A stretch of DNA of 45,558 nucleotides from Promethearchaeota archaeon. Lineage in GTDB: Archaea > Asgardarchaeota > Lokiarchaeia > Sigyniarchaeales > Promethearchaeaceae. Below the pieces are notes generated by a model, which was not told where the DNA came from, ran no database searches, and saw nothing but the letters and a program-made list of their open reading frames with translations. Numbering within the stretch: position 1 is the first letter of the stretch; each line of letters opens with the position of its first letter. A program made the translations under genes and the position numbers. Shown one piece after another: positions 1 through 45,558 of the stretch. The DNA is taken from NCBI GenBank assembly GCA_018238965.1, contig JABCSI010000003.1:1-45558 (forward strand). Direction: 5' to 3'.

Positions 1-1
1 G

Positions 2-514
2 TTGCCTTTAATTGATTCCGGCTATAAGCAGATGCCCTATGAGGAGATAACTAAGGAAAAGTTTGAGGCGAGCTCTGCCAACCTGAAACCGATTAAAACA
101 TGGGTCACTCATGAGAAATCTGCAGGTACGGTCTATTGTGATGGTGATAGTTGCCATCAGGTGGAGGAAGCCAATGTATTAAGGGAAATGGAATCTCTCT
201 TGAACGAACGAATTCCATCCGTGAAAGAAATTACTTCTGAGTCATTCGGATTTCATGTAAAAAATGGCTCGATTATCGAAGTAGGCTTGGCAAATAAGCC
301 AATAAGCGAGTTACCTGACAGTTTTTCCCATATAATTCATCTACAGCGATTATCTTTGAAGAATTGTGGATTAGAACGATTACCCGAAGGTATGATACAT
401 TTTTCCCAATTGGAATTCGTAGATCTCTCCGGCAATCCCTTAACTGAACTTACGGAAGCATTGAAATCTTGGATTGAATCTCTCCGCACGTCGGGAAAAA
501 CCATAATTCAATAA
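2..514 (+). CDS. C-terminal end of a class II (B12) ribonucleotide reductase fused to leucine-rich repeats (5' partial)
   Basis: The frame is open to the window edge, so the N-terminus lies upstream. The first ~35 residues contain a PYEEIT segment, followed by Cys46-Asp-Gly-Asp-Ser-Cys51. This CxxxxC pair resembles the swinging redox tail that re-reduces the active site of adenosylcobalamin-dependent ribonucleotide reductases (CVGGAC in the Lactobacillus enzyme). In that enzyme the chain ends a few residues later; here it runs on for ~119 residues. From about residue 84 the extension shows leucine-rich repeats (LPDSF, LQRLSLKNC, LPEGM, LEFVDLSGNPL) and an LKSWIESL cap, a style common in Asgard proteins. 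The reductase assignment is inferred from the tail only; the repeats are clear. Confidence 0.6.
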   Translation: MPLIDSGYKQMPYEEITKEKFEASSANLKPIKTWVTHEKSAGTVYCDGDSCHQVEEANVLREMESLLNERIPSVKEITSESFGFHVKNGSIIEVGLANKPISELPDSFSHIIHLQRLSLKNCGLERLPEGMIHFSQLEFVDLSGNPLTELTEALKSWIESLRTSGKTIIQ

Positions 515-525
515 AATCTTAAAAT

Positions 526-551
526 TCTTCTTCTTTTTTCGTTCATTTTTT
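526..551 (+). terminator. T-rich transcription terminator
   Basis: Two T-runs (6 T each) in a pyrimidine tract start about 12 nt after the stop of the reductase/LRR gene. Archaeal termination relies on such T-tracts rather than hairpins. Confidence 0.4.
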
Positions 552-634
552 AACATCTTCTTGCTAATTTTTGGGCTCTGTATCATTCAAAGGTTGCGTT
601 ACATTGAATTTTCTTAGTCAAGCAGTGAAATAAC

Positions 635-967
635 ATGTCAATTAGTCACATTATAACTTTGGAAAGTTATCCCACAGGAAAACCAGTGCGTATGCATCTT
701 CCTCAAGCATCACACGTACTGAAGCACAAAATTAAAAATATTGAAATTTTGATCATTACCAATTATCACCAACCCCGGTATACAGCTTTATTCATTAAAG
801 ATGGTGAATTCGTTTATTTTCCATCTGAAACTCAATTTTCTGCCCATTCCTATAAATTCCTTAAATCACAGATTGAAATTGAGGCCAGAACTGCCAAATT
901 TTCCCACTTTTTGGGCGTTCTAAATCGTAAGCGAATCTTGGAATACATCCAATCCATTAACCTCTAG
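635..967 (+). CDS. Small protein of unknown function (110 aa)
   Basis: I do not recognise this protein. It is basic and soluble with no membrane segment, signal peptide or cysteine pair. Its pattern is a short beta-rich N-terminal half (IEILIITNY, TALFIKDGEFVYF) and a helical C-terminal half ending in NRKRILEYIQSI. The ATG at 635 is the only good start. It stands alone between the reductase/LRR gene and a long gene-free stretch. Codon use looks like that of its neighbours, which is the main reason to believe it is real. Confidence 0.5.
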   Translation: MSISHIITLESYPTGKPVRMHLPQASHVLKHKIKNIEILIITNYHQPRYTALFIKDGEFVYFPSETQFSAHSYKFLKSQIEIEARTAKFSHFLGVLNRKRILEYIQSINL

Positions 968-1135
968 GGTATTTTTTTGGATTTATTTTAATCACATATT
1001 TTTATCTTTTTATCTTTTCACCTTTTTCCTACAACATAATTTTCCCAAATTGTGCCCCAAATTTCATTGTATTTAAATGACATTTTGATGCAATTCAGAT
1101 TTTGTGGGAATAAACTTTTTAAATTTCTCTTCGCC

Positions 1136-1306
1136 TTTAAATAGTTGAATGAATTGTAGTATTTTGTGTGTGGAAAACCGATTCAATTTGGTTTGCCCTC
1201 GTGTTCCGAATCCTACCGTATATCCAAGTGGATAGTACCCGATTCATTAATCTGGGAAATCTTATAGAAATTTTCAACACATTCCCGTGAAACTTCCGTG
1301 TTTCAC
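1136..1306 (+). ncRNA. Candidate structured non-coding RNA with its own TATA box
   Basis: A TATA-like TTTAAATA at 1136-1143 would start transcription near 1166. The next ~140 nt are visibly richer in G and C than the surrounding AT-rich spacer and fold locally: AAACC/GGTTT (1175-1179 with 1190-1194), an 8-bp stem with one bulged G (1218-1225 with 1230-1238, loop AAGT), a 7-bp stem with one bulged T (1238-1244 with 1249-1256, loop CATT), and a perfect 7-bp hairpin (1287-1293 with 1300-1306). No convincing reading frame covers it and it is not a tRNA. The identity is unknown. The rest of 968-1619 is T-rich then C/A-rich low-complexity DNA in which I see nothing. Confidence 0.35.
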
Positions 1307-1619
1307 ATATCATCCTTATTTCATCAAACAATCACAAAACAACATACAACCCCCCTTTGAATTGAAACCTCATATTTCAATCAAAAAACCCAAAACCCAA
1401 GAAATACATAACAAACCCCCCACAAAAACCCCAACGCGTGAAAACGCGCCCTCCTTCATTCTTTCCATTTTCCTTGGGATGGAGGAGGGAAACCCCCTAC
1501 TTTTCCAAAATTACATTTTCTCATTTTCTATTACCTGCATTCTTTTAGAGAGTTATTTCATCCTTTTGATATCCTTTCTAGCGAAAGATTTATGAATGGG
1601 AAAGAAGACTATAATTCGA

Positions 1620-1642
1620 GGATTTTGGATCTTCCAGAATCC
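1620..1642 (+). repeat. 10-bp inverted repeat just upstream of the TPR gene
   Basis: GGATTTTGGA and TCCAGAATCC pair over 10 bp with a single G-T wobble and a 3-nt loop (TCT). The hairpin ends 21 nt before the ATG at 1664, with a TATA-like TATAATT at 1610-1616. It could be an operator or a 5'-UTR hairpin. Confidence 0.4.
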
Positions 1643-1663
1643 CACAAAAAGACGTGATCCACT

Positions 1664-2812
1664 ATGCAAAGAATGAACATGCAAATTCAAGATATGCCAT
1701 ATAATTTTATTATCAGCATTAAACCAAATTATCGGGAAATGGTGGTACATTACTCAACCGATAAGGGAAAATGGAAGAAGACACCAATGATGTGCTTTGG
1801 TCTTCGCTATTACGGTTCCATTAGAAAGAAATTTAGACAAATTTTCTTCTATTTTGAAGGGAAAACCTACGATGGACAAAAATTTAAAGAAGGATCAAAG
1901 AAAAAACCCTTTCAGGGGATGCACTTGTCCTTGATGCCGATGCAGCAGATTTATCTGCTAGAAAAGAATCCTGATCAAGAATTTTTGCAAGATATAAACA
2001 TTTTGTCCAAATTAGATATACCTGTAGGACAAATGAATGTGAATGAGTCAGAATTAAGATATATTTTGGAGAAATATCCAGATTATTTATTAGCGCATTG
2101 TGTTTGGGTTAAGGATTTATTTCAAAAAAATCGAAATGAAGAATGTGTGAAAATGGCGGATTTGGCTTTTCAAATCCTACAACGACAAGATATTTCCCTT
2201 TTGAGCCATTACCCCCAGATTCCAAAGAATTGGATCAAGGAAATTTTGTGGTTTGGGGGATATGCATCGGAAAAAGCCAATCAGCCTGAATACGGGATTA
2301 AATTCCTGGAATTTGGGGTTAAGATATTACCTGAAGATTTGAAAATTTGGACCACTTATGGGGATGTGCTACTAAAGGCCAGTCTTATGGATCGATGTTA
2401 CTCTGCATATCTCAGAGCAATTAAAATAGCACCAAAGGATCTTGAAAACTATCGATTACTCATTGAAGCATATTTTGTAGGATTGGAGTGGAATTCGGCT
2501 AAAAAGACTATAGCAAAATTGAACTATGTTTTAAAATCAACCAGGCAAACGCCTCAAGACATGCATAGATATCTAGTGGATGTTCAACGAAGTCATGGAA
2601 TTATCGAGCAAAATTTGGGAAATCCTAAAGAAGCACGCAAATTTTTCATTAACGGACAAAAAATTGATGCTCGTAATCCATTCAATAATCTTGCTTACGC
2701 GCGATTTGAAAAATCCTTGGGAAATATAAAAAAAGCCAGAGAATTGGCGAATTTAGCATTACAATTCCATCCCTATAAGGATGAAGTGGCCGAATTTATC
2801 CGAACTTTGTAG
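1664..2812 (+). CDS. Tetratricopeptide-repeat protein (382 aa)
   Basis: The C-terminal half shows helix-pair repeats of the TPR type: ILPEDLKIWTTYGDVLLKASLMDRCYSAYLRAIKIAPKD is one complete unit in two stretches, with further units near residues 130-170 and 310-375 (NPKEARKFFINGQKIDARNP, LGNIKKARELANLAL). The first ~120 residues are a basic, beta-leaning domain I do not recognise. There is no signal peptide or membrane segment, so it is probably a cytoplasmic scaffold. Start codons at 1664, 1673 and 1679 are all possible. The gene is monocistronic, with a T-run about 10 nt after the stop. Confidence 0.65.
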   Translation: MQRMNMQIQDMPYNFIISIKPNYREMVVHYSTDKGKWKKTPMMCFGLRYYGSIRKKFRQIFFYFEGKTYDGQKFKEGSKKKPFQGMHLSLMPMQQIYLLEKNPDQEFLQDINILSKLDIPVGQMNVNESELRYILEKYPDYLLAHCVWVKDLFQKNRNEECVKMADLAFQILQRQDISLLSHYPQIPKNWIKEILWFGGYASEKANQPEYGIKFLEFGVKILPEDLKIWTTYGDVLLKASLMDRCYSAYLRAIKIAPKDLENYRLLIEAYFVGLEWNSAKKTIAKLNYVLKSTRQTPQDMHRYLVDVQRSHGIIEQNLGNPKEARKFFINGQKIDARNPFNNLAYARFEKSLGNIKKARELANLALQFHPYKDEVAEFIRTL

Positions 2813-2924
2813 GTACGGTCTTGTTGTTTTTTTCGATTTTCACTTGAAATTGAAAATAAGGCGCGATGAATAGATCCATCCTCCCGAAAATCCTTGAAAT
2901 TAGTTTAAGAAGGAATTCAAGATA

Positions 2925-2988
2925 TTGATAACTTAAAGTTGTCAACATTTATAAATTATCGATTCCTATATTTTCTTGTCTATAAAAT
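2925..2988 (+). promoter_or_regulatory. clpB promoter: TATA box and upstream palindrome
   Basis: TATAAAAT at 2981-2988 is centred about 25 bp before the ATG at 3009, the spacing expected for a leaderless archaeal transcript. About 35 bp further upstream lies an imperfect palindrome, TTGATAAC-TTAAA-GTTGTCAA (2925-2945, 7 of 8 positions matched), a candidate site for a heat-shock regulator. Confidence 0.5.
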
Positions 2989-3008
2989 TTCTAGGATGAT
3001 CTTAAACT

Positions 3009-5597
3009 ATGGAACTAAATCGTTTTACTGTGAAGCTTCAAGAAGCTGTTATGCGCGCCAAATCCTTGGCAGAAACACGTCACAATCAACAAATTGAGGT
3101 TGAACATTTACTCTCTGCCCTACTTTCGGATCCGACCGATATTAGTTCTCAAATTTTCGAAAAATTAGGGATTAATCTCCAGCAAATTCAGCGTGAGATT
3201 GAATCGGATATATCTCGGATCCCTCAAGTTTCCGGAGCCAGTTCAGAAGTCTATCTTTCACGTGATTCAAGTGCCCTCATTAATGATTCAATGGCCGAAA
3301 TGGATGCATTTCATGATCAATATCTTAGCGGAGAGCACATTTTACTTGCACTCAGTAAATCCAATAAAATATCGGTAGCGGGGATTCTGAAACGTCATGG
3401 CTTGACCCATCAAAGAATTCTTCGGGCCCTCAAAGAAATACGGGGAAATACCACCATCGATTCCCAACATCCCGAGAATAAATACAATGCCCTTCAAAAA
3501 TATACAAAAAATCTCAATGATTATGCCCGCCAAGGTAAACTCGATCCTGTAATCGGTAGAGATGATGAAATTCGGCGAGTAATTACTATTCTATCACGAC
3601 GCACGAAAAACAATCCCGTTTTAATAGGAGATGCGGGTGTCGGAAAAACTGCAATTGTCGAAGGAATTGCACAACGGATCCACAATGGTGACGTTCCAGA
3701 ATCTTTGAAAGAAAAAATTGTGGTAGCACTCGACTTGGGGCAACTCATTGCAGGAGCAAAATACCGGGGTGAGTTTGAAGAACGTTTGAAGAGTGTGCTC
3801 AATGAAATTACCAAATCCAACGGGAAGTTTATCCTTTTTATTGATGAACTCCACACTTTAGTGGGCGCAGGAGCGGCTGAAGGCGCTATGGATGCCTCAA
3901 ATATGCTCAAACCTGCTTTAGCCCGTGGAGAATTGCGGAGTATCGGGGCCACAACAATTAAAGAATATCGTAAATATATAGAGAAGGATACTGCTCTTAC
4001 GCGTCGATTTCAACCAGTGCTTGTAGCCGAACCCTCGGTAGAACAAACCATCACGATTCTGCGAGGCCTCAAAGATAAATATGAGGTGCACCATGGTATT
4101 CATATTAAGGACAGTGCTCTTATTGCCGCTGCCACCCTTTCCAATCGCTATATCACCGATCGCTTTTTACCTGATAAGGCGATAGATTTGGTCGATGAAG
4201 CCGCATCTCGATTACGGATTGAATTAGAATCAATGCCGTTAGAAATGGATAACTTTCATCGCCAAATCATCCAATTGCAGATAGAACAAGAGGCACTCAA
4301 AGGGGAAACGGATGAAATTGGTAAAAAAAACCAAGAACAATGTCAAAATCACATTCAGTCCCTCCAAGCTAAATATGATACGCTTAAAATCCAATGGGAT
4401 GAAGAGAAAAAGCTCATTGATACGATATCCACAATAAATAAGCGCATCGAAGAATCAAAAGTTGAAGAGGAACAAGCAACCAGAAAAGGAAATTTAGAGA
4501 AAGCAGCAAAGTTGAGATACGGGACTAGATTAGATTTACAAAAAGAAAAAGATCGCCTAACCCAAAAATTCAACACACTTGCTGCCGATAAACGTATGTT
4601 GCGCCAAGAAGTGACTTCAGAAGACATTGCTATGATCATTAGTCAATGGACCAATATCCCTGTGAGTCGGTTGATGGAAGGGGAGCGAACTAAACTTTTA
4701 GAAATGGAACAACGCCTGAAACAAAGAGTTGTCGGTCAAGATCCCGCGCTCGTGGCGGTTGCCAATGCAATACGGCGCGCCCGATCGGGTATTCAGGATC
4801 CCAATAGGCCAATTGGTTCATTTATCTTTTTAGGACCAACTGGTGTGGGGAAAACAGAAACAGCGAAGGCCCTTGCAGAGTTTTTGTTTGATAGTGAAGA
4901 TGCTCTAATCCGCATTGACATGTCAGAGTACATGGAAAAACACAGTGTTTCGCGACTGATAGGAGCGCCTCCTGGTTATGTTGGTTATGATGAAGGAGGA
5001 CAACTCACGGAAGCCGTACGCCGACGACCCTATTCGGTGATCCTATTTGATGAGATCGAAAAGACCCATCATGAAGTCTTCAATGTTCTCCTTCAAGTTC
5101 TCGATGACGGTCGCCTCACAGATGGCAAAGGGCGAACGGTTGATTTCAAGAATGTGGTTATGATTATGACAAGCAATATCGGAAGTAGTCTCATTGCGGA
5201 GAAAAATAAGGCCGGTACTCCCTTAACTTCTGAAGAAATTCATACATTACTGAAACAATATTTCCGTCCCGAGTTTTTAAATCGGATAGATGATATTGTA
5301 ACTTTCAATTTCTTGAAAATCGAACAAATTAAAGCAATCGTGGATATTCAAATCAAGGACTTGAACCGCATTCTCAAGGATCGGAATATTTCAGTGAATC
5401 TCACGGAAAAAGCTAAGGATGCATTAGCAAACATCGGGTTTGATCTTGAGTACGGTGCTCGCCCCCTAAAGCGGGCGATCCAACGAATTATTCAAGATCG
5501 ACTGGCGGTGGAAATCTTGCAAGGGAGTGTTCAAGAAGGGCAGGAAATTACGATTGACGTGGATAAAAATGGTGAATTCGTGTTTCACGGATTGTGA
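3009..5597 (+). CDS. clpB: ClpB disaggregase (Hsp104/ClpB family AAA+ chaperone)
   Basis: The protein is 862 aa, against about 857 for E. coli ClpB, and has the whole architecture. It has a Clp N-terminal double repeat (1-150) and a first AAA+ domain with Walker A GDAGVGKT (207-214), pore-loop KYRGEFE (251-257), Walker B FIDE (277-280) and Arg fingers 332-333. A coiled-coil M domain (about 405-530) follows, then a second AAA+ domain with GPTGVGKT (609-616), pore loop GYVGYDEGG (656-664), Walker B ILFDE (678-682) and sensor-2 GARP (816-819). It is expected to thread aggregated proteins through its ring together with DnaK. ClpB is patchy in archaea and probably arrived from bacteria. It is flanked by a TATA box and a downstream T-run. 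Confidence 0.97.
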
Positions 5598-5638
5598 GAA
5601 TCTTCGGAGTAGGTTTGACATCAATTGAATCCCCTCAA

Positions 5639-5646
5639 TTTTTTTT
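5639..5646 (+). terminator. T-run after clpB
   Basis: An eight-T run about 41 nt after the clpB stop lies in the short spacer between the converging clpB and DUF4143 genes. Confidence 0.35.
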
Positions 5647-5669
5647 CTAAATCCAAACCGAGAGAAGAT

Positions 5670-6965
5670 CTAAAAATAATAGGCTGGAACCCAGTACACA
5701 GTCGTTTCAAGTACTTTTTCTACGTTAAATTTATCGAGAGTCGCAATTATTGCCCTTTTTGGATGATATGTCTTTAAAAAACTATAAAATCCTTTACCTA
5801 ATTTTTTTCCCCCCAATTTAACTTCAATGGGCACAATTTGATTATCCTTTCGCAAAATAAAATCCATTTCCGCTTTTCCCGTAGTTCGCCAGTAATTTAT
5901 CTGCCATCCTTCAAAATTAGATTGTAATTCGCAGAATACGAAATTTTCTAAGAGCTCTCCACGATCAGTTCGATTGTCAAAAGGGGTAAAATTATTCAAA
6001 ATTGCATTGCGCATCCCTAAATCGAATAAATACTGTTTCGGCATTTTTTTGACTTCGGTGACCAAATTTTTGTAAAACGGGCGTACTAATTTTATCGTAT
6101 AACTGTGTTCCAAGATTTCCAAAAAATGTTCCGTTTGGCGATAGCTCAATTTCAAATCTGAAGAGAGTCCTGAAATGTTCACCATATTTCCTATATTGAA
6201 AGCAAGAACTCTAAGGAGTGCCTCAAATTTGGATGTATCAGTTAATCCAAAGAATGCCGCTATATCCTTATCCAAATAGAGATTCATGATATTATTCAAA
6301 AGACGACGGCGTGTCTCATCGGTATGAGCTTTGATGACCTCTGGATATCCACCCCAAATGAGATAATGTTTTAAATTGTGCACATTTTCCGAGAGAAAAG
6401 AAGGCGGGTCAATTGCTGATCCATCTTTGATAAAGGATTGTAGAGACATTTGCTTTTTTTTAAGTAGGTGTAATAATCCTTTATCTTGTGTCGATAAATA
6501 TTCTTGAAAATTAAATGTGAAGAGATCGAAAAGGAGAAGGCGCCCTGCTAGAAAGGGAAGAACATTGGTTTTTAATTCTAAGGAAGAAGATCCCGATATG
6601 AAGATTTTAACTTTATTGGTTTCATTGGCTTCATCATAGACAATTTTTAAAAGTTCTCCTGCGTTTGGTATCCTTTGAATTTCGTCAAGAATAATAAGAA
6701 ATTTGTTACTCGGGGTTATCTCCTTAGCTGAAGCGGTAACACGAGCAACAAAATCAAGCGGTGCACTTTCAAACGTTCGGCGATTTTCGCGAAGATCCAT
6801 ATTGATGAAGATACTCTCACCCTTCCATAAGTCTTGTATCCTTTTAAGGAGTGTAGTTTTCCCGATTTGCCGTGCTCCGCGAATACCGATGATCTCTTTT
6901 CTCGAAAAATAGGGCGAGAGGACGTCTTCTAAGTTTCTTGAATAGTATTGCTCTTCCGTTCCCAT
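5670..6965 (-). CDS. ATPase of the AAA_14/DUF4143 family
   Basis: The N-terminal ATPase domain has Walker A GARQIGKTT (30-38) and Walker B FLIILDEIQ (89-97). The C-terminal DUF4143 domain ends in AEMDFILRKDNQIVPIEVKLG-like residues (about 388-408 region), matching a PD-(D/E)xK nuclease-like core (E..D..I..EVK). Length (431 aa) fits the family. These stand-alone proteins occur sporadically in archaea and bacteria and their substrate is unknown; transfer between lineages is common. A TTTTAATA element about 27 bp upstream of the ATG suggests a leaderless transcript. It converges on clpB, with no operon partner. Confidence 0.85.
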   Translation of the reverse strand: MGTEEQYYSRNLEDVLSPYFSRKEIIGIRGARQIGKTTLLKRIQDLWKGESIFINMDLRENRRTFESAPLDFVARVTASAKEITPSNKFLIILDEIQRIPNAGELLKIVYDEANETNKVKIFISGSSSLELKTNVLPFLAGRLLLFDLFTFNFQEYLSTQDKGLLHLLKKKQMSLQSFIKDGSAIDPPSFLSENVHNLKHYLIWGGYPEVIKAHTDETRRRLLNNIMNLYLDKDIAAFFGLTDTSKFEALLRVLAFNIGNMVNISGLSSDLKLSYRQTEHFLEILEHSYTIKLVRPFYKNLVTEVKKMPKQYLFDLGMRNAILNNFTPFDNRTDRGELLENFVFCELQSNFEGWQINYWRTTGKAEMDFILRKDNQIVPIEVKLGGKKLGKGFYSFLKTYHPKRAIIATLDKFNVEKVLETTVYWVPAYYF

Positions 6966-7060
6966 TACAATAAATATGGAAATGCGACTATTAAAATTTA
7001 TTCTATTAAAAAAACAAATTTGAAAAAATAACTCTATTATTTTTACATTTGGAAAATAAT

Positions 7061-8254
7061 TTAATAGGGTTCTCGGGATAAAATCTCACGGGCAATGGGT
7101 ATAAACTCTTTCTTCCGTTCATTATGGTCTTGGATCATATCCAATATCACCTTAACCACTTCCTTTTTGCAAGTTCCACAGAGCATCCCACCGCGACAGC
7201 GTTGATAACGGTCTTGGAGTTTTGCATCATCGGGTTGGAAGTGAATTTCCAACAGTTTGAAGACCATACAATTCTCGGGAATTCCGCCTAACTTTTCCTG
7301 TTCTTCTCTGTTCGCCCGACCACCTGTGTATGCGCCCATCATTTTTTTCTTGATGGATTTCGGATCATCTCCGAGGTTGAAATAACTGTTGGGGCGGGAT
7401 TTGCTCATTTTCTTATTGATGTCATCTAAACCTGGCAAAAGTTTGTGATATGTGGCAGCAGGTTTAAAGAACGGGATTTTTTCTTCTTTCCCAGTTTCAA
7501 GATTAATAGTAGTTTTAGAGAAATGTCTGGTGAGATCACGCACCAATCGAATATGGGGTTCTTGATCTATTCCTACCGGTACCACTGTCGGCATCACGTC
7601 ATCTCGGAGCTGGGGCATTAAAATATCGCCTACTTGCACCAATGCCGCCATGTATAGAGCAAACTCCCGTTCACCGTAAATTGCACGCATCATATTACTG
7701 GTCACATGGCGACCTGCTGTGTAGGGCATGTCCTTTACTCTTGGTTCTCGAGATTGCATCCAGATATAGGCTCGTTCTGGATCTAGACCCAAAGTCAAGA
7801 CATCTGCGATATTATCCACCGCATATTCGAAGGATTCGTCATAGGACATACCATTGTCAACAAATGATTCAACATCAGCGATTGCATAGTAGACATACCC
7901 GCCCATTTTTTGAAATTCTACAATCTCAGAAGCAGTAATAAGGGTACCGAGGTGAAAACGCCCACTGGGTTTGATGCCGCTCATGACTGCCCAGGGTTTT
8001 TCATGTTGGAGTGCGCCCACAATCATGTGAAAATCTCGATGGCCATAGATGATTTTTCTGCGTAAAAAGCGGTTTTTTTCAAACATGGAATAGGGAATAT
8101 CCACATCTTGTATTAACCCAATGCCAAATTCTTTCGTCAAGCGCTCATAGTCTTCCTCCGAAAACAATCCTTGACCCCATGGATCCAGTTGTGGAGGTTG
8201 ATCGGGGAGATTGGGTGAATTTTCATTGGTGGGTTCTTTACTTTCTTTACTCAT
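7061..8254 (-). CDS. trpS: Tryptophanyl-tRNA synthetase, archaeal/eukaryotic type
   Basis: This class I synthetase charges tRNA-Trp with tryptophan. The signature PSGRFHLGT (96-104, the HIGH box), GIDQEPHIRL (228-237) and the KMSKS loop (282-286) are intact. Near the C-terminus C353, C359 and C362 form a CxxxxxCxxC cluster typical of archaeal TrpRS. The 397-aa length and the ~60-residue lead-in before the Rossmann fold match archaeal and eukaryotic rather than bacterial enzymes. The ATG at 8254 is supported by an ATAAAA element centred about 26 bp upstream (plus-strand 8277-8284). It is a single gene. Confidence 0.97.
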   Translation of the reverse strand: MSKESKEPTNENSPNLPDQPPQLDPWGQGLFSEEDYERLTKEFGIGLIQDVDIPYSMFEKNRFLRRKIIYGHRDFHMIVGALQHEKPWAVMSGIKPSGRFHLGTLITASEIVEFQKMGGYVYYAIADVESFVDNGMSYDESFEYAVDNIADVLTLGLDPERAYIWMQSREPRVKDMPYTAGRHVTSNMMRAIYGEREFALYMAALVQVGDILMPQLRDDVMPTVVPVGIDQEPHIRLVRDLTRHFSKTTINLETGKEEKIPFFKPAATYHKLLPGLDDINKKMSKSRPNSYFNLGDDPKSIKKKMMGAYTGGRANREEQEKLGGIPENCMVFKLLEIHFQPDDAKLQDRYQRCRGGMLCGTCKKEVVKVILDMIQDHNERKKEFIPIAREILSREPY

Positions 8255-8601
8255 TACTTTAGCTAATGCGGGTTGAATTTTATTCTTAATGATTGATTTC
8301 TTTTCCGATTAAATTCGAATGCATTTTACCCATTTACCTATTTTACGAAATAATATTTACATTCTACTAACCGATAGGTCTTTTTGCATCCGTTATATTC
8401 ACGTAAAGCCTTTTGTTGTTCCGATTTTTGCACTAAGTTATAGTTAACATTTTTCACTAATAATCAGTGAAATATTTTCGATTTGAAATGATCAAATATC
8501 TTTTTGGTTGATTCAATTCATGATAAGGCTTAGTAGAATCGAAAACGGGTAAATAAATTATTAAAAAAAAAAAAAAAATCAAAAAAGCAGGGGTAAATGA
8601 A
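8255..8601. other. Spacer with a hairpin and a poly-A run
   Basis: No gene is seen. It holds the trpS promoter, a 7-bp inverted repeat TTTCACT/AGTGAAA (8452-8458 with 8466-8472) and a run of about 16 A near 8563-8578. On the minus strand the A-run reads as a T-tract after the FTR1 gene, so it is probably that gene's terminator. Confidence 0.4.
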
Positions 8602-9420
8602 TTATAGATCCGATTTTATCGAATGATTTTTGCGATTCAGGAGAAAATTGGTAAGAAAAGCTAAAATCAAGAACAGAACATAACTGATGATCTCCAATAA
8701 TGATGGATTTCCATTATATCCAAATAATCCCTTTAATATACTCCCAAGGGTCCCTTTTTCATCCAAAATGTGATTGATATCATATACGTGCTCCACGATG
8801 ATTGGTATGATAGAAGCTTCTTGCAATTCGTGTAATCCGTGGGCAACCAATCCAGCCGCCATGAGTATGAGAATGATATTGGTAATTCGGAAGAATACTT
8901 TCAAATTCATTCTTAATGATCCTTGATAAATTAAAATACCAATCATTATTGCGAAGGAAATCCCAAGAATCGCCCCAAGGAAAGAATTTTCGATATTTGT
9001 TTGAGAGGTGATGCGCAAAAAGATGACGGTTTCAATCCCCTCTCTGAGAATCGAGGTAAAAACCAAGAAAAAAATTCCCCGTTTTTCCGATTTGTCCACC
9101 ATTTTTTCGACCTTCACCTGCAATTCCATATTTCGATTTGATTGGTGCATCATCCATATAATGACGGTTGATATCAAGAATGCTCCGACAATCATCAACA
9201 CACCTTCAAAAATTTGTTCAATTTGACCCTCAAATCCTCCCAAAACGCGATAAATAAGAATGCCTGAAGCAATACTGAGAATAATTCCCAATAAACCGGC
9301 GATGTATACATATTTCTTTGTGTCATGTTGTTTTGTTTTACTCAGATAGCTCAGTATAATCCCGGTAATTAGGACGGCCTCAAGTGTTTCCCGAAATGTG
9401 ATAATGAAACTTACAATCAT
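8602..9420 (-). CDS. FTR1-family iron permease
   Basis: The protein has about seven hydrophobic segments and the two signature REXXE-type motifs of FTR1/EfeU iron transporters: RETLE (10-14) in the first helix and REGIE (126-130) in the fourth. In the family these glutamates bind Fe(III) during uptake across the cytoplasmic membrane. Length (272 aa) is normal. No ferroxidase or periplasmic partner gene lies nearby. The ATG at 9420 puts the first REXXE at its usual position close to the N-terminus. An A-run on the plus strand just downstream acts as its T-tract. Confidence 0.9.
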   Translation of the reverse strand: MIVSFIITFRETLEAVLITGIILSYLSKTKQHDTKKYVYIAGLLGIILSIASGILIYRVLGGFEGQIEQIFEGVLMIVGAFLISTVIIWMMHQSNRNMELQVKVEKMVDKSEKRGIFFLVFTSILREGIETVIFLRITSQTNIENSFLGAILGISFAIMIGILIYQGSLRMNLKVFFRITNIILILMAAGLVAHGLHELQEASIIPIIVEHVYDINHILDEKGTLGSILKGLFGYNGNPSLLEIISYVLFLILAFLTNFLLNRKNHSIKSDL

Positions 9421-9702
9421 ACTTAATTCATTCCCCAGATCTAATTCAACCTAGTTCTTTTAGGACAGAAATGAAAAAATAATTTCTAAATTTTTTTATA
9501 AGTTGCGGCATTTGAAAACTGAAATTCATCTCCGAACTGAAAATCCCTTCATTTTGGAAATATGACCCAATTTTTAATTTGTCTGCACCATTCAGTAAGA
9601 AAATGAAAATATGGACGTATAAGAAAATTTTTTAAATTTCTAAAATTGACCTTCCTAATCGTACGAGTAATAACTGACTATTAAAATTTTAAGGCGTATA
9701 TA

Positions 9703-11190
9703 ATGACAAGTAAATTCCTAAAACTATTTTCCCCGTTTGTTCGGATTACTCCCGAGATTAAACAACCCGATAGGGAAATAACATTTAAAGACAAATTGAT
9801 TTATACCTTCATTGTCTTGCTTATCTACATTATCATGTCAAACGTGCCGTTGTATGGCATTGCGACTGAAGTTGGCGCAGATTATTATTATTGGCTGCGT
9901 GTTATTCTTGCCAGTAATCGTGGTACCCTAACCGAGCTTGGTATCGGACCCATAGTCACTGCGGGGTTAATTCTTCAATTATTACAAGGTTCAAAACTTA
10001 TCAACGTTAACATGTCAGACCCGAGCGACCGGGCACTGTTCACAGGGGCGCAGAAAGTTATAGCGATGATTCTTACCATGGTCCAAATCATTGCCTATAT
10101 CTTCGGAGATGCTTTTGGAGACCATACCAACGCCGATGGAACAGGATTGACCACCACTGCCATGATCTTAATCTTCATCCAATTATTGATGTCCGGCATT
10201 GTAATCATGATGATGGATGAAATTCTACAGAAAGGCTATGGATTGGGCTCTGGAATCTCACTCTTCATTGCCAGTGGTGTTGCCGGTCAAATATTCTGGA
10301 ATTCCTTCAGTTGGTTCGGAGATGAAGATGAATTACCCAAGGGAATCATCATCGCGTTCTTTTCCGTTCTCTTTAATCCCTCTAATACCGATCTCCGAAT
10401 TAGAGACTTGTGGATTCGTGAAGCGAATGCTCCTGGGTTATTAGGTCTTTTTACAACTTTTCTTATATTTTTCGTCGTTATATATGTTGAAACAATGCGG
10501 GTGGAAATCCCCTTGACCTATGCCGGTTACAAGGGGTATAAAGGAAAATATCCGATGAAATTACTGTATGTATCGAATATTCCCGTCATATTAGCCCAAG
10601 CGCTGTATGCCAACCTTCTCTTCTTCGGTCAATTACTTTGGAATTGGTCCCAGGATTCGGGAAGGGCGACTTGGTGGGTGAGTTGGTTCGGGGAATTTGA
10701 AACTTCGGAGTCTGGGCAGTACCTTTCTCCTACGCGGGGGCTGCTTAAATACCTTACTGCCCCCCAAGGCTTGGGATCCATTATCACTGCATTCCAAGAA
10801 GGAGAAGGGGGGGATCTGATCCTGCAATCCTCCATATATCTGATAATTTTTGTCACTATCTGTGTGGTATTCGGACAAATTTGGGTAGAGGTATCAGGAC
10901 TGGCACCCCGGGATATAGCGGGGCAAATTCTCGATTCCCGTATGCAAATTCCTGGATTTCGTCGAAGTGAAAAAGTTATTGAAAAAATCCTCAAACGATA
11001 TATCGGTCCCTTAACCATTATATGTGGGATTATTGTCGGTGTGCTTAGTTTCCTAGCTGATTTCCTGGGAGCGCTGAGTACAGGAACTGGATTGCTTTTA
11101 ACTGTCGGGATTATCCAAAATTACGCAGAAACCATTTCCCAAGAAGCTGCCCAAGAGCAGTTTCCGGGTATGGGCTCATTCTTCGGCTAA
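9703..11190 (+). CDS. secY: Preprotein translocase SecY (Sec61 alpha)
   Basis: This is a ten-helix membrane protein of 495 aa, the pore subunit of the Sec translocon. The start (residues 1-45) carries the conserved archaeal/eukaryotic opening LKLFSPFVRITPEIKQPDREI with the following KLIYT segment. SDPSDRALFTGAQK and LQKGYGLGSGISLF are the familiar cytoplasmic and plug-proximal motifs, and RRSEKVIEKILKRYI forms the loop before the last helices. The ATG at 9703 fits this alignment. It lies about 180 bp upstream of the DUF106 gene, the usual archaeal order. SecE and SecG are not in the window. Confidence 0.97.
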   Translation: MTSKFLKLFSPFVRITPEIKQPDREITFKDKLIYTFIVLLIYIIMSNVPLYGIATEVGADYYYWLRVILASNRGTLTELGIGPIVTAGLILQLLQGSKLINVNMSDPSDRALFTGAQKVIAMILTMVQIIAYIFGDAFGDHTNADGTGLTTTAMILIFIQLLMSGIVIMMMDEILQKGYGLGSGISLFIASGVAGQIFWNSFSWFGDEDELPKGIIIAFFSVLFNPSNTDLRIRDLWIREANAPGLLGLFTTFLIFFVVIYVETMRVEIPLTYAGYKGYKGKYPMKLLYVSNIPVILAQALYANLLFFGQLLWNWSQDSGRATWWVSWFGEFETSESGQYLSPTRGLLKYLTAPQGLGSIITAFQEGEGGDLILQSSIYLIIFVTICVVFGQIWVEVSGLAPRDIAGQILDSRMQIPGFRRSEKVIEKILKRYIGPLTIICGIIVGVLSFLADFLGALSTGTGLLLTVGIIQNYAETISQEAAQEQFPGMGSFFG

Positions 11191-11220
11191 TTCAACTAGT
11201 TTGATTTATTCGATTAATTT

Positions 11221-11247
11221 GGCTAATTTAGCTAATCTGGCTAATTA
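11221..11247 (+). repeat. Three 9-bp tandem repeats after secY
   Basis: GGCTAATTT, AGCTAATCT and GGCTAATTA follow each other directly, about 30 nt after the secY stop, and lead into a T-rich tract (11248-11265) that could terminate the transcript. Confidence 0.5.
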
Positions 11248-11370
11248 GTTTTTATCTTTTTTCCCTTTCCCATTCCAAATTCTTATCAATTTTGTTTCTT
11301 CTTCCATTTCAATTTCTTTCACTCCTTCGTACGGAAGATTTTATTATTATTGGAATCTTGAATATGATGT

Positions 11371-12042
11371 ATGTTTGCGGTTATTCAAGCGTGGGCCGAT
11401 TTCATTTTCCTCATTTCCCGGCCCCCCAACTCGCTCTGGTTTATTTTCCTTATATGTTTAGTGGTTTCATTGACATCCACCATCCTAAATAAAAAATTGA
11501 TTGATCATGATAAAGCTGCACGAATTCAAGAAAAGGTGAGCGATCACAATGCCAAGAAAAAAGAATTGTTGAAGCTCTCGGAGACCAATCCTTCACGATA
11601 TGCCCGTGAATACAAAAAATGGAAACGTCAAGATGAAAGTGTCCAGAAAATGCAGCAATCCATGCAAATGGAACGATTAAAACCTACTTTCATTACTTTT
11701 ATTCCATTGATGGCTTTCTTCTTTGTCATTCGGGGTCTTTATACTCCAGATTGGAGCATCATTCAGATGCCTGTTGCTCTCCCTCCCATGAACCCCATGG
11801 AAGAATTCCCAGCTTTTATTGTAAACATGATGCGAGCACAAATGTTTTCCACATTGGGCAATTTGGCCGTGGAAGCGGGATTCTTAGGTTATACCGGTTG
11901 GTACATGCTGTGCTCCTTCAGTTTAAACTCCATAATTCAAAAAATATTCGGAATTTCCAAAACGGCCTCAGGGCAATCGGGAACATCATTATTCGATAGC
12001 GCCGCCCAAACAGAGCTACCCAAACCCAGCGATCTGCGGTAA
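11371..12042 (+). CDS. DUF106 / EMC3-TMCO1-YidC superfamily membrane insertase
   Basis: The 223-aa protein has a first membrane helix (about 22-42), a charged helical hairpin rich in Lys and Glu (48-100), then two or three further hydrophobic helices (about 110-190) with a Met-rich face (PMNPMEEFPAFIVNMMRAQMF is split by the helix). This layout is that of archaeal DUF106 proteins, the Oxa1/YidC/EMC3/TMCO1 insertase superfamily, which insert membrane proteins beside the translocon. Its place directly downstream of secY is the usual archaeal arrangement and supports the call. The C-terminus is a short polar tail. The start at 11371 leaves one short lead before the first helix. Confidence 0.88.
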   Translation: MFAVIQAWADFIFLISRPPNSLWFIFLICLVVSLTSTILNKKLIDHDKAARIQEKVSDHNAKKKELLKLSETNPSRYAREYKKWKRQDESVQKMQQSMQMERLKPTFITFIPLMAFFFVIRGLYTPDWSIIQMPVALPPMNPMEEFPAFIVNMMRAQMFSTLGNLAVEAGFLGYTGWYMLCSFSLNSIIQKIFGISKTASGQSGTSLFDSAAQTELPKPSDLR

Positions 12043-12280
12043 CTACAAGCAACTAGCTGGTATATTTCGACATATAATCTTTTTTACCATGATTTTTCCC
12101 ATTACTATTAAATTCCCATAAATTCTATTTTTACTTTTCCATGATCTATCCATTTACAAGATTATTCCAGTACATTTTTCGGCTCCGTTTTCGTCCCGAA
12201 TTACCCCTTTCTAGTGATCTATAGCATTTCTATTGAAGCAGAAATGGAGAATTAGTGCTAAAGAAAAAATTAATAAGAGG

Positions 12281-12880
12281 ATGTTATGTTCCTTATATGC
12301 AATGCCTCCCGAAAACCCCTTCCTTTCCCCAAATGGCTTAGATTTGGAAGAAAATGGCATCGGTAATGGTGATGAGATCGAAGAAAATGCTCAAATCATC
12401 GACGTCTCTAATTTCTTCAACTATCAGAAAGCGATCAACTCGCTAATGGATTATTTAAACATGGCCATTGATGAAACTATTTCGGGATTTACGCGATCGG
12501 ACCAATTACTCTTCTCGCATGCGAACAAAAAGCTCATACTCAATGCCATATTGGAATCCGGGTTCTATGATTTTTGTAAATACCGCTTGGCCGAGGTCGC
12601 CCAAAGTAAAGCCGTGGAAGATCAAAGTCAATTCATGACCATGATGTCGCAGGTTCAAGGAGAGATTGATCTCTTGGCTTACCTCTTAGTCAATACCCGT
12701 TTAGCCCACCGAAGTTTGAATTTTGATCTTTTCTTAAGCCTTCTGAAGGGTGGACTTTTCGTAGATATTCTGGAGACCCACGAACGAATTGTGAAGGATA
12801 TGCGACAGCGGGAGCAAACCCTGAATTCCCAGAATATACGCGAGAATGTCAAAGTAAATGATAATTCCTTTTATATTTAG
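12281..12880 (+). CDS. Unknown helical protein (about 200 aa)
   Basis: I do not recognise it. The first ~40 residues are acidic and probably disordered; the rest is predominantly helical (SLMDYLNMAIDETISGF, FSHANKKLILNAILESGFYD, LLAYLLVNTRLAHRSLNFDLF) with no metal site, signal peptide or membrane span. The frame extends up to a TTG at 12233, but the ATG codons at 12281 and 12302 are better starts; 12281 follows an AAGAGG. It lies downstream of the SecY/DUF106 pair in the same direction, 238 bp away, too far to claim an operon. Confidence 0.5.
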   Translation: MLCSLYAMPPENPFLSPNGLDLEENGIGNGDEIEENAQIIDVSNFFNYQKAINSLMDYLNMAIDETISGFTRSDQLLFSHANKKLILNAILESGFYDFCKYRLAEVAQSKAVEDQSQFMTMMSQVQGEIDLLAYLLVNTRLAHRSLNFDLFLSLLKGGLFVDILETHERIVKDMRQREQTLNSQNIRENVKVNDNSFYI

Positions 12881-12921
12881 GCCATTTTCGGATAACAAGA
12901 CTGACCTTTTTTGAGAAACTT

Positions 12922-13875
12922 CTATTTTTTAGAATCGCCTAGTTTAGTTGCCAAACGATAGGTTTTTTGAGTGACATTCAAATAAAGCTCCCGAAAAACT
13001 TGCACGAATTCATCGGGCTTCGCTAAATTTGGCGCCAGTCCCAAACTGTCTAAAGTACTTATGTCTTTCCCCGGTTTGGAGAATCGAAATCCGATTTTAT
13101 AGGGGGAATTGGCCTGAATAAAGGCCGAAGGGTCCAAATCCTGAGAAGGTAAAATAGGGACATCGAAGGTGGCAGATGCGATATTGATCATCTTCCGGAT
13201 CTTTTTTACCGAAATGGAGATAGGTTCTTTTGCACACGAGCGCGATTCTTTAATCAAAGCCAAAATTTCATTTCGGTCTTTCCCACGGAGTTTTAACAAG
13301 AGAAAGGGATCAAAATCGAATACACGGGCGACATACAAAATAGTAGCAGCAATATGTTTGCATGGAATCGCTTGGTCAGGACATGAACACGACGCATTCA
13401 AATCCGAGGTGCGACTGGGAAACAATTCGACTCCTGCTTCTTCAAAAAGTGTTTCGAAATCTTCTGGAATTGTATTTTCCAAGAGTTTGATGGTATAATA
13501 GGCCTTTTCGGCAATGTTATTACTGATTCGCTCCCATTCCGATTCGGAAAGTGTATCGAACATCACTTTTACTCTATAGGGTGTAGGGGCGGTCCCTTGC
13601 ACAGTTGCGAAAATCATCCCCGGAGTGATGGTTATATTTGATACACGTTCTTCTTGGGAATACCGGATTCCCCGTTGCATTCGGAAGGGGCGACCGTATT
13701 CTAACATCTGGTTAACCCATTTCCTTCCCCAATTAGATTGGGCAAAACCATGTAATTCACGTTTGATTTCTTGAACTTCCTTACGGACCTGTTGATGATT
13801 TCGTTTTTTGTGACTGGATTTTTGAAAATTTTTTCGATTGTAGGGAGTTTTTCGGGGAGTTGGTCTGCGGTCCAT
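12922..13875 (-). CDS. SWIM zinc-finger protein, partner of the SNF2 ATPase
   Basis: The SWIM motif is C163-x-C165-x6-C172-x-H174, binding one zinc and expected to contact DNA or protein. The N-terminal 40 residues are strongly basic. Its ATG at 13875 abuts the stop codon of the SNF2 gene (TTA complement at 13876-13878), with a GGAGGT ribosome binding site 7 nt upstream inside the SNF2 coding end, so the two are translated together. SWIM proteins next to SNF2-family ATPases are a recurrent pair in archaea and bacteria. The C-terminal 130 residues match nothing I know. Confidence 0.88.
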   Translation of the reverse strand: MDRRPTPRKTPYNRKNFQKSSHKKRNHQQVRKEVQEIKRELHGFAQSNWGRKWVNQMLEYGRPFRMQRGIRYSQEERVSNITITPGMIFATVQGTAPTPYRVKVMFDTLSESEWERISNNIAEKAYYTIKLLENTIPEDFETLFEEAGVELFPSRTSDLNASCSCPDQAIPCKHIAATILYVARVFDFDPFLLLKLRGKDRNEILALIKESRSCAKEPISISVKKIRKMINIASATFDVPILPSQDLDPSAFIQANSPYKIGFRFSKPGKDISTLDSLGLAPNLAKPDEFVQVFRELYLNVTQKTYRLATKLGDSKK

Positions 13876-16800
13876 TTAATATACCTCCGTGGTTTGGGAA
13901 AGAGAAAAGAGTTCCTTGAGTTCTTCATTCGATAGGGAAGTGATCCATGTTTCATCCTTGGAGCTGAGGATTGCTCCGGCCAGCGCGCGCTTTTCTTCTA
14001 ACATTTGGTCGATTTTTTCTTCAATGGTTCCCGTTGCAATGAATTTATACACATTAACACGTTGAGTTTGGCCGATTCGGTATGCACGGTCCGTGGCTTG
14101 ATCCTCCACTGCGGGATTCCACCAACGATCATAATGGAATACCGTTGAAGCCTGTGTCAAATTTAATCCGGTCCCTCCTGCCCGAAGAGAAAGGATTAAT
14201 ATGGGCATGGAATCATACGCTGTCGATTGAAATTCATCCACCAAAGTGCGCCGACGTTTGATTGGAACTCCTCCGTGAAACCAGCCGATGGGAACTTTGT
14301 ATTTTGTTTCCAGAAAGGATTTCAAAAGATCTCCCATTTGTTTAAATTGTGTGAAGATAAGAATTTTTTCACCCTCTTCCAGGATTTCTTCCACCATTTC
14401 CGATAAGCGTTCCAATTTCTGCGAACCGTGGAGAAATTGTTTATATCCAATTTGATGGGTATCCCCAGAATCAAGTTGATCAGATGGAGCACTTGGGGTT
14501 GATGGGCCAGATGTGGTAGATGGTGTAGGTGAGGTTCCCACAGGAAGGATTTCAACTACGTCATCGGGCTTGTGCTGGAATTGTACGGGATGGTTGCAAA
14601 TTTGTTTAGTGAAGGTGAGTAATTTCAGAATTAGACCCCGGCGCTTAACATCCTCAGCGGGATATTGTTCCATTTCTTCGAGTGTGTCATGGACTACTTG
14701 GGTATAAAGTGCCGCTTGGGGGGGACTCAATTCCAAGTAAATCTTGATTTCATTCTTTTCTGGGAGATCCTGAATAATATTTTTATCGGTTTTTAGACGT
14801 CTGAGAATAAAGGGGGCGATAAATTTTTTGAGGCGTTCTGCACTTTGTTCGTCGTGATACCGTTCAATCGGTAAGATGAACTTTCTCTGAAATATGGCAC
14901 GTTTTCCTAGCAAGCCCGGATTGAGAAATTCAAAGAGAGTCCACAATTCTATCAATCGATTTTCGATCGGAGTTCCACTTAGTGCAATCCGAAACTGGGA
15001 ATTTAAGCGAAGGATCGCTTTGGTTTTCTGCGCTTGGTAGTTCTTGATATTTTGGGATTCATCCAACACCACTCCTGCGAAGGAGATCGCTTCCAAAAAG
15101 TCGATATCATTACGCAGGGTACCATATGTGGTTAGAATAACAGTATGTTTGTTCGAAAATGTCTTGACTGCCTCTAATTCCTTGAGACGATCGGGACCAT
15201 GATGCGTAAGTACCTTCAATGAGGGTGCAAATTTGCGAAGTTCTCGGCCCCAGTTAAACAAAACGGAAGTGGGACAGACGATTAGGATCGAACCTAAAGC
15301 ATGGGGTACATCTTCTTGTCGTTTTTGTAAAAAGGCTATTACTTCTATTGTTTTACCTAAGCCCATATCATCCGCAAGACAAATCCCAAAATTCAACCGG
15401 GTCATATGGGTGAGCCATGTTAGCCCTTTTTGTTGATATTGACGCAATGTGCCTTGAAAATCAAAAGGATCTGCTATGGGAACAAATTCATCGATATGTT
15501 CCAATTGGTGAATGATTCCACTGAAATTGCCCTCTACCACGACTTCATACTGAGTTGCTCCTTCACCAAGTTTAACTCCTCCGACCATCCCCAATTTTAG
15601 CGCTTCAGTGTACGGAATATCCCCCTTTATTTTCGTATTTGCCTCAAAAATCGGGCGAAGATTTTCCATATCTTCCTGATCCACCAAGATCCAATGATCT
15701 CTCCAAAATATAAGCGGTTCCCGAGCATTGGCTAATTCTAGAAATTCCTTTTCGGTTAAGGTTTTACCCTCAATAGTACCTTCCCATCTGAATTCCAGCA
15801 TTGAATCCATATCAAATAATGCTTGGGGAGAACCCACACCTCCATCGCCGCTTGATCTTAGTGATGAATTTGTGCTCACCGTCGATTTTCCGGTAGATTG
15901 TTTGGGTTGAATCACTAACCGTGCACTGAGCCTTTGCTGTCCCTGTGCGGCGAATTCTTCGGGTAAAACTACATTAAATCCCGCTTGGATCAGCAGATAC
16001 ATCGAATAGCGCATGAAATCCATGACTTCTCCCGCCTTCAATTTGACTTGGGAAGGGGCTTTTCCGAATAGTGCCCGCTTAATTGGTGGGAAGAGTTTGG
16101 AGGATGTTCCCAATGCCCGTAATGTATCTTCCTGTAATCCGCTTTCATCATCACAGACATTGGCATATTCTTCGTGATGGGTGAGAATTCCTCCCCACAA
16201 TTCCTGGAGTGGGATGAAATAATTCGGATCGTGGAGAGGTTGGAGATAAAAACCCAAATTCCAATCAGATTTTTCAGATTTGGGATATTCTAAGCGAAAA
16301 GTGAATGAGAGTCCGTAGGAAAAGGAAAAACCCTGGATGTTTTGGACCCAATTCCGTAAAATCCCCGGAATGGGAGTATCACAAAATCGGGTGACTTGAA
16401 ATTCACGGTGCTTACTGATACAAGCATGTAAAAAGCGCAGATCCCATGGAGTATTCGGATCCTCAGAGCAGGCATTTTTCATTTCCTCCGGTGCATATTC
16501 ATACAAAGCGGAAAACTTGGAGAGAAATTTCTTACTGAGGGATTCCCGAATCATATAGTCTCCGATTGTATCTATATATTCCACGAATAGATAGGAAGGA
16601 TGCCATAAACCCGAAGTTTGATATTCTTTTACGTTTCCATGGGGAGGAATGATATTTATTGGTATATTGTACCCGCTCCAGGAAGCCTGGCGTAATAAAG
16701 TGTTAAAGCGTTGATGATCTAACTGGGTTTTAAGAATTATTTTCCATTGTCCTTCGAATATGTTAGCCTCAACATCACGAAGCATCGGAACAAAATTACC

Positions 16801-17349
16801 TCGAGCGAGTAATTCCATGGTAAATTTAGTCAAATACGCCCATAATTTGATAGATTCAGAATATTGTAAGATTTTTTTTGTACGATCTTTGCTCTCTATG
16901 ATTTGGAGTTGAAACAGGAGTTTGATAGCAGGGGGCAGGGGGATGATTTTTGCCAAGGTTTTCCTCAATTGAAAAAATTTCTGCTTAGGGAATTCGATCG
17001 GAGAGTGCTCATCTTGAAGTTCACTTAATGAAGGATTGATATGTTGCATTTGATAAGGATGCGCCAGAAGAAGTTCACATGTGAGTAATTTTTTCGCAGG
17101 TATATCGGGGAAATAGACCCCCATCTTCTGTTCCAATTGATTTAGAGGCGAGATGACCTTATTTTCCTGTTCATTTTCAGTTTCTTTTTTAGCTACTTCA
17201 TTCAAACCATCCTCTAAATCAGGGTTTGAAAGCCACATTATGAAGAAACTGGATTTTTTTGGGGGCATGGATGCTTTCGTCAACAGTTGAAATTGCGATG
17301 CATCTTTGGTCCAATATTTTGCTGTAACATAGGTTAATTGTAAATTCAT
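13876..17349 (-). CDS. SNF2-family ATPase (Swi2/Snf2 helicase)
   Basis: This is a large SF2 translocase of about 1157 aa. The ATPase core fills the C-terminal half: DDMGLGKT near residue 660, DESQ (Walker B, instead of DEGH) near 762, SGTPIENR, LILSLRAGGTGLNLT, and motif VI DRAYRIGQ near 1090. The N-terminal ~600 residues are a long accessory region, as in bacterial and archaeal SNF2 proteins of the SSO1653/HelZ type. A Thr/Ser/Pro-rich insert lies between the two RecA lobes (TPSTTSGPSTPSAPSD). It probably moves along duplex DNA to remodel protein-DNA complexes. The frame continues to a TTG at 17370, but the ATG at 17349, with a weak AT-rich box about 27 bp upstream, is preferred. Confidence 0.93.
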   Translation of the reverse strand: MNLQLTYVTAKYWTKDASQFQLLTKASMPPKKSSFFIMWLSNPDLEDGLNEVAKKETENEQENKVISPLNQLEQKMGVYFPDIPAKKLLTCELLLAHPYQMQHINPSLSELQDEHSPIEFPKQKFFQLRKTLAKIIPLPPAIKLLFQLQIIESKDRTKKILQYSESIKLWAYLTKFTMELLARGNFVPMLRDVEANIFEGQWKIILKTQLDHQRFNTLLRQASWSGYNIPINIIPPHGNVKEYQTSGLWHPSYLFVEYIDTIGDYMIRESLSKKFLSKFSALYEYAPEEMKNACSEDPNTPWDLRFLHACISKHREFQVTRFCDTPIPGILRNWVQNIQGFSFSYGLSFTFRLEYPKSEKSDWNLGFYLQPLHDPNYFIPLQELWGGILTHHEEYANVCDDESGLQEDTLRALGTSSKLFPPIKRALFGKAPSQVKLKAGEVMDFMRYSMYLLIQAGFNVVLPEEFAAQGQQRLSARLVIQPKQSTGKSTVSTNSSLRSSGDGGVGSPQALFDMDSMLEFRWEGTIEGKTLTEKEFLELANAREPLIFWRDHWILVDQEDMENLRPIFEANTKIKGDIPYTEALKLGMVGGVKLGEGATQYEVVVEGNFSGIIHQLEHIDEFVPIADPFDFQGTLRQYQQKGLTWLTHMTRLNFGICLADDMGLGKTIEVIAFLQKRQEDVPHALGSILIVCPTSVLFNWGRELRKFAPSLKVLTHHGPDRLKELEAVKTFSNKHTVILTTYGTLRNDIDFLEAISFAGVVLDESQNIKNYQAQKTKAILRLNSQFRIALSGTPIENRLIELWTLFEFLNPGLLGKRAIFQRKFILPIERYHDEQSAERLKKFIAPFILRRLKTDKNIIQDLPEKNEIKIYLELSPPQAALYTQVVHDTLEEMEQYPAEDVKRRGLILKLLTFTKQICNHPVQFQHKPDDVVEILPVGTSPTPSTTSGPSTPSAPSDQLDSGDTHQIGYKQFLHGSQKLERLSEMVEEILEEGEKILIFTQFKQMGDLLKSFLETKYKVPIGWFHGGVPIKRRRTLVDEFQSTAYDSMPILILSLRAGGTGLNLTQASTVFHYDRWWNPAVEDQATDRAYRIGQTQRVNVYKFIATGTIEEKIDQMLEEKRALAGAILSSKDETWITSLSNEELKELFSLSQTTEVY

Positions 17350-17370
17350 TATTTGAATTCTCCCAACCAA

Positions 17371-17846
17371 GACTTATTCGATAGTAAATTCCCCCATCTT
17401 TCGGAGAAAGGGTGCTACATAGAGTGATTTTAACGTGAATATGTATTGACTCGATAAATTACCAAAGAATGTGGTGAGTGTGAAATTAATGATAAGGTGA
17501 ATGTGAAATTAATGATAAGGTGAATGTGAAATTAATGATAAGGTGATTTTTGTGTTAGCGTCTTGGATAAGTTTCGGATGGAATAACTTAAAGGCATTCA
17601 GACAAGCGCATTTTGTAGTATAAACTTCAGTAAAGTGACAGAAACGGGATTTAGTTCTCCCTCTACCAATTTAATTTAAACACCCTTCCGAAATAAAAAT
17701 TATGGTTATACACCATTATCGGGAAAGGTAGTTTAACTAAAATTTTCATATTATTTCTTCTTCTTGCTTATTCAATTGAAAATTTTGCAACCTATTGCAC
17801 GTTATATTTATCAATAACCGAACTGTATATCGAACTTCTTAATATT
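17371..17846. other. 476-bp spacer with a 3 x 23-bp tandem repeat
   Basis: No reading frame of note. The only structure I see is the tandem repeat at 17474-17542, listed separately, between the SNF2 gene (reading away) and the coiled-coil gene (ending here). Confidence 0.6.
17474..17542 (+). repeat. Tandem repeat, three 23-bp units
   Basis: Units 17474-17496, 17497-17519 and 17520-17542 are identical except for one base in the first (GTGAGTG against GTGAATG); each ends in ATTAATGATAAG. A fourth unit begins (GTGA) and breaks off. It lies about 125 bp upstream of the SNF2 start and could bind a regulator or be a simple replication-slippage array. Confidence 0.9.
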
Positions 17847-19343
17847 TTAATCGATTTCTGGGGGATCAGAAGTATCGGGATTTGACTCTGAAGCGGCTTT
17901 ATCTTCTTTTTGCTTCTTTCGTTGCTCATTTTTTTGCTCTTTTTCTTTTTTACGGGCTTCTGCACGTTGTTGAGCCTGAGCCGCTTTTTGTGTGCGCATC
18001 AACATCCGGGCTTCAGCGTTCTTTTGCGCCATAGCACGTTTTTCTGCATCCTTTTGTTTCTTCGCTTCAGCCCGTTCTTGTGCTTTTACTACATTTTCTG
18101 CATCCTTTTGTTTCTTCGCTTCAGCCCGTTCTTGTGCTTTTACTACATTTTCTGCATCCTTTTGTTTCTTCGCTTCAGCTCGTTCTTGTGCTTTTACCAC
18201 TTTTTCAGCTTCATGGGCTTGACGGGTAAGTTCCTTCCAAATTCGGCGATCCTCTAGTTGAATCCGTAATTTTTCGCGGGATTCGGGGTATAGTCCGAGT
18301 CTATCTTGAAATATTGGAAGACTTAATTTTGATTCTTTTGGATTCCGCAAAGTTTCATCCTTATATTTGACATTAACTCGTTCATTCCAATCTTCTACCT
18401 GTCTATATAATGAACGCAAGTAATCTTTGAATTTCATTTGCTCGGATCGGGATAGAGAATATTCTGGTGAAGATTCCAATTGAGAGGCAATCGTTTCATA
18501 AGTTGTTAAAATCACTGGAACATGTTGGTTGATATGGGCATAAAATCCTTGAGATTCATACTCGAGTAATAGAGCCATTAATTCCGAGGCAAAGGCTTTA
18601 ATTAATTGAATTTCATCTTTAAAGGAAAGGGGTAATTGATATAATTTCATATCCTTTTCTGAGGTTTTAGCCCGAAATGCTGCAATCTGTTCTCGATTAT
18701 GCGGAATTGCTTCTGGATTAAGACGATGATGGATTTGAATCACCCCTTTTTGTAGAAGGGATGCATTTTCGAGGGAAACTTCCCCATTTTGCGAAGTATC
18801 TAGTGAAGATTTGAATTTGGTGATGATTCTCGTGAAATTATTCTTTAATTTTTTACCTACTGAACTACTTCCCTCCAGAGATGCAGAGGAAGTTTCTGTT
18901 TTGCGCAGTTCTTGCTGGTTATGCATTTCTTGGATTTGGGTTCGATAATCGGAAACTATAGCTTGTAATGATTGATAAATAGCGGAAATATAGTTAATGG
19001 GTACCTTCGAGGAGACCCGGAATTTGTTGGAATCTTCAGCATGGTATTTCAGTTTATAAGCTTCCATACGTGCTTCCATTTTGCGGTCTTGATTACGAAC
19101 TTCCTCTATGAGACTAAAATAAGTGCCAAAATTAGCATCATCTTTTCCGATCTTTTCGCAGGTATTACGGAAAGCGTTACCGATGCGTATTAAATTTTGA
19201 AGTTGAGGGGAATCATCGATTTTTTCGATTTCCTCATAAATCTGTTCTGTAAATCGTTTAAACGCTTGTATCAGCTCTTGTTCACAGCGATGGGTGAGCT
19301 GTTGCAATTGAAACTTATTCTTTCGGGTACGGATATAACTCAT
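17847..19343 (-). CDS. Coiled-coil protein with Lys/Ala/Glu-rich repeats (498 aa)
   Basis: I do not recognise the N-terminal 370 residues, which are largely helical and charged with no membrane segment. From about residue 380 the protein becomes a highly charged helix built from 18-residue repeats (VKAQERAEAKKQKDAEN, three near-perfect copies, then decaying ones) and ends in an acidic SNPDTSDPPEID tail. Such ERAEAKKQ runs form long single helices or coiled coils. Recent DNA-level duplication is visible (18041-18202). It probably acts as a spacer or scaffold. The ATG at 19343 is the natural start; no clear promoter is visible. Confidence 0.65.
   Translation of the reverse strand: MSYIRTRKNKFQLQQLTHRCEQELIQAFKRFTEQIYEEIEKIDDSPQLQNLIRIGNAFRNTCEKIGKDDANFGTYFSLIEEVRNQDRKMEARMEAYKLKYHAEDSNKFRVSSKVPINYISAIYQSLQAIVSDYRTQIQEMHNQQELRKTETSSASLEGSSSVGKKLKNNFTRIITKFKSSLDTSQNGEVSLENASLLQKGVIQIHHRLNPEAIPHNREQIAAFRAKTSEKDMKLYQLPLSFKDEIQLIKAFASELMALLLEYESQGFYAHINQHVPVILTTYETIASQLESSPEYSLSRSEQMKFKDYLRSLYRQVEDWNERVNVKYKDETLRNPKESKLSLPIFQDRLGLYPESREKLRIQLEDRRIWKELTRQAHEAEKVVKAQERAEAKKQKDAENVVKAQERAEAKKQKDAENVVKAQERAEAKKQKDAEKRAMAQKNAEARMLMRTQKAAQAQQRAEARKKEKEQKNEQRKKQKEDKAASESNPDTSDPPEID
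18041..18202 (-). repeat. Three 54-bp coding repeats in the coiled-coil gene
   Basis: Units begin at 18041, 18095 and 18149 with a period of exactly 54 bp (18 codons). The first two are identical and the third differs at a few bases, which points to recent in-frame duplication. Confidence 0.9.
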
Positions 19344-19577
19344 AATTGTGGTGCTGCCTCGGGTCTTTCTCTACTCCCCTTAAGAGCGCTTTGCATTTAG
19401 ATTTCATCACTTTGGATTTTTCTCACATGGTGCATACTGATATTTAACCCATGGGTATGAAAATATACTGCAAAACTTTTAATCAAACAAATAATTGTTT
19501 TCTTTTAAGATCAAGGGAACCAACGTCTCACCTTATTCCATCGAGAATTCGTTCTTTACACTCACATTCCCTTTCAT

Positions 19578-19585
19578 TATATAGC
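19578..19585 (+). promoter_or_regulatory. TATA box of the Tes-like gene
   Basis: TTATATAG is centred about 26 bp before the ATG at 19607, the spacing expected if transcription starts at the ATG itself. Confidence 0.55.
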
Positions 19586-19606
19586 TGCTAAAATCAGGTA
19601 AAAATT

Positions 19607-21298
19607 ATGGTAGAAATACTTCGAACAACGACGTCCATTTGTCCCGAATGCATGCAACCCATTCGTGCAGAAATTTTTGTAGATCCCGAAAGAAATTGGG
19701 TGATGATGCGTAAAACTTGCGAGAAACACGGAGAATTCATGGATAAAATATCCATTGATCCCGAATATTATAAATGGAAAAATCAACATGCCACCGACTT
19801 GGATAGTCTTTATCTAACAACACCCTTAAATATTCCCAGAAATTCCGTGAACCCCGTGAAAACTGGGTGTCCCTATGATTGCGGATTGTGTGATCGCCAT
19901 ATATCGGCCGCCAACCTCATGATTATAGATATTACCAATCGGTGCAACCTCAATTGTCCCATCTGTTTTGCAAACTCTAACGCAGCAGGAAGGATTGTAG
20001 AATATACTTATGAACAGGTAGTAACTATTATGGAGCATTTTATTCAACAACGCCCATATCACGCTGCTATTGCTCAGTTTTCTGGTGGAGAACCGACTCT
20101 TCATCCACGTATTTTGGATATTTTACAAAAAGCCAAGGATCTTGGATTTCCCCACGTTATGTTAAATACCAACGGGATTAGAATGGCAAGAAGCAAAGAT
20201 TTTTGCCGAGAACTAAAAGAAGTTGGTCTGGGGGCAATCTATCTCTCATGGGATGCTTCCAGCGATAATTCCCCTGAAGTTTATGAAAAAATACGGGCAA
20301 AGGATCTCACCGAAATTAAGGAACAGGTGATTCAGAATTGTCGCGAAGTGGGCCTAGATGGGATCTTCTTGGTCTCTACTATTGCCAAAGGTGTGAATGA
20401 TCATGAAATTGGTCCCATTTTAGAATATGCCAAAGCAAACAATGATATTATTGGCGGAGTGATCTTCCAACCCGTATCTTTATGTGGGCGGATAACTCTG
20501 GAAGATCTCATGAATATGCGATATACGGCCAGCGATTTAATTGCAGAAATTAAACATTACACCGAAGAGAAAATCCAGAAATTTTATCCTTTAGCTATGT
20601 CGAGTAAGCTCACTCAATTACTGACATGGTTTTCAGATTTACCGGGATGGTCGATTTCCACCCATGATGATTGTGGATGGGCCACTTTTATGCCGATCCA
20701 AAATGGTGAGTATGTACCCATGGAGGACCTTCTTGATGTGGATGGTTTTATTTCTTGGTCGAATCAATGCTGGGATATGGTAGAAAAACGGGAAATTCCC
20801 AAAATCTCAAAGTGGCTACAGAATTTACGGCCTTTTGCTTTCACTTTAGGAATTCATAGGGCTTTTGATGCCCTCGCTGACTTTTCAGATGTTATGACAG
20901 ATATTGCCTACCGAAATGCCATGAAAGTATACTGGGCCTTGGGGTCCATAAAATTCTTGAAGAATTTTGATTTATCCCGCTTGATGAACGATCCCATGCA
21001 TCGTTATATTCTCAATTTTTTGAATGATGTGCGCATTGAAAAGTCTAAGTCTATGCTCCAACACGGGCTAATGTTTGTGGGGTGCATGCATTTTCAAGAC
21101 GCGTACGATTTAGATGTTGCCCGGGTACAAAAGTGTGTGGTCCATTACGGAGTGCTCGATCCAGACGATCCCGAAGAAAAACGTGTGCTTCAAATTCCCT
21201 TCTGTACCTTCAATACCATCCACCGGGAACAAATCGAAGAAAAATGGGCGGCCAAACACGGCAAACCTTTAAAATCCAAAAAACAGACAAGTGAATAA
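19607..21298 (+). CDS. tes: Radical SAM enzyme of the tetraether lipid synthase (Tes) type
   Basis: The 563-aa protein has three cysteine zones plus a core. An N-terminal knuckle, C12-x2-C15 with C38 and H41, is followed by a GCPYDCGLC cluster (C89, C92, C95 region). The radical SAM motif CNLNCPIC (C113, C117, C120) with GGEPT (160-164) comes next. A C-terminal cluster GCMHFQD, RVQKC, IPFCTFN closes the protein. This arrangement matches MJ0619-type Tes, which joins two archaeol chains carbon-to-carbon to make membrane-spanning tetraether lipids. A related radical SAM of other function is possible because the family is broad. It has its own TATA box and no operon partner. If correct, the host makes GDGT-type lipids. 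Confidence 0.82.
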   Translation: MVEILRTTTSICPECMQPIRAEIFVDPERNWVMMRKTCEKHGEFMDKISIDPEYYKWKNQHATDLDSLYLTTPLNIPRNSVNPVKTGCPYDCGLCDRHISAANLMIIDITNRCNLNCPICFANSNAAGRIVEYTYEQVVTIMEHFIQQRPYHAAIAQFSGGEPTLHPRILDILQKAKDLGFPHVMLNTNGIRMARSKDFCRELKEVGLGAIYLSWDASSDNSPEVYEKIRAKDLTEIKEQVIQNCREVGLDGIFLVSTIAKGVNDHEIGPILEYAKANNDIIGGVIFQPVSLCGRITLEDLMNMRYTASDLIAEIKHYTEEKIQKFYPLAMSSKLTQLLTWFSDLPGWSISTHDDCGWATFMPIQNGEYVPMEDLLDVDGFISWSNQCWDMVEKREIPKISKWLQNLRPFAFTLGIHRAFDALADFSDVMTDIAYRNAMKVYWALGSIKFLKNFDLSRLMNDPMHRYILNFLNDVRIEKSKSMLQHGLMFVGCMHFQDAYDLDVARVQKCVVHYGVLDPDDPEEKRVLQIPFCTFNTIHREQIEEKWAAKHGKPLKSKKQTSE

Positions 21299-21475
21299 TC
21301 CTATTGGTTAATATACGGGTATTTCCACAGTCTTTTTTCCCTTTCTTAATTTCTTCTTTACTTAGTTTATTTGTTTCTTTCTTCAAATTATGCTAGGAGA
21401 AAGAGATTTTTCCATCATGATAGATAGGATGATTTGGGTGATATGAAGGATTTTGAGGGAAGAGATTATAGAAGA

Positions 21476-22633
21476 TTATTCAAGGTGAACTGCTTGGATT
21501 AAAAAGTCCCTGAAGGGATCTAAAATTTGGGACAAGGGCACATCATCAAAAATATCCATCGCATGCTGTAAATCGACCTCCACAATATGTTCGGTTAAAC
21601 GGAAAAATTGCATTTTGCGTAATATTTTCTGGATATGCTCGGGTACCCCCCTCAAGACCAAATCCAAAGGATCTTCCACTTGGTATCCAGCAAATTCTTG
21701 GAAGAGCTGGAGTAAAAACATATCAAAAGTCAGACGATGTAAATCAGCTGTGCTGTAATGCTCTGCCCGTAATTCTTCCTTGATGATGCCAATTGTACTA
21801 CGTAAATCTTCCACAGATTTTTCTGCTTGTTCAAGCACTTTTTCTTCATTTCCGTTAAATCTGTAGCACATCATTTTAAGTAGATTAAATTCAGAAATCA
21901 TATGAAATATCCGGGCCAATACATTGTTTTTCAGATAAATGAAAACTTCACTAAATTCTTCCACATCCTCCAATTCTTGCCGTAACTGACGGAAAAACCC
22001 GGCTATTTCCCGCAATTCCTCAATAGCTACATCAAATTTCTTTTTTCCAATAAGACGGTTGAGTTGGTTAAAATGTTCAGAGTAATTGAAAATACTGGTA
22101 TCCATCCGGCGAATGGCTTGAAGAATGGTGGCCTCGGCTCTCTCCAATCTCCCGATTTTCTCAAAGCATTCACCGGCCCGGAGCAAAAACATTGCGCTGG
22201 CTTGTCGATAATCGTCAGGATCGACTGCAAAGAAGAGTTCAGCGATATCAGTATAGAGAATGGAAGCCTCCAGATAATTTCCTTGTTTATAAGCGAGAAC
22301 AGCCAGAACCAATTTCATTTTGGCGATCTCTTCCTGGAGTTCTAAATATTCCAGCTCCACGATAACATCTTGAACTTTTTCCATGATAAGTAGAATTTCT
22401 GTTTCCCTTTGCACTAATGTAATTAATTGATTGAAGGCTGGCGAAATACGTAGATAAAGCCCTGCATTTAAATATATCTCGATTGCCCGCATAACCAGAT
22501 ATGTTGCTCCCCTAATATCGCCGGCATTCCCTGCATCCATTCCCTCCTCAATGAGTTCCATGGCTTGGGTGATCTCTACTTGCTCTTCTATTGTATAATC
22601 GTCCCAATTCATTTTCTTCACCAGCCATTTCAT
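21476..22633 (-). CDS. Helical-repeat (TPR-like) protein, 385 aa
   Basis: It is almost entirely helical, made of antiparallel helix pairs with TPR spacing (AYKQGNYLEASILYTDIAEL, AGECFEKIGRLERAEATILQ), followed by a longer C-terminal helical domain without clear repeats. No signal peptide, metal site or membrane span is visible. The fold class recalls alpha-SNAP-like solenoids, but I have no evidence for that role. The frame opens with ATG codons at 22633 and 22612; the second (MNWDDYTIEEQ) begins the conserved-looking part. It is transcribed away from the proteasome gene. Confidence 0.6.
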   Translation of the reverse strand: MKWLVKKMNWDDYTIEEQVEITQAMELIEEGMDAGNAGDIRGATYLVMRAIEIYLNAGLYLRISPAFNQLITLVQRETEILLIMEKVQDVIVELEYLELQEEIAKMKLVLAVLAYKQGNYLEASILYTDIAELFFAVDPDDYRQASAMFLLRAGECFEKIGRLERAEATILQAIRRMDTSIFNYSEHFNQLNRLIGKKKFDVAIEELREIAGFFRQLRQELEDVEEFSEVFIYLKNNVLARIFHMISEFNLLKMMCYRFNGNEEKVLEQAEKSVEDLRSTIGIIKEELRAEHYSTADLHRLTFDMFLLQLFQEFAGYQVEDPLDLVLRGVPEHIQKILRKMQFFRLTEHIVEVDLQHAMDIFDDVPLSQILDPFRDFLIQAVHLE

Positions 22634-22793
22634 TCATTACGAAAATTTTCCTTCGTTACAAAAATTCGACCAAAGTCTAAGTCAGCGTATCCACCCTACC
22701 ACTGATAGGTAAATCAATACCGCGCCATTTAAAACATATAACAAAATCCTAAAATCACCCTTCTCCTTTTCAAAGATAGCCCAAAATTTTTTT

Positions 22794-22803
22794 ACCCGCG
22801 GGT
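22794..22803. promoter_or_regulatory. Palindrome upstream of the proteasome gene
   Basis: ACCCGCGGGT is a perfect 10-bp palindrome, strikingly GC-rich for this region, 37-46 bp before the ATG. It lies where an archaeal repressor or activator would bind just upstream of a TATA region (TTTTATT, 22805-22811). Confidence 0.45.
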
Positions 22804-22840
22804 CTTTTATTGAGTTATACTCTCACGGAGAAAAATCGAT

Positions 22841-23554
22841 ATGATGCGCAAAGGTGACGATGCCGGATACGACCGATCCATTACCATGTTCTCCCCCGAA
22901 GGGCGCCTATACCAAGTGGAATACGCCTTGGAGGCCGTACGACGAGGAACATTGTGTATTGGCTTGAAGTCTAATGCTGGCGCTGTGATTATTACACGGA
23001 AGAAATTTAGCAAATTGATGGACAGTTCTACGATTCAGAAACTCTTTATAATTGATCAACATATCGGTTGCAGCATTTCGGGGCTCCACGCCGATTCGCG
23101 CATTCTTGTGGACTATGCTCGCGTACAATGCCAAGTCCATCGTCTCACATATTCTGAACCTGTGAGGATCCAAACCATTACGCGCAAATTAGCCGACATT
23201 AAGCAACAATACAGCCAGCACGGCGGCGTAAGACCTTTTGGCTCTGCGCTTTTGATAATTGGAGTCGACCCAGATGGGATCCCACGAGTCATGACGACCT
23301 CGCCGAGCGGGACTTTTTGGGCATGGAAAGGCACTGCGATGGGCCGCAATGCGGAAGAGGCCCGGGAGAAGCTCAATAAAGTTTTGAAAGATGATCTAAC
23401 TTTCGATGAATTGATTAAGACGGGCATTAAAATTCTCCGGGAAGCTACGGAAGAGGAAATCGAGGATGAAACTATTCAGGTGGGCTGTGTAAATGCCGAG
23501 GATGGACAGTTCCGAATTCTCTCTCCCGAAGATACGAAGCCATACCTGGCATGA
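22841..23554 (+). CDS. psmA: 20S proteasome alpha subunit
   Basis: The 237-aa protein forms the outer gated rings of the archaeal 20S proteasome. The N-terminal gate and H0 helix are unmistakable (YDRSITMFSPEGRLYQVEYA, residues 9-28), followed by the alpha-type core with RRGTLCIGLK and PFGSALLIIGVD. There is no processed Thr, as expected for alpha rather than beta. The second ATG (22844) is an equally good start; GGAG lies about 10 nt upstream. Beta subunit and PAN ATPase genes are not in the window. Confidence 0.96.
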   Translation: MMRKGDDAGYDRSITMFSPEGRLYQVEYALEAVRRGTLCIGLKSNAGAVIITRKKFSKLMDSSTIQKLFIIDQHIGCSISGLHADSRILVDYARVQCQVHRLTYSEPVRIQTITRKLADIKQQYSQHGGVRPFGSALLIIGVDPDGIPRVMTTSPSGTFWAWKGTAMGRNAEEAREKLNKVLKDDLTFDELIKTGIKILREATEEEIEDETIQVGCVNAEDGQFRILSPEDTKPYLA

Positions 23555-23661
23555 GCGAATTTAACTTTTCCGAAACATATTTTTACTCTTTTTATTATTT
23601 GTTCATTATTTTTTCATTTCATCAATATTTTCTGCTTCATCAAATTTTATTTTTTCCATTT

Positions 23662-23931
23662 TCAAAGAGGGAAATAGGCCGAAGTGGAGGTGGGGATATT
23701 GGTGGCTGCGGGGATTATAAATTTCAACAAGCAATCCAGATTTTGAGAATAATGGGGGCATGTTTGGGAGATACGCAATATTTCTTCTAATTTTCCCGAT
23801 AACTGTTTAAAACCACATGAAATGCTAAAGGAATCTTTTGTTTCTTGAATAGATTTGGCATGAAGGCACCGTGCACACGGAAGGATGATCTTTCCCAGAT
23901 TATTCCGACAATCAATCTCAAGTTCAGCCAT
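23662..23931 (-). CDS. Small cysteine-containing protein (about 89 aa), unknown
   Basis: I do not recognise it. C8, C19-x2-C22, C39, C58 and C67 suggest a metal-binding or redox fold. The frame could start five codons earlier (23946), but a TATATA element at plus-strand 23957-23963 (minus-strand orientation) is centred about 28 bp upstream of the ATG at 23931, so a leaderless start there is preferred. It follows the PAS gene in the same direction but has its own promoter. A plus-strand frame overlapping it is judged a shadow. Confidence 0.45.
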   Translation of the reverse strand: MAELEIDCRNNLGKIILPCARCLHAKSIQETKDSFSISCGFKQLSGKLEEILRISQTCPHYSQNLDCLLKFIIPAATNIPTSTSAYFPL

Positions 23932-23956
23932 AGCACCAATTTTCATTCACAAAAAC

Positions 23957-23963
23957 TATATAA
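23957..23963 (-). promoter_or_regulatory. TATA box of the small Cys protein
   Basis: TTATATAG (read on the minus strand) sits about 28 bp before the ATG at 23931 and supports that start. Confidence 0.45.
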
Positions 23964-23998
23964 ACTCCGATTTTTTGAGGCAACCCGATTTCGGAATG

Positions 23999-24496
23999 TT
24001 AAGGTAAATTTTTGATTTGTAGAAGAACCAAGTCACCAATTTTTTCAGTGGAGATGAGGAGCTCCGTATATTGAGTCCCGTTGCTAGTTTTAATGTACTG
24101 GTAAGCCTTTCTAAGGAGAACTCCTTTTTCCGATTCAAATGTTTCCATGACGGAATTTCTAATCGTACATTCCGTGCAATGAATAGTATGTCCACAACCT
24201 TCGGGTAAATCAGAATAGGCACAGCCAACAACATCCCCTCCGGGATTTCCCTCGATTTGTTCTGGGGTTTTTCGAAGTTTATCAGAAGCGTTGAAGTTAT
24301 TGGAAACAATGGTACCATCTTGATTCACCAGAAGGATAGGAACTTCCAATCCATTTATCAGATCATTTATTGATGTCTGAGAAGTATTCAAGGACGAAAA
24401 GCATTTTTCACAGATCCCGTGAGAAACAGGGCGCTGGGAAATTTCTTCATTGAACACAATGTAGTCTTCATTGCAGATGGCACACTGTAATTCCAT
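23999..24496 (-). CDS. PAS-domain protein with N-terminal zinc knuckle and internal Cys cluster
   Basis: From the ATG at 24496 the protein has 165 aa. C5-x2-C8 and C29-x2-C32 form a probable zinc ribbon. A PAS fold follows (42-150: EVPILLVNQDGTIVSNN is its first strand), carrying an unusual cluster C92, C101, C107-x2-C110 in GCGHTIHCTECTIR. Similar GCG-x-T-x-HC-x2-C PAS domains occur in archaeal and bacterial sensors, and the cysteines may hold a metal or cluster. There is no kinase or output domain, so it must act through a partner. An AT-rich TATTTAA element about 26 bp upstream fits a leaderless start at this ATG rather than at the TTG (24517) or the ATG at 24511. Confidence 0.7.
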   Translation of the reverse strand: MELQCAICNEDYIVFNEEISQRPVSHGICEKCFSSLNTSQTSINDLINGLEVPILLVNQDGTIVSNNFNASDKLRKTPEQIEGNPGGDVVGCAYSDLPEGCGHTIHCTECTIRNSVMETFESEKGVLLRKAYQYIKTSNGTQYTELLISTEKIGDLVLLQIKNLP

Positions 24497-24961
24497 TGAT
24501 GTTAGCAACATTGACAATTATTTAAGATTGATCATTAAATTTGTAATTTTTTCCTCGTAAAACAAAGAAAAAATTAGTATCCCGCTTCCAGATTCACAAT
24601 ATGCAAGTAGTCTGTGCGTCCCTCTACTACTTTTTTAACATTGAGAATTACATCATCCCACCGCCGCAAATCGTCAAAGGGGGAATCGGCACGGTGGGGA
24701 GAAAGCAAAACATTGGAGAGTGTGTTGAAGGCTTCGGAATACGGCCAAAGTCTTCCAAAGTTGTCGGGTTCAGGATTATACACATACCAGACATCTAAAG
24801 CAGCGCGATTGATAATTTTCGTCTGGAGGGCATTAAACAGATCATTTTCCCGTACTATTTTTCCCCGACCTACATTAACCACTACACCCTGTGGACCAAG
24901 TAATCGGAGATGATCTAAGGTGATCATTCCACGTGTTTCTTGGGTAAGGGGTAGATAATAG

Positions 24962-24979
24962 TTGGGAAAAATTTGATCA
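24962..24979 (+). repeat. Left terminal inverted repeat (candidate)
   Basis: It begins TTGGG and ends TTTGATCA; 14 of 18 positions match the reverse complement of 26530-26547. Confidence 0.45.
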
Positions 24980-25062
24980 ATGATGATCATTCAGACATGT
25001 ATGACTTAATAATCCAGAAATTCGCCACACTAAGGATTTTTAATAATAGATAAGATAAAATA

Positions 25063-25227
25063 ATGATAACGAATCTTGAATTGTATGAAAAATTTGTGAT
25101 TTGCACCCACTTTCAAAAAAGTGCAAGATGGTACTGTATTCTCTTAAATCAAGATATAGATGAACGCCTAGGTGGAATTACTTCTTTTCACAACATCGCA
25201 CCATGTAAGATTCTAGCAAAAACATAA
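25063..25227 (+). other. 54-codon open frame inside the insertion
   Basis: An ATG at 25063 opens 54 codons ending at 25227 (a TAA). The peptide has three Cys and a basic start but resembles nothing I know. It lies in the part of the insertion upstream of the intron and could be a remnant of the carrier's own gene. Weak support. Confidence 0.15.
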
Positions 25228-26308
25228 CAGGAAGGTGATAATTGAAGCATAGATAAATGAGAAAAAGAAAGGATCTGGGGATGGGGAAGAACCAAACTCT
25301 TGACTGAGAACCAATCATTTGTATATTATATAACAATCTCTTTCTTCTATAGTCGTGACAAGAAGTCGATTAATCTGAATACAAGATAAAAACTGACCCA
25401 TAGGTGACATGGTGAGCCTACTCACACGAGCGTGCTTGGTAACAAGTGGGTTCGGAGCGTTGAGAACAATGTAGACATGGTTGCTAAGATCAAGTAGTCA
25501 TGTCGCTAGGCTGAACTGTCATGGGGAACGTAAGTAAAGTGGTATTTAAACCTCGTTAGTAAGAGGCGGTGAAAGAATCTTGATACACCGTGCTAAAAAG
25601 CAAAACTGTTTGGGATTTGTGCTCTATAGTCATAAATCCGTCACTCTTAAAGCAGTCGGGGAACAGCCACCCCCTAAAACAGTTGTTGAAAGTCAGTTAA
25701 TCGAAACTTGGTAAACCCTATTGACTCCGATATATATCGGTACGAATCGAGTAATCGAGTAGAATGGTCAAGAGGGTAGAGCATGCAGGAAAAAGCGAAT
25801 GCCTCCTTGTAATCAGGGGGATAGAGGTAGTTTATACTCAACTTGAAAAGGTGCAGACTTCCTATGCAGGTGCGAACAATAAGAAGTAATCTCGAATTTC
25901 ATAAACCATTGTATTTCACTCTTGCATCAGTTTGGGATGAAAAACAAAATCAAGATAATACATAAGAGGTTAGTGGTATATCAAAGATTGTCATTTCTTG
26001 CGAAATTAACCTCCATGATCCTGTTATTCTTGATGAAAAAGGGGATGTTAGTCGATGTTGATGCCATTGAACAGACCGATGGACTATATAATAATAATGA
26101 ATGAATCTGAAATTATCCATATAACATATATAGGAAAGGAAACTGTAGGCGGGAGAATCTGTTACCCTACCTCCTGATCAAAGCAGAAATTCCAATAAAG
26201 GGAGACCTATATTACGTTGATATGAAATATTTGGTGCTGACGATTATCTGTAGTATGAATGTTTGAGTTTGTGGATTATTGAGTAATACATATCTTAACC
26301 AGAGGAAA

Positions 26309-26371
26309 ACGGTGACGAGATTCTCTGGAGAACTAACGGTGACGCGATGTTCAAAGAAGGACACGGTGACG
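26309..26371 (+). repeat. Three ACGGTGACG motifs with a 27-bp period
   Basis: Identical 9-mers at 26309-26317, 26336-26344 and 26363-26371 are spaced by exactly 18 unrelated bases each, in intron domain IV just before domain V. Confidence 0.8.
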
Positions 26372-26389
26372 TGTGTATTTTTCGGGCTC

Positions 26390-26464
26390 GAGCGGAGTAT
26401 GGGGAAACTTGTACGCTCCGTTCCTAGAGGAGAAAGGGATGGTAACATCCCCGACTTACTCGGC
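26390..26464 (+). ncRNA. Group II intron domains V and VI
   Basis: Domain V is exactly 34 nt (26390-26423). It has an 8-bp lower stem GAGCGGAG/CTCCGTTC holding the AGC triad (26391-26393), a 2-nt CG bulge, a 6-bp upper stem TATGGG/CTTGTA and a GAAA tetraloop. Domain VI has a distal stem GGGATG/CATCCC with loop GTAA (26436-26451). Its basal stem, GAG/CTC and GAG/CTT, leaves A26458 bulged as the branch-point adenosine, 6 nt before the proposed 3' end. Confidence 0.93.
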
Positions 26465-26529
26465 GGAGAAAGAGCCATTTTCCGTTGTAAATGTGCCCTT
26501 TCGGGCTTGGCAATTCTGGTGAACAGAAA

Positions 26530-26547
26530 TGATCAAGTTTTAAACAA
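26530..26547 (-). repeat. Right terminal inverted repeat (candidate)
   Basis: Read on the minus strand it begins TTGTTTAAAA and ends CTTGATCA, partner of 24962-24979. Confidence 0.45.
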
Positions 26548-27249
26548 CGGTGCAGCAATAATTAATGTATCAATGGCAGTCATAAACGATTCCAGTTCAT
26601 CGGGCGTATATTTTGTTAAAGAAGGAAGATTATTATCTGGAATGTCTTCAGAGGAGGAGATTTTGGACCAATCTTTCCGTAAAGCATGAAATTCGACCGG
26701 AAACCCTTGTAACATAGTATGAACTTGACGATTAACGCTTCCGTATCCGAAAAGTCCGATCTTTCGCCCACCGATGGGAAGGGTTGGGTAAGGCTCCTCG
26801 ATTCCTTCACCCCCCGGCACTCATTTCCCCTCGGTCATTTCTCGATGATGCACGATCAGATGGTTGAGAATTCCAAAGAGCAAAGCAACCGCATGCTGGG
26901 CAATAAGATCCGCCGCCCCATGGGCGTTAACTATTGGGCATGTTAAAGGCACCTCAAGCTCATTAAATGCTTTTACAAGATAGCTGACTCCGGTATACGG
27001 TGTGATATAAAGCCGTAGTTTGCGTGCATGGGCTAATAATTCTGCGGAACATTTCCATCCAAGGAGAATATCTGCTTGGGCAACCAGAGGGCACATAGAT
27101 TCAAAATCAGTTTTTTTGGGTATAATTAGCTCCACCGGATATTCTCGAAATGCATTCTCCAGATGGCTAATGACTCGAGGGGAGAGAGTATTATATAAGA
27201 AAACAACCTTTACAGGAGTCAATTTATGTTTAGGTTGTTCAGACATGGC

Positions 27250-28482
27250 TCAAAACATTTGTACGAGTTTAAATCCACAGACCTTGCATATGTGGTCGTC
27301 TAATTTTTCAAAACAGTGCATATGGTAGATTGCATTACACATGCGATTTCCACATTTGACAACTTTTTCGTCATCCTCGAAAATATCCGAGCATACAGGA
27401 CAAGCTGAATAAAGCGCCGTTTCTCCAAGAGTTCCCGCAAGAACTGGTTGTACATTAACTGTTTTGGTGTCTGTTTTCTGAAAATTTTCTTTCTGAATTT
27501 CTTTTTTGAGATTTTTGTGCATCTGGACCGCAGTTTGAACCGATGCAGGAATTTTCAATAAATACAAACAGTGGACACAGCGGAAAATAGTTCCATCGCC
27601 ACCCTTATTTTGATTTTTGGCCCACTGGCTTGCACAGCTGTAGTGCATGGGTGTGGCGCAGTTTGGACACATTCCCCCGCTGATACTGAAATCCGATTTC
27701 GAAAATGGGTCGTTGGCCTGGAAACAGATCGAACATTTTTCATAGGATTTGGTTCCCCGCAGCCTAGAAATTAGCTCTTTTTGATCCTGTGACCCTTTGC
27801 TCATTTCTGCTTCGGAAAGTAATGTTTTTGCGATTTTTTTTTGAATCGCTTGTGGGATGCGGCTCTTGGAACCATCTGATTTACTACCAGGTGGAAGGAA
27901 ATTACCCACGGCCAAATCCCGAGTAAATCGCTGCATCGCATCTAAATTATTTGTATGGGTGAATTTCCCGCTGGTGATTTCTGAAACTTGACGCAAAATA
28001 TTATAGGCTTGCACTTCTCCCAGGAGCATGCAATCAATTTTCATTCCCAGTTGTTTGGCCAAAGATGCCATTTTGTTCGGGTCAATTTTGGTAGGAGTGT
28101 TGGTTCCATCCGAGATCAGAAGAATTCGGGGGATTCGGGCACCATTTGTACGTATGTCCTCGATTAAGATTTTAATTGCCAATCCTAATCCATCACCCAA
28201 CGCAGAAGTGCCTCCACAAGCAAGATTGGAGAAATAATCCTCAAAATCCCCGTATTGTGCTCCATCGGCCATATCGAATACTTTTTCGGCTGTGGATCGA
28301 ATCACAACTAATCCAAATGCAGAAGATGCCCCATATTCTTTATCATTATTGGTACGTGCCTCAATAAAGTCCAAAATCGCTTGTTTACTTGCATCCAATC
28401 GATTTGGGCTGTAATCTGTTCTGAACATCGATCGAGATGCATCCAAAAGAATGACAATGGCTTCCGAGATCATATCTGGCAT
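27250..28482 (-). CDS. vWA-domain protein with two C4HC3 (RING/PHD-like) zinc fingers
   Basis: From the ATG at 28482 the protein has 410 aa. Residues 7-190 form a von Willebrand A domain with an intact MIDAS metal site: DASRS (14-18), T92 and D125. Two fingers follow: C250, C253, C272, C275, H280, C283, C302, C305, and C361, C364, C377, C382, H387, C390, C399, C402. Both are C4-H-C3. The order vWA then fingers, and DASRSM with a following PNRL, recall the TFIIH subunit Ssl1/p44, though PNRL is also common in bacterial vWA proteins. A ubiquitin-ligase or scaffold role is possible. The frame extends to a GTG at 28491. It is followed after 3 bp by the broken dehydrogenase. Confidence 0.85.
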   Translation of the reverse strand: MPDMISEAIVILLDASRSMFRTDYSPNRLDASKQAILDFIEARTNNDKEYGASSAFGLVVIRSTAEKVFDMADGAQYGDFEDYFSNLACGGTSALGDGLGLAIKILIEDIRTNGARIPRILLISDGTNTPTKIDPNKMASLAKQLGMKIDCMLLGEVQAYNILRQVSEITSGKFTHTNNLDAMQRFTRDLAVGNFLPPGSKSDGSKSRIPQAIQKKIAKTLLSEAEMSKGSQDQKELISRLRGTKSYEKCSICFQANDPFSKSDFSISGGMCPNCATPMHYSCASQWAKNQNKGGDGTIFRCVHCLYLLKIPASVQTAVQMHKNLKKEIQKENFQKTDTKTVNVQPVLAGTLGETALYSACPVCSDIFEDDEKVVKCGNRMCNAIYHMHCFEKLDDHICKVCGFKLVQMF

Positions 28483-28504
28483 GGGGGTCACTTCAAGAAC
28501 TTCG

Positions 28505-28518
28505 TATAATTATATAAT
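28505..28518 (-). promoter_or_regulatory. TATA region of the vWA/finger gene
   Basis: TATATAATTATA (minus strand) is centred 26-30 bp before the ATG at 28482, consistent with a leaderless or very short leader. Confidence 0.45.
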
Positions 28519-28614
28519 AACCAAACGGGCTTAAAGGATTTTTTTTCCCCTTGGGGCATTTTTAAAAAACAAAATTTTTGAGGAATGTCAAATTAATCTT
28601 TTTTGAATGTAATT

Positions 28615-29769
28615 ATGGATCCAACACCAGATAATTTTATTGTGAAAATTCAATCCTTCTTCCAGGAAGGAGTAGATTTCAGCGCTATTAAAAATCCGAT
28701 GGATATCTTGGATTTACCCTTTAGTACATTAAAATCATGGGAATCTCAATGGGGATCCTTCTTTGAGGATTTAGACATGGTCTCCATCAAAGATTTAGCC
28801 CAATACCGAGAACCCTCTTCATTTGAGGGGATTGATCCCGAAGAAACCAATAAATTGGCAATGATTTGTGAATTGATCTTCTGGCATATTACCCAAATTG
28901 CAGAACATGGGGAAAGGAAAAAAAAAATCGTCTTCTTGGGTTTAGGCAATGCAGGAAAAACATCCGCATTAACCGCATTATCGGAAAAATATTCTGCCAT
29001 CAAGGAGTTACTTCCAACCCGTGGACTACAACGTCAAAATACCAATATTTTAGGTTATGACTTAATGGCGTTTGATTTTGGAGGACAGTCCCAATATCGC
29101 GACCAATATTTTGATAAAGCTGATATGTACTTTACTGGAAGCGACATGATGATCTATATCATTGATATTCAAGATTCCGATAAATATGATGATTCGATTG
29201 CATATTATCAAAAAATTATTTCCACTTTTGAGTCATTCAACCTATTTATCCCCATTCTAGTAGTTTTCTCAAAGTTTGACCCAGATATTGCCAATGACGA
29301 ACATTTGAATCAGCAAAGGATTACATTAATCGATAAAATTGATGCTGCCTCTTCCAAATTTGATGTAGGATATTCAACCAGTTCAATTTACGAACGTAAT
29401 TCAATTGAAAATCTCTTTTCCTTGGCGTTAAAGAAAATTTCGACCTCGGGAGGAGTGATTCAAGAATTATTGAAAAGCTATGTCAAGGATATCAATGCTC
29501 GAGCATGCGTATTAATTTCTTCCACTGGTTTAGTTTTCGGCTCCTATGGTGAAACGCATCAAGAAGAAGAAATGCTCAAGAATTCCGCGGCTTATCTGCA
29601 AAATCTATATCTTTTTCACCTCACTACGGGGCTACAAAAAGAAGATTTTTATGAATTAAATTACAAACGAAATAATCTGTGGGTCTTGACAACCGATTTA
29701 CGTGAAGAAGTGATAGGGATTTATAAATTCCGTGATGAATTGATGCCCCTTATTGACATGTTTCTCTAA
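28615..29769 (+). CDS. Rag/Arf-like small GTPase with C-terminal roadblock-like domain
   Basis: From the ATG at 28615 (the TTG at 28603 is less likely) the protein has 384 aa. Residues 1-100 are a helical extension. The G domain has G1 GLGNAGKTS (109-117), a PT-R-G switch I (T135), G3 DFGGQ (154-158) and G4 SKFD (219-222). GLxNAGKT and DxGGQ are Arf-family hallmarks. Residues 290-384 look like a roadblock/longin domain (ACVLISSTGLVFGSYGE, NNLWVLTTD), as at the C-terminus of Rag/Gtr GTPases. Such GTPases are abundant in Asgard archaea and are thought to regulate membranes or nutrient signalling. There is no lipid-anchor motif. It is divergent from the vWA gene. Confidence 0.85.
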   Translation: MDPTPDNFIVKIQSFFQEGVDFSAIKNPMDILDLPFSTLKSWESQWGSFFEDLDMVSIKDLAQYREPSSFEGIDPEETNKLAMICELIFWHITQIAEHGERKKKIVFLGLGNAGKTSALTALSEKYSAIKELLPTRGLQRQNTNILGYDLMAFDFGGQSQYRDQYFDKADMYFTGSDMMIYIIDIQDSDKYDDSIAYYQKIISTFESFNLFIPILVVFSKFDPDIANDEHLNQQRITLIDKIDAASSKFDVGYSTSSIYERNSIENLFSLALKKISTSGGVIQELLKSYVKDINARACVLISSTGLVFGSYGETHQEEEMLKNSAAYLQNLYLFHLTTGLQKEDFYELNYKRNNLWVLTTDLREEVIGIYKFRDELMPLIDMFL

Positions 29770-29825
29770 ACGGGATAATATTACATAAATTTCCGATTTT
29801 TTCGTTTCTATTTTCATTATCGTGA

Positions 29826-31754
29826 TTAGTAATTTTCCTTCCAATTATACAATAAAGCGACTTTCTCATCCAATTCTTGCTTAGTAGCTAAGATGCTATC
29901 GTGATTTTTGATAGGTTCAGCGTGATAATTTGTCAATCTTTTGGCAGCCACGGCTATTTCTCGAGCAAGTTTGAAGTTGGGTTTTGCGGGTATGATGATT
30001 GGGATTTTCGATAAGTCCTTTACATAGAATTGCATATAGTTACCACGGACGTGCGTGTGTCTAAATAGCGCACGGTAATATTGGGAAATTAGGCTGGAAT
30101 TTAAAATCCCCAATATATAATAAAACTCCAATTCGAGATCTGCAAAGGCTGCAAACCCATCTGTAATTTTGGCATTTATTTGGCTTGATGAAGCAGAATA
30201 ATTTGGATTTTGACTTCTCTTTATTAGTAATATTAAAGAATTATTCGCATAGGTCTGGAAGAAATCGATCGCGGCTTGAAGCTGAATTCCAAAGAGTTTA
30301 ATCACTATTTTGGGGGTGGCTTCAAAAATCCAAGCCTCTCGAAGAGAACCATAATCCCCCTCTTCCCGAGAAAAAATCGCAGGATCATAATTTATCCAGA
30401 GTCCCTGCCACGAAATTTTGAACTGTTCCACTTTTTGCCGACTGGTAACTAAATTTTTAAATTTTGTATTATCCATCTCCGTGGGAGGGATCGAGCTAAA
30501 TACGAGTTTGTCTCTCACATTGCCGGTATGGATGCCCTTCTTTAGCAGAAAGGGGCTTTTTATAGAATTTAAGAGAAAAATTTGCTTTTCATCTATATTC
30601 CAAAAATGGGTGAGTAATCGAATATCTTGTGGATCAATATCGGTAATGAAGATATTATCGGGCGTTAGGTTGAAGAACGATTGATCAATCACATGTGTTG
30701 CACTTTTTTCTCTATCTGTCAAAATTGTGCTTAGTTCTTTTAAATTGTGAGGCTTGAAAATCGAAATAAGTTGAGGGGGATTTTCATCTGTTTGTGGATT
30801 CTTCTTTCGAAAAATAATGATAATTGGATATGTAGAAATCCCATGAAAGACCTCCAGTTGGGATATATCAACCAAAATTTTGATCTGGACATGATCTAAT
30901 AGGTATTTTCGTATAAGCTTCCCATATCGTGAAACCATCCATTTATTGGAAATAATCAGACCTGCTATCCCATCGGGTTTGAGTAAACGCACAATTTTCT
31001 CCAGAAATACCACCGCAAGGTCAAATTTTGAAAATGCGCAGGAATATGAGGCTCTTAAGGCTTTCCAATAATCATCCGGTATCGTGCTGGATTTGATATA
31101 CGGGGGATTGCCCAGAATTAAATCGAATTGGTTTTCTTGTTCCAGCTGTGTGTCGAATAATGAATCGCTATGAACAAAATGACTTGCCTCCGAATTTAAT
31201 AATTGGACGATTTTAATTGCTTCCTCATCCCGATCATACCCCCATATTTCCGAATTTGATAGAATTCCCTTTTGGAGGAATTTCCGTGTTAGATCCGTAA
31301 GGAATTGTCCTGTGCCACAGGCAATATCTGCAATTCGAAGTAGTTTGGTCTTTTTATTAAAATTATCAAGTTCTTCCCCGATAATCCAATCTATAATGAA
31401 ATGCGAAACAAGTCTTGGGGTATATACTATTCCTTTCATACGGATTAATTCATTATCGGAAACGATCTGAATTGTATCTGTTACAAATTCAAGATGGTGG
31501 GTCAAATAATATTGATATAATGCACTTAATCGCTCTATATGGCCAATTCTATCCAAATCAGAGTTTTTTTGATCATTCTGCTTTAAATATTTAACATATG
31601 TCCTTTTCCATAATTTTGTCCACGATTGTGAAAGAAATTCGGGAGTCGGAGAATTTTCTGAAGATTCTAATATCTCGTTAATGATTGTACCAATATCAAA
31701 TTCTTCTTCTATTTCATTCTGTTGAAATTCAACCATGCCCACGTCTTCCACCAT
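29826..31754 (-). CDS. N6-adenine DNA methyltransferase (TaqI/Eco57I-like), solitary
   Basis: The 642-aa protein has the gamma-class order: YTPRLVSHFI (111-120), the SAM loop IADIACGTGQFL (141-152) and catalytic NPPY (216-219). The C-terminal half looks like a TaqI-type target-recognition domain, ending with the YILGILNSSLISQYY and YMQFYVKDLSKIPI segments. It methylates adenine N6 at a defined site. I see no nuclease motif in the N-terminal 110 residues and no restriction gene beside it, so it is either an orphan methyltransferase or a type IIG enzyme with a degenerate nuclease. Starts at 31754 and 31736 are both possible. Confidence 0.88.
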   Translation of the reverse strand: MVEDVGMVEFQQNEIEEEFDIGTIINEILESSENSPTPEFLSQSWTKLWKRTYVKYLKQNDQKNSDLDRIGHIERLSALYQYYLTHHLEFVTDTIQIVSDNELIRMKGIVYTPRLVSHFIIDWIIGEELDNFNKKTKLLRIADIACGTGQFLTDLTRKFLQKGILSNSEIWGYDRDEEAIKIVQLLNSEASHFVHSDSLFDTQLEQENQFDLILGNPPYIKSSTIPDDYWKALRASYSCAFSKFDLAVVFLEKIVRLLKPDGIAGLIISNKWMVSRYGKLIRKYLLDHVQIKILVDISQLEVFHGISTYPIIIIFRKKNPQTDENPPQLISIFKPHNLKELSTILTDREKSATHVIDQSFFNLTPDNIFITDIDPQDIRLLTHFWNIDEKQIFLLNSIKSPFLLKKGIHTGNVRDKLVFSSIPPTEMDNTKFKNLVTSRQKVEQFKISWQGLWINYDPAIFSREEGDYGSLREAWIFEATPKIVIKLFGIQLQAAIDFFQTYANNSLILLIKRSQNPNYSASSSQINAKITDGFAAFADLELEFYYILGILNSSLISQYYRALFRHTHVRGNYMQFYVKDLSKIPIIIPAKPNFKLAREIAVAAKRLTNYHAEPIKNHDSILATKQELDEKVALLYNWKENY

Positions 31755-31809
31755 TTATATTCGGAAACAACAAATCTATCAAAAATATTACATAAAGAAG
31801 AAATTCAAT

Positions 31810-31880
31810 GATCATTTTTCATATTGATATAATATATTTGCGATCATTTTTTCCTTTTTAGCGATCATTTTCCTTTTTTG
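31810..31880 (+). repeat. GATCATTTT repeats between divergent genes
   Basis: GATCATTTT occurs at 31810, 31842 and 31863; the last two belong to ~21-bp direct repeats beginning GCGATCATTTT and rich in T. They lie between the methyltransferase start and the TATATA (about 31912) of the downstream plus-strand gene, a likely regulatory position. Confidence 0.55.
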
Positions 31881-31998
31881 TCGATTAGTTATTTATACCT
31901 CAGTTGGTTATATATTCATTACTAAATAGAGGGGGCTAAATTTTATTCTTTCTCAAACCCAAATATCTTCTTCCCAAGACATTGTCATCAATATTCGT

Positions 31999-32418
31999 GT
32001 GGTCTCTCCACAAAACTGTAAATTTCCGGGTTCTATGTTTGCTGTAATATTGGAGGAAGCACTTCACCCTTTTCAAATTCATTTAAGACCGATAGGAAAA
32101 TGTGGTAATTTTCAAGTGGGTTTTCAAAATCTTAGTGTGTTTAAACAATTTATTGATGAGCATTTATCCAAAACGAAAATTATAACAAAATCTGCATATA
32201 ACCCTTTTTCAATACAATTTTCCTTTGATTGTTTTGCTGATGGATTACAAGATGAAGCCTTATTTGATTGTTTTGCTGATAAATTGGAATTTATTGGGAT
32301 TCATCTTGAATATTGTTTTAAAACGGGCATTTACCGATTGGAGATTCCCAATGTTGAATTTCTTTTCATATTTATTGTCAAAACTTTACAAAATTTAAAA
32401 GAAAATTCACACAGATAA
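31999..32418 (+). CDS. Unknown protein (139 aa)
   Basis: I do not recognise it. It is a soluble alpha/beta sequence with an FDCFADGLQDEALFDCFADKLEF internal near-duplication (FDCFAD twice, 14 residues apart). No ATG is available: GTG at 31999 is the given start, and the frame stays open upstream to about 31930, so the true start may be earlier, using a rare codon. A TATATA at about 31912 would drive it. The nucleoside deoxyribosyltransferase gene follows 34 bp later in the same direction. Confidence 0.5.
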   Translation: MVSPQNCKFPGSMFAVILEEALHPFQIHLRPIGKCGNFQVGFQNLSVFKQFIDEHLSKTKIITKSAYNPFSIQFSFDCFADGLQDEALFDCFADKLEFIGIHLEYCFKTGIYRLEIPNVEFLFIFIVKTLQNLKENSHR

Positions 32419-32452
32419 CAAACTTTTTTTCCTCATTTACCAAATTAAAGTT

Positions 32453-32959
32453 ATGAAAAAGCTTTATTTGGCAGGGCCATATGGATTTTCAGAGATTGGG
32501 AGGCAGGGTATTCAGAAATTAAAAGATTTTCTGAGTCAATCTTATATAGTTTTAGATCCTTTCGAAGATTCTGCAAACAAGATTCTCGCAGATCAAATAA
32601 TCGCTATTCACCAAAATCTACTTCAATCCCAAGAAAATATTAGTTTTAAAACATCTCAAAATCAATTAGATACTTTGAATATGAAAATTGCCAAGAAAAA
32701 TGAAGATCTCCTTCTCCAAAGTGATTATATTTTAGCCATATTGGATGGTTCGGACATAGATTCCGGAACAGCAGCAGAAATCGGAATTGGTTATGCCCAT
32801 GGAAAAAAAATATATGGTTATCGGGGAGATTTTCGCTGGAGCGGTGATAATCTGGGAACTAAAATTAATCTTCAGGTAGAATATTGTATTCGGGAAAGTG
32901 GGGGATGCATTTTTTATTCCTTCGAGGAATTGGAACAATATTTTATGAAAAATTTATGA
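32453..32959 (+). CDS. Nucleoside 2-deoxyribosyltransferase
   Basis: The 168-aa protein has the family layout: N-terminal KKLYLAGPYGF (strand and binding loop), ILAILDGSDIDSGTAAEIG (93-111) with the nucleophile Glu expected in SGTAAE (104-109), and YAHGKKIYGYRGDFR. The family swaps bases between deoxyribonucleosides (purine and pyrimidine salvage) or hydrolyses modified nucleotides. Length matches. It lies 34 bp after the unknown gene at 31999 and is probably co-transcribed with it. Confidence 0.9.
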   Translation: MKKLYLAGPYGFSEIGRQGIQKLKDFLSQSYIVLDPFEDSANKILADQIIAIHQNLLQSQENISFKTSQNQLDTLNMKIAKKNEDLLLQSDYILAILDGSDIDSGTAAEIGIGYAHGKKIYGYRGDFRWSGDNLGTKINLQVEYCIRESGGCIFYSFEELEQYFMKNL

Positions 32960-33005
32960 AAAATCAATGAAAAATCTATAATAAATCAATAATAAATCAA
33001 TTGTA
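32948..33005 (+). repeat. AT-rich short direct repeats
   Basis: ATGAAAAATC-type units and two AATAAATCA units follow one another just after the deoxyribosyltransferase stop. They are low-complexity slippage sequence; no function is inferred. Confidence 0.5.
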
Positions 33006-33100
33006 AAATCCCCGAAACTCTCAAAAATTAAATCTGATAGGCTCTGGTCCGCCAAGAGATTAAATAGAGGAATCAGTATTGATATCTTATAGGGAAAAAA

Positions 33101-34144
33101 ATGGAAGAGCTAGTCATAAAGCAACAAAAATATCTGAAAATTCCCGACGATCTCGGTAAAATCTCGGGTTATCATCCCAAGATCGAAAAACTCTCGTTTC
33201 ATCATTGCACAAACTGTCAAATATTGCTAACTGCATCGGATTGGAATGAATTGAGATTTATCGAACTGATTGGCTGTAAATATGTACAGTTCTCGGTAGA
33301 TTTTCCTCATGCATCAAAATTGGAGCAAATTTTCTTTTCAAATGTTGAATACGTAGATATTGATGACTTCCACGGAAATTTTCCTATGTTAATGCGTTGG
33401 ATGATGGTTGATTCCAAATACATCAAATTTAAAGGGACATTTAAGGGTACCAATAATCTAGAATTGCTTGAATTCAATAACACAACCCATTCCGAATTGT
33501 TCCATGGAGAGGTGGTGCTTGATAATTTGATCGCAATTCGGTTCTTAAATGGTTGCCATTTTTTTACTATAAATTTCCAGAAACTTTACGCCAAAAAACT
33601 TAGACAACTCTGGTTCAGAGATTCAAACTATTTAAATATTAAGTCACTTGGTTCAACTGCAACAAAATTGCAATCTTTCCGGTTCGATAATTGTGCATTT
33701 CCCAAATTGAATGTTGATTTCTCACAATTGAATCAGGCCTCCACATCGGTAGAGACTGCCCAGATTGAGAATTACATTGAAAAATTATCCAATCTTCTTC
33801 CTTTTCCTTTCAGAAATGCTCGAAAACGATCCAAACGGAAAAAATTTCGGAAGAAATCTTCACATATTATTCCTAATACACAACTACCTCCAGATATCCA
33901 ACTAATTAAAGAAACGCCGACGTTATCGGAAGCCCTTTCTTCAGCCAGAACTTTCTTGGATGAAACAGGCTCTGAAGTTAACGAAAATGACATTCCTTTT
34001 GATAAAAGTGATTTGGAGATATTCCCGCGAGAAATTTTTCAAGGCGATTCTACCGATGCCCCAAAATTTTGTCCTGAATGTGGGGCTAAAAACTCGATAC
34101 AAGCGCAATTTTGTAACAATTGTGGAAATCCATTTCCTTTTTAG
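33101..34144 (+). CDS. Beta-repeat (LRR-like) protein with C-terminal zinc ribbon
   Basis: The first ~210 residues repeat a strand pattern of about 22-24 residues (LRFIELIGCKYVQF, LEQIFFSNVEYVDI, LELLEFNNTTHSEL, LIAIRFLNGCHFFT), as in degenerate leucine-rich repeats. A basic linker with a KRSKRKKFRKK run (about 243-253) leads into an acidic, disordered region. A short zinc ribbon ends the protein: C324-x2-C327 and C338-x2-C341. It is probably a protein- or nucleic-acid-binding adaptor. It converges on the PAP2 gene 12 bp away. Confidence 0.65.
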   Translation: MEELVIKQQKYLKIPDDLGKISGYHPKIEKLSFHHCTNCQILLTASDWNELRFIELIGCKYVQFSVDFPHASKLEQIFFSNVEYVDIDDFHGNFPMLMRWMMVDSKYIKFKGTFKGTNNLELLEFNNTTHSELFHGEVVLDNLIAIRFLNGCHFFTINFQKLYAKKLRQLWFRDSNYLNIKSLGSTATKLQSFRFDNCAFPKLNVDFSQLNQASTSVETAQIENYIEKLSNLLPFPFRNARKRSKRKKFRKKSSHIIPNTQLPPDIQLIKETPTLSEALSSARTFLDETGSEVNENDIPFDKSDLEIFPREIFQGDSTDAPKFCPECGAKNSIQAQFCNNCGNPFPF

Positions 34145-34156
34145 CGGTATTTAGTG

Positions 34157-35227
34157 TTAATACTTGATATATCTCTTTATTATCCTCTGTATCACCCATA
34201 CGATCTTATTAAGAAGGGGAAATAGAAACATGGCACTGATTACCAATAGTCCATATCGGAGTCCCTCATTTATAATAAAATCGGGAAATTGCGAGAAAAT
34301 CGCATATAGTGTAGCATATATTCCAATATTTACAAGAATCAAAACAATTACCCAAATTATTTTATGATTGTAGCCCTCTAGGGCTCCTTTCCCTGGTTCA
34401 GATGGATTAAATTTTAGATCCAAATCAAATATAACAGAAAAACTCGCTAAAATCAAAGTTGGAGTACATAAATCCTGAATATGCTTAACCAAGTCATCTG
34501 GATAGATAATTGTTAAAAAGATAGTTCCTGTAATCCACATAATTAAGGATACACCAAATCCGAAGAAAGATTGAGTTTTCGATTTAGTATAAAAACTTCG
34601 AAATTTGGCTTCTCCTAAAACAACCAGCGATAATAATGTTAACCCTACTATATATCCGGCTATAATGTCTTCAAAATAATTTACCCCTATAATTAGACGG
34701 GATAACGGGATAGCTATAATCAGGAAAATCGAAAAAATCCAAATCCATAATTTTTCTTTCGAATCTTGAAAATCCTTTAATTGAAACAAAATAAACCCCC
34801 AAAAGACGACAATTGTTATTGTATACCCGGAAGGAAATCCAAATCCTTCCTGAATGGGCTTACCTCCAACAATATTAGATATCGGGCGAAGAATTCGAAA
34901 AAAATCTTTGAGAAATTGTGAAAGAAACAAGGCTAAGATGGTCGCTAGAAAAACGTGTTTTGCTACTTTTTTATCGTATAAGTGATAAACGACGATAAAA
35001 TATATGAAAAAAGCATATGGGGATCCCAATCTTGTCAGTATAAAGAAGAAATAAAAGAAAAATTGATTTTCGATTAATAAGAATTGGTGGTATTGTGAAT
35101 CTGCAAAAAAAATTCCTAAAAGCAATAATCCAATTGAAATTCCAATCATTAGGAGGAGGAATTGAATATATTTTTCACGATTCAGGTGAGTTTCCAATTT
35201 TTTCCAGTCTAATTCACGACGCATCAT
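34157..35227 (-). CDS. PAP2-fold membrane protein lacking catalytic histidines
   Basis: There are about nine membrane helices. The phosphatidic-acid-phosphatase motifs are at the right places but altered. Motif 1 is intact (K107-x6-R114-P115). Motif 2 reads PSGY (132-135) where PSGH is required. Motif 3 reads SR-x5-N183-x3-D187, with the nucleophile His replaced by Asn. So it has the fold without the phosphatase chemistry. An extra ~100-residue membrane tail follows. It lies 12 bp after the DUF5682-like gene, the third gene of a minus-strand operon, and may act as a membrane sensor or anchor for it. Confidence 0.75.
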   Translation of the reverse strand: MMRRELDWKKLETHLNREKYIQFLLLMIGISIGLLLLGIFFADSQYHQFLLIENQFFFYFFFILTRLGSPYAFFIYFIVVYHLYDKKVAKHVFLATILALFLSQFLKDFFRILRPISNIVGGKPIQEGFGFPSGYTITIVVFWGFILFQLKDFQDSKEKLWIWIFSIFLIIAIPLSRLIIGVNYFEDIIAGYIVGLTLLSLVVLGEAKFRSFYTKSKTQSFFGFGVSLIMWITGTIFLTIIYPDDLVKHIQDLCTPTLILASFSVIFDLDLKFNPSEPGKGALEGYNHKIIWVIVLILVNIGIYATLYAIFSQFPDFIINEGLRYGLLVISAMFLFPLLNKIVWVIQRIIKRYIKY

Positions 35228-35239
35228 GTTAAGTCAAGT

Positions 35240-37273
35240 TTATGATTTTTTCTTATGGATGTATTTATGTGCTATATTTCTCCGATCTTTACCAGCTAAA
35301 ATGTGTAGATTTCGTAGATTTCGAAGACTCTCTGGGTTAAATCTACTAAGTGGTAAGAAAATAATCTTAATATTAAATTTTGCGGCAATGTTAAAAAAAA
35401 TTTGCCTTGGTTTGACCATAGCTACATAGGTTACTAAATTCTTTTGGGCAAAGAGTAGAGCTGCAAGAAGTAAGCGTTCGGATTTAGTCTCAATAAAGGG
35501 ATAATCCTCCTTAAACTCTTTCGCCCAAATGTTGGGAATGCCCCGAGGTGGGAAAAAGGAAGCAACCCCTCCCAATTCAATACGTGATATACCTGGTCCA
35601 ACTAAAATAATTCCTGGATAAGTGCTATAAAAAGCCAAATCACTCTCTTTTGCATGTTCTGCATACCAATTCATTTCATAGGGGAATTTCTCATCCGGTC
35701 CTGAATCCTCATCGAAAATTATTACGACACAATCCACTGAACCCTTTATGGCGATTTCTTCTCGAACATAAATTTCGTGATTTATGGGCCAATTCCGAAT
35801 AGTCTCTCTAAAATCGATCCCATCCATCAAAGTCGAAGAAAATTTATGAATTTTCACGAAATCATCCTTTAGTATCGCCAGAGTCCTTTCGCGAATATGT
35901 TGAAAGTAATTTTCCTCATAAATATCTTCAGGTAAATGAGAGACCAGGCTCCAACGCCCCTTGTTCCATTCTTTTCTCCATTCACCTTCTGATTTTTCTT
36001 TGGGACGTTCCTTTAGGGGTAATTTAAGTTGGTTCAATTTCATGGGAATACTTCTACGAAGTGTGAAATATTTTCCATGTAGAAATATCCCACGATCTGT
36101 AAGATCGAGAGTTGGTATTTCTGCAGGATCTTTGGAGAATGGATAAAATGTTGCTTCTTCCCAGACAATCCAAGCAAAGTCATCATTAATTATTGATTTT
36201 GCAGCCAACACAATTTCAAATAAATCCGGTTTAATCCTATCTTGCACTAGCGGTAGATTCCGAAGAAATTGAAATAAGGATTTGAGTTTATGGAGACTGA
36301 TCGTTTCATCATATTCCAATTGATATCGTTCAATGGCCCCAGTGTATATATTTTTAAATCCCGAAAAAACTTCAAATTTTTCTACAAAAAACTCCCTTCC
36401 TTCGGGTAATTCATCATCATCCCACTGTAATTTCTGGTGTTGACGGAATAATTCATATTGAAAACAGATATTCGGCGTTTCTAGGATGAGTTTTGGAATA
36501 TCTTCCTGGCGAATATTGAATATTTCAGATTGAATCTCAGTACTGAAGGAAGTTAGATCGGGATTGGCCACATCTTTTTCCAAAATCAATCGAACACTCT
36601 CCCAATGATTCATCCCGATAATAACTAATATGGTGGAGTCTGGGTTTTCTCGCATTAGTTCATTTAAACGGGACGCCATGTATAAATTGCGAAGTTCATC
36701 CAAATCTTGAGAACTCTGCATCCATTGTTCAGCATCTTTTCCAATAGGTGGTGTTTCCACTGAAGATGATTCCAATTCATCCATGTCTTGAATTGATTTT
36801 TCAAATATTTCGCGCTCTTTCAAGATATATTCCTGATATCTTTGTTTAGCATATTTTTTAAAACCTAGATGTTCATTCATCAGAGAATATAGGTCATCCA
36901 GGCTCATGTAATTCAAAACATAAGAATCCGGGGTTGCTATTATTGGAGGATTGTAATTTTTAATAAACAGATCTATGAATTCTGTAGGAATTCCGTATTC
37001 ATCTGCCAACCGAAGACCTTCAATAAGAGAATCTGCTGGATTGATAGGAATATATAATTGTTTCTGAAGATACTCATCAAAATACAAAACTACAGATATT
37101 TTCGGAATTCGTTCAATTCCTTGTAATATTTTAGTTTTTAAATTATCAGGGAATTCAACTGCTAAAATATCCGGTACATTTTGTGAAAATATTCTTCGTA
37201 CCTCAAAAGTAAAATCAAGAGAATCATGATAGGTTGGGATCACGATGAGATTTTTAAAGGTTATCATTCCCAT
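35240..37273 (-). CDS. DUF5682/TraB-like protein in a MoxR operon
   Basis: From the ATG at 37273 the protein has 677 aa. The N-terminus follows the TraB/DUF5682 pattern: a strand with a conserved His (LIVIPTYHDSLDF), PDILAVEFP, then IPINPADSLIEGLRLADEYGIPTEFIDL and IVIGMNHW-like strands. In bacteria, as I recall it, DUF5682 genes sit beside MoxR ATPase and vWA genes; here the MoxR gene directly precedes and overlaps it by 20 bp. The C-terminal 300 residues are unfamiliar. The frame extends upstream to 37333, but those 20 residues lie inside the MoxR gene and are basic; ATGs at 37273 and 37267 are better. Function unknown. Confidence 0.55.
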   Translation of the reverse strand: MGMITFKNLIVIPTYHDSLDFTFEVRRIFSQNVPDILAVEFPDNLKTKILQGIERIPKISVVLYFDEYLQKQLYIPINPADSLIEGLRLADEYGIPTEFIDLFIKNYNPPIIATPDSYVLNYMSLDDLYSLMNEHLGFKKYAKQRYQEYILKEREIFEKSIQDMDELESSSVETPPIGKDAEQWMQSSQDLDELRNLYMASRLNELMRENPDSTILVIIGMNHWESVRLILEKDVANPDLTSFSTEIQSEIFNIRQEDIPKLILETPNICFQYELFRQHQKLQWDDDELPEGREFFVEKFEVFSGFKNIYTGAIERYQLEYDETISLHKLKSLFQFLRNLPLVQDRIKPDLFEIVLAAKSIINDDFAWIVWEEATFYPFSKDPAEIPTLDLTDRGIFLHGKYFTLRRSIPMKLNQLKLPLKERPKEKSEGEWRKEWNKGRWSLVSHLPEDIYEENYFQHIRERTLAILKDDFVKIHKFSSTLMDGIDFRETIRNWPINHEIYVREEIAIKGSVDCVVIIFDEDSGPDEKFPYEMNWYAEHAKESDLAFYSTYPGIILVGPGISRIELGGVASFFPPRGIPNIWAKEFKEDYPFIETKSERLLLAALLFAQKNLVTYVAMVKPRQIFFNIAAKFNIKIIFLPLSRFNPESLRNLRNLHILAGKDRRNIAHKYIHKKKS

Positions 37274-38612
37274 CGATCTCTTCTTCCCCGTCAGATGGTG
37301 TTTTAGGGGATTTTTTGTTTTTTTGTCCAACATGATTCTTTTTTTCTGAATTCTTTCGTTTTAAGAATTCCCTGATGATTTCATTTGGATCTTTAAAATT
37401 TTGGCCTTCATCTAAATCGTTATCAACGATGGGTTCTAAAATTCCTTTCCGATTTCTTCTGGTACGATTTTCTCTCTTTTCTTCATCTTCAAATATATGG
37501 ATCATATCATCTTCTTCATCATCATAATCCGAAGGTGACCTTTGATTTCGTCTATTCGAATTAGAGAAGAATAGATCTTCATCCCCTTCTTCATCTAAAG
37601 GTTCATCATCGTCTAATTCATCAGTTAAAATTTCATCGGAAATATCATCATCTTCTATCTTGTCGCTAAAGAAAATCGAATTAAGTCGATCAAAGATATC
37701 TTGGAATTGATGTTTGGAAGCAAATTCATCCAAATCCTTACCGATATAAAATTTGAAACCCTCTTGACCCAAAATCTGAAAAATTGCTTGTTGAAATAAT
37801 TTCCGATTGAAGGTGTTTTTATCTACCTTAGGTATGGATTTCTTTTTTTGGTAATTCTGATAATAATAATCTTCCATTTTTAGATAATAACGGCAAATAT
37901 TAATCCCATCCCTAACGGTGTAATCTCTATTCGCTTTATGGCTTTTCTGAAGAAACTTTACGGTAAAATCGATAATTTCTTTGGGTGCGAAGGGAAGATT
38001 GAATTCCAATATCTTAAATTCCTCTTCTTGATCTGGAAATTCGATGTAAATTTGTGGTTGAAGCCGACTGTGTATGTATTCTGGGATTTCAAATGTACTT
38101 GAATCTTCATTCATTGTTACACATATACGAAAATTAGGATGTGCTGGAATCTTTACACCGGCAATAATCGATTCGACATATCTTCGCTGATCCAACAATG
38201 GGGCTAGGGAGGCCCATGATTTTTCAGCCATTCGATTAGCTTCATCCAAAATACATACACCTCCTTCTAGCATGGCACTTACTAAGGAGCTGGCATGATA
38301 TTGTATTGAATGATTTTCTCCAATTACAGGCGTTATGAGTAAATCTTCTGGGCGTGTATCGACTGTGCATTGAAAAATATAAACTGGCAATCCCAACATT
38401 TTGGCAGCCGAATATGCCAACGTGGTTTTTCCTACACCTGGCTTTCCCAAGACTTGAGGATTCATTGAAATATCATTTTTCGGATCAACAATTGTCCATG
38501 CAGCTAATAATTGGGACATATACATTTCCCCACCGATCCATTGAAATTGGGTAATTTCATCTGGACTTCCCAAAATTAAGTCTACACCATCGATTTTTAC
38601 AATTTTCCTCAT
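37254..38612 (-). CDS. MoxR-type AAA+ ATPase with acidic C-terminal region
   Basis: Walker A GKPGVGKTT (56-64), Walker B CILDEAN (120-126), sensor 1 at MNED (167-170) and the arginine-finger loop EYIHSRLQP (178-186) define a MoxR/AAA_5 ATPase, usually a chaperone that loads metals or remodels partner proteins. After the ATPase lid (~290), residues 315-400 are extremely acidic and likely disordered. It is the first gene of a three-gene operon, overlapping the next by 20 bp. MoxR ATPases normally work with a vWA partner; none is adjacent, but one lies 9 kb away (27250-28482). Confidence 0.9.
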   Translation of the reverse strand: MRKIVKIDGVDLILGSPDEITQFQWIGGEMYMSQLLAAWTIVDPKNDISMNPQVLGKPGVGKTTLAYSAAKMLGLPVYIFQCTVDTRPEDLLITPVIGENHSIQYHASSLVSAMLEGGVCILDEANRMAEKSWASLAPLLDQRRYVESIIAGVKIPAHPNFRICVTMNEDSSTFEIPEYIHSRLQPQIYIEFPDQEEEFKILEFNLPFAPKEIIDFTVKFLQKSHKANRDYTVRDGINICRYYLKMEDYYYQNYQKKKSIPKVDKNTFNRKLFQQAIFQILGQEGFKFYIGKDLDEFASKHQFQDIFDRLNSIFFSDKIEDDDISDEILTDELDDDEPLDEEGDEDLFFSNSNRRNQRSPSDYDDEEDDMIHIFEDEEKRENRTRRNRKGILEPIVDNDLDEGQNFKDPNEIIREFLKRKNSEKKNHVGQKNKKSPKTPSDGEEEIDGNDNL

Positions 38613-38950
38613 TCATTCATGCCTACATATGTTCTGTGTAATGAATCACTATTGATCAAAATGCATCCCGATCCTAAATGATTTCGCAGATTCAACAATT
38701 TGATCTAAGTAATCATGAAAAATCCAATAAAAACATCATTGCAAAAAAAAGTATCACGATATCATGGCGCTCATGGAGTCCACGGCTGACAAATAATTGT
38801 TTACTCAACCGCATCATTTTCATCGTGATGATTTTTATTCATGTGATATTGCCGATGGTAGAAATCGTAAATTTCCGACTTCTCTCCTACTTGGATTTGT
38901 AATCCCCGCAAAAATTTCCCCGGATTCAAACGTTCTGCAACTGCATTTCA
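38613..38950. other. 338-bp spacer, no convincing gene
   Basis: It lies between the MoxR start and the end of the beta-grasp candidate, both on the minus strand. A 74-codon plus-strand frame (38678-38902) has no homologue I know and poor support. I see no repeats or strong hairpin. Confidence 0.5.
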
Positions 38951-39316
38951 TCAGCATTCGGCATCGGGCATGAGAACAATCCAGGATCCTTCAGGAATTG
39001 GAGTTCGCCAATCCGTCTCGACCGGAGCAGAAACTGAATCTGGGGGCGGTGTTCGGCATTCAACACCAACATCTCCATAAAAGAGCCCAGTTTCTGAATT
39101 CCAGAGCATTTGTAATGAACTTTTTATTCTTCGTTCCATAAAATCCAGAACATGGCTCCGTTTCGATCCAATGCGGTTTTCGAAATATTGTTTATCGATC
39201 CAATAGATGATGTCAATAATATTCGTTTGTGGGGAAATCTCAAAGGTTTGCGGCATTTTCACATATCTTCGTAATGAATGCCAACTGATCGTTGCTTGAA
39301 CTTCGATCTGTAGCAT
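38951..39316 (-). CDS. Possible beta-grasp (MoaD/Urm1-like) protein, 121 aa
   Basis: The order of elements suits a ubiquitin-like beta-grasp fold: strand MLQIEVQATISW, strand QTFEISP, helix NIIDIIYWIDKQYF, further strands (TGLFYGDVGVEC) and a final IPEGSWIVLMPDAEC, which recalls the LxDGDEVALxPP end of MoaD/ThiS/Urm1. The terminal GG needed for conjugation or sulfur transfer is absent; the chain ends in Cys. The assignment is tentative. The start is firm: a GGAGGTGG ribosome binding site precedes the ATG. Downstream neighbours on the same strand begin 338 bp away. Confidence 0.4.
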   Translation of the reverse strand: MLQIEVQATISWHSLRRYVKMPQTFEISPQTNIIDIIYWIDKQYFENRIGSKRSHVLDFMERRIKSSLQMLWNSETGLFYGDVGVECRTPPPDSVSAPVETDWRTPIPEGSWIVLMPDAEC

Positions 39317-39320
39317 TGAA

Positions 39321-39328
39321 CCACCTCC
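39321..39328 (-). promoter_or_regulatory. Strong Shine-Dalgarno GGAGGTGG
   Basis: GGAGG lies 7 nt before the ATG at 39316, near-perfect complement to the 16S rRNA tail. The flanking CCACC-TCC-GGTGG forms a hairpin that could mask it. Strong Shine-Dalgarno sites are rare in this window. Confidence 0.6.
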
Positions 39329-39451
39329 GGTGGGAGTGAAATTTAAAATATGATTTCCATTATTTCAATTACTATCACTTAATCCACTAATGAAATTGGA
39401 TAATTACACATATTGAAGAAAAATATTCATGGTAGATTAAAAAACTCGCCC

Positions 39452-40906
39452 TTATAGTGGTTCGGCATGAAGTGTGCAATTTTCGAGATTGGGAAATTTG
39501 GCAAAGAGCGCATGTTCTACCATCTCTGTGATTGCATGAACTTTTGAAATTGAGAACTCTCCATCGATCGCGAGTGTGCTTGATAAATAGAGTCCATCCG
39601 CTTCTGATAATACCCATAATTGCCGAATTTCTTGAATATCCGATATTTCAAGAATAATCTGAGATATTGAGTTTTGGAGATCATTCGGGGCTTCGATTAA
39701 GACTGTATGATCATGGACCCGTTCTTTTTCATGGGTGGGCTCGATGTGAGTTACAAATTCAATTTTCAACCCCGGGTCTATTATCAACTGACATCTTTTA
39801 ATTATTCTTTCTTCATAAAGGGTAATAATCTGGTGTCCGGCTTGTAATGTCATTGAACCAAGCACATCAACATGTAATTGAATGAGATATTCATTTTGGA
39901 ACTGATCGATGCTGATATTATGTATATTCGATATTTCAGGGAAGTGAGTAACCAATTTTCGGATTGATTCTAAGATGAGCTTGGAATCCTCTGCGGGTGA
40001 GACTTTACCGGGGCTGGAAGTGCAAAAAATGGTATTGCATTCATATTCGGGAAATTCTTCATCTATTATTGCACGCATCCGACTCGCCATATTATCCACG
40101 CCAATAGAAGTCTGTTCTGTACTTACTTGAACGCACATCGATAAATCTAATTGATTTCCCGCGGTGCGAATTTTTACATCTTGAATGTTTTGGATAGCAG
40201 GTAATTCCATTAATTTTTCTTGTAGTATCTCAATTTGTGCTTTGGAGATGGGATTTGTATCGATTAATTCATTATAACTGCGATAAATGACTTGAAAGCC
40301 CTCGTAAAGGGATTTGAGCGAAAAAATAATTGCAATAATGGAATCAATGTATGGAATTCCGAAATAGGATACGAGCAAACTCACAATAACCGTAATATTG
40401 CGATAAAAATCCCCTTGGAAGTTCACTCCCTGGGCAATTATCAATTGATTTTTAGTCTGATTCCCTATTTTTATTATTTGTCGGGATATGAAAAACACGA
40501 AAAAGATTACGACAATGAGGGCAACCATTCCCAATAAGGTATTTTCGGGGACAATTTGGGTATCTTTGATCCAATTCTTGATAGCAATATACAATAAACT
40601 CCCGTACAGTCCCAATATTAACAATCCTTGTAAAAATGCTGCAAAAGAGTTTATTTTGTGATGCCCGTAAAGATGTTTAAAGTCCGGTTCTTTTTGGCTT
40701 TCCTTCAATGCTATAAATGTTATGCTCACGGCAATCAAATCTAAAATCGAATCCGATAATTCGACTAAAAAGGAAAGACTTTTTGTGAAAAATGACACGA
40801 TTAACTTAATGGCAAAAACCAAAATCACCAAAAAAATGGATAATCGGGTTACTCTTTGTGCTGGAGAAATCGGGGATTTCGGGGATTTCGATTTCTTCTT
40901 ATTCAT
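39452..40906 (-). CDS. Cation diffusion facilitator with three tandem C-terminal domains
   Basis: Residues 20-200 are a CDF membrane domain: D52-x3-D56 in helix 2, the HLYGHHK loop (78-84) and N163-x3-D167 in helix 5, where Zn/Fe members have HxxxD. It exports divalent metal in exchange for protons. The usual protein is about 300 aa; this one has 484. The extra length consists of three successive ZT_dimer-like domains (about 215-295, 310-395 and 405-484), each an alpha/beta unit ending in an F-x-Cys or H-x-EP strand. The Asn in helix 5 suggests a metal preference other than zinc. A short spacer of 30 bp follows the gene upstream (40937). Confidence 0.88.
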   Translation of the reverse strand: MNKKKSKSPKSPISPAQRVTRLSIFLVILVFAIKLIVSFFTKSLSFLVELSDSILDLIAVSITFIALKESQKEPDFKHLYGHHKINSFAAFLQGLLILGLYGSLLYIAIKNWIKDTQIVPENTLLGMVALIVVIFFVFFISRQIIKIGNQTKNQLIIAQGVNFQGDFYRNITVIVSLLVSYFGIPYIDSIIAIIFSLKSLYEGFQVIYRSYNELIDTNPISKAQIEILQEKLMELPAIQNIQDVKIRTAGNQLDLSMCVQVSTEQTSIGVDNMASRMRAIIDEEFPEYECNTIFCTSSPGKVSPAEDSKLILESIRKLVTHFPEISNIHNISIDQFQNEYLIQLHVDVLGSMTLQAGHQIITLYEERIIKRCQLIIDPGLKIEFVTHIEPTHEKERVHDHTVLIEAPNDLQNSISQIILEISDIQEIRQLWVLSEADGLYLSSTLAIDGEFSISKVHAITEMVEHALFAKFPNLENCTLHAEPL

Positions 40907-40936
40907 TGGTAATCACACGATTGATTAGTAATTTGA

Positions 40937-41245
40937 TTAGTAATTGGCTTCAAATTTCCGTAAAATTTTGAATTCAAAAATTTCAGTCTCAGGATCTTCC
41001 CGATCAACTTTTCTGAACCTTTGCATTCTGATCCTCTTCCACATGCCCCCCCTGAAGTATTGAGGAAGTGTCATCTCGAAATGGGGATCCATGGGAATCT
41101 CTTCAATTTTTTTCCAAGATTGATGATCTACAACTAATTCCAAGGTGAGCCATGAATAGGGGTTCGCCTTCACCAGTTTATCGAGGGCCACATCAAATTT
41201 ATCTGCCCAGGGTTTCCATCTGGGATCGCGATCAAAAATACTCAT
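40937..41245 (-). CDS. Small basic protein of unknown function (102 aa)
   Basis: I do not recognise it. It is rich in aromatic and charged residues (DPRWKPWADKF, WKRIRMQRFRKV), with no cysteine or membrane segment. The ATG at 41245 has an AATAATA element about 25 bp upstream, and the CDF gene follows 30 bp after its stop in the same direction, so the two probably share a transcript. Confidence 0.5.
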   Translation of the reverse strand: MSIFDRDPRWKPWADKFDVALDKLVKANPYSWLTLELVVDHQSWKKIEEIPMDPHFEMTLPQYFRGGMWKRIRMQRFRKVDREDPETEIFEFKILRKFEANY

Positions 41246-41654
41246 GAGAAATATTAGCGTGTAGCTATTATTATTCTTTCTTGGAATACAATATTAGTTG
41301 ATTTGTATCAGTCGGAGTTGGTTGGGGTCGATTTTTGTTAATTATTCCCCTGTTAATAAAAAATCGTGCCAAAAACTTATTTATCCTTGGGAGAAATTAA
41401 ATAATAAGTACCAAAATCTTTGGTGGGTTATGGCCCATAGATATTTGCGTATTTATACATTGGAACGCCAAAACACAAATTTTCACGATTCTACGTAGAA
41501 AATGGACATAGAGGTTCTTTTTCGTGTTTTTAGCCTCGCTTGAAGCAAGTTGGAGATTTCCAACTGCCCACTCCATTTTTACCTCAGATATGTGAATTTG
41601 TGGTGGCTTCCTTTGGTTTCAAAAGGGGAGTTACTCTCCAGGAAAAAAAATAAC
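41246..41654 (+). other. Leader region of the transporter gene with hairpins
   Basis: There is no convincing gene (a 66-codon frame at 41298-41498 looks accidental). AGTTGGA/TCCAACT (41548-41554 with 41559-41565, loop GATT), extended by GC/GC across a bulged A, forms a strong hairpin. A second hairpin GGAG/CTCC (41627-41639) lies 15 nt before the ATG at 41655. Together they could be a regulatory leader. Confidence 0.35.
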
Positions 41655-42431
41655 ATGAATTCAATTCTATTCGGAATCCTGTGGATCCTTGCTATTTTAT
41701 TATCTACAGTATTCATGTCGTTATATATACGTAAATCAGAAAGCAATGATGCGGAAAGTCTAATCACTGCAGTTTACGTAATATATTTGGCTTTAAGTCA
41801 AATTTTGGCAGCAAAGATGGCTGTATTTTGGTTATGGGTTGCACCCGCAGCGGTGCTTATTTATCCATTTACTTACCAACTTACTGATACCATGAATGAA
41901 CATTATGGGAAAGAAGCAACCCTGAAAATGATTGGAATCGCCTTTATTACTCAGGTTCTAATGGTCCTTTTTATTGCATTTGGGAATGCCATCGAGCCCG
42001 CTGGTTTTTGGTGGATTGATAATGATCAATGGTTATTGATTTTTGGTCAGCAATTTGGTATAATCGGGGCATCATGGATTAGCTTCCTGATTACGGGGTA
42101 TTTGGATACCATTATATACGTGAAGGTCCGTAAATTGACCAAAAATAAACACTTATGGATTCGTAGCGTGCTTTCGGATATTCCAATGTTGGCGCTTGAT
42201 TCTGTAATATTTGTCACGTTGGCATTTGGAGTCTTTGGGGGAAACTGGATTATAGTTTTGCCTACAATATGGGGACAAATGGTGACAAAATGGTTCTTTG
42301 GTATTATCGACACTCCATTTTTGTACTTGGATCGTTGGATAGTGAATTCTCCCCAATTATCAAAAATATTTAAGGATGCTCCAAGTGAATCGATGCCCGA
42401 ATTTGCTTCCATTCAAAATGCGAGCGATTAA
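41655..42431 (+). CDS. Queuosine-precursor-type transporter (YhhQ/QPTR, DUF165 family)
   Basis: From the ATG at 41655 the protein has 258 aa and six or seven membrane helices. PFTYQLTDTMNEHYGKEAT matches the family's PxTYxxTDxxxExYG signature near helix 2-3, and the LDSVIFVTLAFGVFG helix matches the conserved xDSxxFxxxAF segment. Bacterial members import preQ0/preQ1; archaea use preQ0 for archaeosine in tRNA. No tRNA-modification gene is nearby. The frame extends 35 residues upstream, but that part (to 41550) is polar and includes the leader hairpin, so it is excluded. Confidence 0.82.
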   Translation: MNSILFGILWILAILLSTVFMSLYIRKSESNDAESLITAVYVIYLALSQILAAKMAVFWLWVAPAAVLIYPFTYQLTDTMNEHYGKEATLKMIGIAFITQVLMVLFIAFGNAIEPAGFWWIDNDQWLLIFGQQFGIIGASWISFLITGYLDTIIYVKVRKLTKNKHLWIRSVLSDIPMLALDSVIFVTLAFGVFGGNWIIVLPTIWGQMVTKWFFGIIDTPFLYLDRWIVNSPQLSKIFKDAPSESMPEFASIQNASD

Positions 42432-42451
42432 TCCCCAATTCTCGCTTAAAT

Positions 42452-42475
42452 TCTTTTTTTTTTCACGTTTTTTTA
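42452..42475 (+). terminator. T-rich terminator after the transporter
   Basis: Runs of 11 and 7 T lie about 20 nt after the stop and before the promoter of the beta-helix gene. Confidence 0.5.
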
Positions 42476-42523
42476 GATTTTGGGGTGATATCTTTTTAAT
42501 CAATGATGTGATAATGATTCAGT

Positions 42524-45109
42524 ATGCCTTTTCATAATCGTAGGACATTATTCTTTTTAGGATTTTGCGGTATTTTGATTTTAGGAGCTTTTGGGCTGTC
42601 AGTCACAACCCCTAAACACTTAAGTATGAATTTACCCGAAAATTCTGATGTTCTTAACAAAGAATCAGATAACGGGCTAAAACCTACAGATACCACAACA
42701 TCAACGAGTGCTTCCACAACAGAATGGGAACACTGGTATGACCACAGTAATATTATCTCTTCTTTTCCTATATCGTTGCCGGATAACAAACTAGTTGTAG
42801 TCGGTTCCCGAACCGAAATGGTCCACAATGGATTTATTGTTTCATTCCCTACTATGGAGGATTTTTCCTTCGGCACACCAGACAACGATGAAGATGTTCG
42901 TGAAGTTATCCTTGACGCGAATCAAAACCTCTTCATAATTGGGAATCGAATTCCAACAGAATCATCTGATAATGCATCCGTGTTTTTTTTGAAAATGGAT
43001 TCCCAAACATTTAATATCTTATACGAAAACGAATTTCTATTAGAGACTGAGAGTTATTTTCGTAATATCGAAGTTTTACCATCAGGAAATTATTTGATTC
43101 TTCTCAGTTTTTACAATGGAACCCAGATATGTCGTCGTTTACTTGAACTCAATCAAGTAACAGGAGAAACAATATGGTATAAAGATTACATTGGGATTTC
43201 AACAGATACTTCTGCCATCCCCGATGATAATTTGAAGGTTCTTCAAGTCACCCCATCTGAAACTATAATATTGGTTGGATTAAATGAAACAACTGGCGGA
43301 GCCTTTATTTCTTGGGGGTCCAATGAAAACGGATGGACCAATCATAATTTTGACCCCGGAAGCGAGATTCGGGGGATGGTGATCGATTCTTCGGAAACAA
43401 TGCATGCTGCGCTTGAGTACACAAATGCCGGGACATCTCAAACAGACCTTGAAATAGTAACATTGACTCAAGAGGATTCACTGACCAGTAATTATATATT
43501 TCAAGATTCAGACAAAAGTTATAACGTGCAATCTTTTCTAATAAACACCCAATCGGATTCATGGGAATACCCTTTTCTAGTTTACAATATCATCGATGGC
43601 ACAGACCATGGAATCGGCTATGCTTTTATCAATGGAAACAGTTTGAGTCAGAACCAAGTTTATAACCCCGGTTCTTCAATTCAATATTGGGTGAGCGATC
43701 CCCTTTTTCATGAAAATTCGGTTTATATCAGCGTGTCCGAAGGATATTCTAGTTCGGAATACGGACAATTGCGTTTGGCATCTGTCGGAAGCAATACTTG
43801 GATTGAAGAACCGATGACTCCATCCGATTATACCAAATGGATAAGTGGGACGCGTTTAACAATCGGATTAGACAATAAAATATGGATTCAGGCAATGGAT
43901 GTTTCTACTGGGGCTGGAATTTATAGTTTTGACCTAAATACAGGGGACCAGAGAGACTATTTTTCAGTTGGAGCCGATGCTGCATTGTGTAGATTTATTT
44001 TAACCTCCTTCGACGACCAAGAATATATAATCATGTATGGGATAGAAGGTGACTATACTCATGATCTGGGGGAAGCTGTTGTTTCGGTCTACGATATTAA
44101 CGGGCGGGAGATCGATCGATACACATTTTCCGCATATACCTTCTATAATGAGAATTGGGAATGGGCCAAAGTAGTGAATGGTGCTTTAGTTCTTATGGGT
44201 CGTCAAACCAAAATTGACGATCCTTTCCACCAAACGATAATTGCAGCTTCGTATCCATTGTCAACAATAGTTATTAGGGGGGTTAAACCTGCGAATAGTA
44301 TTTCTATCAATTATATTCAAGAATTTGATCAATACGAAGACCTATTCTCGGGAACAGGAACGGAGGAGGATCCTTATATTCTTGAATGGTTCGAATTTAA
44401 TTCCTATGATGATACTTCAGGGAAAAGCAGCGGGATCCATCTTCAGAATTTGGGAGATTCGACATATGTCGTGATACGGAATTGTATTATTCGAAATTAT
44501 CAAGATACGGGCATTTTGATTCGCTATTCGAATCATATCACCATATTCAATAATACTATCGAACGAAATGGCAATTCTGGTATATATCTCGCTGATTTAA
44601 CGTACGTAAATATTTCGTATAACGTAATCGATGGAAATGGCTATATGGGGATTTTTCTCAATACTGAAGATTTTGGGTCAGGGTGCCACCACTGTACTAT
44701 TGATCATAATATAATCACCAATACTTACCAAGTTGATGGGGACTGGGATGGAAATGGTATTAACCTGGAATTGGGTACCGAAAATAGCATTACCTATAAT
44801 AATATCACGGGAAATGCCGGATATGGTATTCGAATTGGGAATTGTTGGGATAAAGATGATCTCAACACCGTGAACAATTACATTGCATTCAATAACCTTT
44901 GTGGTAATACAAATGGGGGAGTAAATTTCGACAATATGAAATGCGCCGACGAAAATACATTTGAAGATAATGAATGTGGCGATCCTAATGATTCAGGTAA
45001 TTTCTTCGATAATATTGCTGGAGCCCCCAACCCGATTCTATTATTTATCGGGGGAATAACTATGATGAGCATTCTCAATCGGGTTAACCGAAAACGCAAG
45101 AGTGCATAA
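42524..45109 (+). CDS. Large surface protein with right-handed beta-helix and C-terminal anchor
   Basis: This 861-aa protein is exported: residues 9-27 form a signal helix, followed by a Thr/Ser-rich spacer (about 56-66) likely to be glycosylated. Residues 70-590 look like repeated beta-blades (LPDNKLVVVGSRTE, GNYLILLSF, AFISWGS), perhaps a beta-propeller. Residues 620-830 are PbH1-type right-handed beta-helix repeats (YVVIRNCIIRNYQDTGILI, ITIFNNTIERNGNSGIYL, VNISYNVIDGNGYMGIFL), as in NosD-like and Asgard surface proteins. A hydrophobic segment (about 838-853) with a RVNRKRKSA tail anchors it. It probably binds or cleaves carbohydrate outside the cell. Confidence 0.8.
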   Translation: MPFHNRRTLFFLGFCGILILGAFGLSVTTPKHLSMNLPENSDVLNKESDNGLKPTDTTTSTSASTTEWEHWYDHSNIISSFPISLPDNKLVVVGSRTEMVHNGFIVSFPTMEDFSFGTPDNDEDVREVILDANQNLFIIGNRIPTESSDNASVFFLKMDSQTFNILYENEFLLETESYFRNIEVLPSGNYLILLSFYNGTQICRRLLELNQVTGETIWYKDYIGISTDTSAIPDDNLKVLQVTPSETIILVGLNETTGGAFISWGSNENGWTNHNFDPGSEIRGMVIDSSETMHAALEYTNAGTSQTDLEIVTLTQEDSLTSNYIFQDSDKSYNVQSFLINTQSDSWEYPFLVYNIIDGTDHGIGYAFINGNSLSQNQVYNPGSSIQYWVSDPLFHENSVYISVSEGYSSSEYGQLRLASVGSNTWIEEPMTPSDYTKWISGTRLTIGLDNKIWIQAMDVSTGAGIYSFDLNTGDQRDYFSVGADAALCRFILTSFDDQEYIIMYGIEGDYTHDLGEAVVSVYDINGREIDRYTFSAYTFYNENWEWAKVVNGALVLMGRQTKIDDPFHQTIIAASYPLSTIVIRGVKPANSISINYIQEFDQYEDLFSGTGTEEDPYILEWFEFNSYDDTSGKSSGIHLQNLGDSTYVVIRNCIIRNYQDTGILIRYSNHITIFNNTIERNGNSGIYLADLTYVNISYNVIDGNGYMGIFLNTEDFGSGCHHCTIDHNIITNTYQVDGDWDGNGINLELGTENSITYNNITGNAGYGIRIGNCWDKDDLNTVNNYIAFNNLCGNTNGGVNFDNMKCADENTFEDNECGDPNDSGNFFDNIAGAPNPILLFIGGITMMSILNRVNRKRKSA

Positions 45110-45558
45110 TCGTCACCAATTGGATATCGATCCCTCTGTCTAGATTTAGGCTCTTTTTTTCCCTTAATTTTCCTTTCATGAGTAACGCTTCTGAATGAGC
45201 CAAATGTAAATATTTTTTAATACTAACCGTTAACTAATGGATTGTGAAGATAGAAGGTATTATGCCAAGATTTAAGCCTAAAGAGTGAAAATAGACAGAT
45301 TAATTAAGTAAACAGTTATTTTAATGCGTAGGAACGGAAATCTGTTATATCAAAACTCTCTGTTTTTTCATTTCTTTCATTTCTTTTCAATACTTTTTAT
45401 TTTCCATAGATACTTCAATTCGATTAATTCCTTTAGAGCCGGCTGAATTTAATAAAAAATCATAAATAAAACAAAATTGGAAGGATTTTTAGCAACAAAG
45501 AACTATTGTGATGAATAGGGAGGAAGAAAGAGTGTGAAGAGTATTTCAGAAAAAAAAC
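45110..45558. other. 449-bp gene-free end of the window
   Basis: A seven-T run (45154-45160) after the beta-helix gene probably terminates it. The rest is AT-rich with no frame, repeat or hairpin that I can support; a further gene may begin beyond the edge. Confidence 0.5.

Follow-up and report, generated by a model that had tools for sequence, protein, structure and literature searches.

The window analysed here, the 45,558-nt contig C87 of an Asgard archaeal genome assembly (3.85 Mb, 374 contigs, 87% complete), carries three adjacent genes on its minus strand. The first (37254–38612) encodes a 452-aa MoxR AAA+ ATPase, P0003, the second (35240–37273, with its ATG at 37273) a 677-aa protein termed MID, and the third (34157–35227) a 356-aa PAP2-fold membrane protein. 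The MoxR and MID genes overlap by 20 bp and a 12-bp gap separates MID from the PAP2 gene, which verified, on the minus strand, the tight packing described in an earlier note on this DNA. Promoter-like matches occurred at chance level. Upstream of the MoxR gene lies a gene for a 121-aa protein (38951–39316, minus strand) with no Pfam match; a 66% identical copy occupies the same position in the genome G088 (locus L031), and the gene is absent from the other loci compared.

P0003 matched the Pfam families AAA_5 (E 2.4e-18) and AAA_3 (E 1.9e-7, above its cut-off). The Walker A (GKPGVGKTT), Walker B (LDEANR) and SRLQP motifs were intact and conserved and an arginine finger was present, placing the protein among the MoxR-type AAA+ ATPases. 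Its closest PDB relatives were NorQ and CbbQ; nevertheless, MoxR proteins of the P0003 type shared only 28–31% identity with CbbQ/NorQ-type proteins, and the best BLAST match to Asgard YehL-type proteins had an E-value of 0.015. MoxR proteins from other genomes encoding MID were 47–61% identical to P0003 in the sample aligned. In a tree containing several long outgroup branches, the MID-associated MoxRs formed a clade of their own with 100/100 support, separate from YehL, CbbQ/NorQ-like, RavA and other MoxR proteins.

The C-terminal residues 311–452 of P0003 (37257–37682) form an acidic low-complexity tail with 46 D/E and 22 K/R residues, which bore out the acidic tail noted earlier for the window's MoxR; it is not general to the group, an acidic tail being absent from many related MoxRs. 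The long form with the motif DPNEIIR(E/K)FL (DPNEIIREFL in P0003) was limited to MoxRs of the window's family; some other Loki-relative MoxRs had shorter acidic tails, and more distant Asgard MoxRs ended tailless. The motif, located near the end of the tail, was found only in the window and in G088, G090 and G091 (tails at L031, L032 and L033), the same four genomes that carry the linked PAP2 gene.

MID had nothing above cut-off in Pfam or NCBIfam, the sub-threshold matches being DUF5694 (E 0.0059) and TraB_PrgY_gumN (E 0.19). Profile–profile alignment by hhalign matched its residues 5–361 (36191–37261, minus strand) to the Asgard DUF5682 alignment with a probability of 98.8 (E 6e-17), compared to at most 1 for column-shuffled and unrelated controls, and aligned H16, E40, D101, R195, G220 and H223 of MID with residues invariant in Asgard DUF5682. 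The curated cut-off of DUF5682 (PF18934) was not reached: the model had no match in the window genome, and seven of 65 MIDs matched it weakly, with a best E-value of 4.9e-4. Judged by these comparisons, MID is not a DUF5682 member, and its N-terminal half is a remote relative of the TraB/DUF5682 fold with the same predicted pocket residues. The earlier description of the middle protein as TraB/DUF5682-like thus held for the N-terminal half and failed for the C-terminal half. Elsewhere in Asgards (G018, G028, G008, G015, G007, G035 and G206), a further relative was observed in proteins of ~970 aa that match DUF5682 with their first part (profile positions 4–471).

A structural model of MID rebuilt on 65 sequences, with the row from a plasmid record omitted, reached a pLDDT of 89.2 and a pTM of 0.81, and Foldseek matched it to a TraB family protein from a virus (E 6.2e-4, probability 1.00); an earlier model based on 28 sequences had produced no significant structure match. 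EreC and HopBA1, which both belong to the TIKI/Ere fold group (PMC6254334), were among the top PDB structure matches at non-significant scores. The modelled protein is predicted to contain the β-sheet core common to the TIKI/TraB/Ere fold. For the 2-His/2-Glu site of that group, H16, E40 and H223 were present in most MID sequences, with one of the two Glu residues assigned. One planctomycete clade (L187–L193, L196, L199 and L203) lacked E40, replaced by P (A in one member), and H223, its GxxH motif reading S/AxxD/E.

For the C-terminal half of MID (residues 375–677; 35243–36151, minus strand), neither Pfam nor sequence and structure searches of the PDB gave a match, and hhalign against DUF5682 returned a probability of about 1, compared to 98.8 for the N-terminal half; MID used as a profile query likewise found nothing among solved structures. 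This half is nearly invariant, with S445, E449, D450, E454, D484, G485, T491, E539, G559, H657 and R665 identical in all 66 sequences. The planctomycete clade that lost the pocket residues kept the C-terminal residues unchanged, and MoxR was present in 10 of its 10 sampled members. Because pocket-losing members retain both, the C-terminal domain appears, as far as conservation can tell, to be the obligatory part of MID.

The same residues bear on the main alternative that we considered, in which MID would be a client enzyme, either a hydrolase of the TIKI/TraB type or a metalloenzyme, and MoxR would mature or activate it, just as metalloenzymes are matured by other MoxR proteins. The match to the TraB fold, the retention in most sequences of H16, E40, D101, R195 and H223 aligned with invariant residues of DUF5682, and the insertion of metal into clients by MoxR systems (PMC13036017) are all in its favor. 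However, the planctomycete clade dispensed with E40 and H223 while keeping MID, its C-terminal residues and MoxR, and no linked third gene is available for the usual adaptor role. MID could be a client instead of a partner, and we regard this as unlikely, with a real share of the probability left to it.

The distribution of the two genes was followed across sampled, not exhaustive, sets of genomes, many of them incomplete. Relatives of MID were found in 50 of 228 genomes of the Asgard phylum and MoxRs of the same type in 52, comprising 49 of the 50 MID-positive genomes and three without MID (MoxR threshold E 1e-40; Fisher p 5e-45, treating genomes as independent and ignoring shared ancestry). 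G107 was the sole MID-positive Asgard genome lacking the MoxR, and its MID lies near a contig end. The MoxR gene was located upstream on the same strand, at most 1.3 kb from the aligned part of MID, in 35 of 49 Asgard genomes, and the 40 mapped Asgard loci showed it immediately preceding MID in lineages throughout the phylum. G115 apparently has two MoxR-MID pairs, on contigs C55 and C21 (L027). A diverged MID was sought in the MoxR-only genomes G086, G087, G105 and G236, including by profile, and was not found. Two genomes of a sister genus encode a MoxR that belongs to the same clade and evolves fast, without detectable MID (G087:C16:52661-53722 and G086:C125:2206-2943; L147 and L148), adjoining an acyl-CoA dehydrogenase gene.

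Bacterial members came to light in a contig scan with an eight-sequence MID alignment; the window's MID alone retrieved no relative and a 28-sequence alignment was too diverse. The profile-guided scan detected MID in Spirochaetota, Planctomycetota and one genome of Sumerlaeota, with 50 of 296 Spirochaetota and 49 of 343 Planctomycetota sampled being positive, and tblastn located a further MID on a plasmid of Neochlamydia, where it immediately follows a MoxR gene whose product is 59% identical to P0003. MoxR stood directly upstream of MID at about half of the mapped bacterial loci; often the two genes were unlinked, many of them far apart on one chromosome. In a bacterial test set, MoxR was present in 44 of 45 MID-positive genomes and in one of 35 MID-negative genomes (Fisher p 3e-20, again ignoring ancestry). 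The exception among the MID-positive bacterial genomes, G583, lacks MoxR, and its MID is short and divergent. No MID relative was found in phage records.

No third neighbor family recurred across phyla around the MID loci, some of the large shared ORF families detected there being overlaps with MID on the opposite strand. Since no other neighbor family recurs, MID is the only candidate partner of this MoxR. Recurrence of the pair across phyla indicates more than a chance arrangement, and the view that the conserved unit consists of MoxR and MID is well supported by gene content. The functional tie between MoxR and a DUF5682-like protein proposed earlier was supported, the N-terminal half being profile-related to DUF5682 and the co-occurrence almost perfect. 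In the MID tree, single branches set apart the Planctomycetota, the Loki/Hel group and the remaining Asgards, so MID seems to have been inherited mainly vertically within phyla. Pairwise distances of MoxR and MID showed only a moderate correlation (rho 0.47).

Patchy presence in the phylum and a plasmid copy would also fit a system directed against invaders, and MoxR ATPases are known to regulate some conflict systems (PMC7159879). Nevertheless, neither MID nor the PAP2 protein had a PADLOC match, the MoxR gave weak generic AAA matches only, the bacterial neighbors look like housekeeping genes, each phylum holds mostly one clade, and a recurrent third gene is missing; a role in defence therefore appears scarcely credible to us. 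A known anti-phage defence system was rejected because no system-specific PADLOC model matched.

The PAP2 protein matched PF01569 (E 1.9e-15) and retained the KX6RP motif. Its PSGH and SRx5Hx3D motifs had lost the catalytic histidines, PSGH reading PSGY and SRx5H reading SRx5N, which confirmed the replacements reported earlier; the operon copy in G088 has PSSI and SRx5N. Among 23 PAP2 proteins compared, the histidines were lost only in these two operon copies and both were kept in the other 21, including those encoded in the operons of the sister genus, with intact PSGH and SRx5Hx3D, and a second PAP2 copy of the window genome. Loss of the histidines is thus confined, among the sequences compared, to the window's genus. 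Asgards commonly have related PAP2 proteins, and a PAP2 gene 3′ of MID was found in the window, G088, G090 and G091 only, all of one family, out of the 40 loci mapped. The histidine-less copies formed long branches and did not group with their operon counterparts from the sister genus, a placement subject to long-branch effects; between two species of one genus they were 39% identical, compared to 61% for MID. The simple reading of these sequences would be addition at the level of the family followed by duplication and decay in the window's genus, and independent recruitment may be the alternative. Judging from gene content, the PAP2 protein is a local, lineage-specific add-on outside the core.

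From the three genes, the earlier note had suggested a chaperone or sensing system coupled to the membrane; in such a system the non-catalytic PAP2 protein would be the receptor. The tight operon in the window, the same gene order in G088, G090 and G091, and the confinement of the MoxR tail motif to these four genomes agree with such a three-part system. However, the neighborhood survey linked PAP2 to the pair in four genomes of one family and at no other mapped MID locus, which removed the trio as the conserved unit, and retention of the histidines in the operon-encoded PAP2 of the sister genus, an outcome that the earlier note had itself named as refuting its view, spoke, together with the fast evolution of the degenerate copies, against loss of catalysis by PAP2 as a trait of the system. 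We consider this reading improbable.

The earlier note had further pointed to bacterial MoxR/DUF5682 clusters with vWA and SWIM genes and to both types in the window. Both are indeed present, at other loci. The vWA protein (27250–28491, minus strand) has Ssl1-like and RING-type matches; its gene adjoins one for a Gtr1/RagA-type GTPase (28603–29769, plus strand), a neighborhood of eukaryote-like make-up. The SWIM gene (12922–13875) lies beside a gene for an SNF2 helicase with a DUF3670 domain, within an SNF2-SWIM locus at 12922–17370 on the minus strand. No vWA or SWIM linkage to the MoxR-MID pair recurred across the mapped loci, MID had no vWA match in Pfam, and no vWA partner is encoded with this MoxR. 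True MoxR-DUF5682-vWA clusters are separate, occurring elsewhere in Asgards (L071, where a DxSxS motif is visible in a 439-aa ORF) and as yehLMPQ in E. coli, and they co-exist with MID in some genomes, for example G155, G099, G108, G159 and G161. A divergent copy of the yehLMPQ type would account for a MoxR gene adjoining one for a protein with a DUF5682-like N-terminal half. It would leave unexplained the separate 100/100 clades of this MoxR and YehL, the absence of linked vWA and SWIM genes, a C-terminal half unrelated to that of DUF5682 proteins and the co-existence of the two systems, and we regard this already disfavored equation as very improbable.

We propose, with a probability of roughly 0.5, that MoxR and MID constitute a two-component ATP-driven remodelling machine, in which a ring of the distinct MoxR clade works with MID as its dedicated partner. 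In established MoxR systems, a vWA partner inserts into the hexameric ring and passes force to the client (PMC9976466, PMC13036017). MID would take the place held in other MoxR systems by the vWA proteins NorD, CbbO and ViaA; the ring would bind it, probably via the C-terminal domain, whose conservation is strict, and hydrolysis of ATP would move MID relative to a client that MID may recognise or process through its putative TraB-type pocket. In the window's genus, the degenerate PAP2 protein added to the operon could serve as a local membrane anchor or regulator. MoxR rings act via dedicated partners, and McrC offers a parallel for a partner that is not a vWA protein (PMC9976466, PMC13036017). 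Counted against the machine were the MoxRs without detectable MID in G086, G087 and G236 and the rho of only 0.47.

A wider proposal, to which we give somewhat less than even odds, is that the pair represents an undescribed class of MoxR machines spanning Asgard archaea, Planctomycetota, Spirochaetota, Sumerlaeota and Chlamydiota. In this class the vWA partner would be replaced by a protein that joins a TraB fold to a new C-terminal domain of nearly invariant sequence, and the ring would directly drive either a hydrolase of the TIKI type or a domain with a new fold. Published descriptions pair MoxR ATPases with vWA proteins, and the way in which the ring employs its partner is a mechanistic question; a conserved MoxR whose obligate partner is not a vWA protein, in archaea as well as bacteria, would provide an independent test. 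Such a MoxR would also offer a first route to the function of the DUF5682/TraB-like proteins encoded alongside MoxR genes; DUF5682 was not mentioned in the open-access literature searched. Where complete chromosomes carry the two genes apart, their functional link can be tested directly, and the recurrence of the pair in Asgard archaea and in several phyla of bacteria is suggestive of a widespread, as yet unstudied machine.

Among known systems, E. coli yehLMPQ and the Asgard MoxR-DUF5682-vWA clusters resemble the pair in having a MoxR gene followed by one whose product has a DUF5682-like N-terminal half; they differ in the MoxR clade, in the C-terminal half and in their vWA and SWIM genes, and MID stays below the DUF5682 cut-off. 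With the TraB/PrgY, TIKI, EreA, ChaN and HopBA1 group MID shares its N-terminal fold and the His/Glu residues of its putative pocket (PMC6254334), whereas the fused, conserved orphan C-terminal domain and the pairing with MoxR set it apart. The window's PAP2 protein has the fold and KX6RP motif of PAP2 phosphatases, but both catalytic histidines are replaced in it and in its G088 counterpart. McrB/McrC likewise combines an AAA+ ring with a non-vWA partner, which in McrBC sits in the ring pore (PMC9976466); McrBC is a restriction system, and no sequence relation to it was seen. NorQ/NorD, CbbQ/CbbO and RavA/ViaA share with the pair a MoxR-type AAA+ ATPase with intact ATPase motifs and one large dedicated partner. 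Unlike their partners, MID joins a TraB-type N-terminal half to an orphan C-terminal domain and has no Pfam vWA match, and its MoxR belongs to a separate clade.
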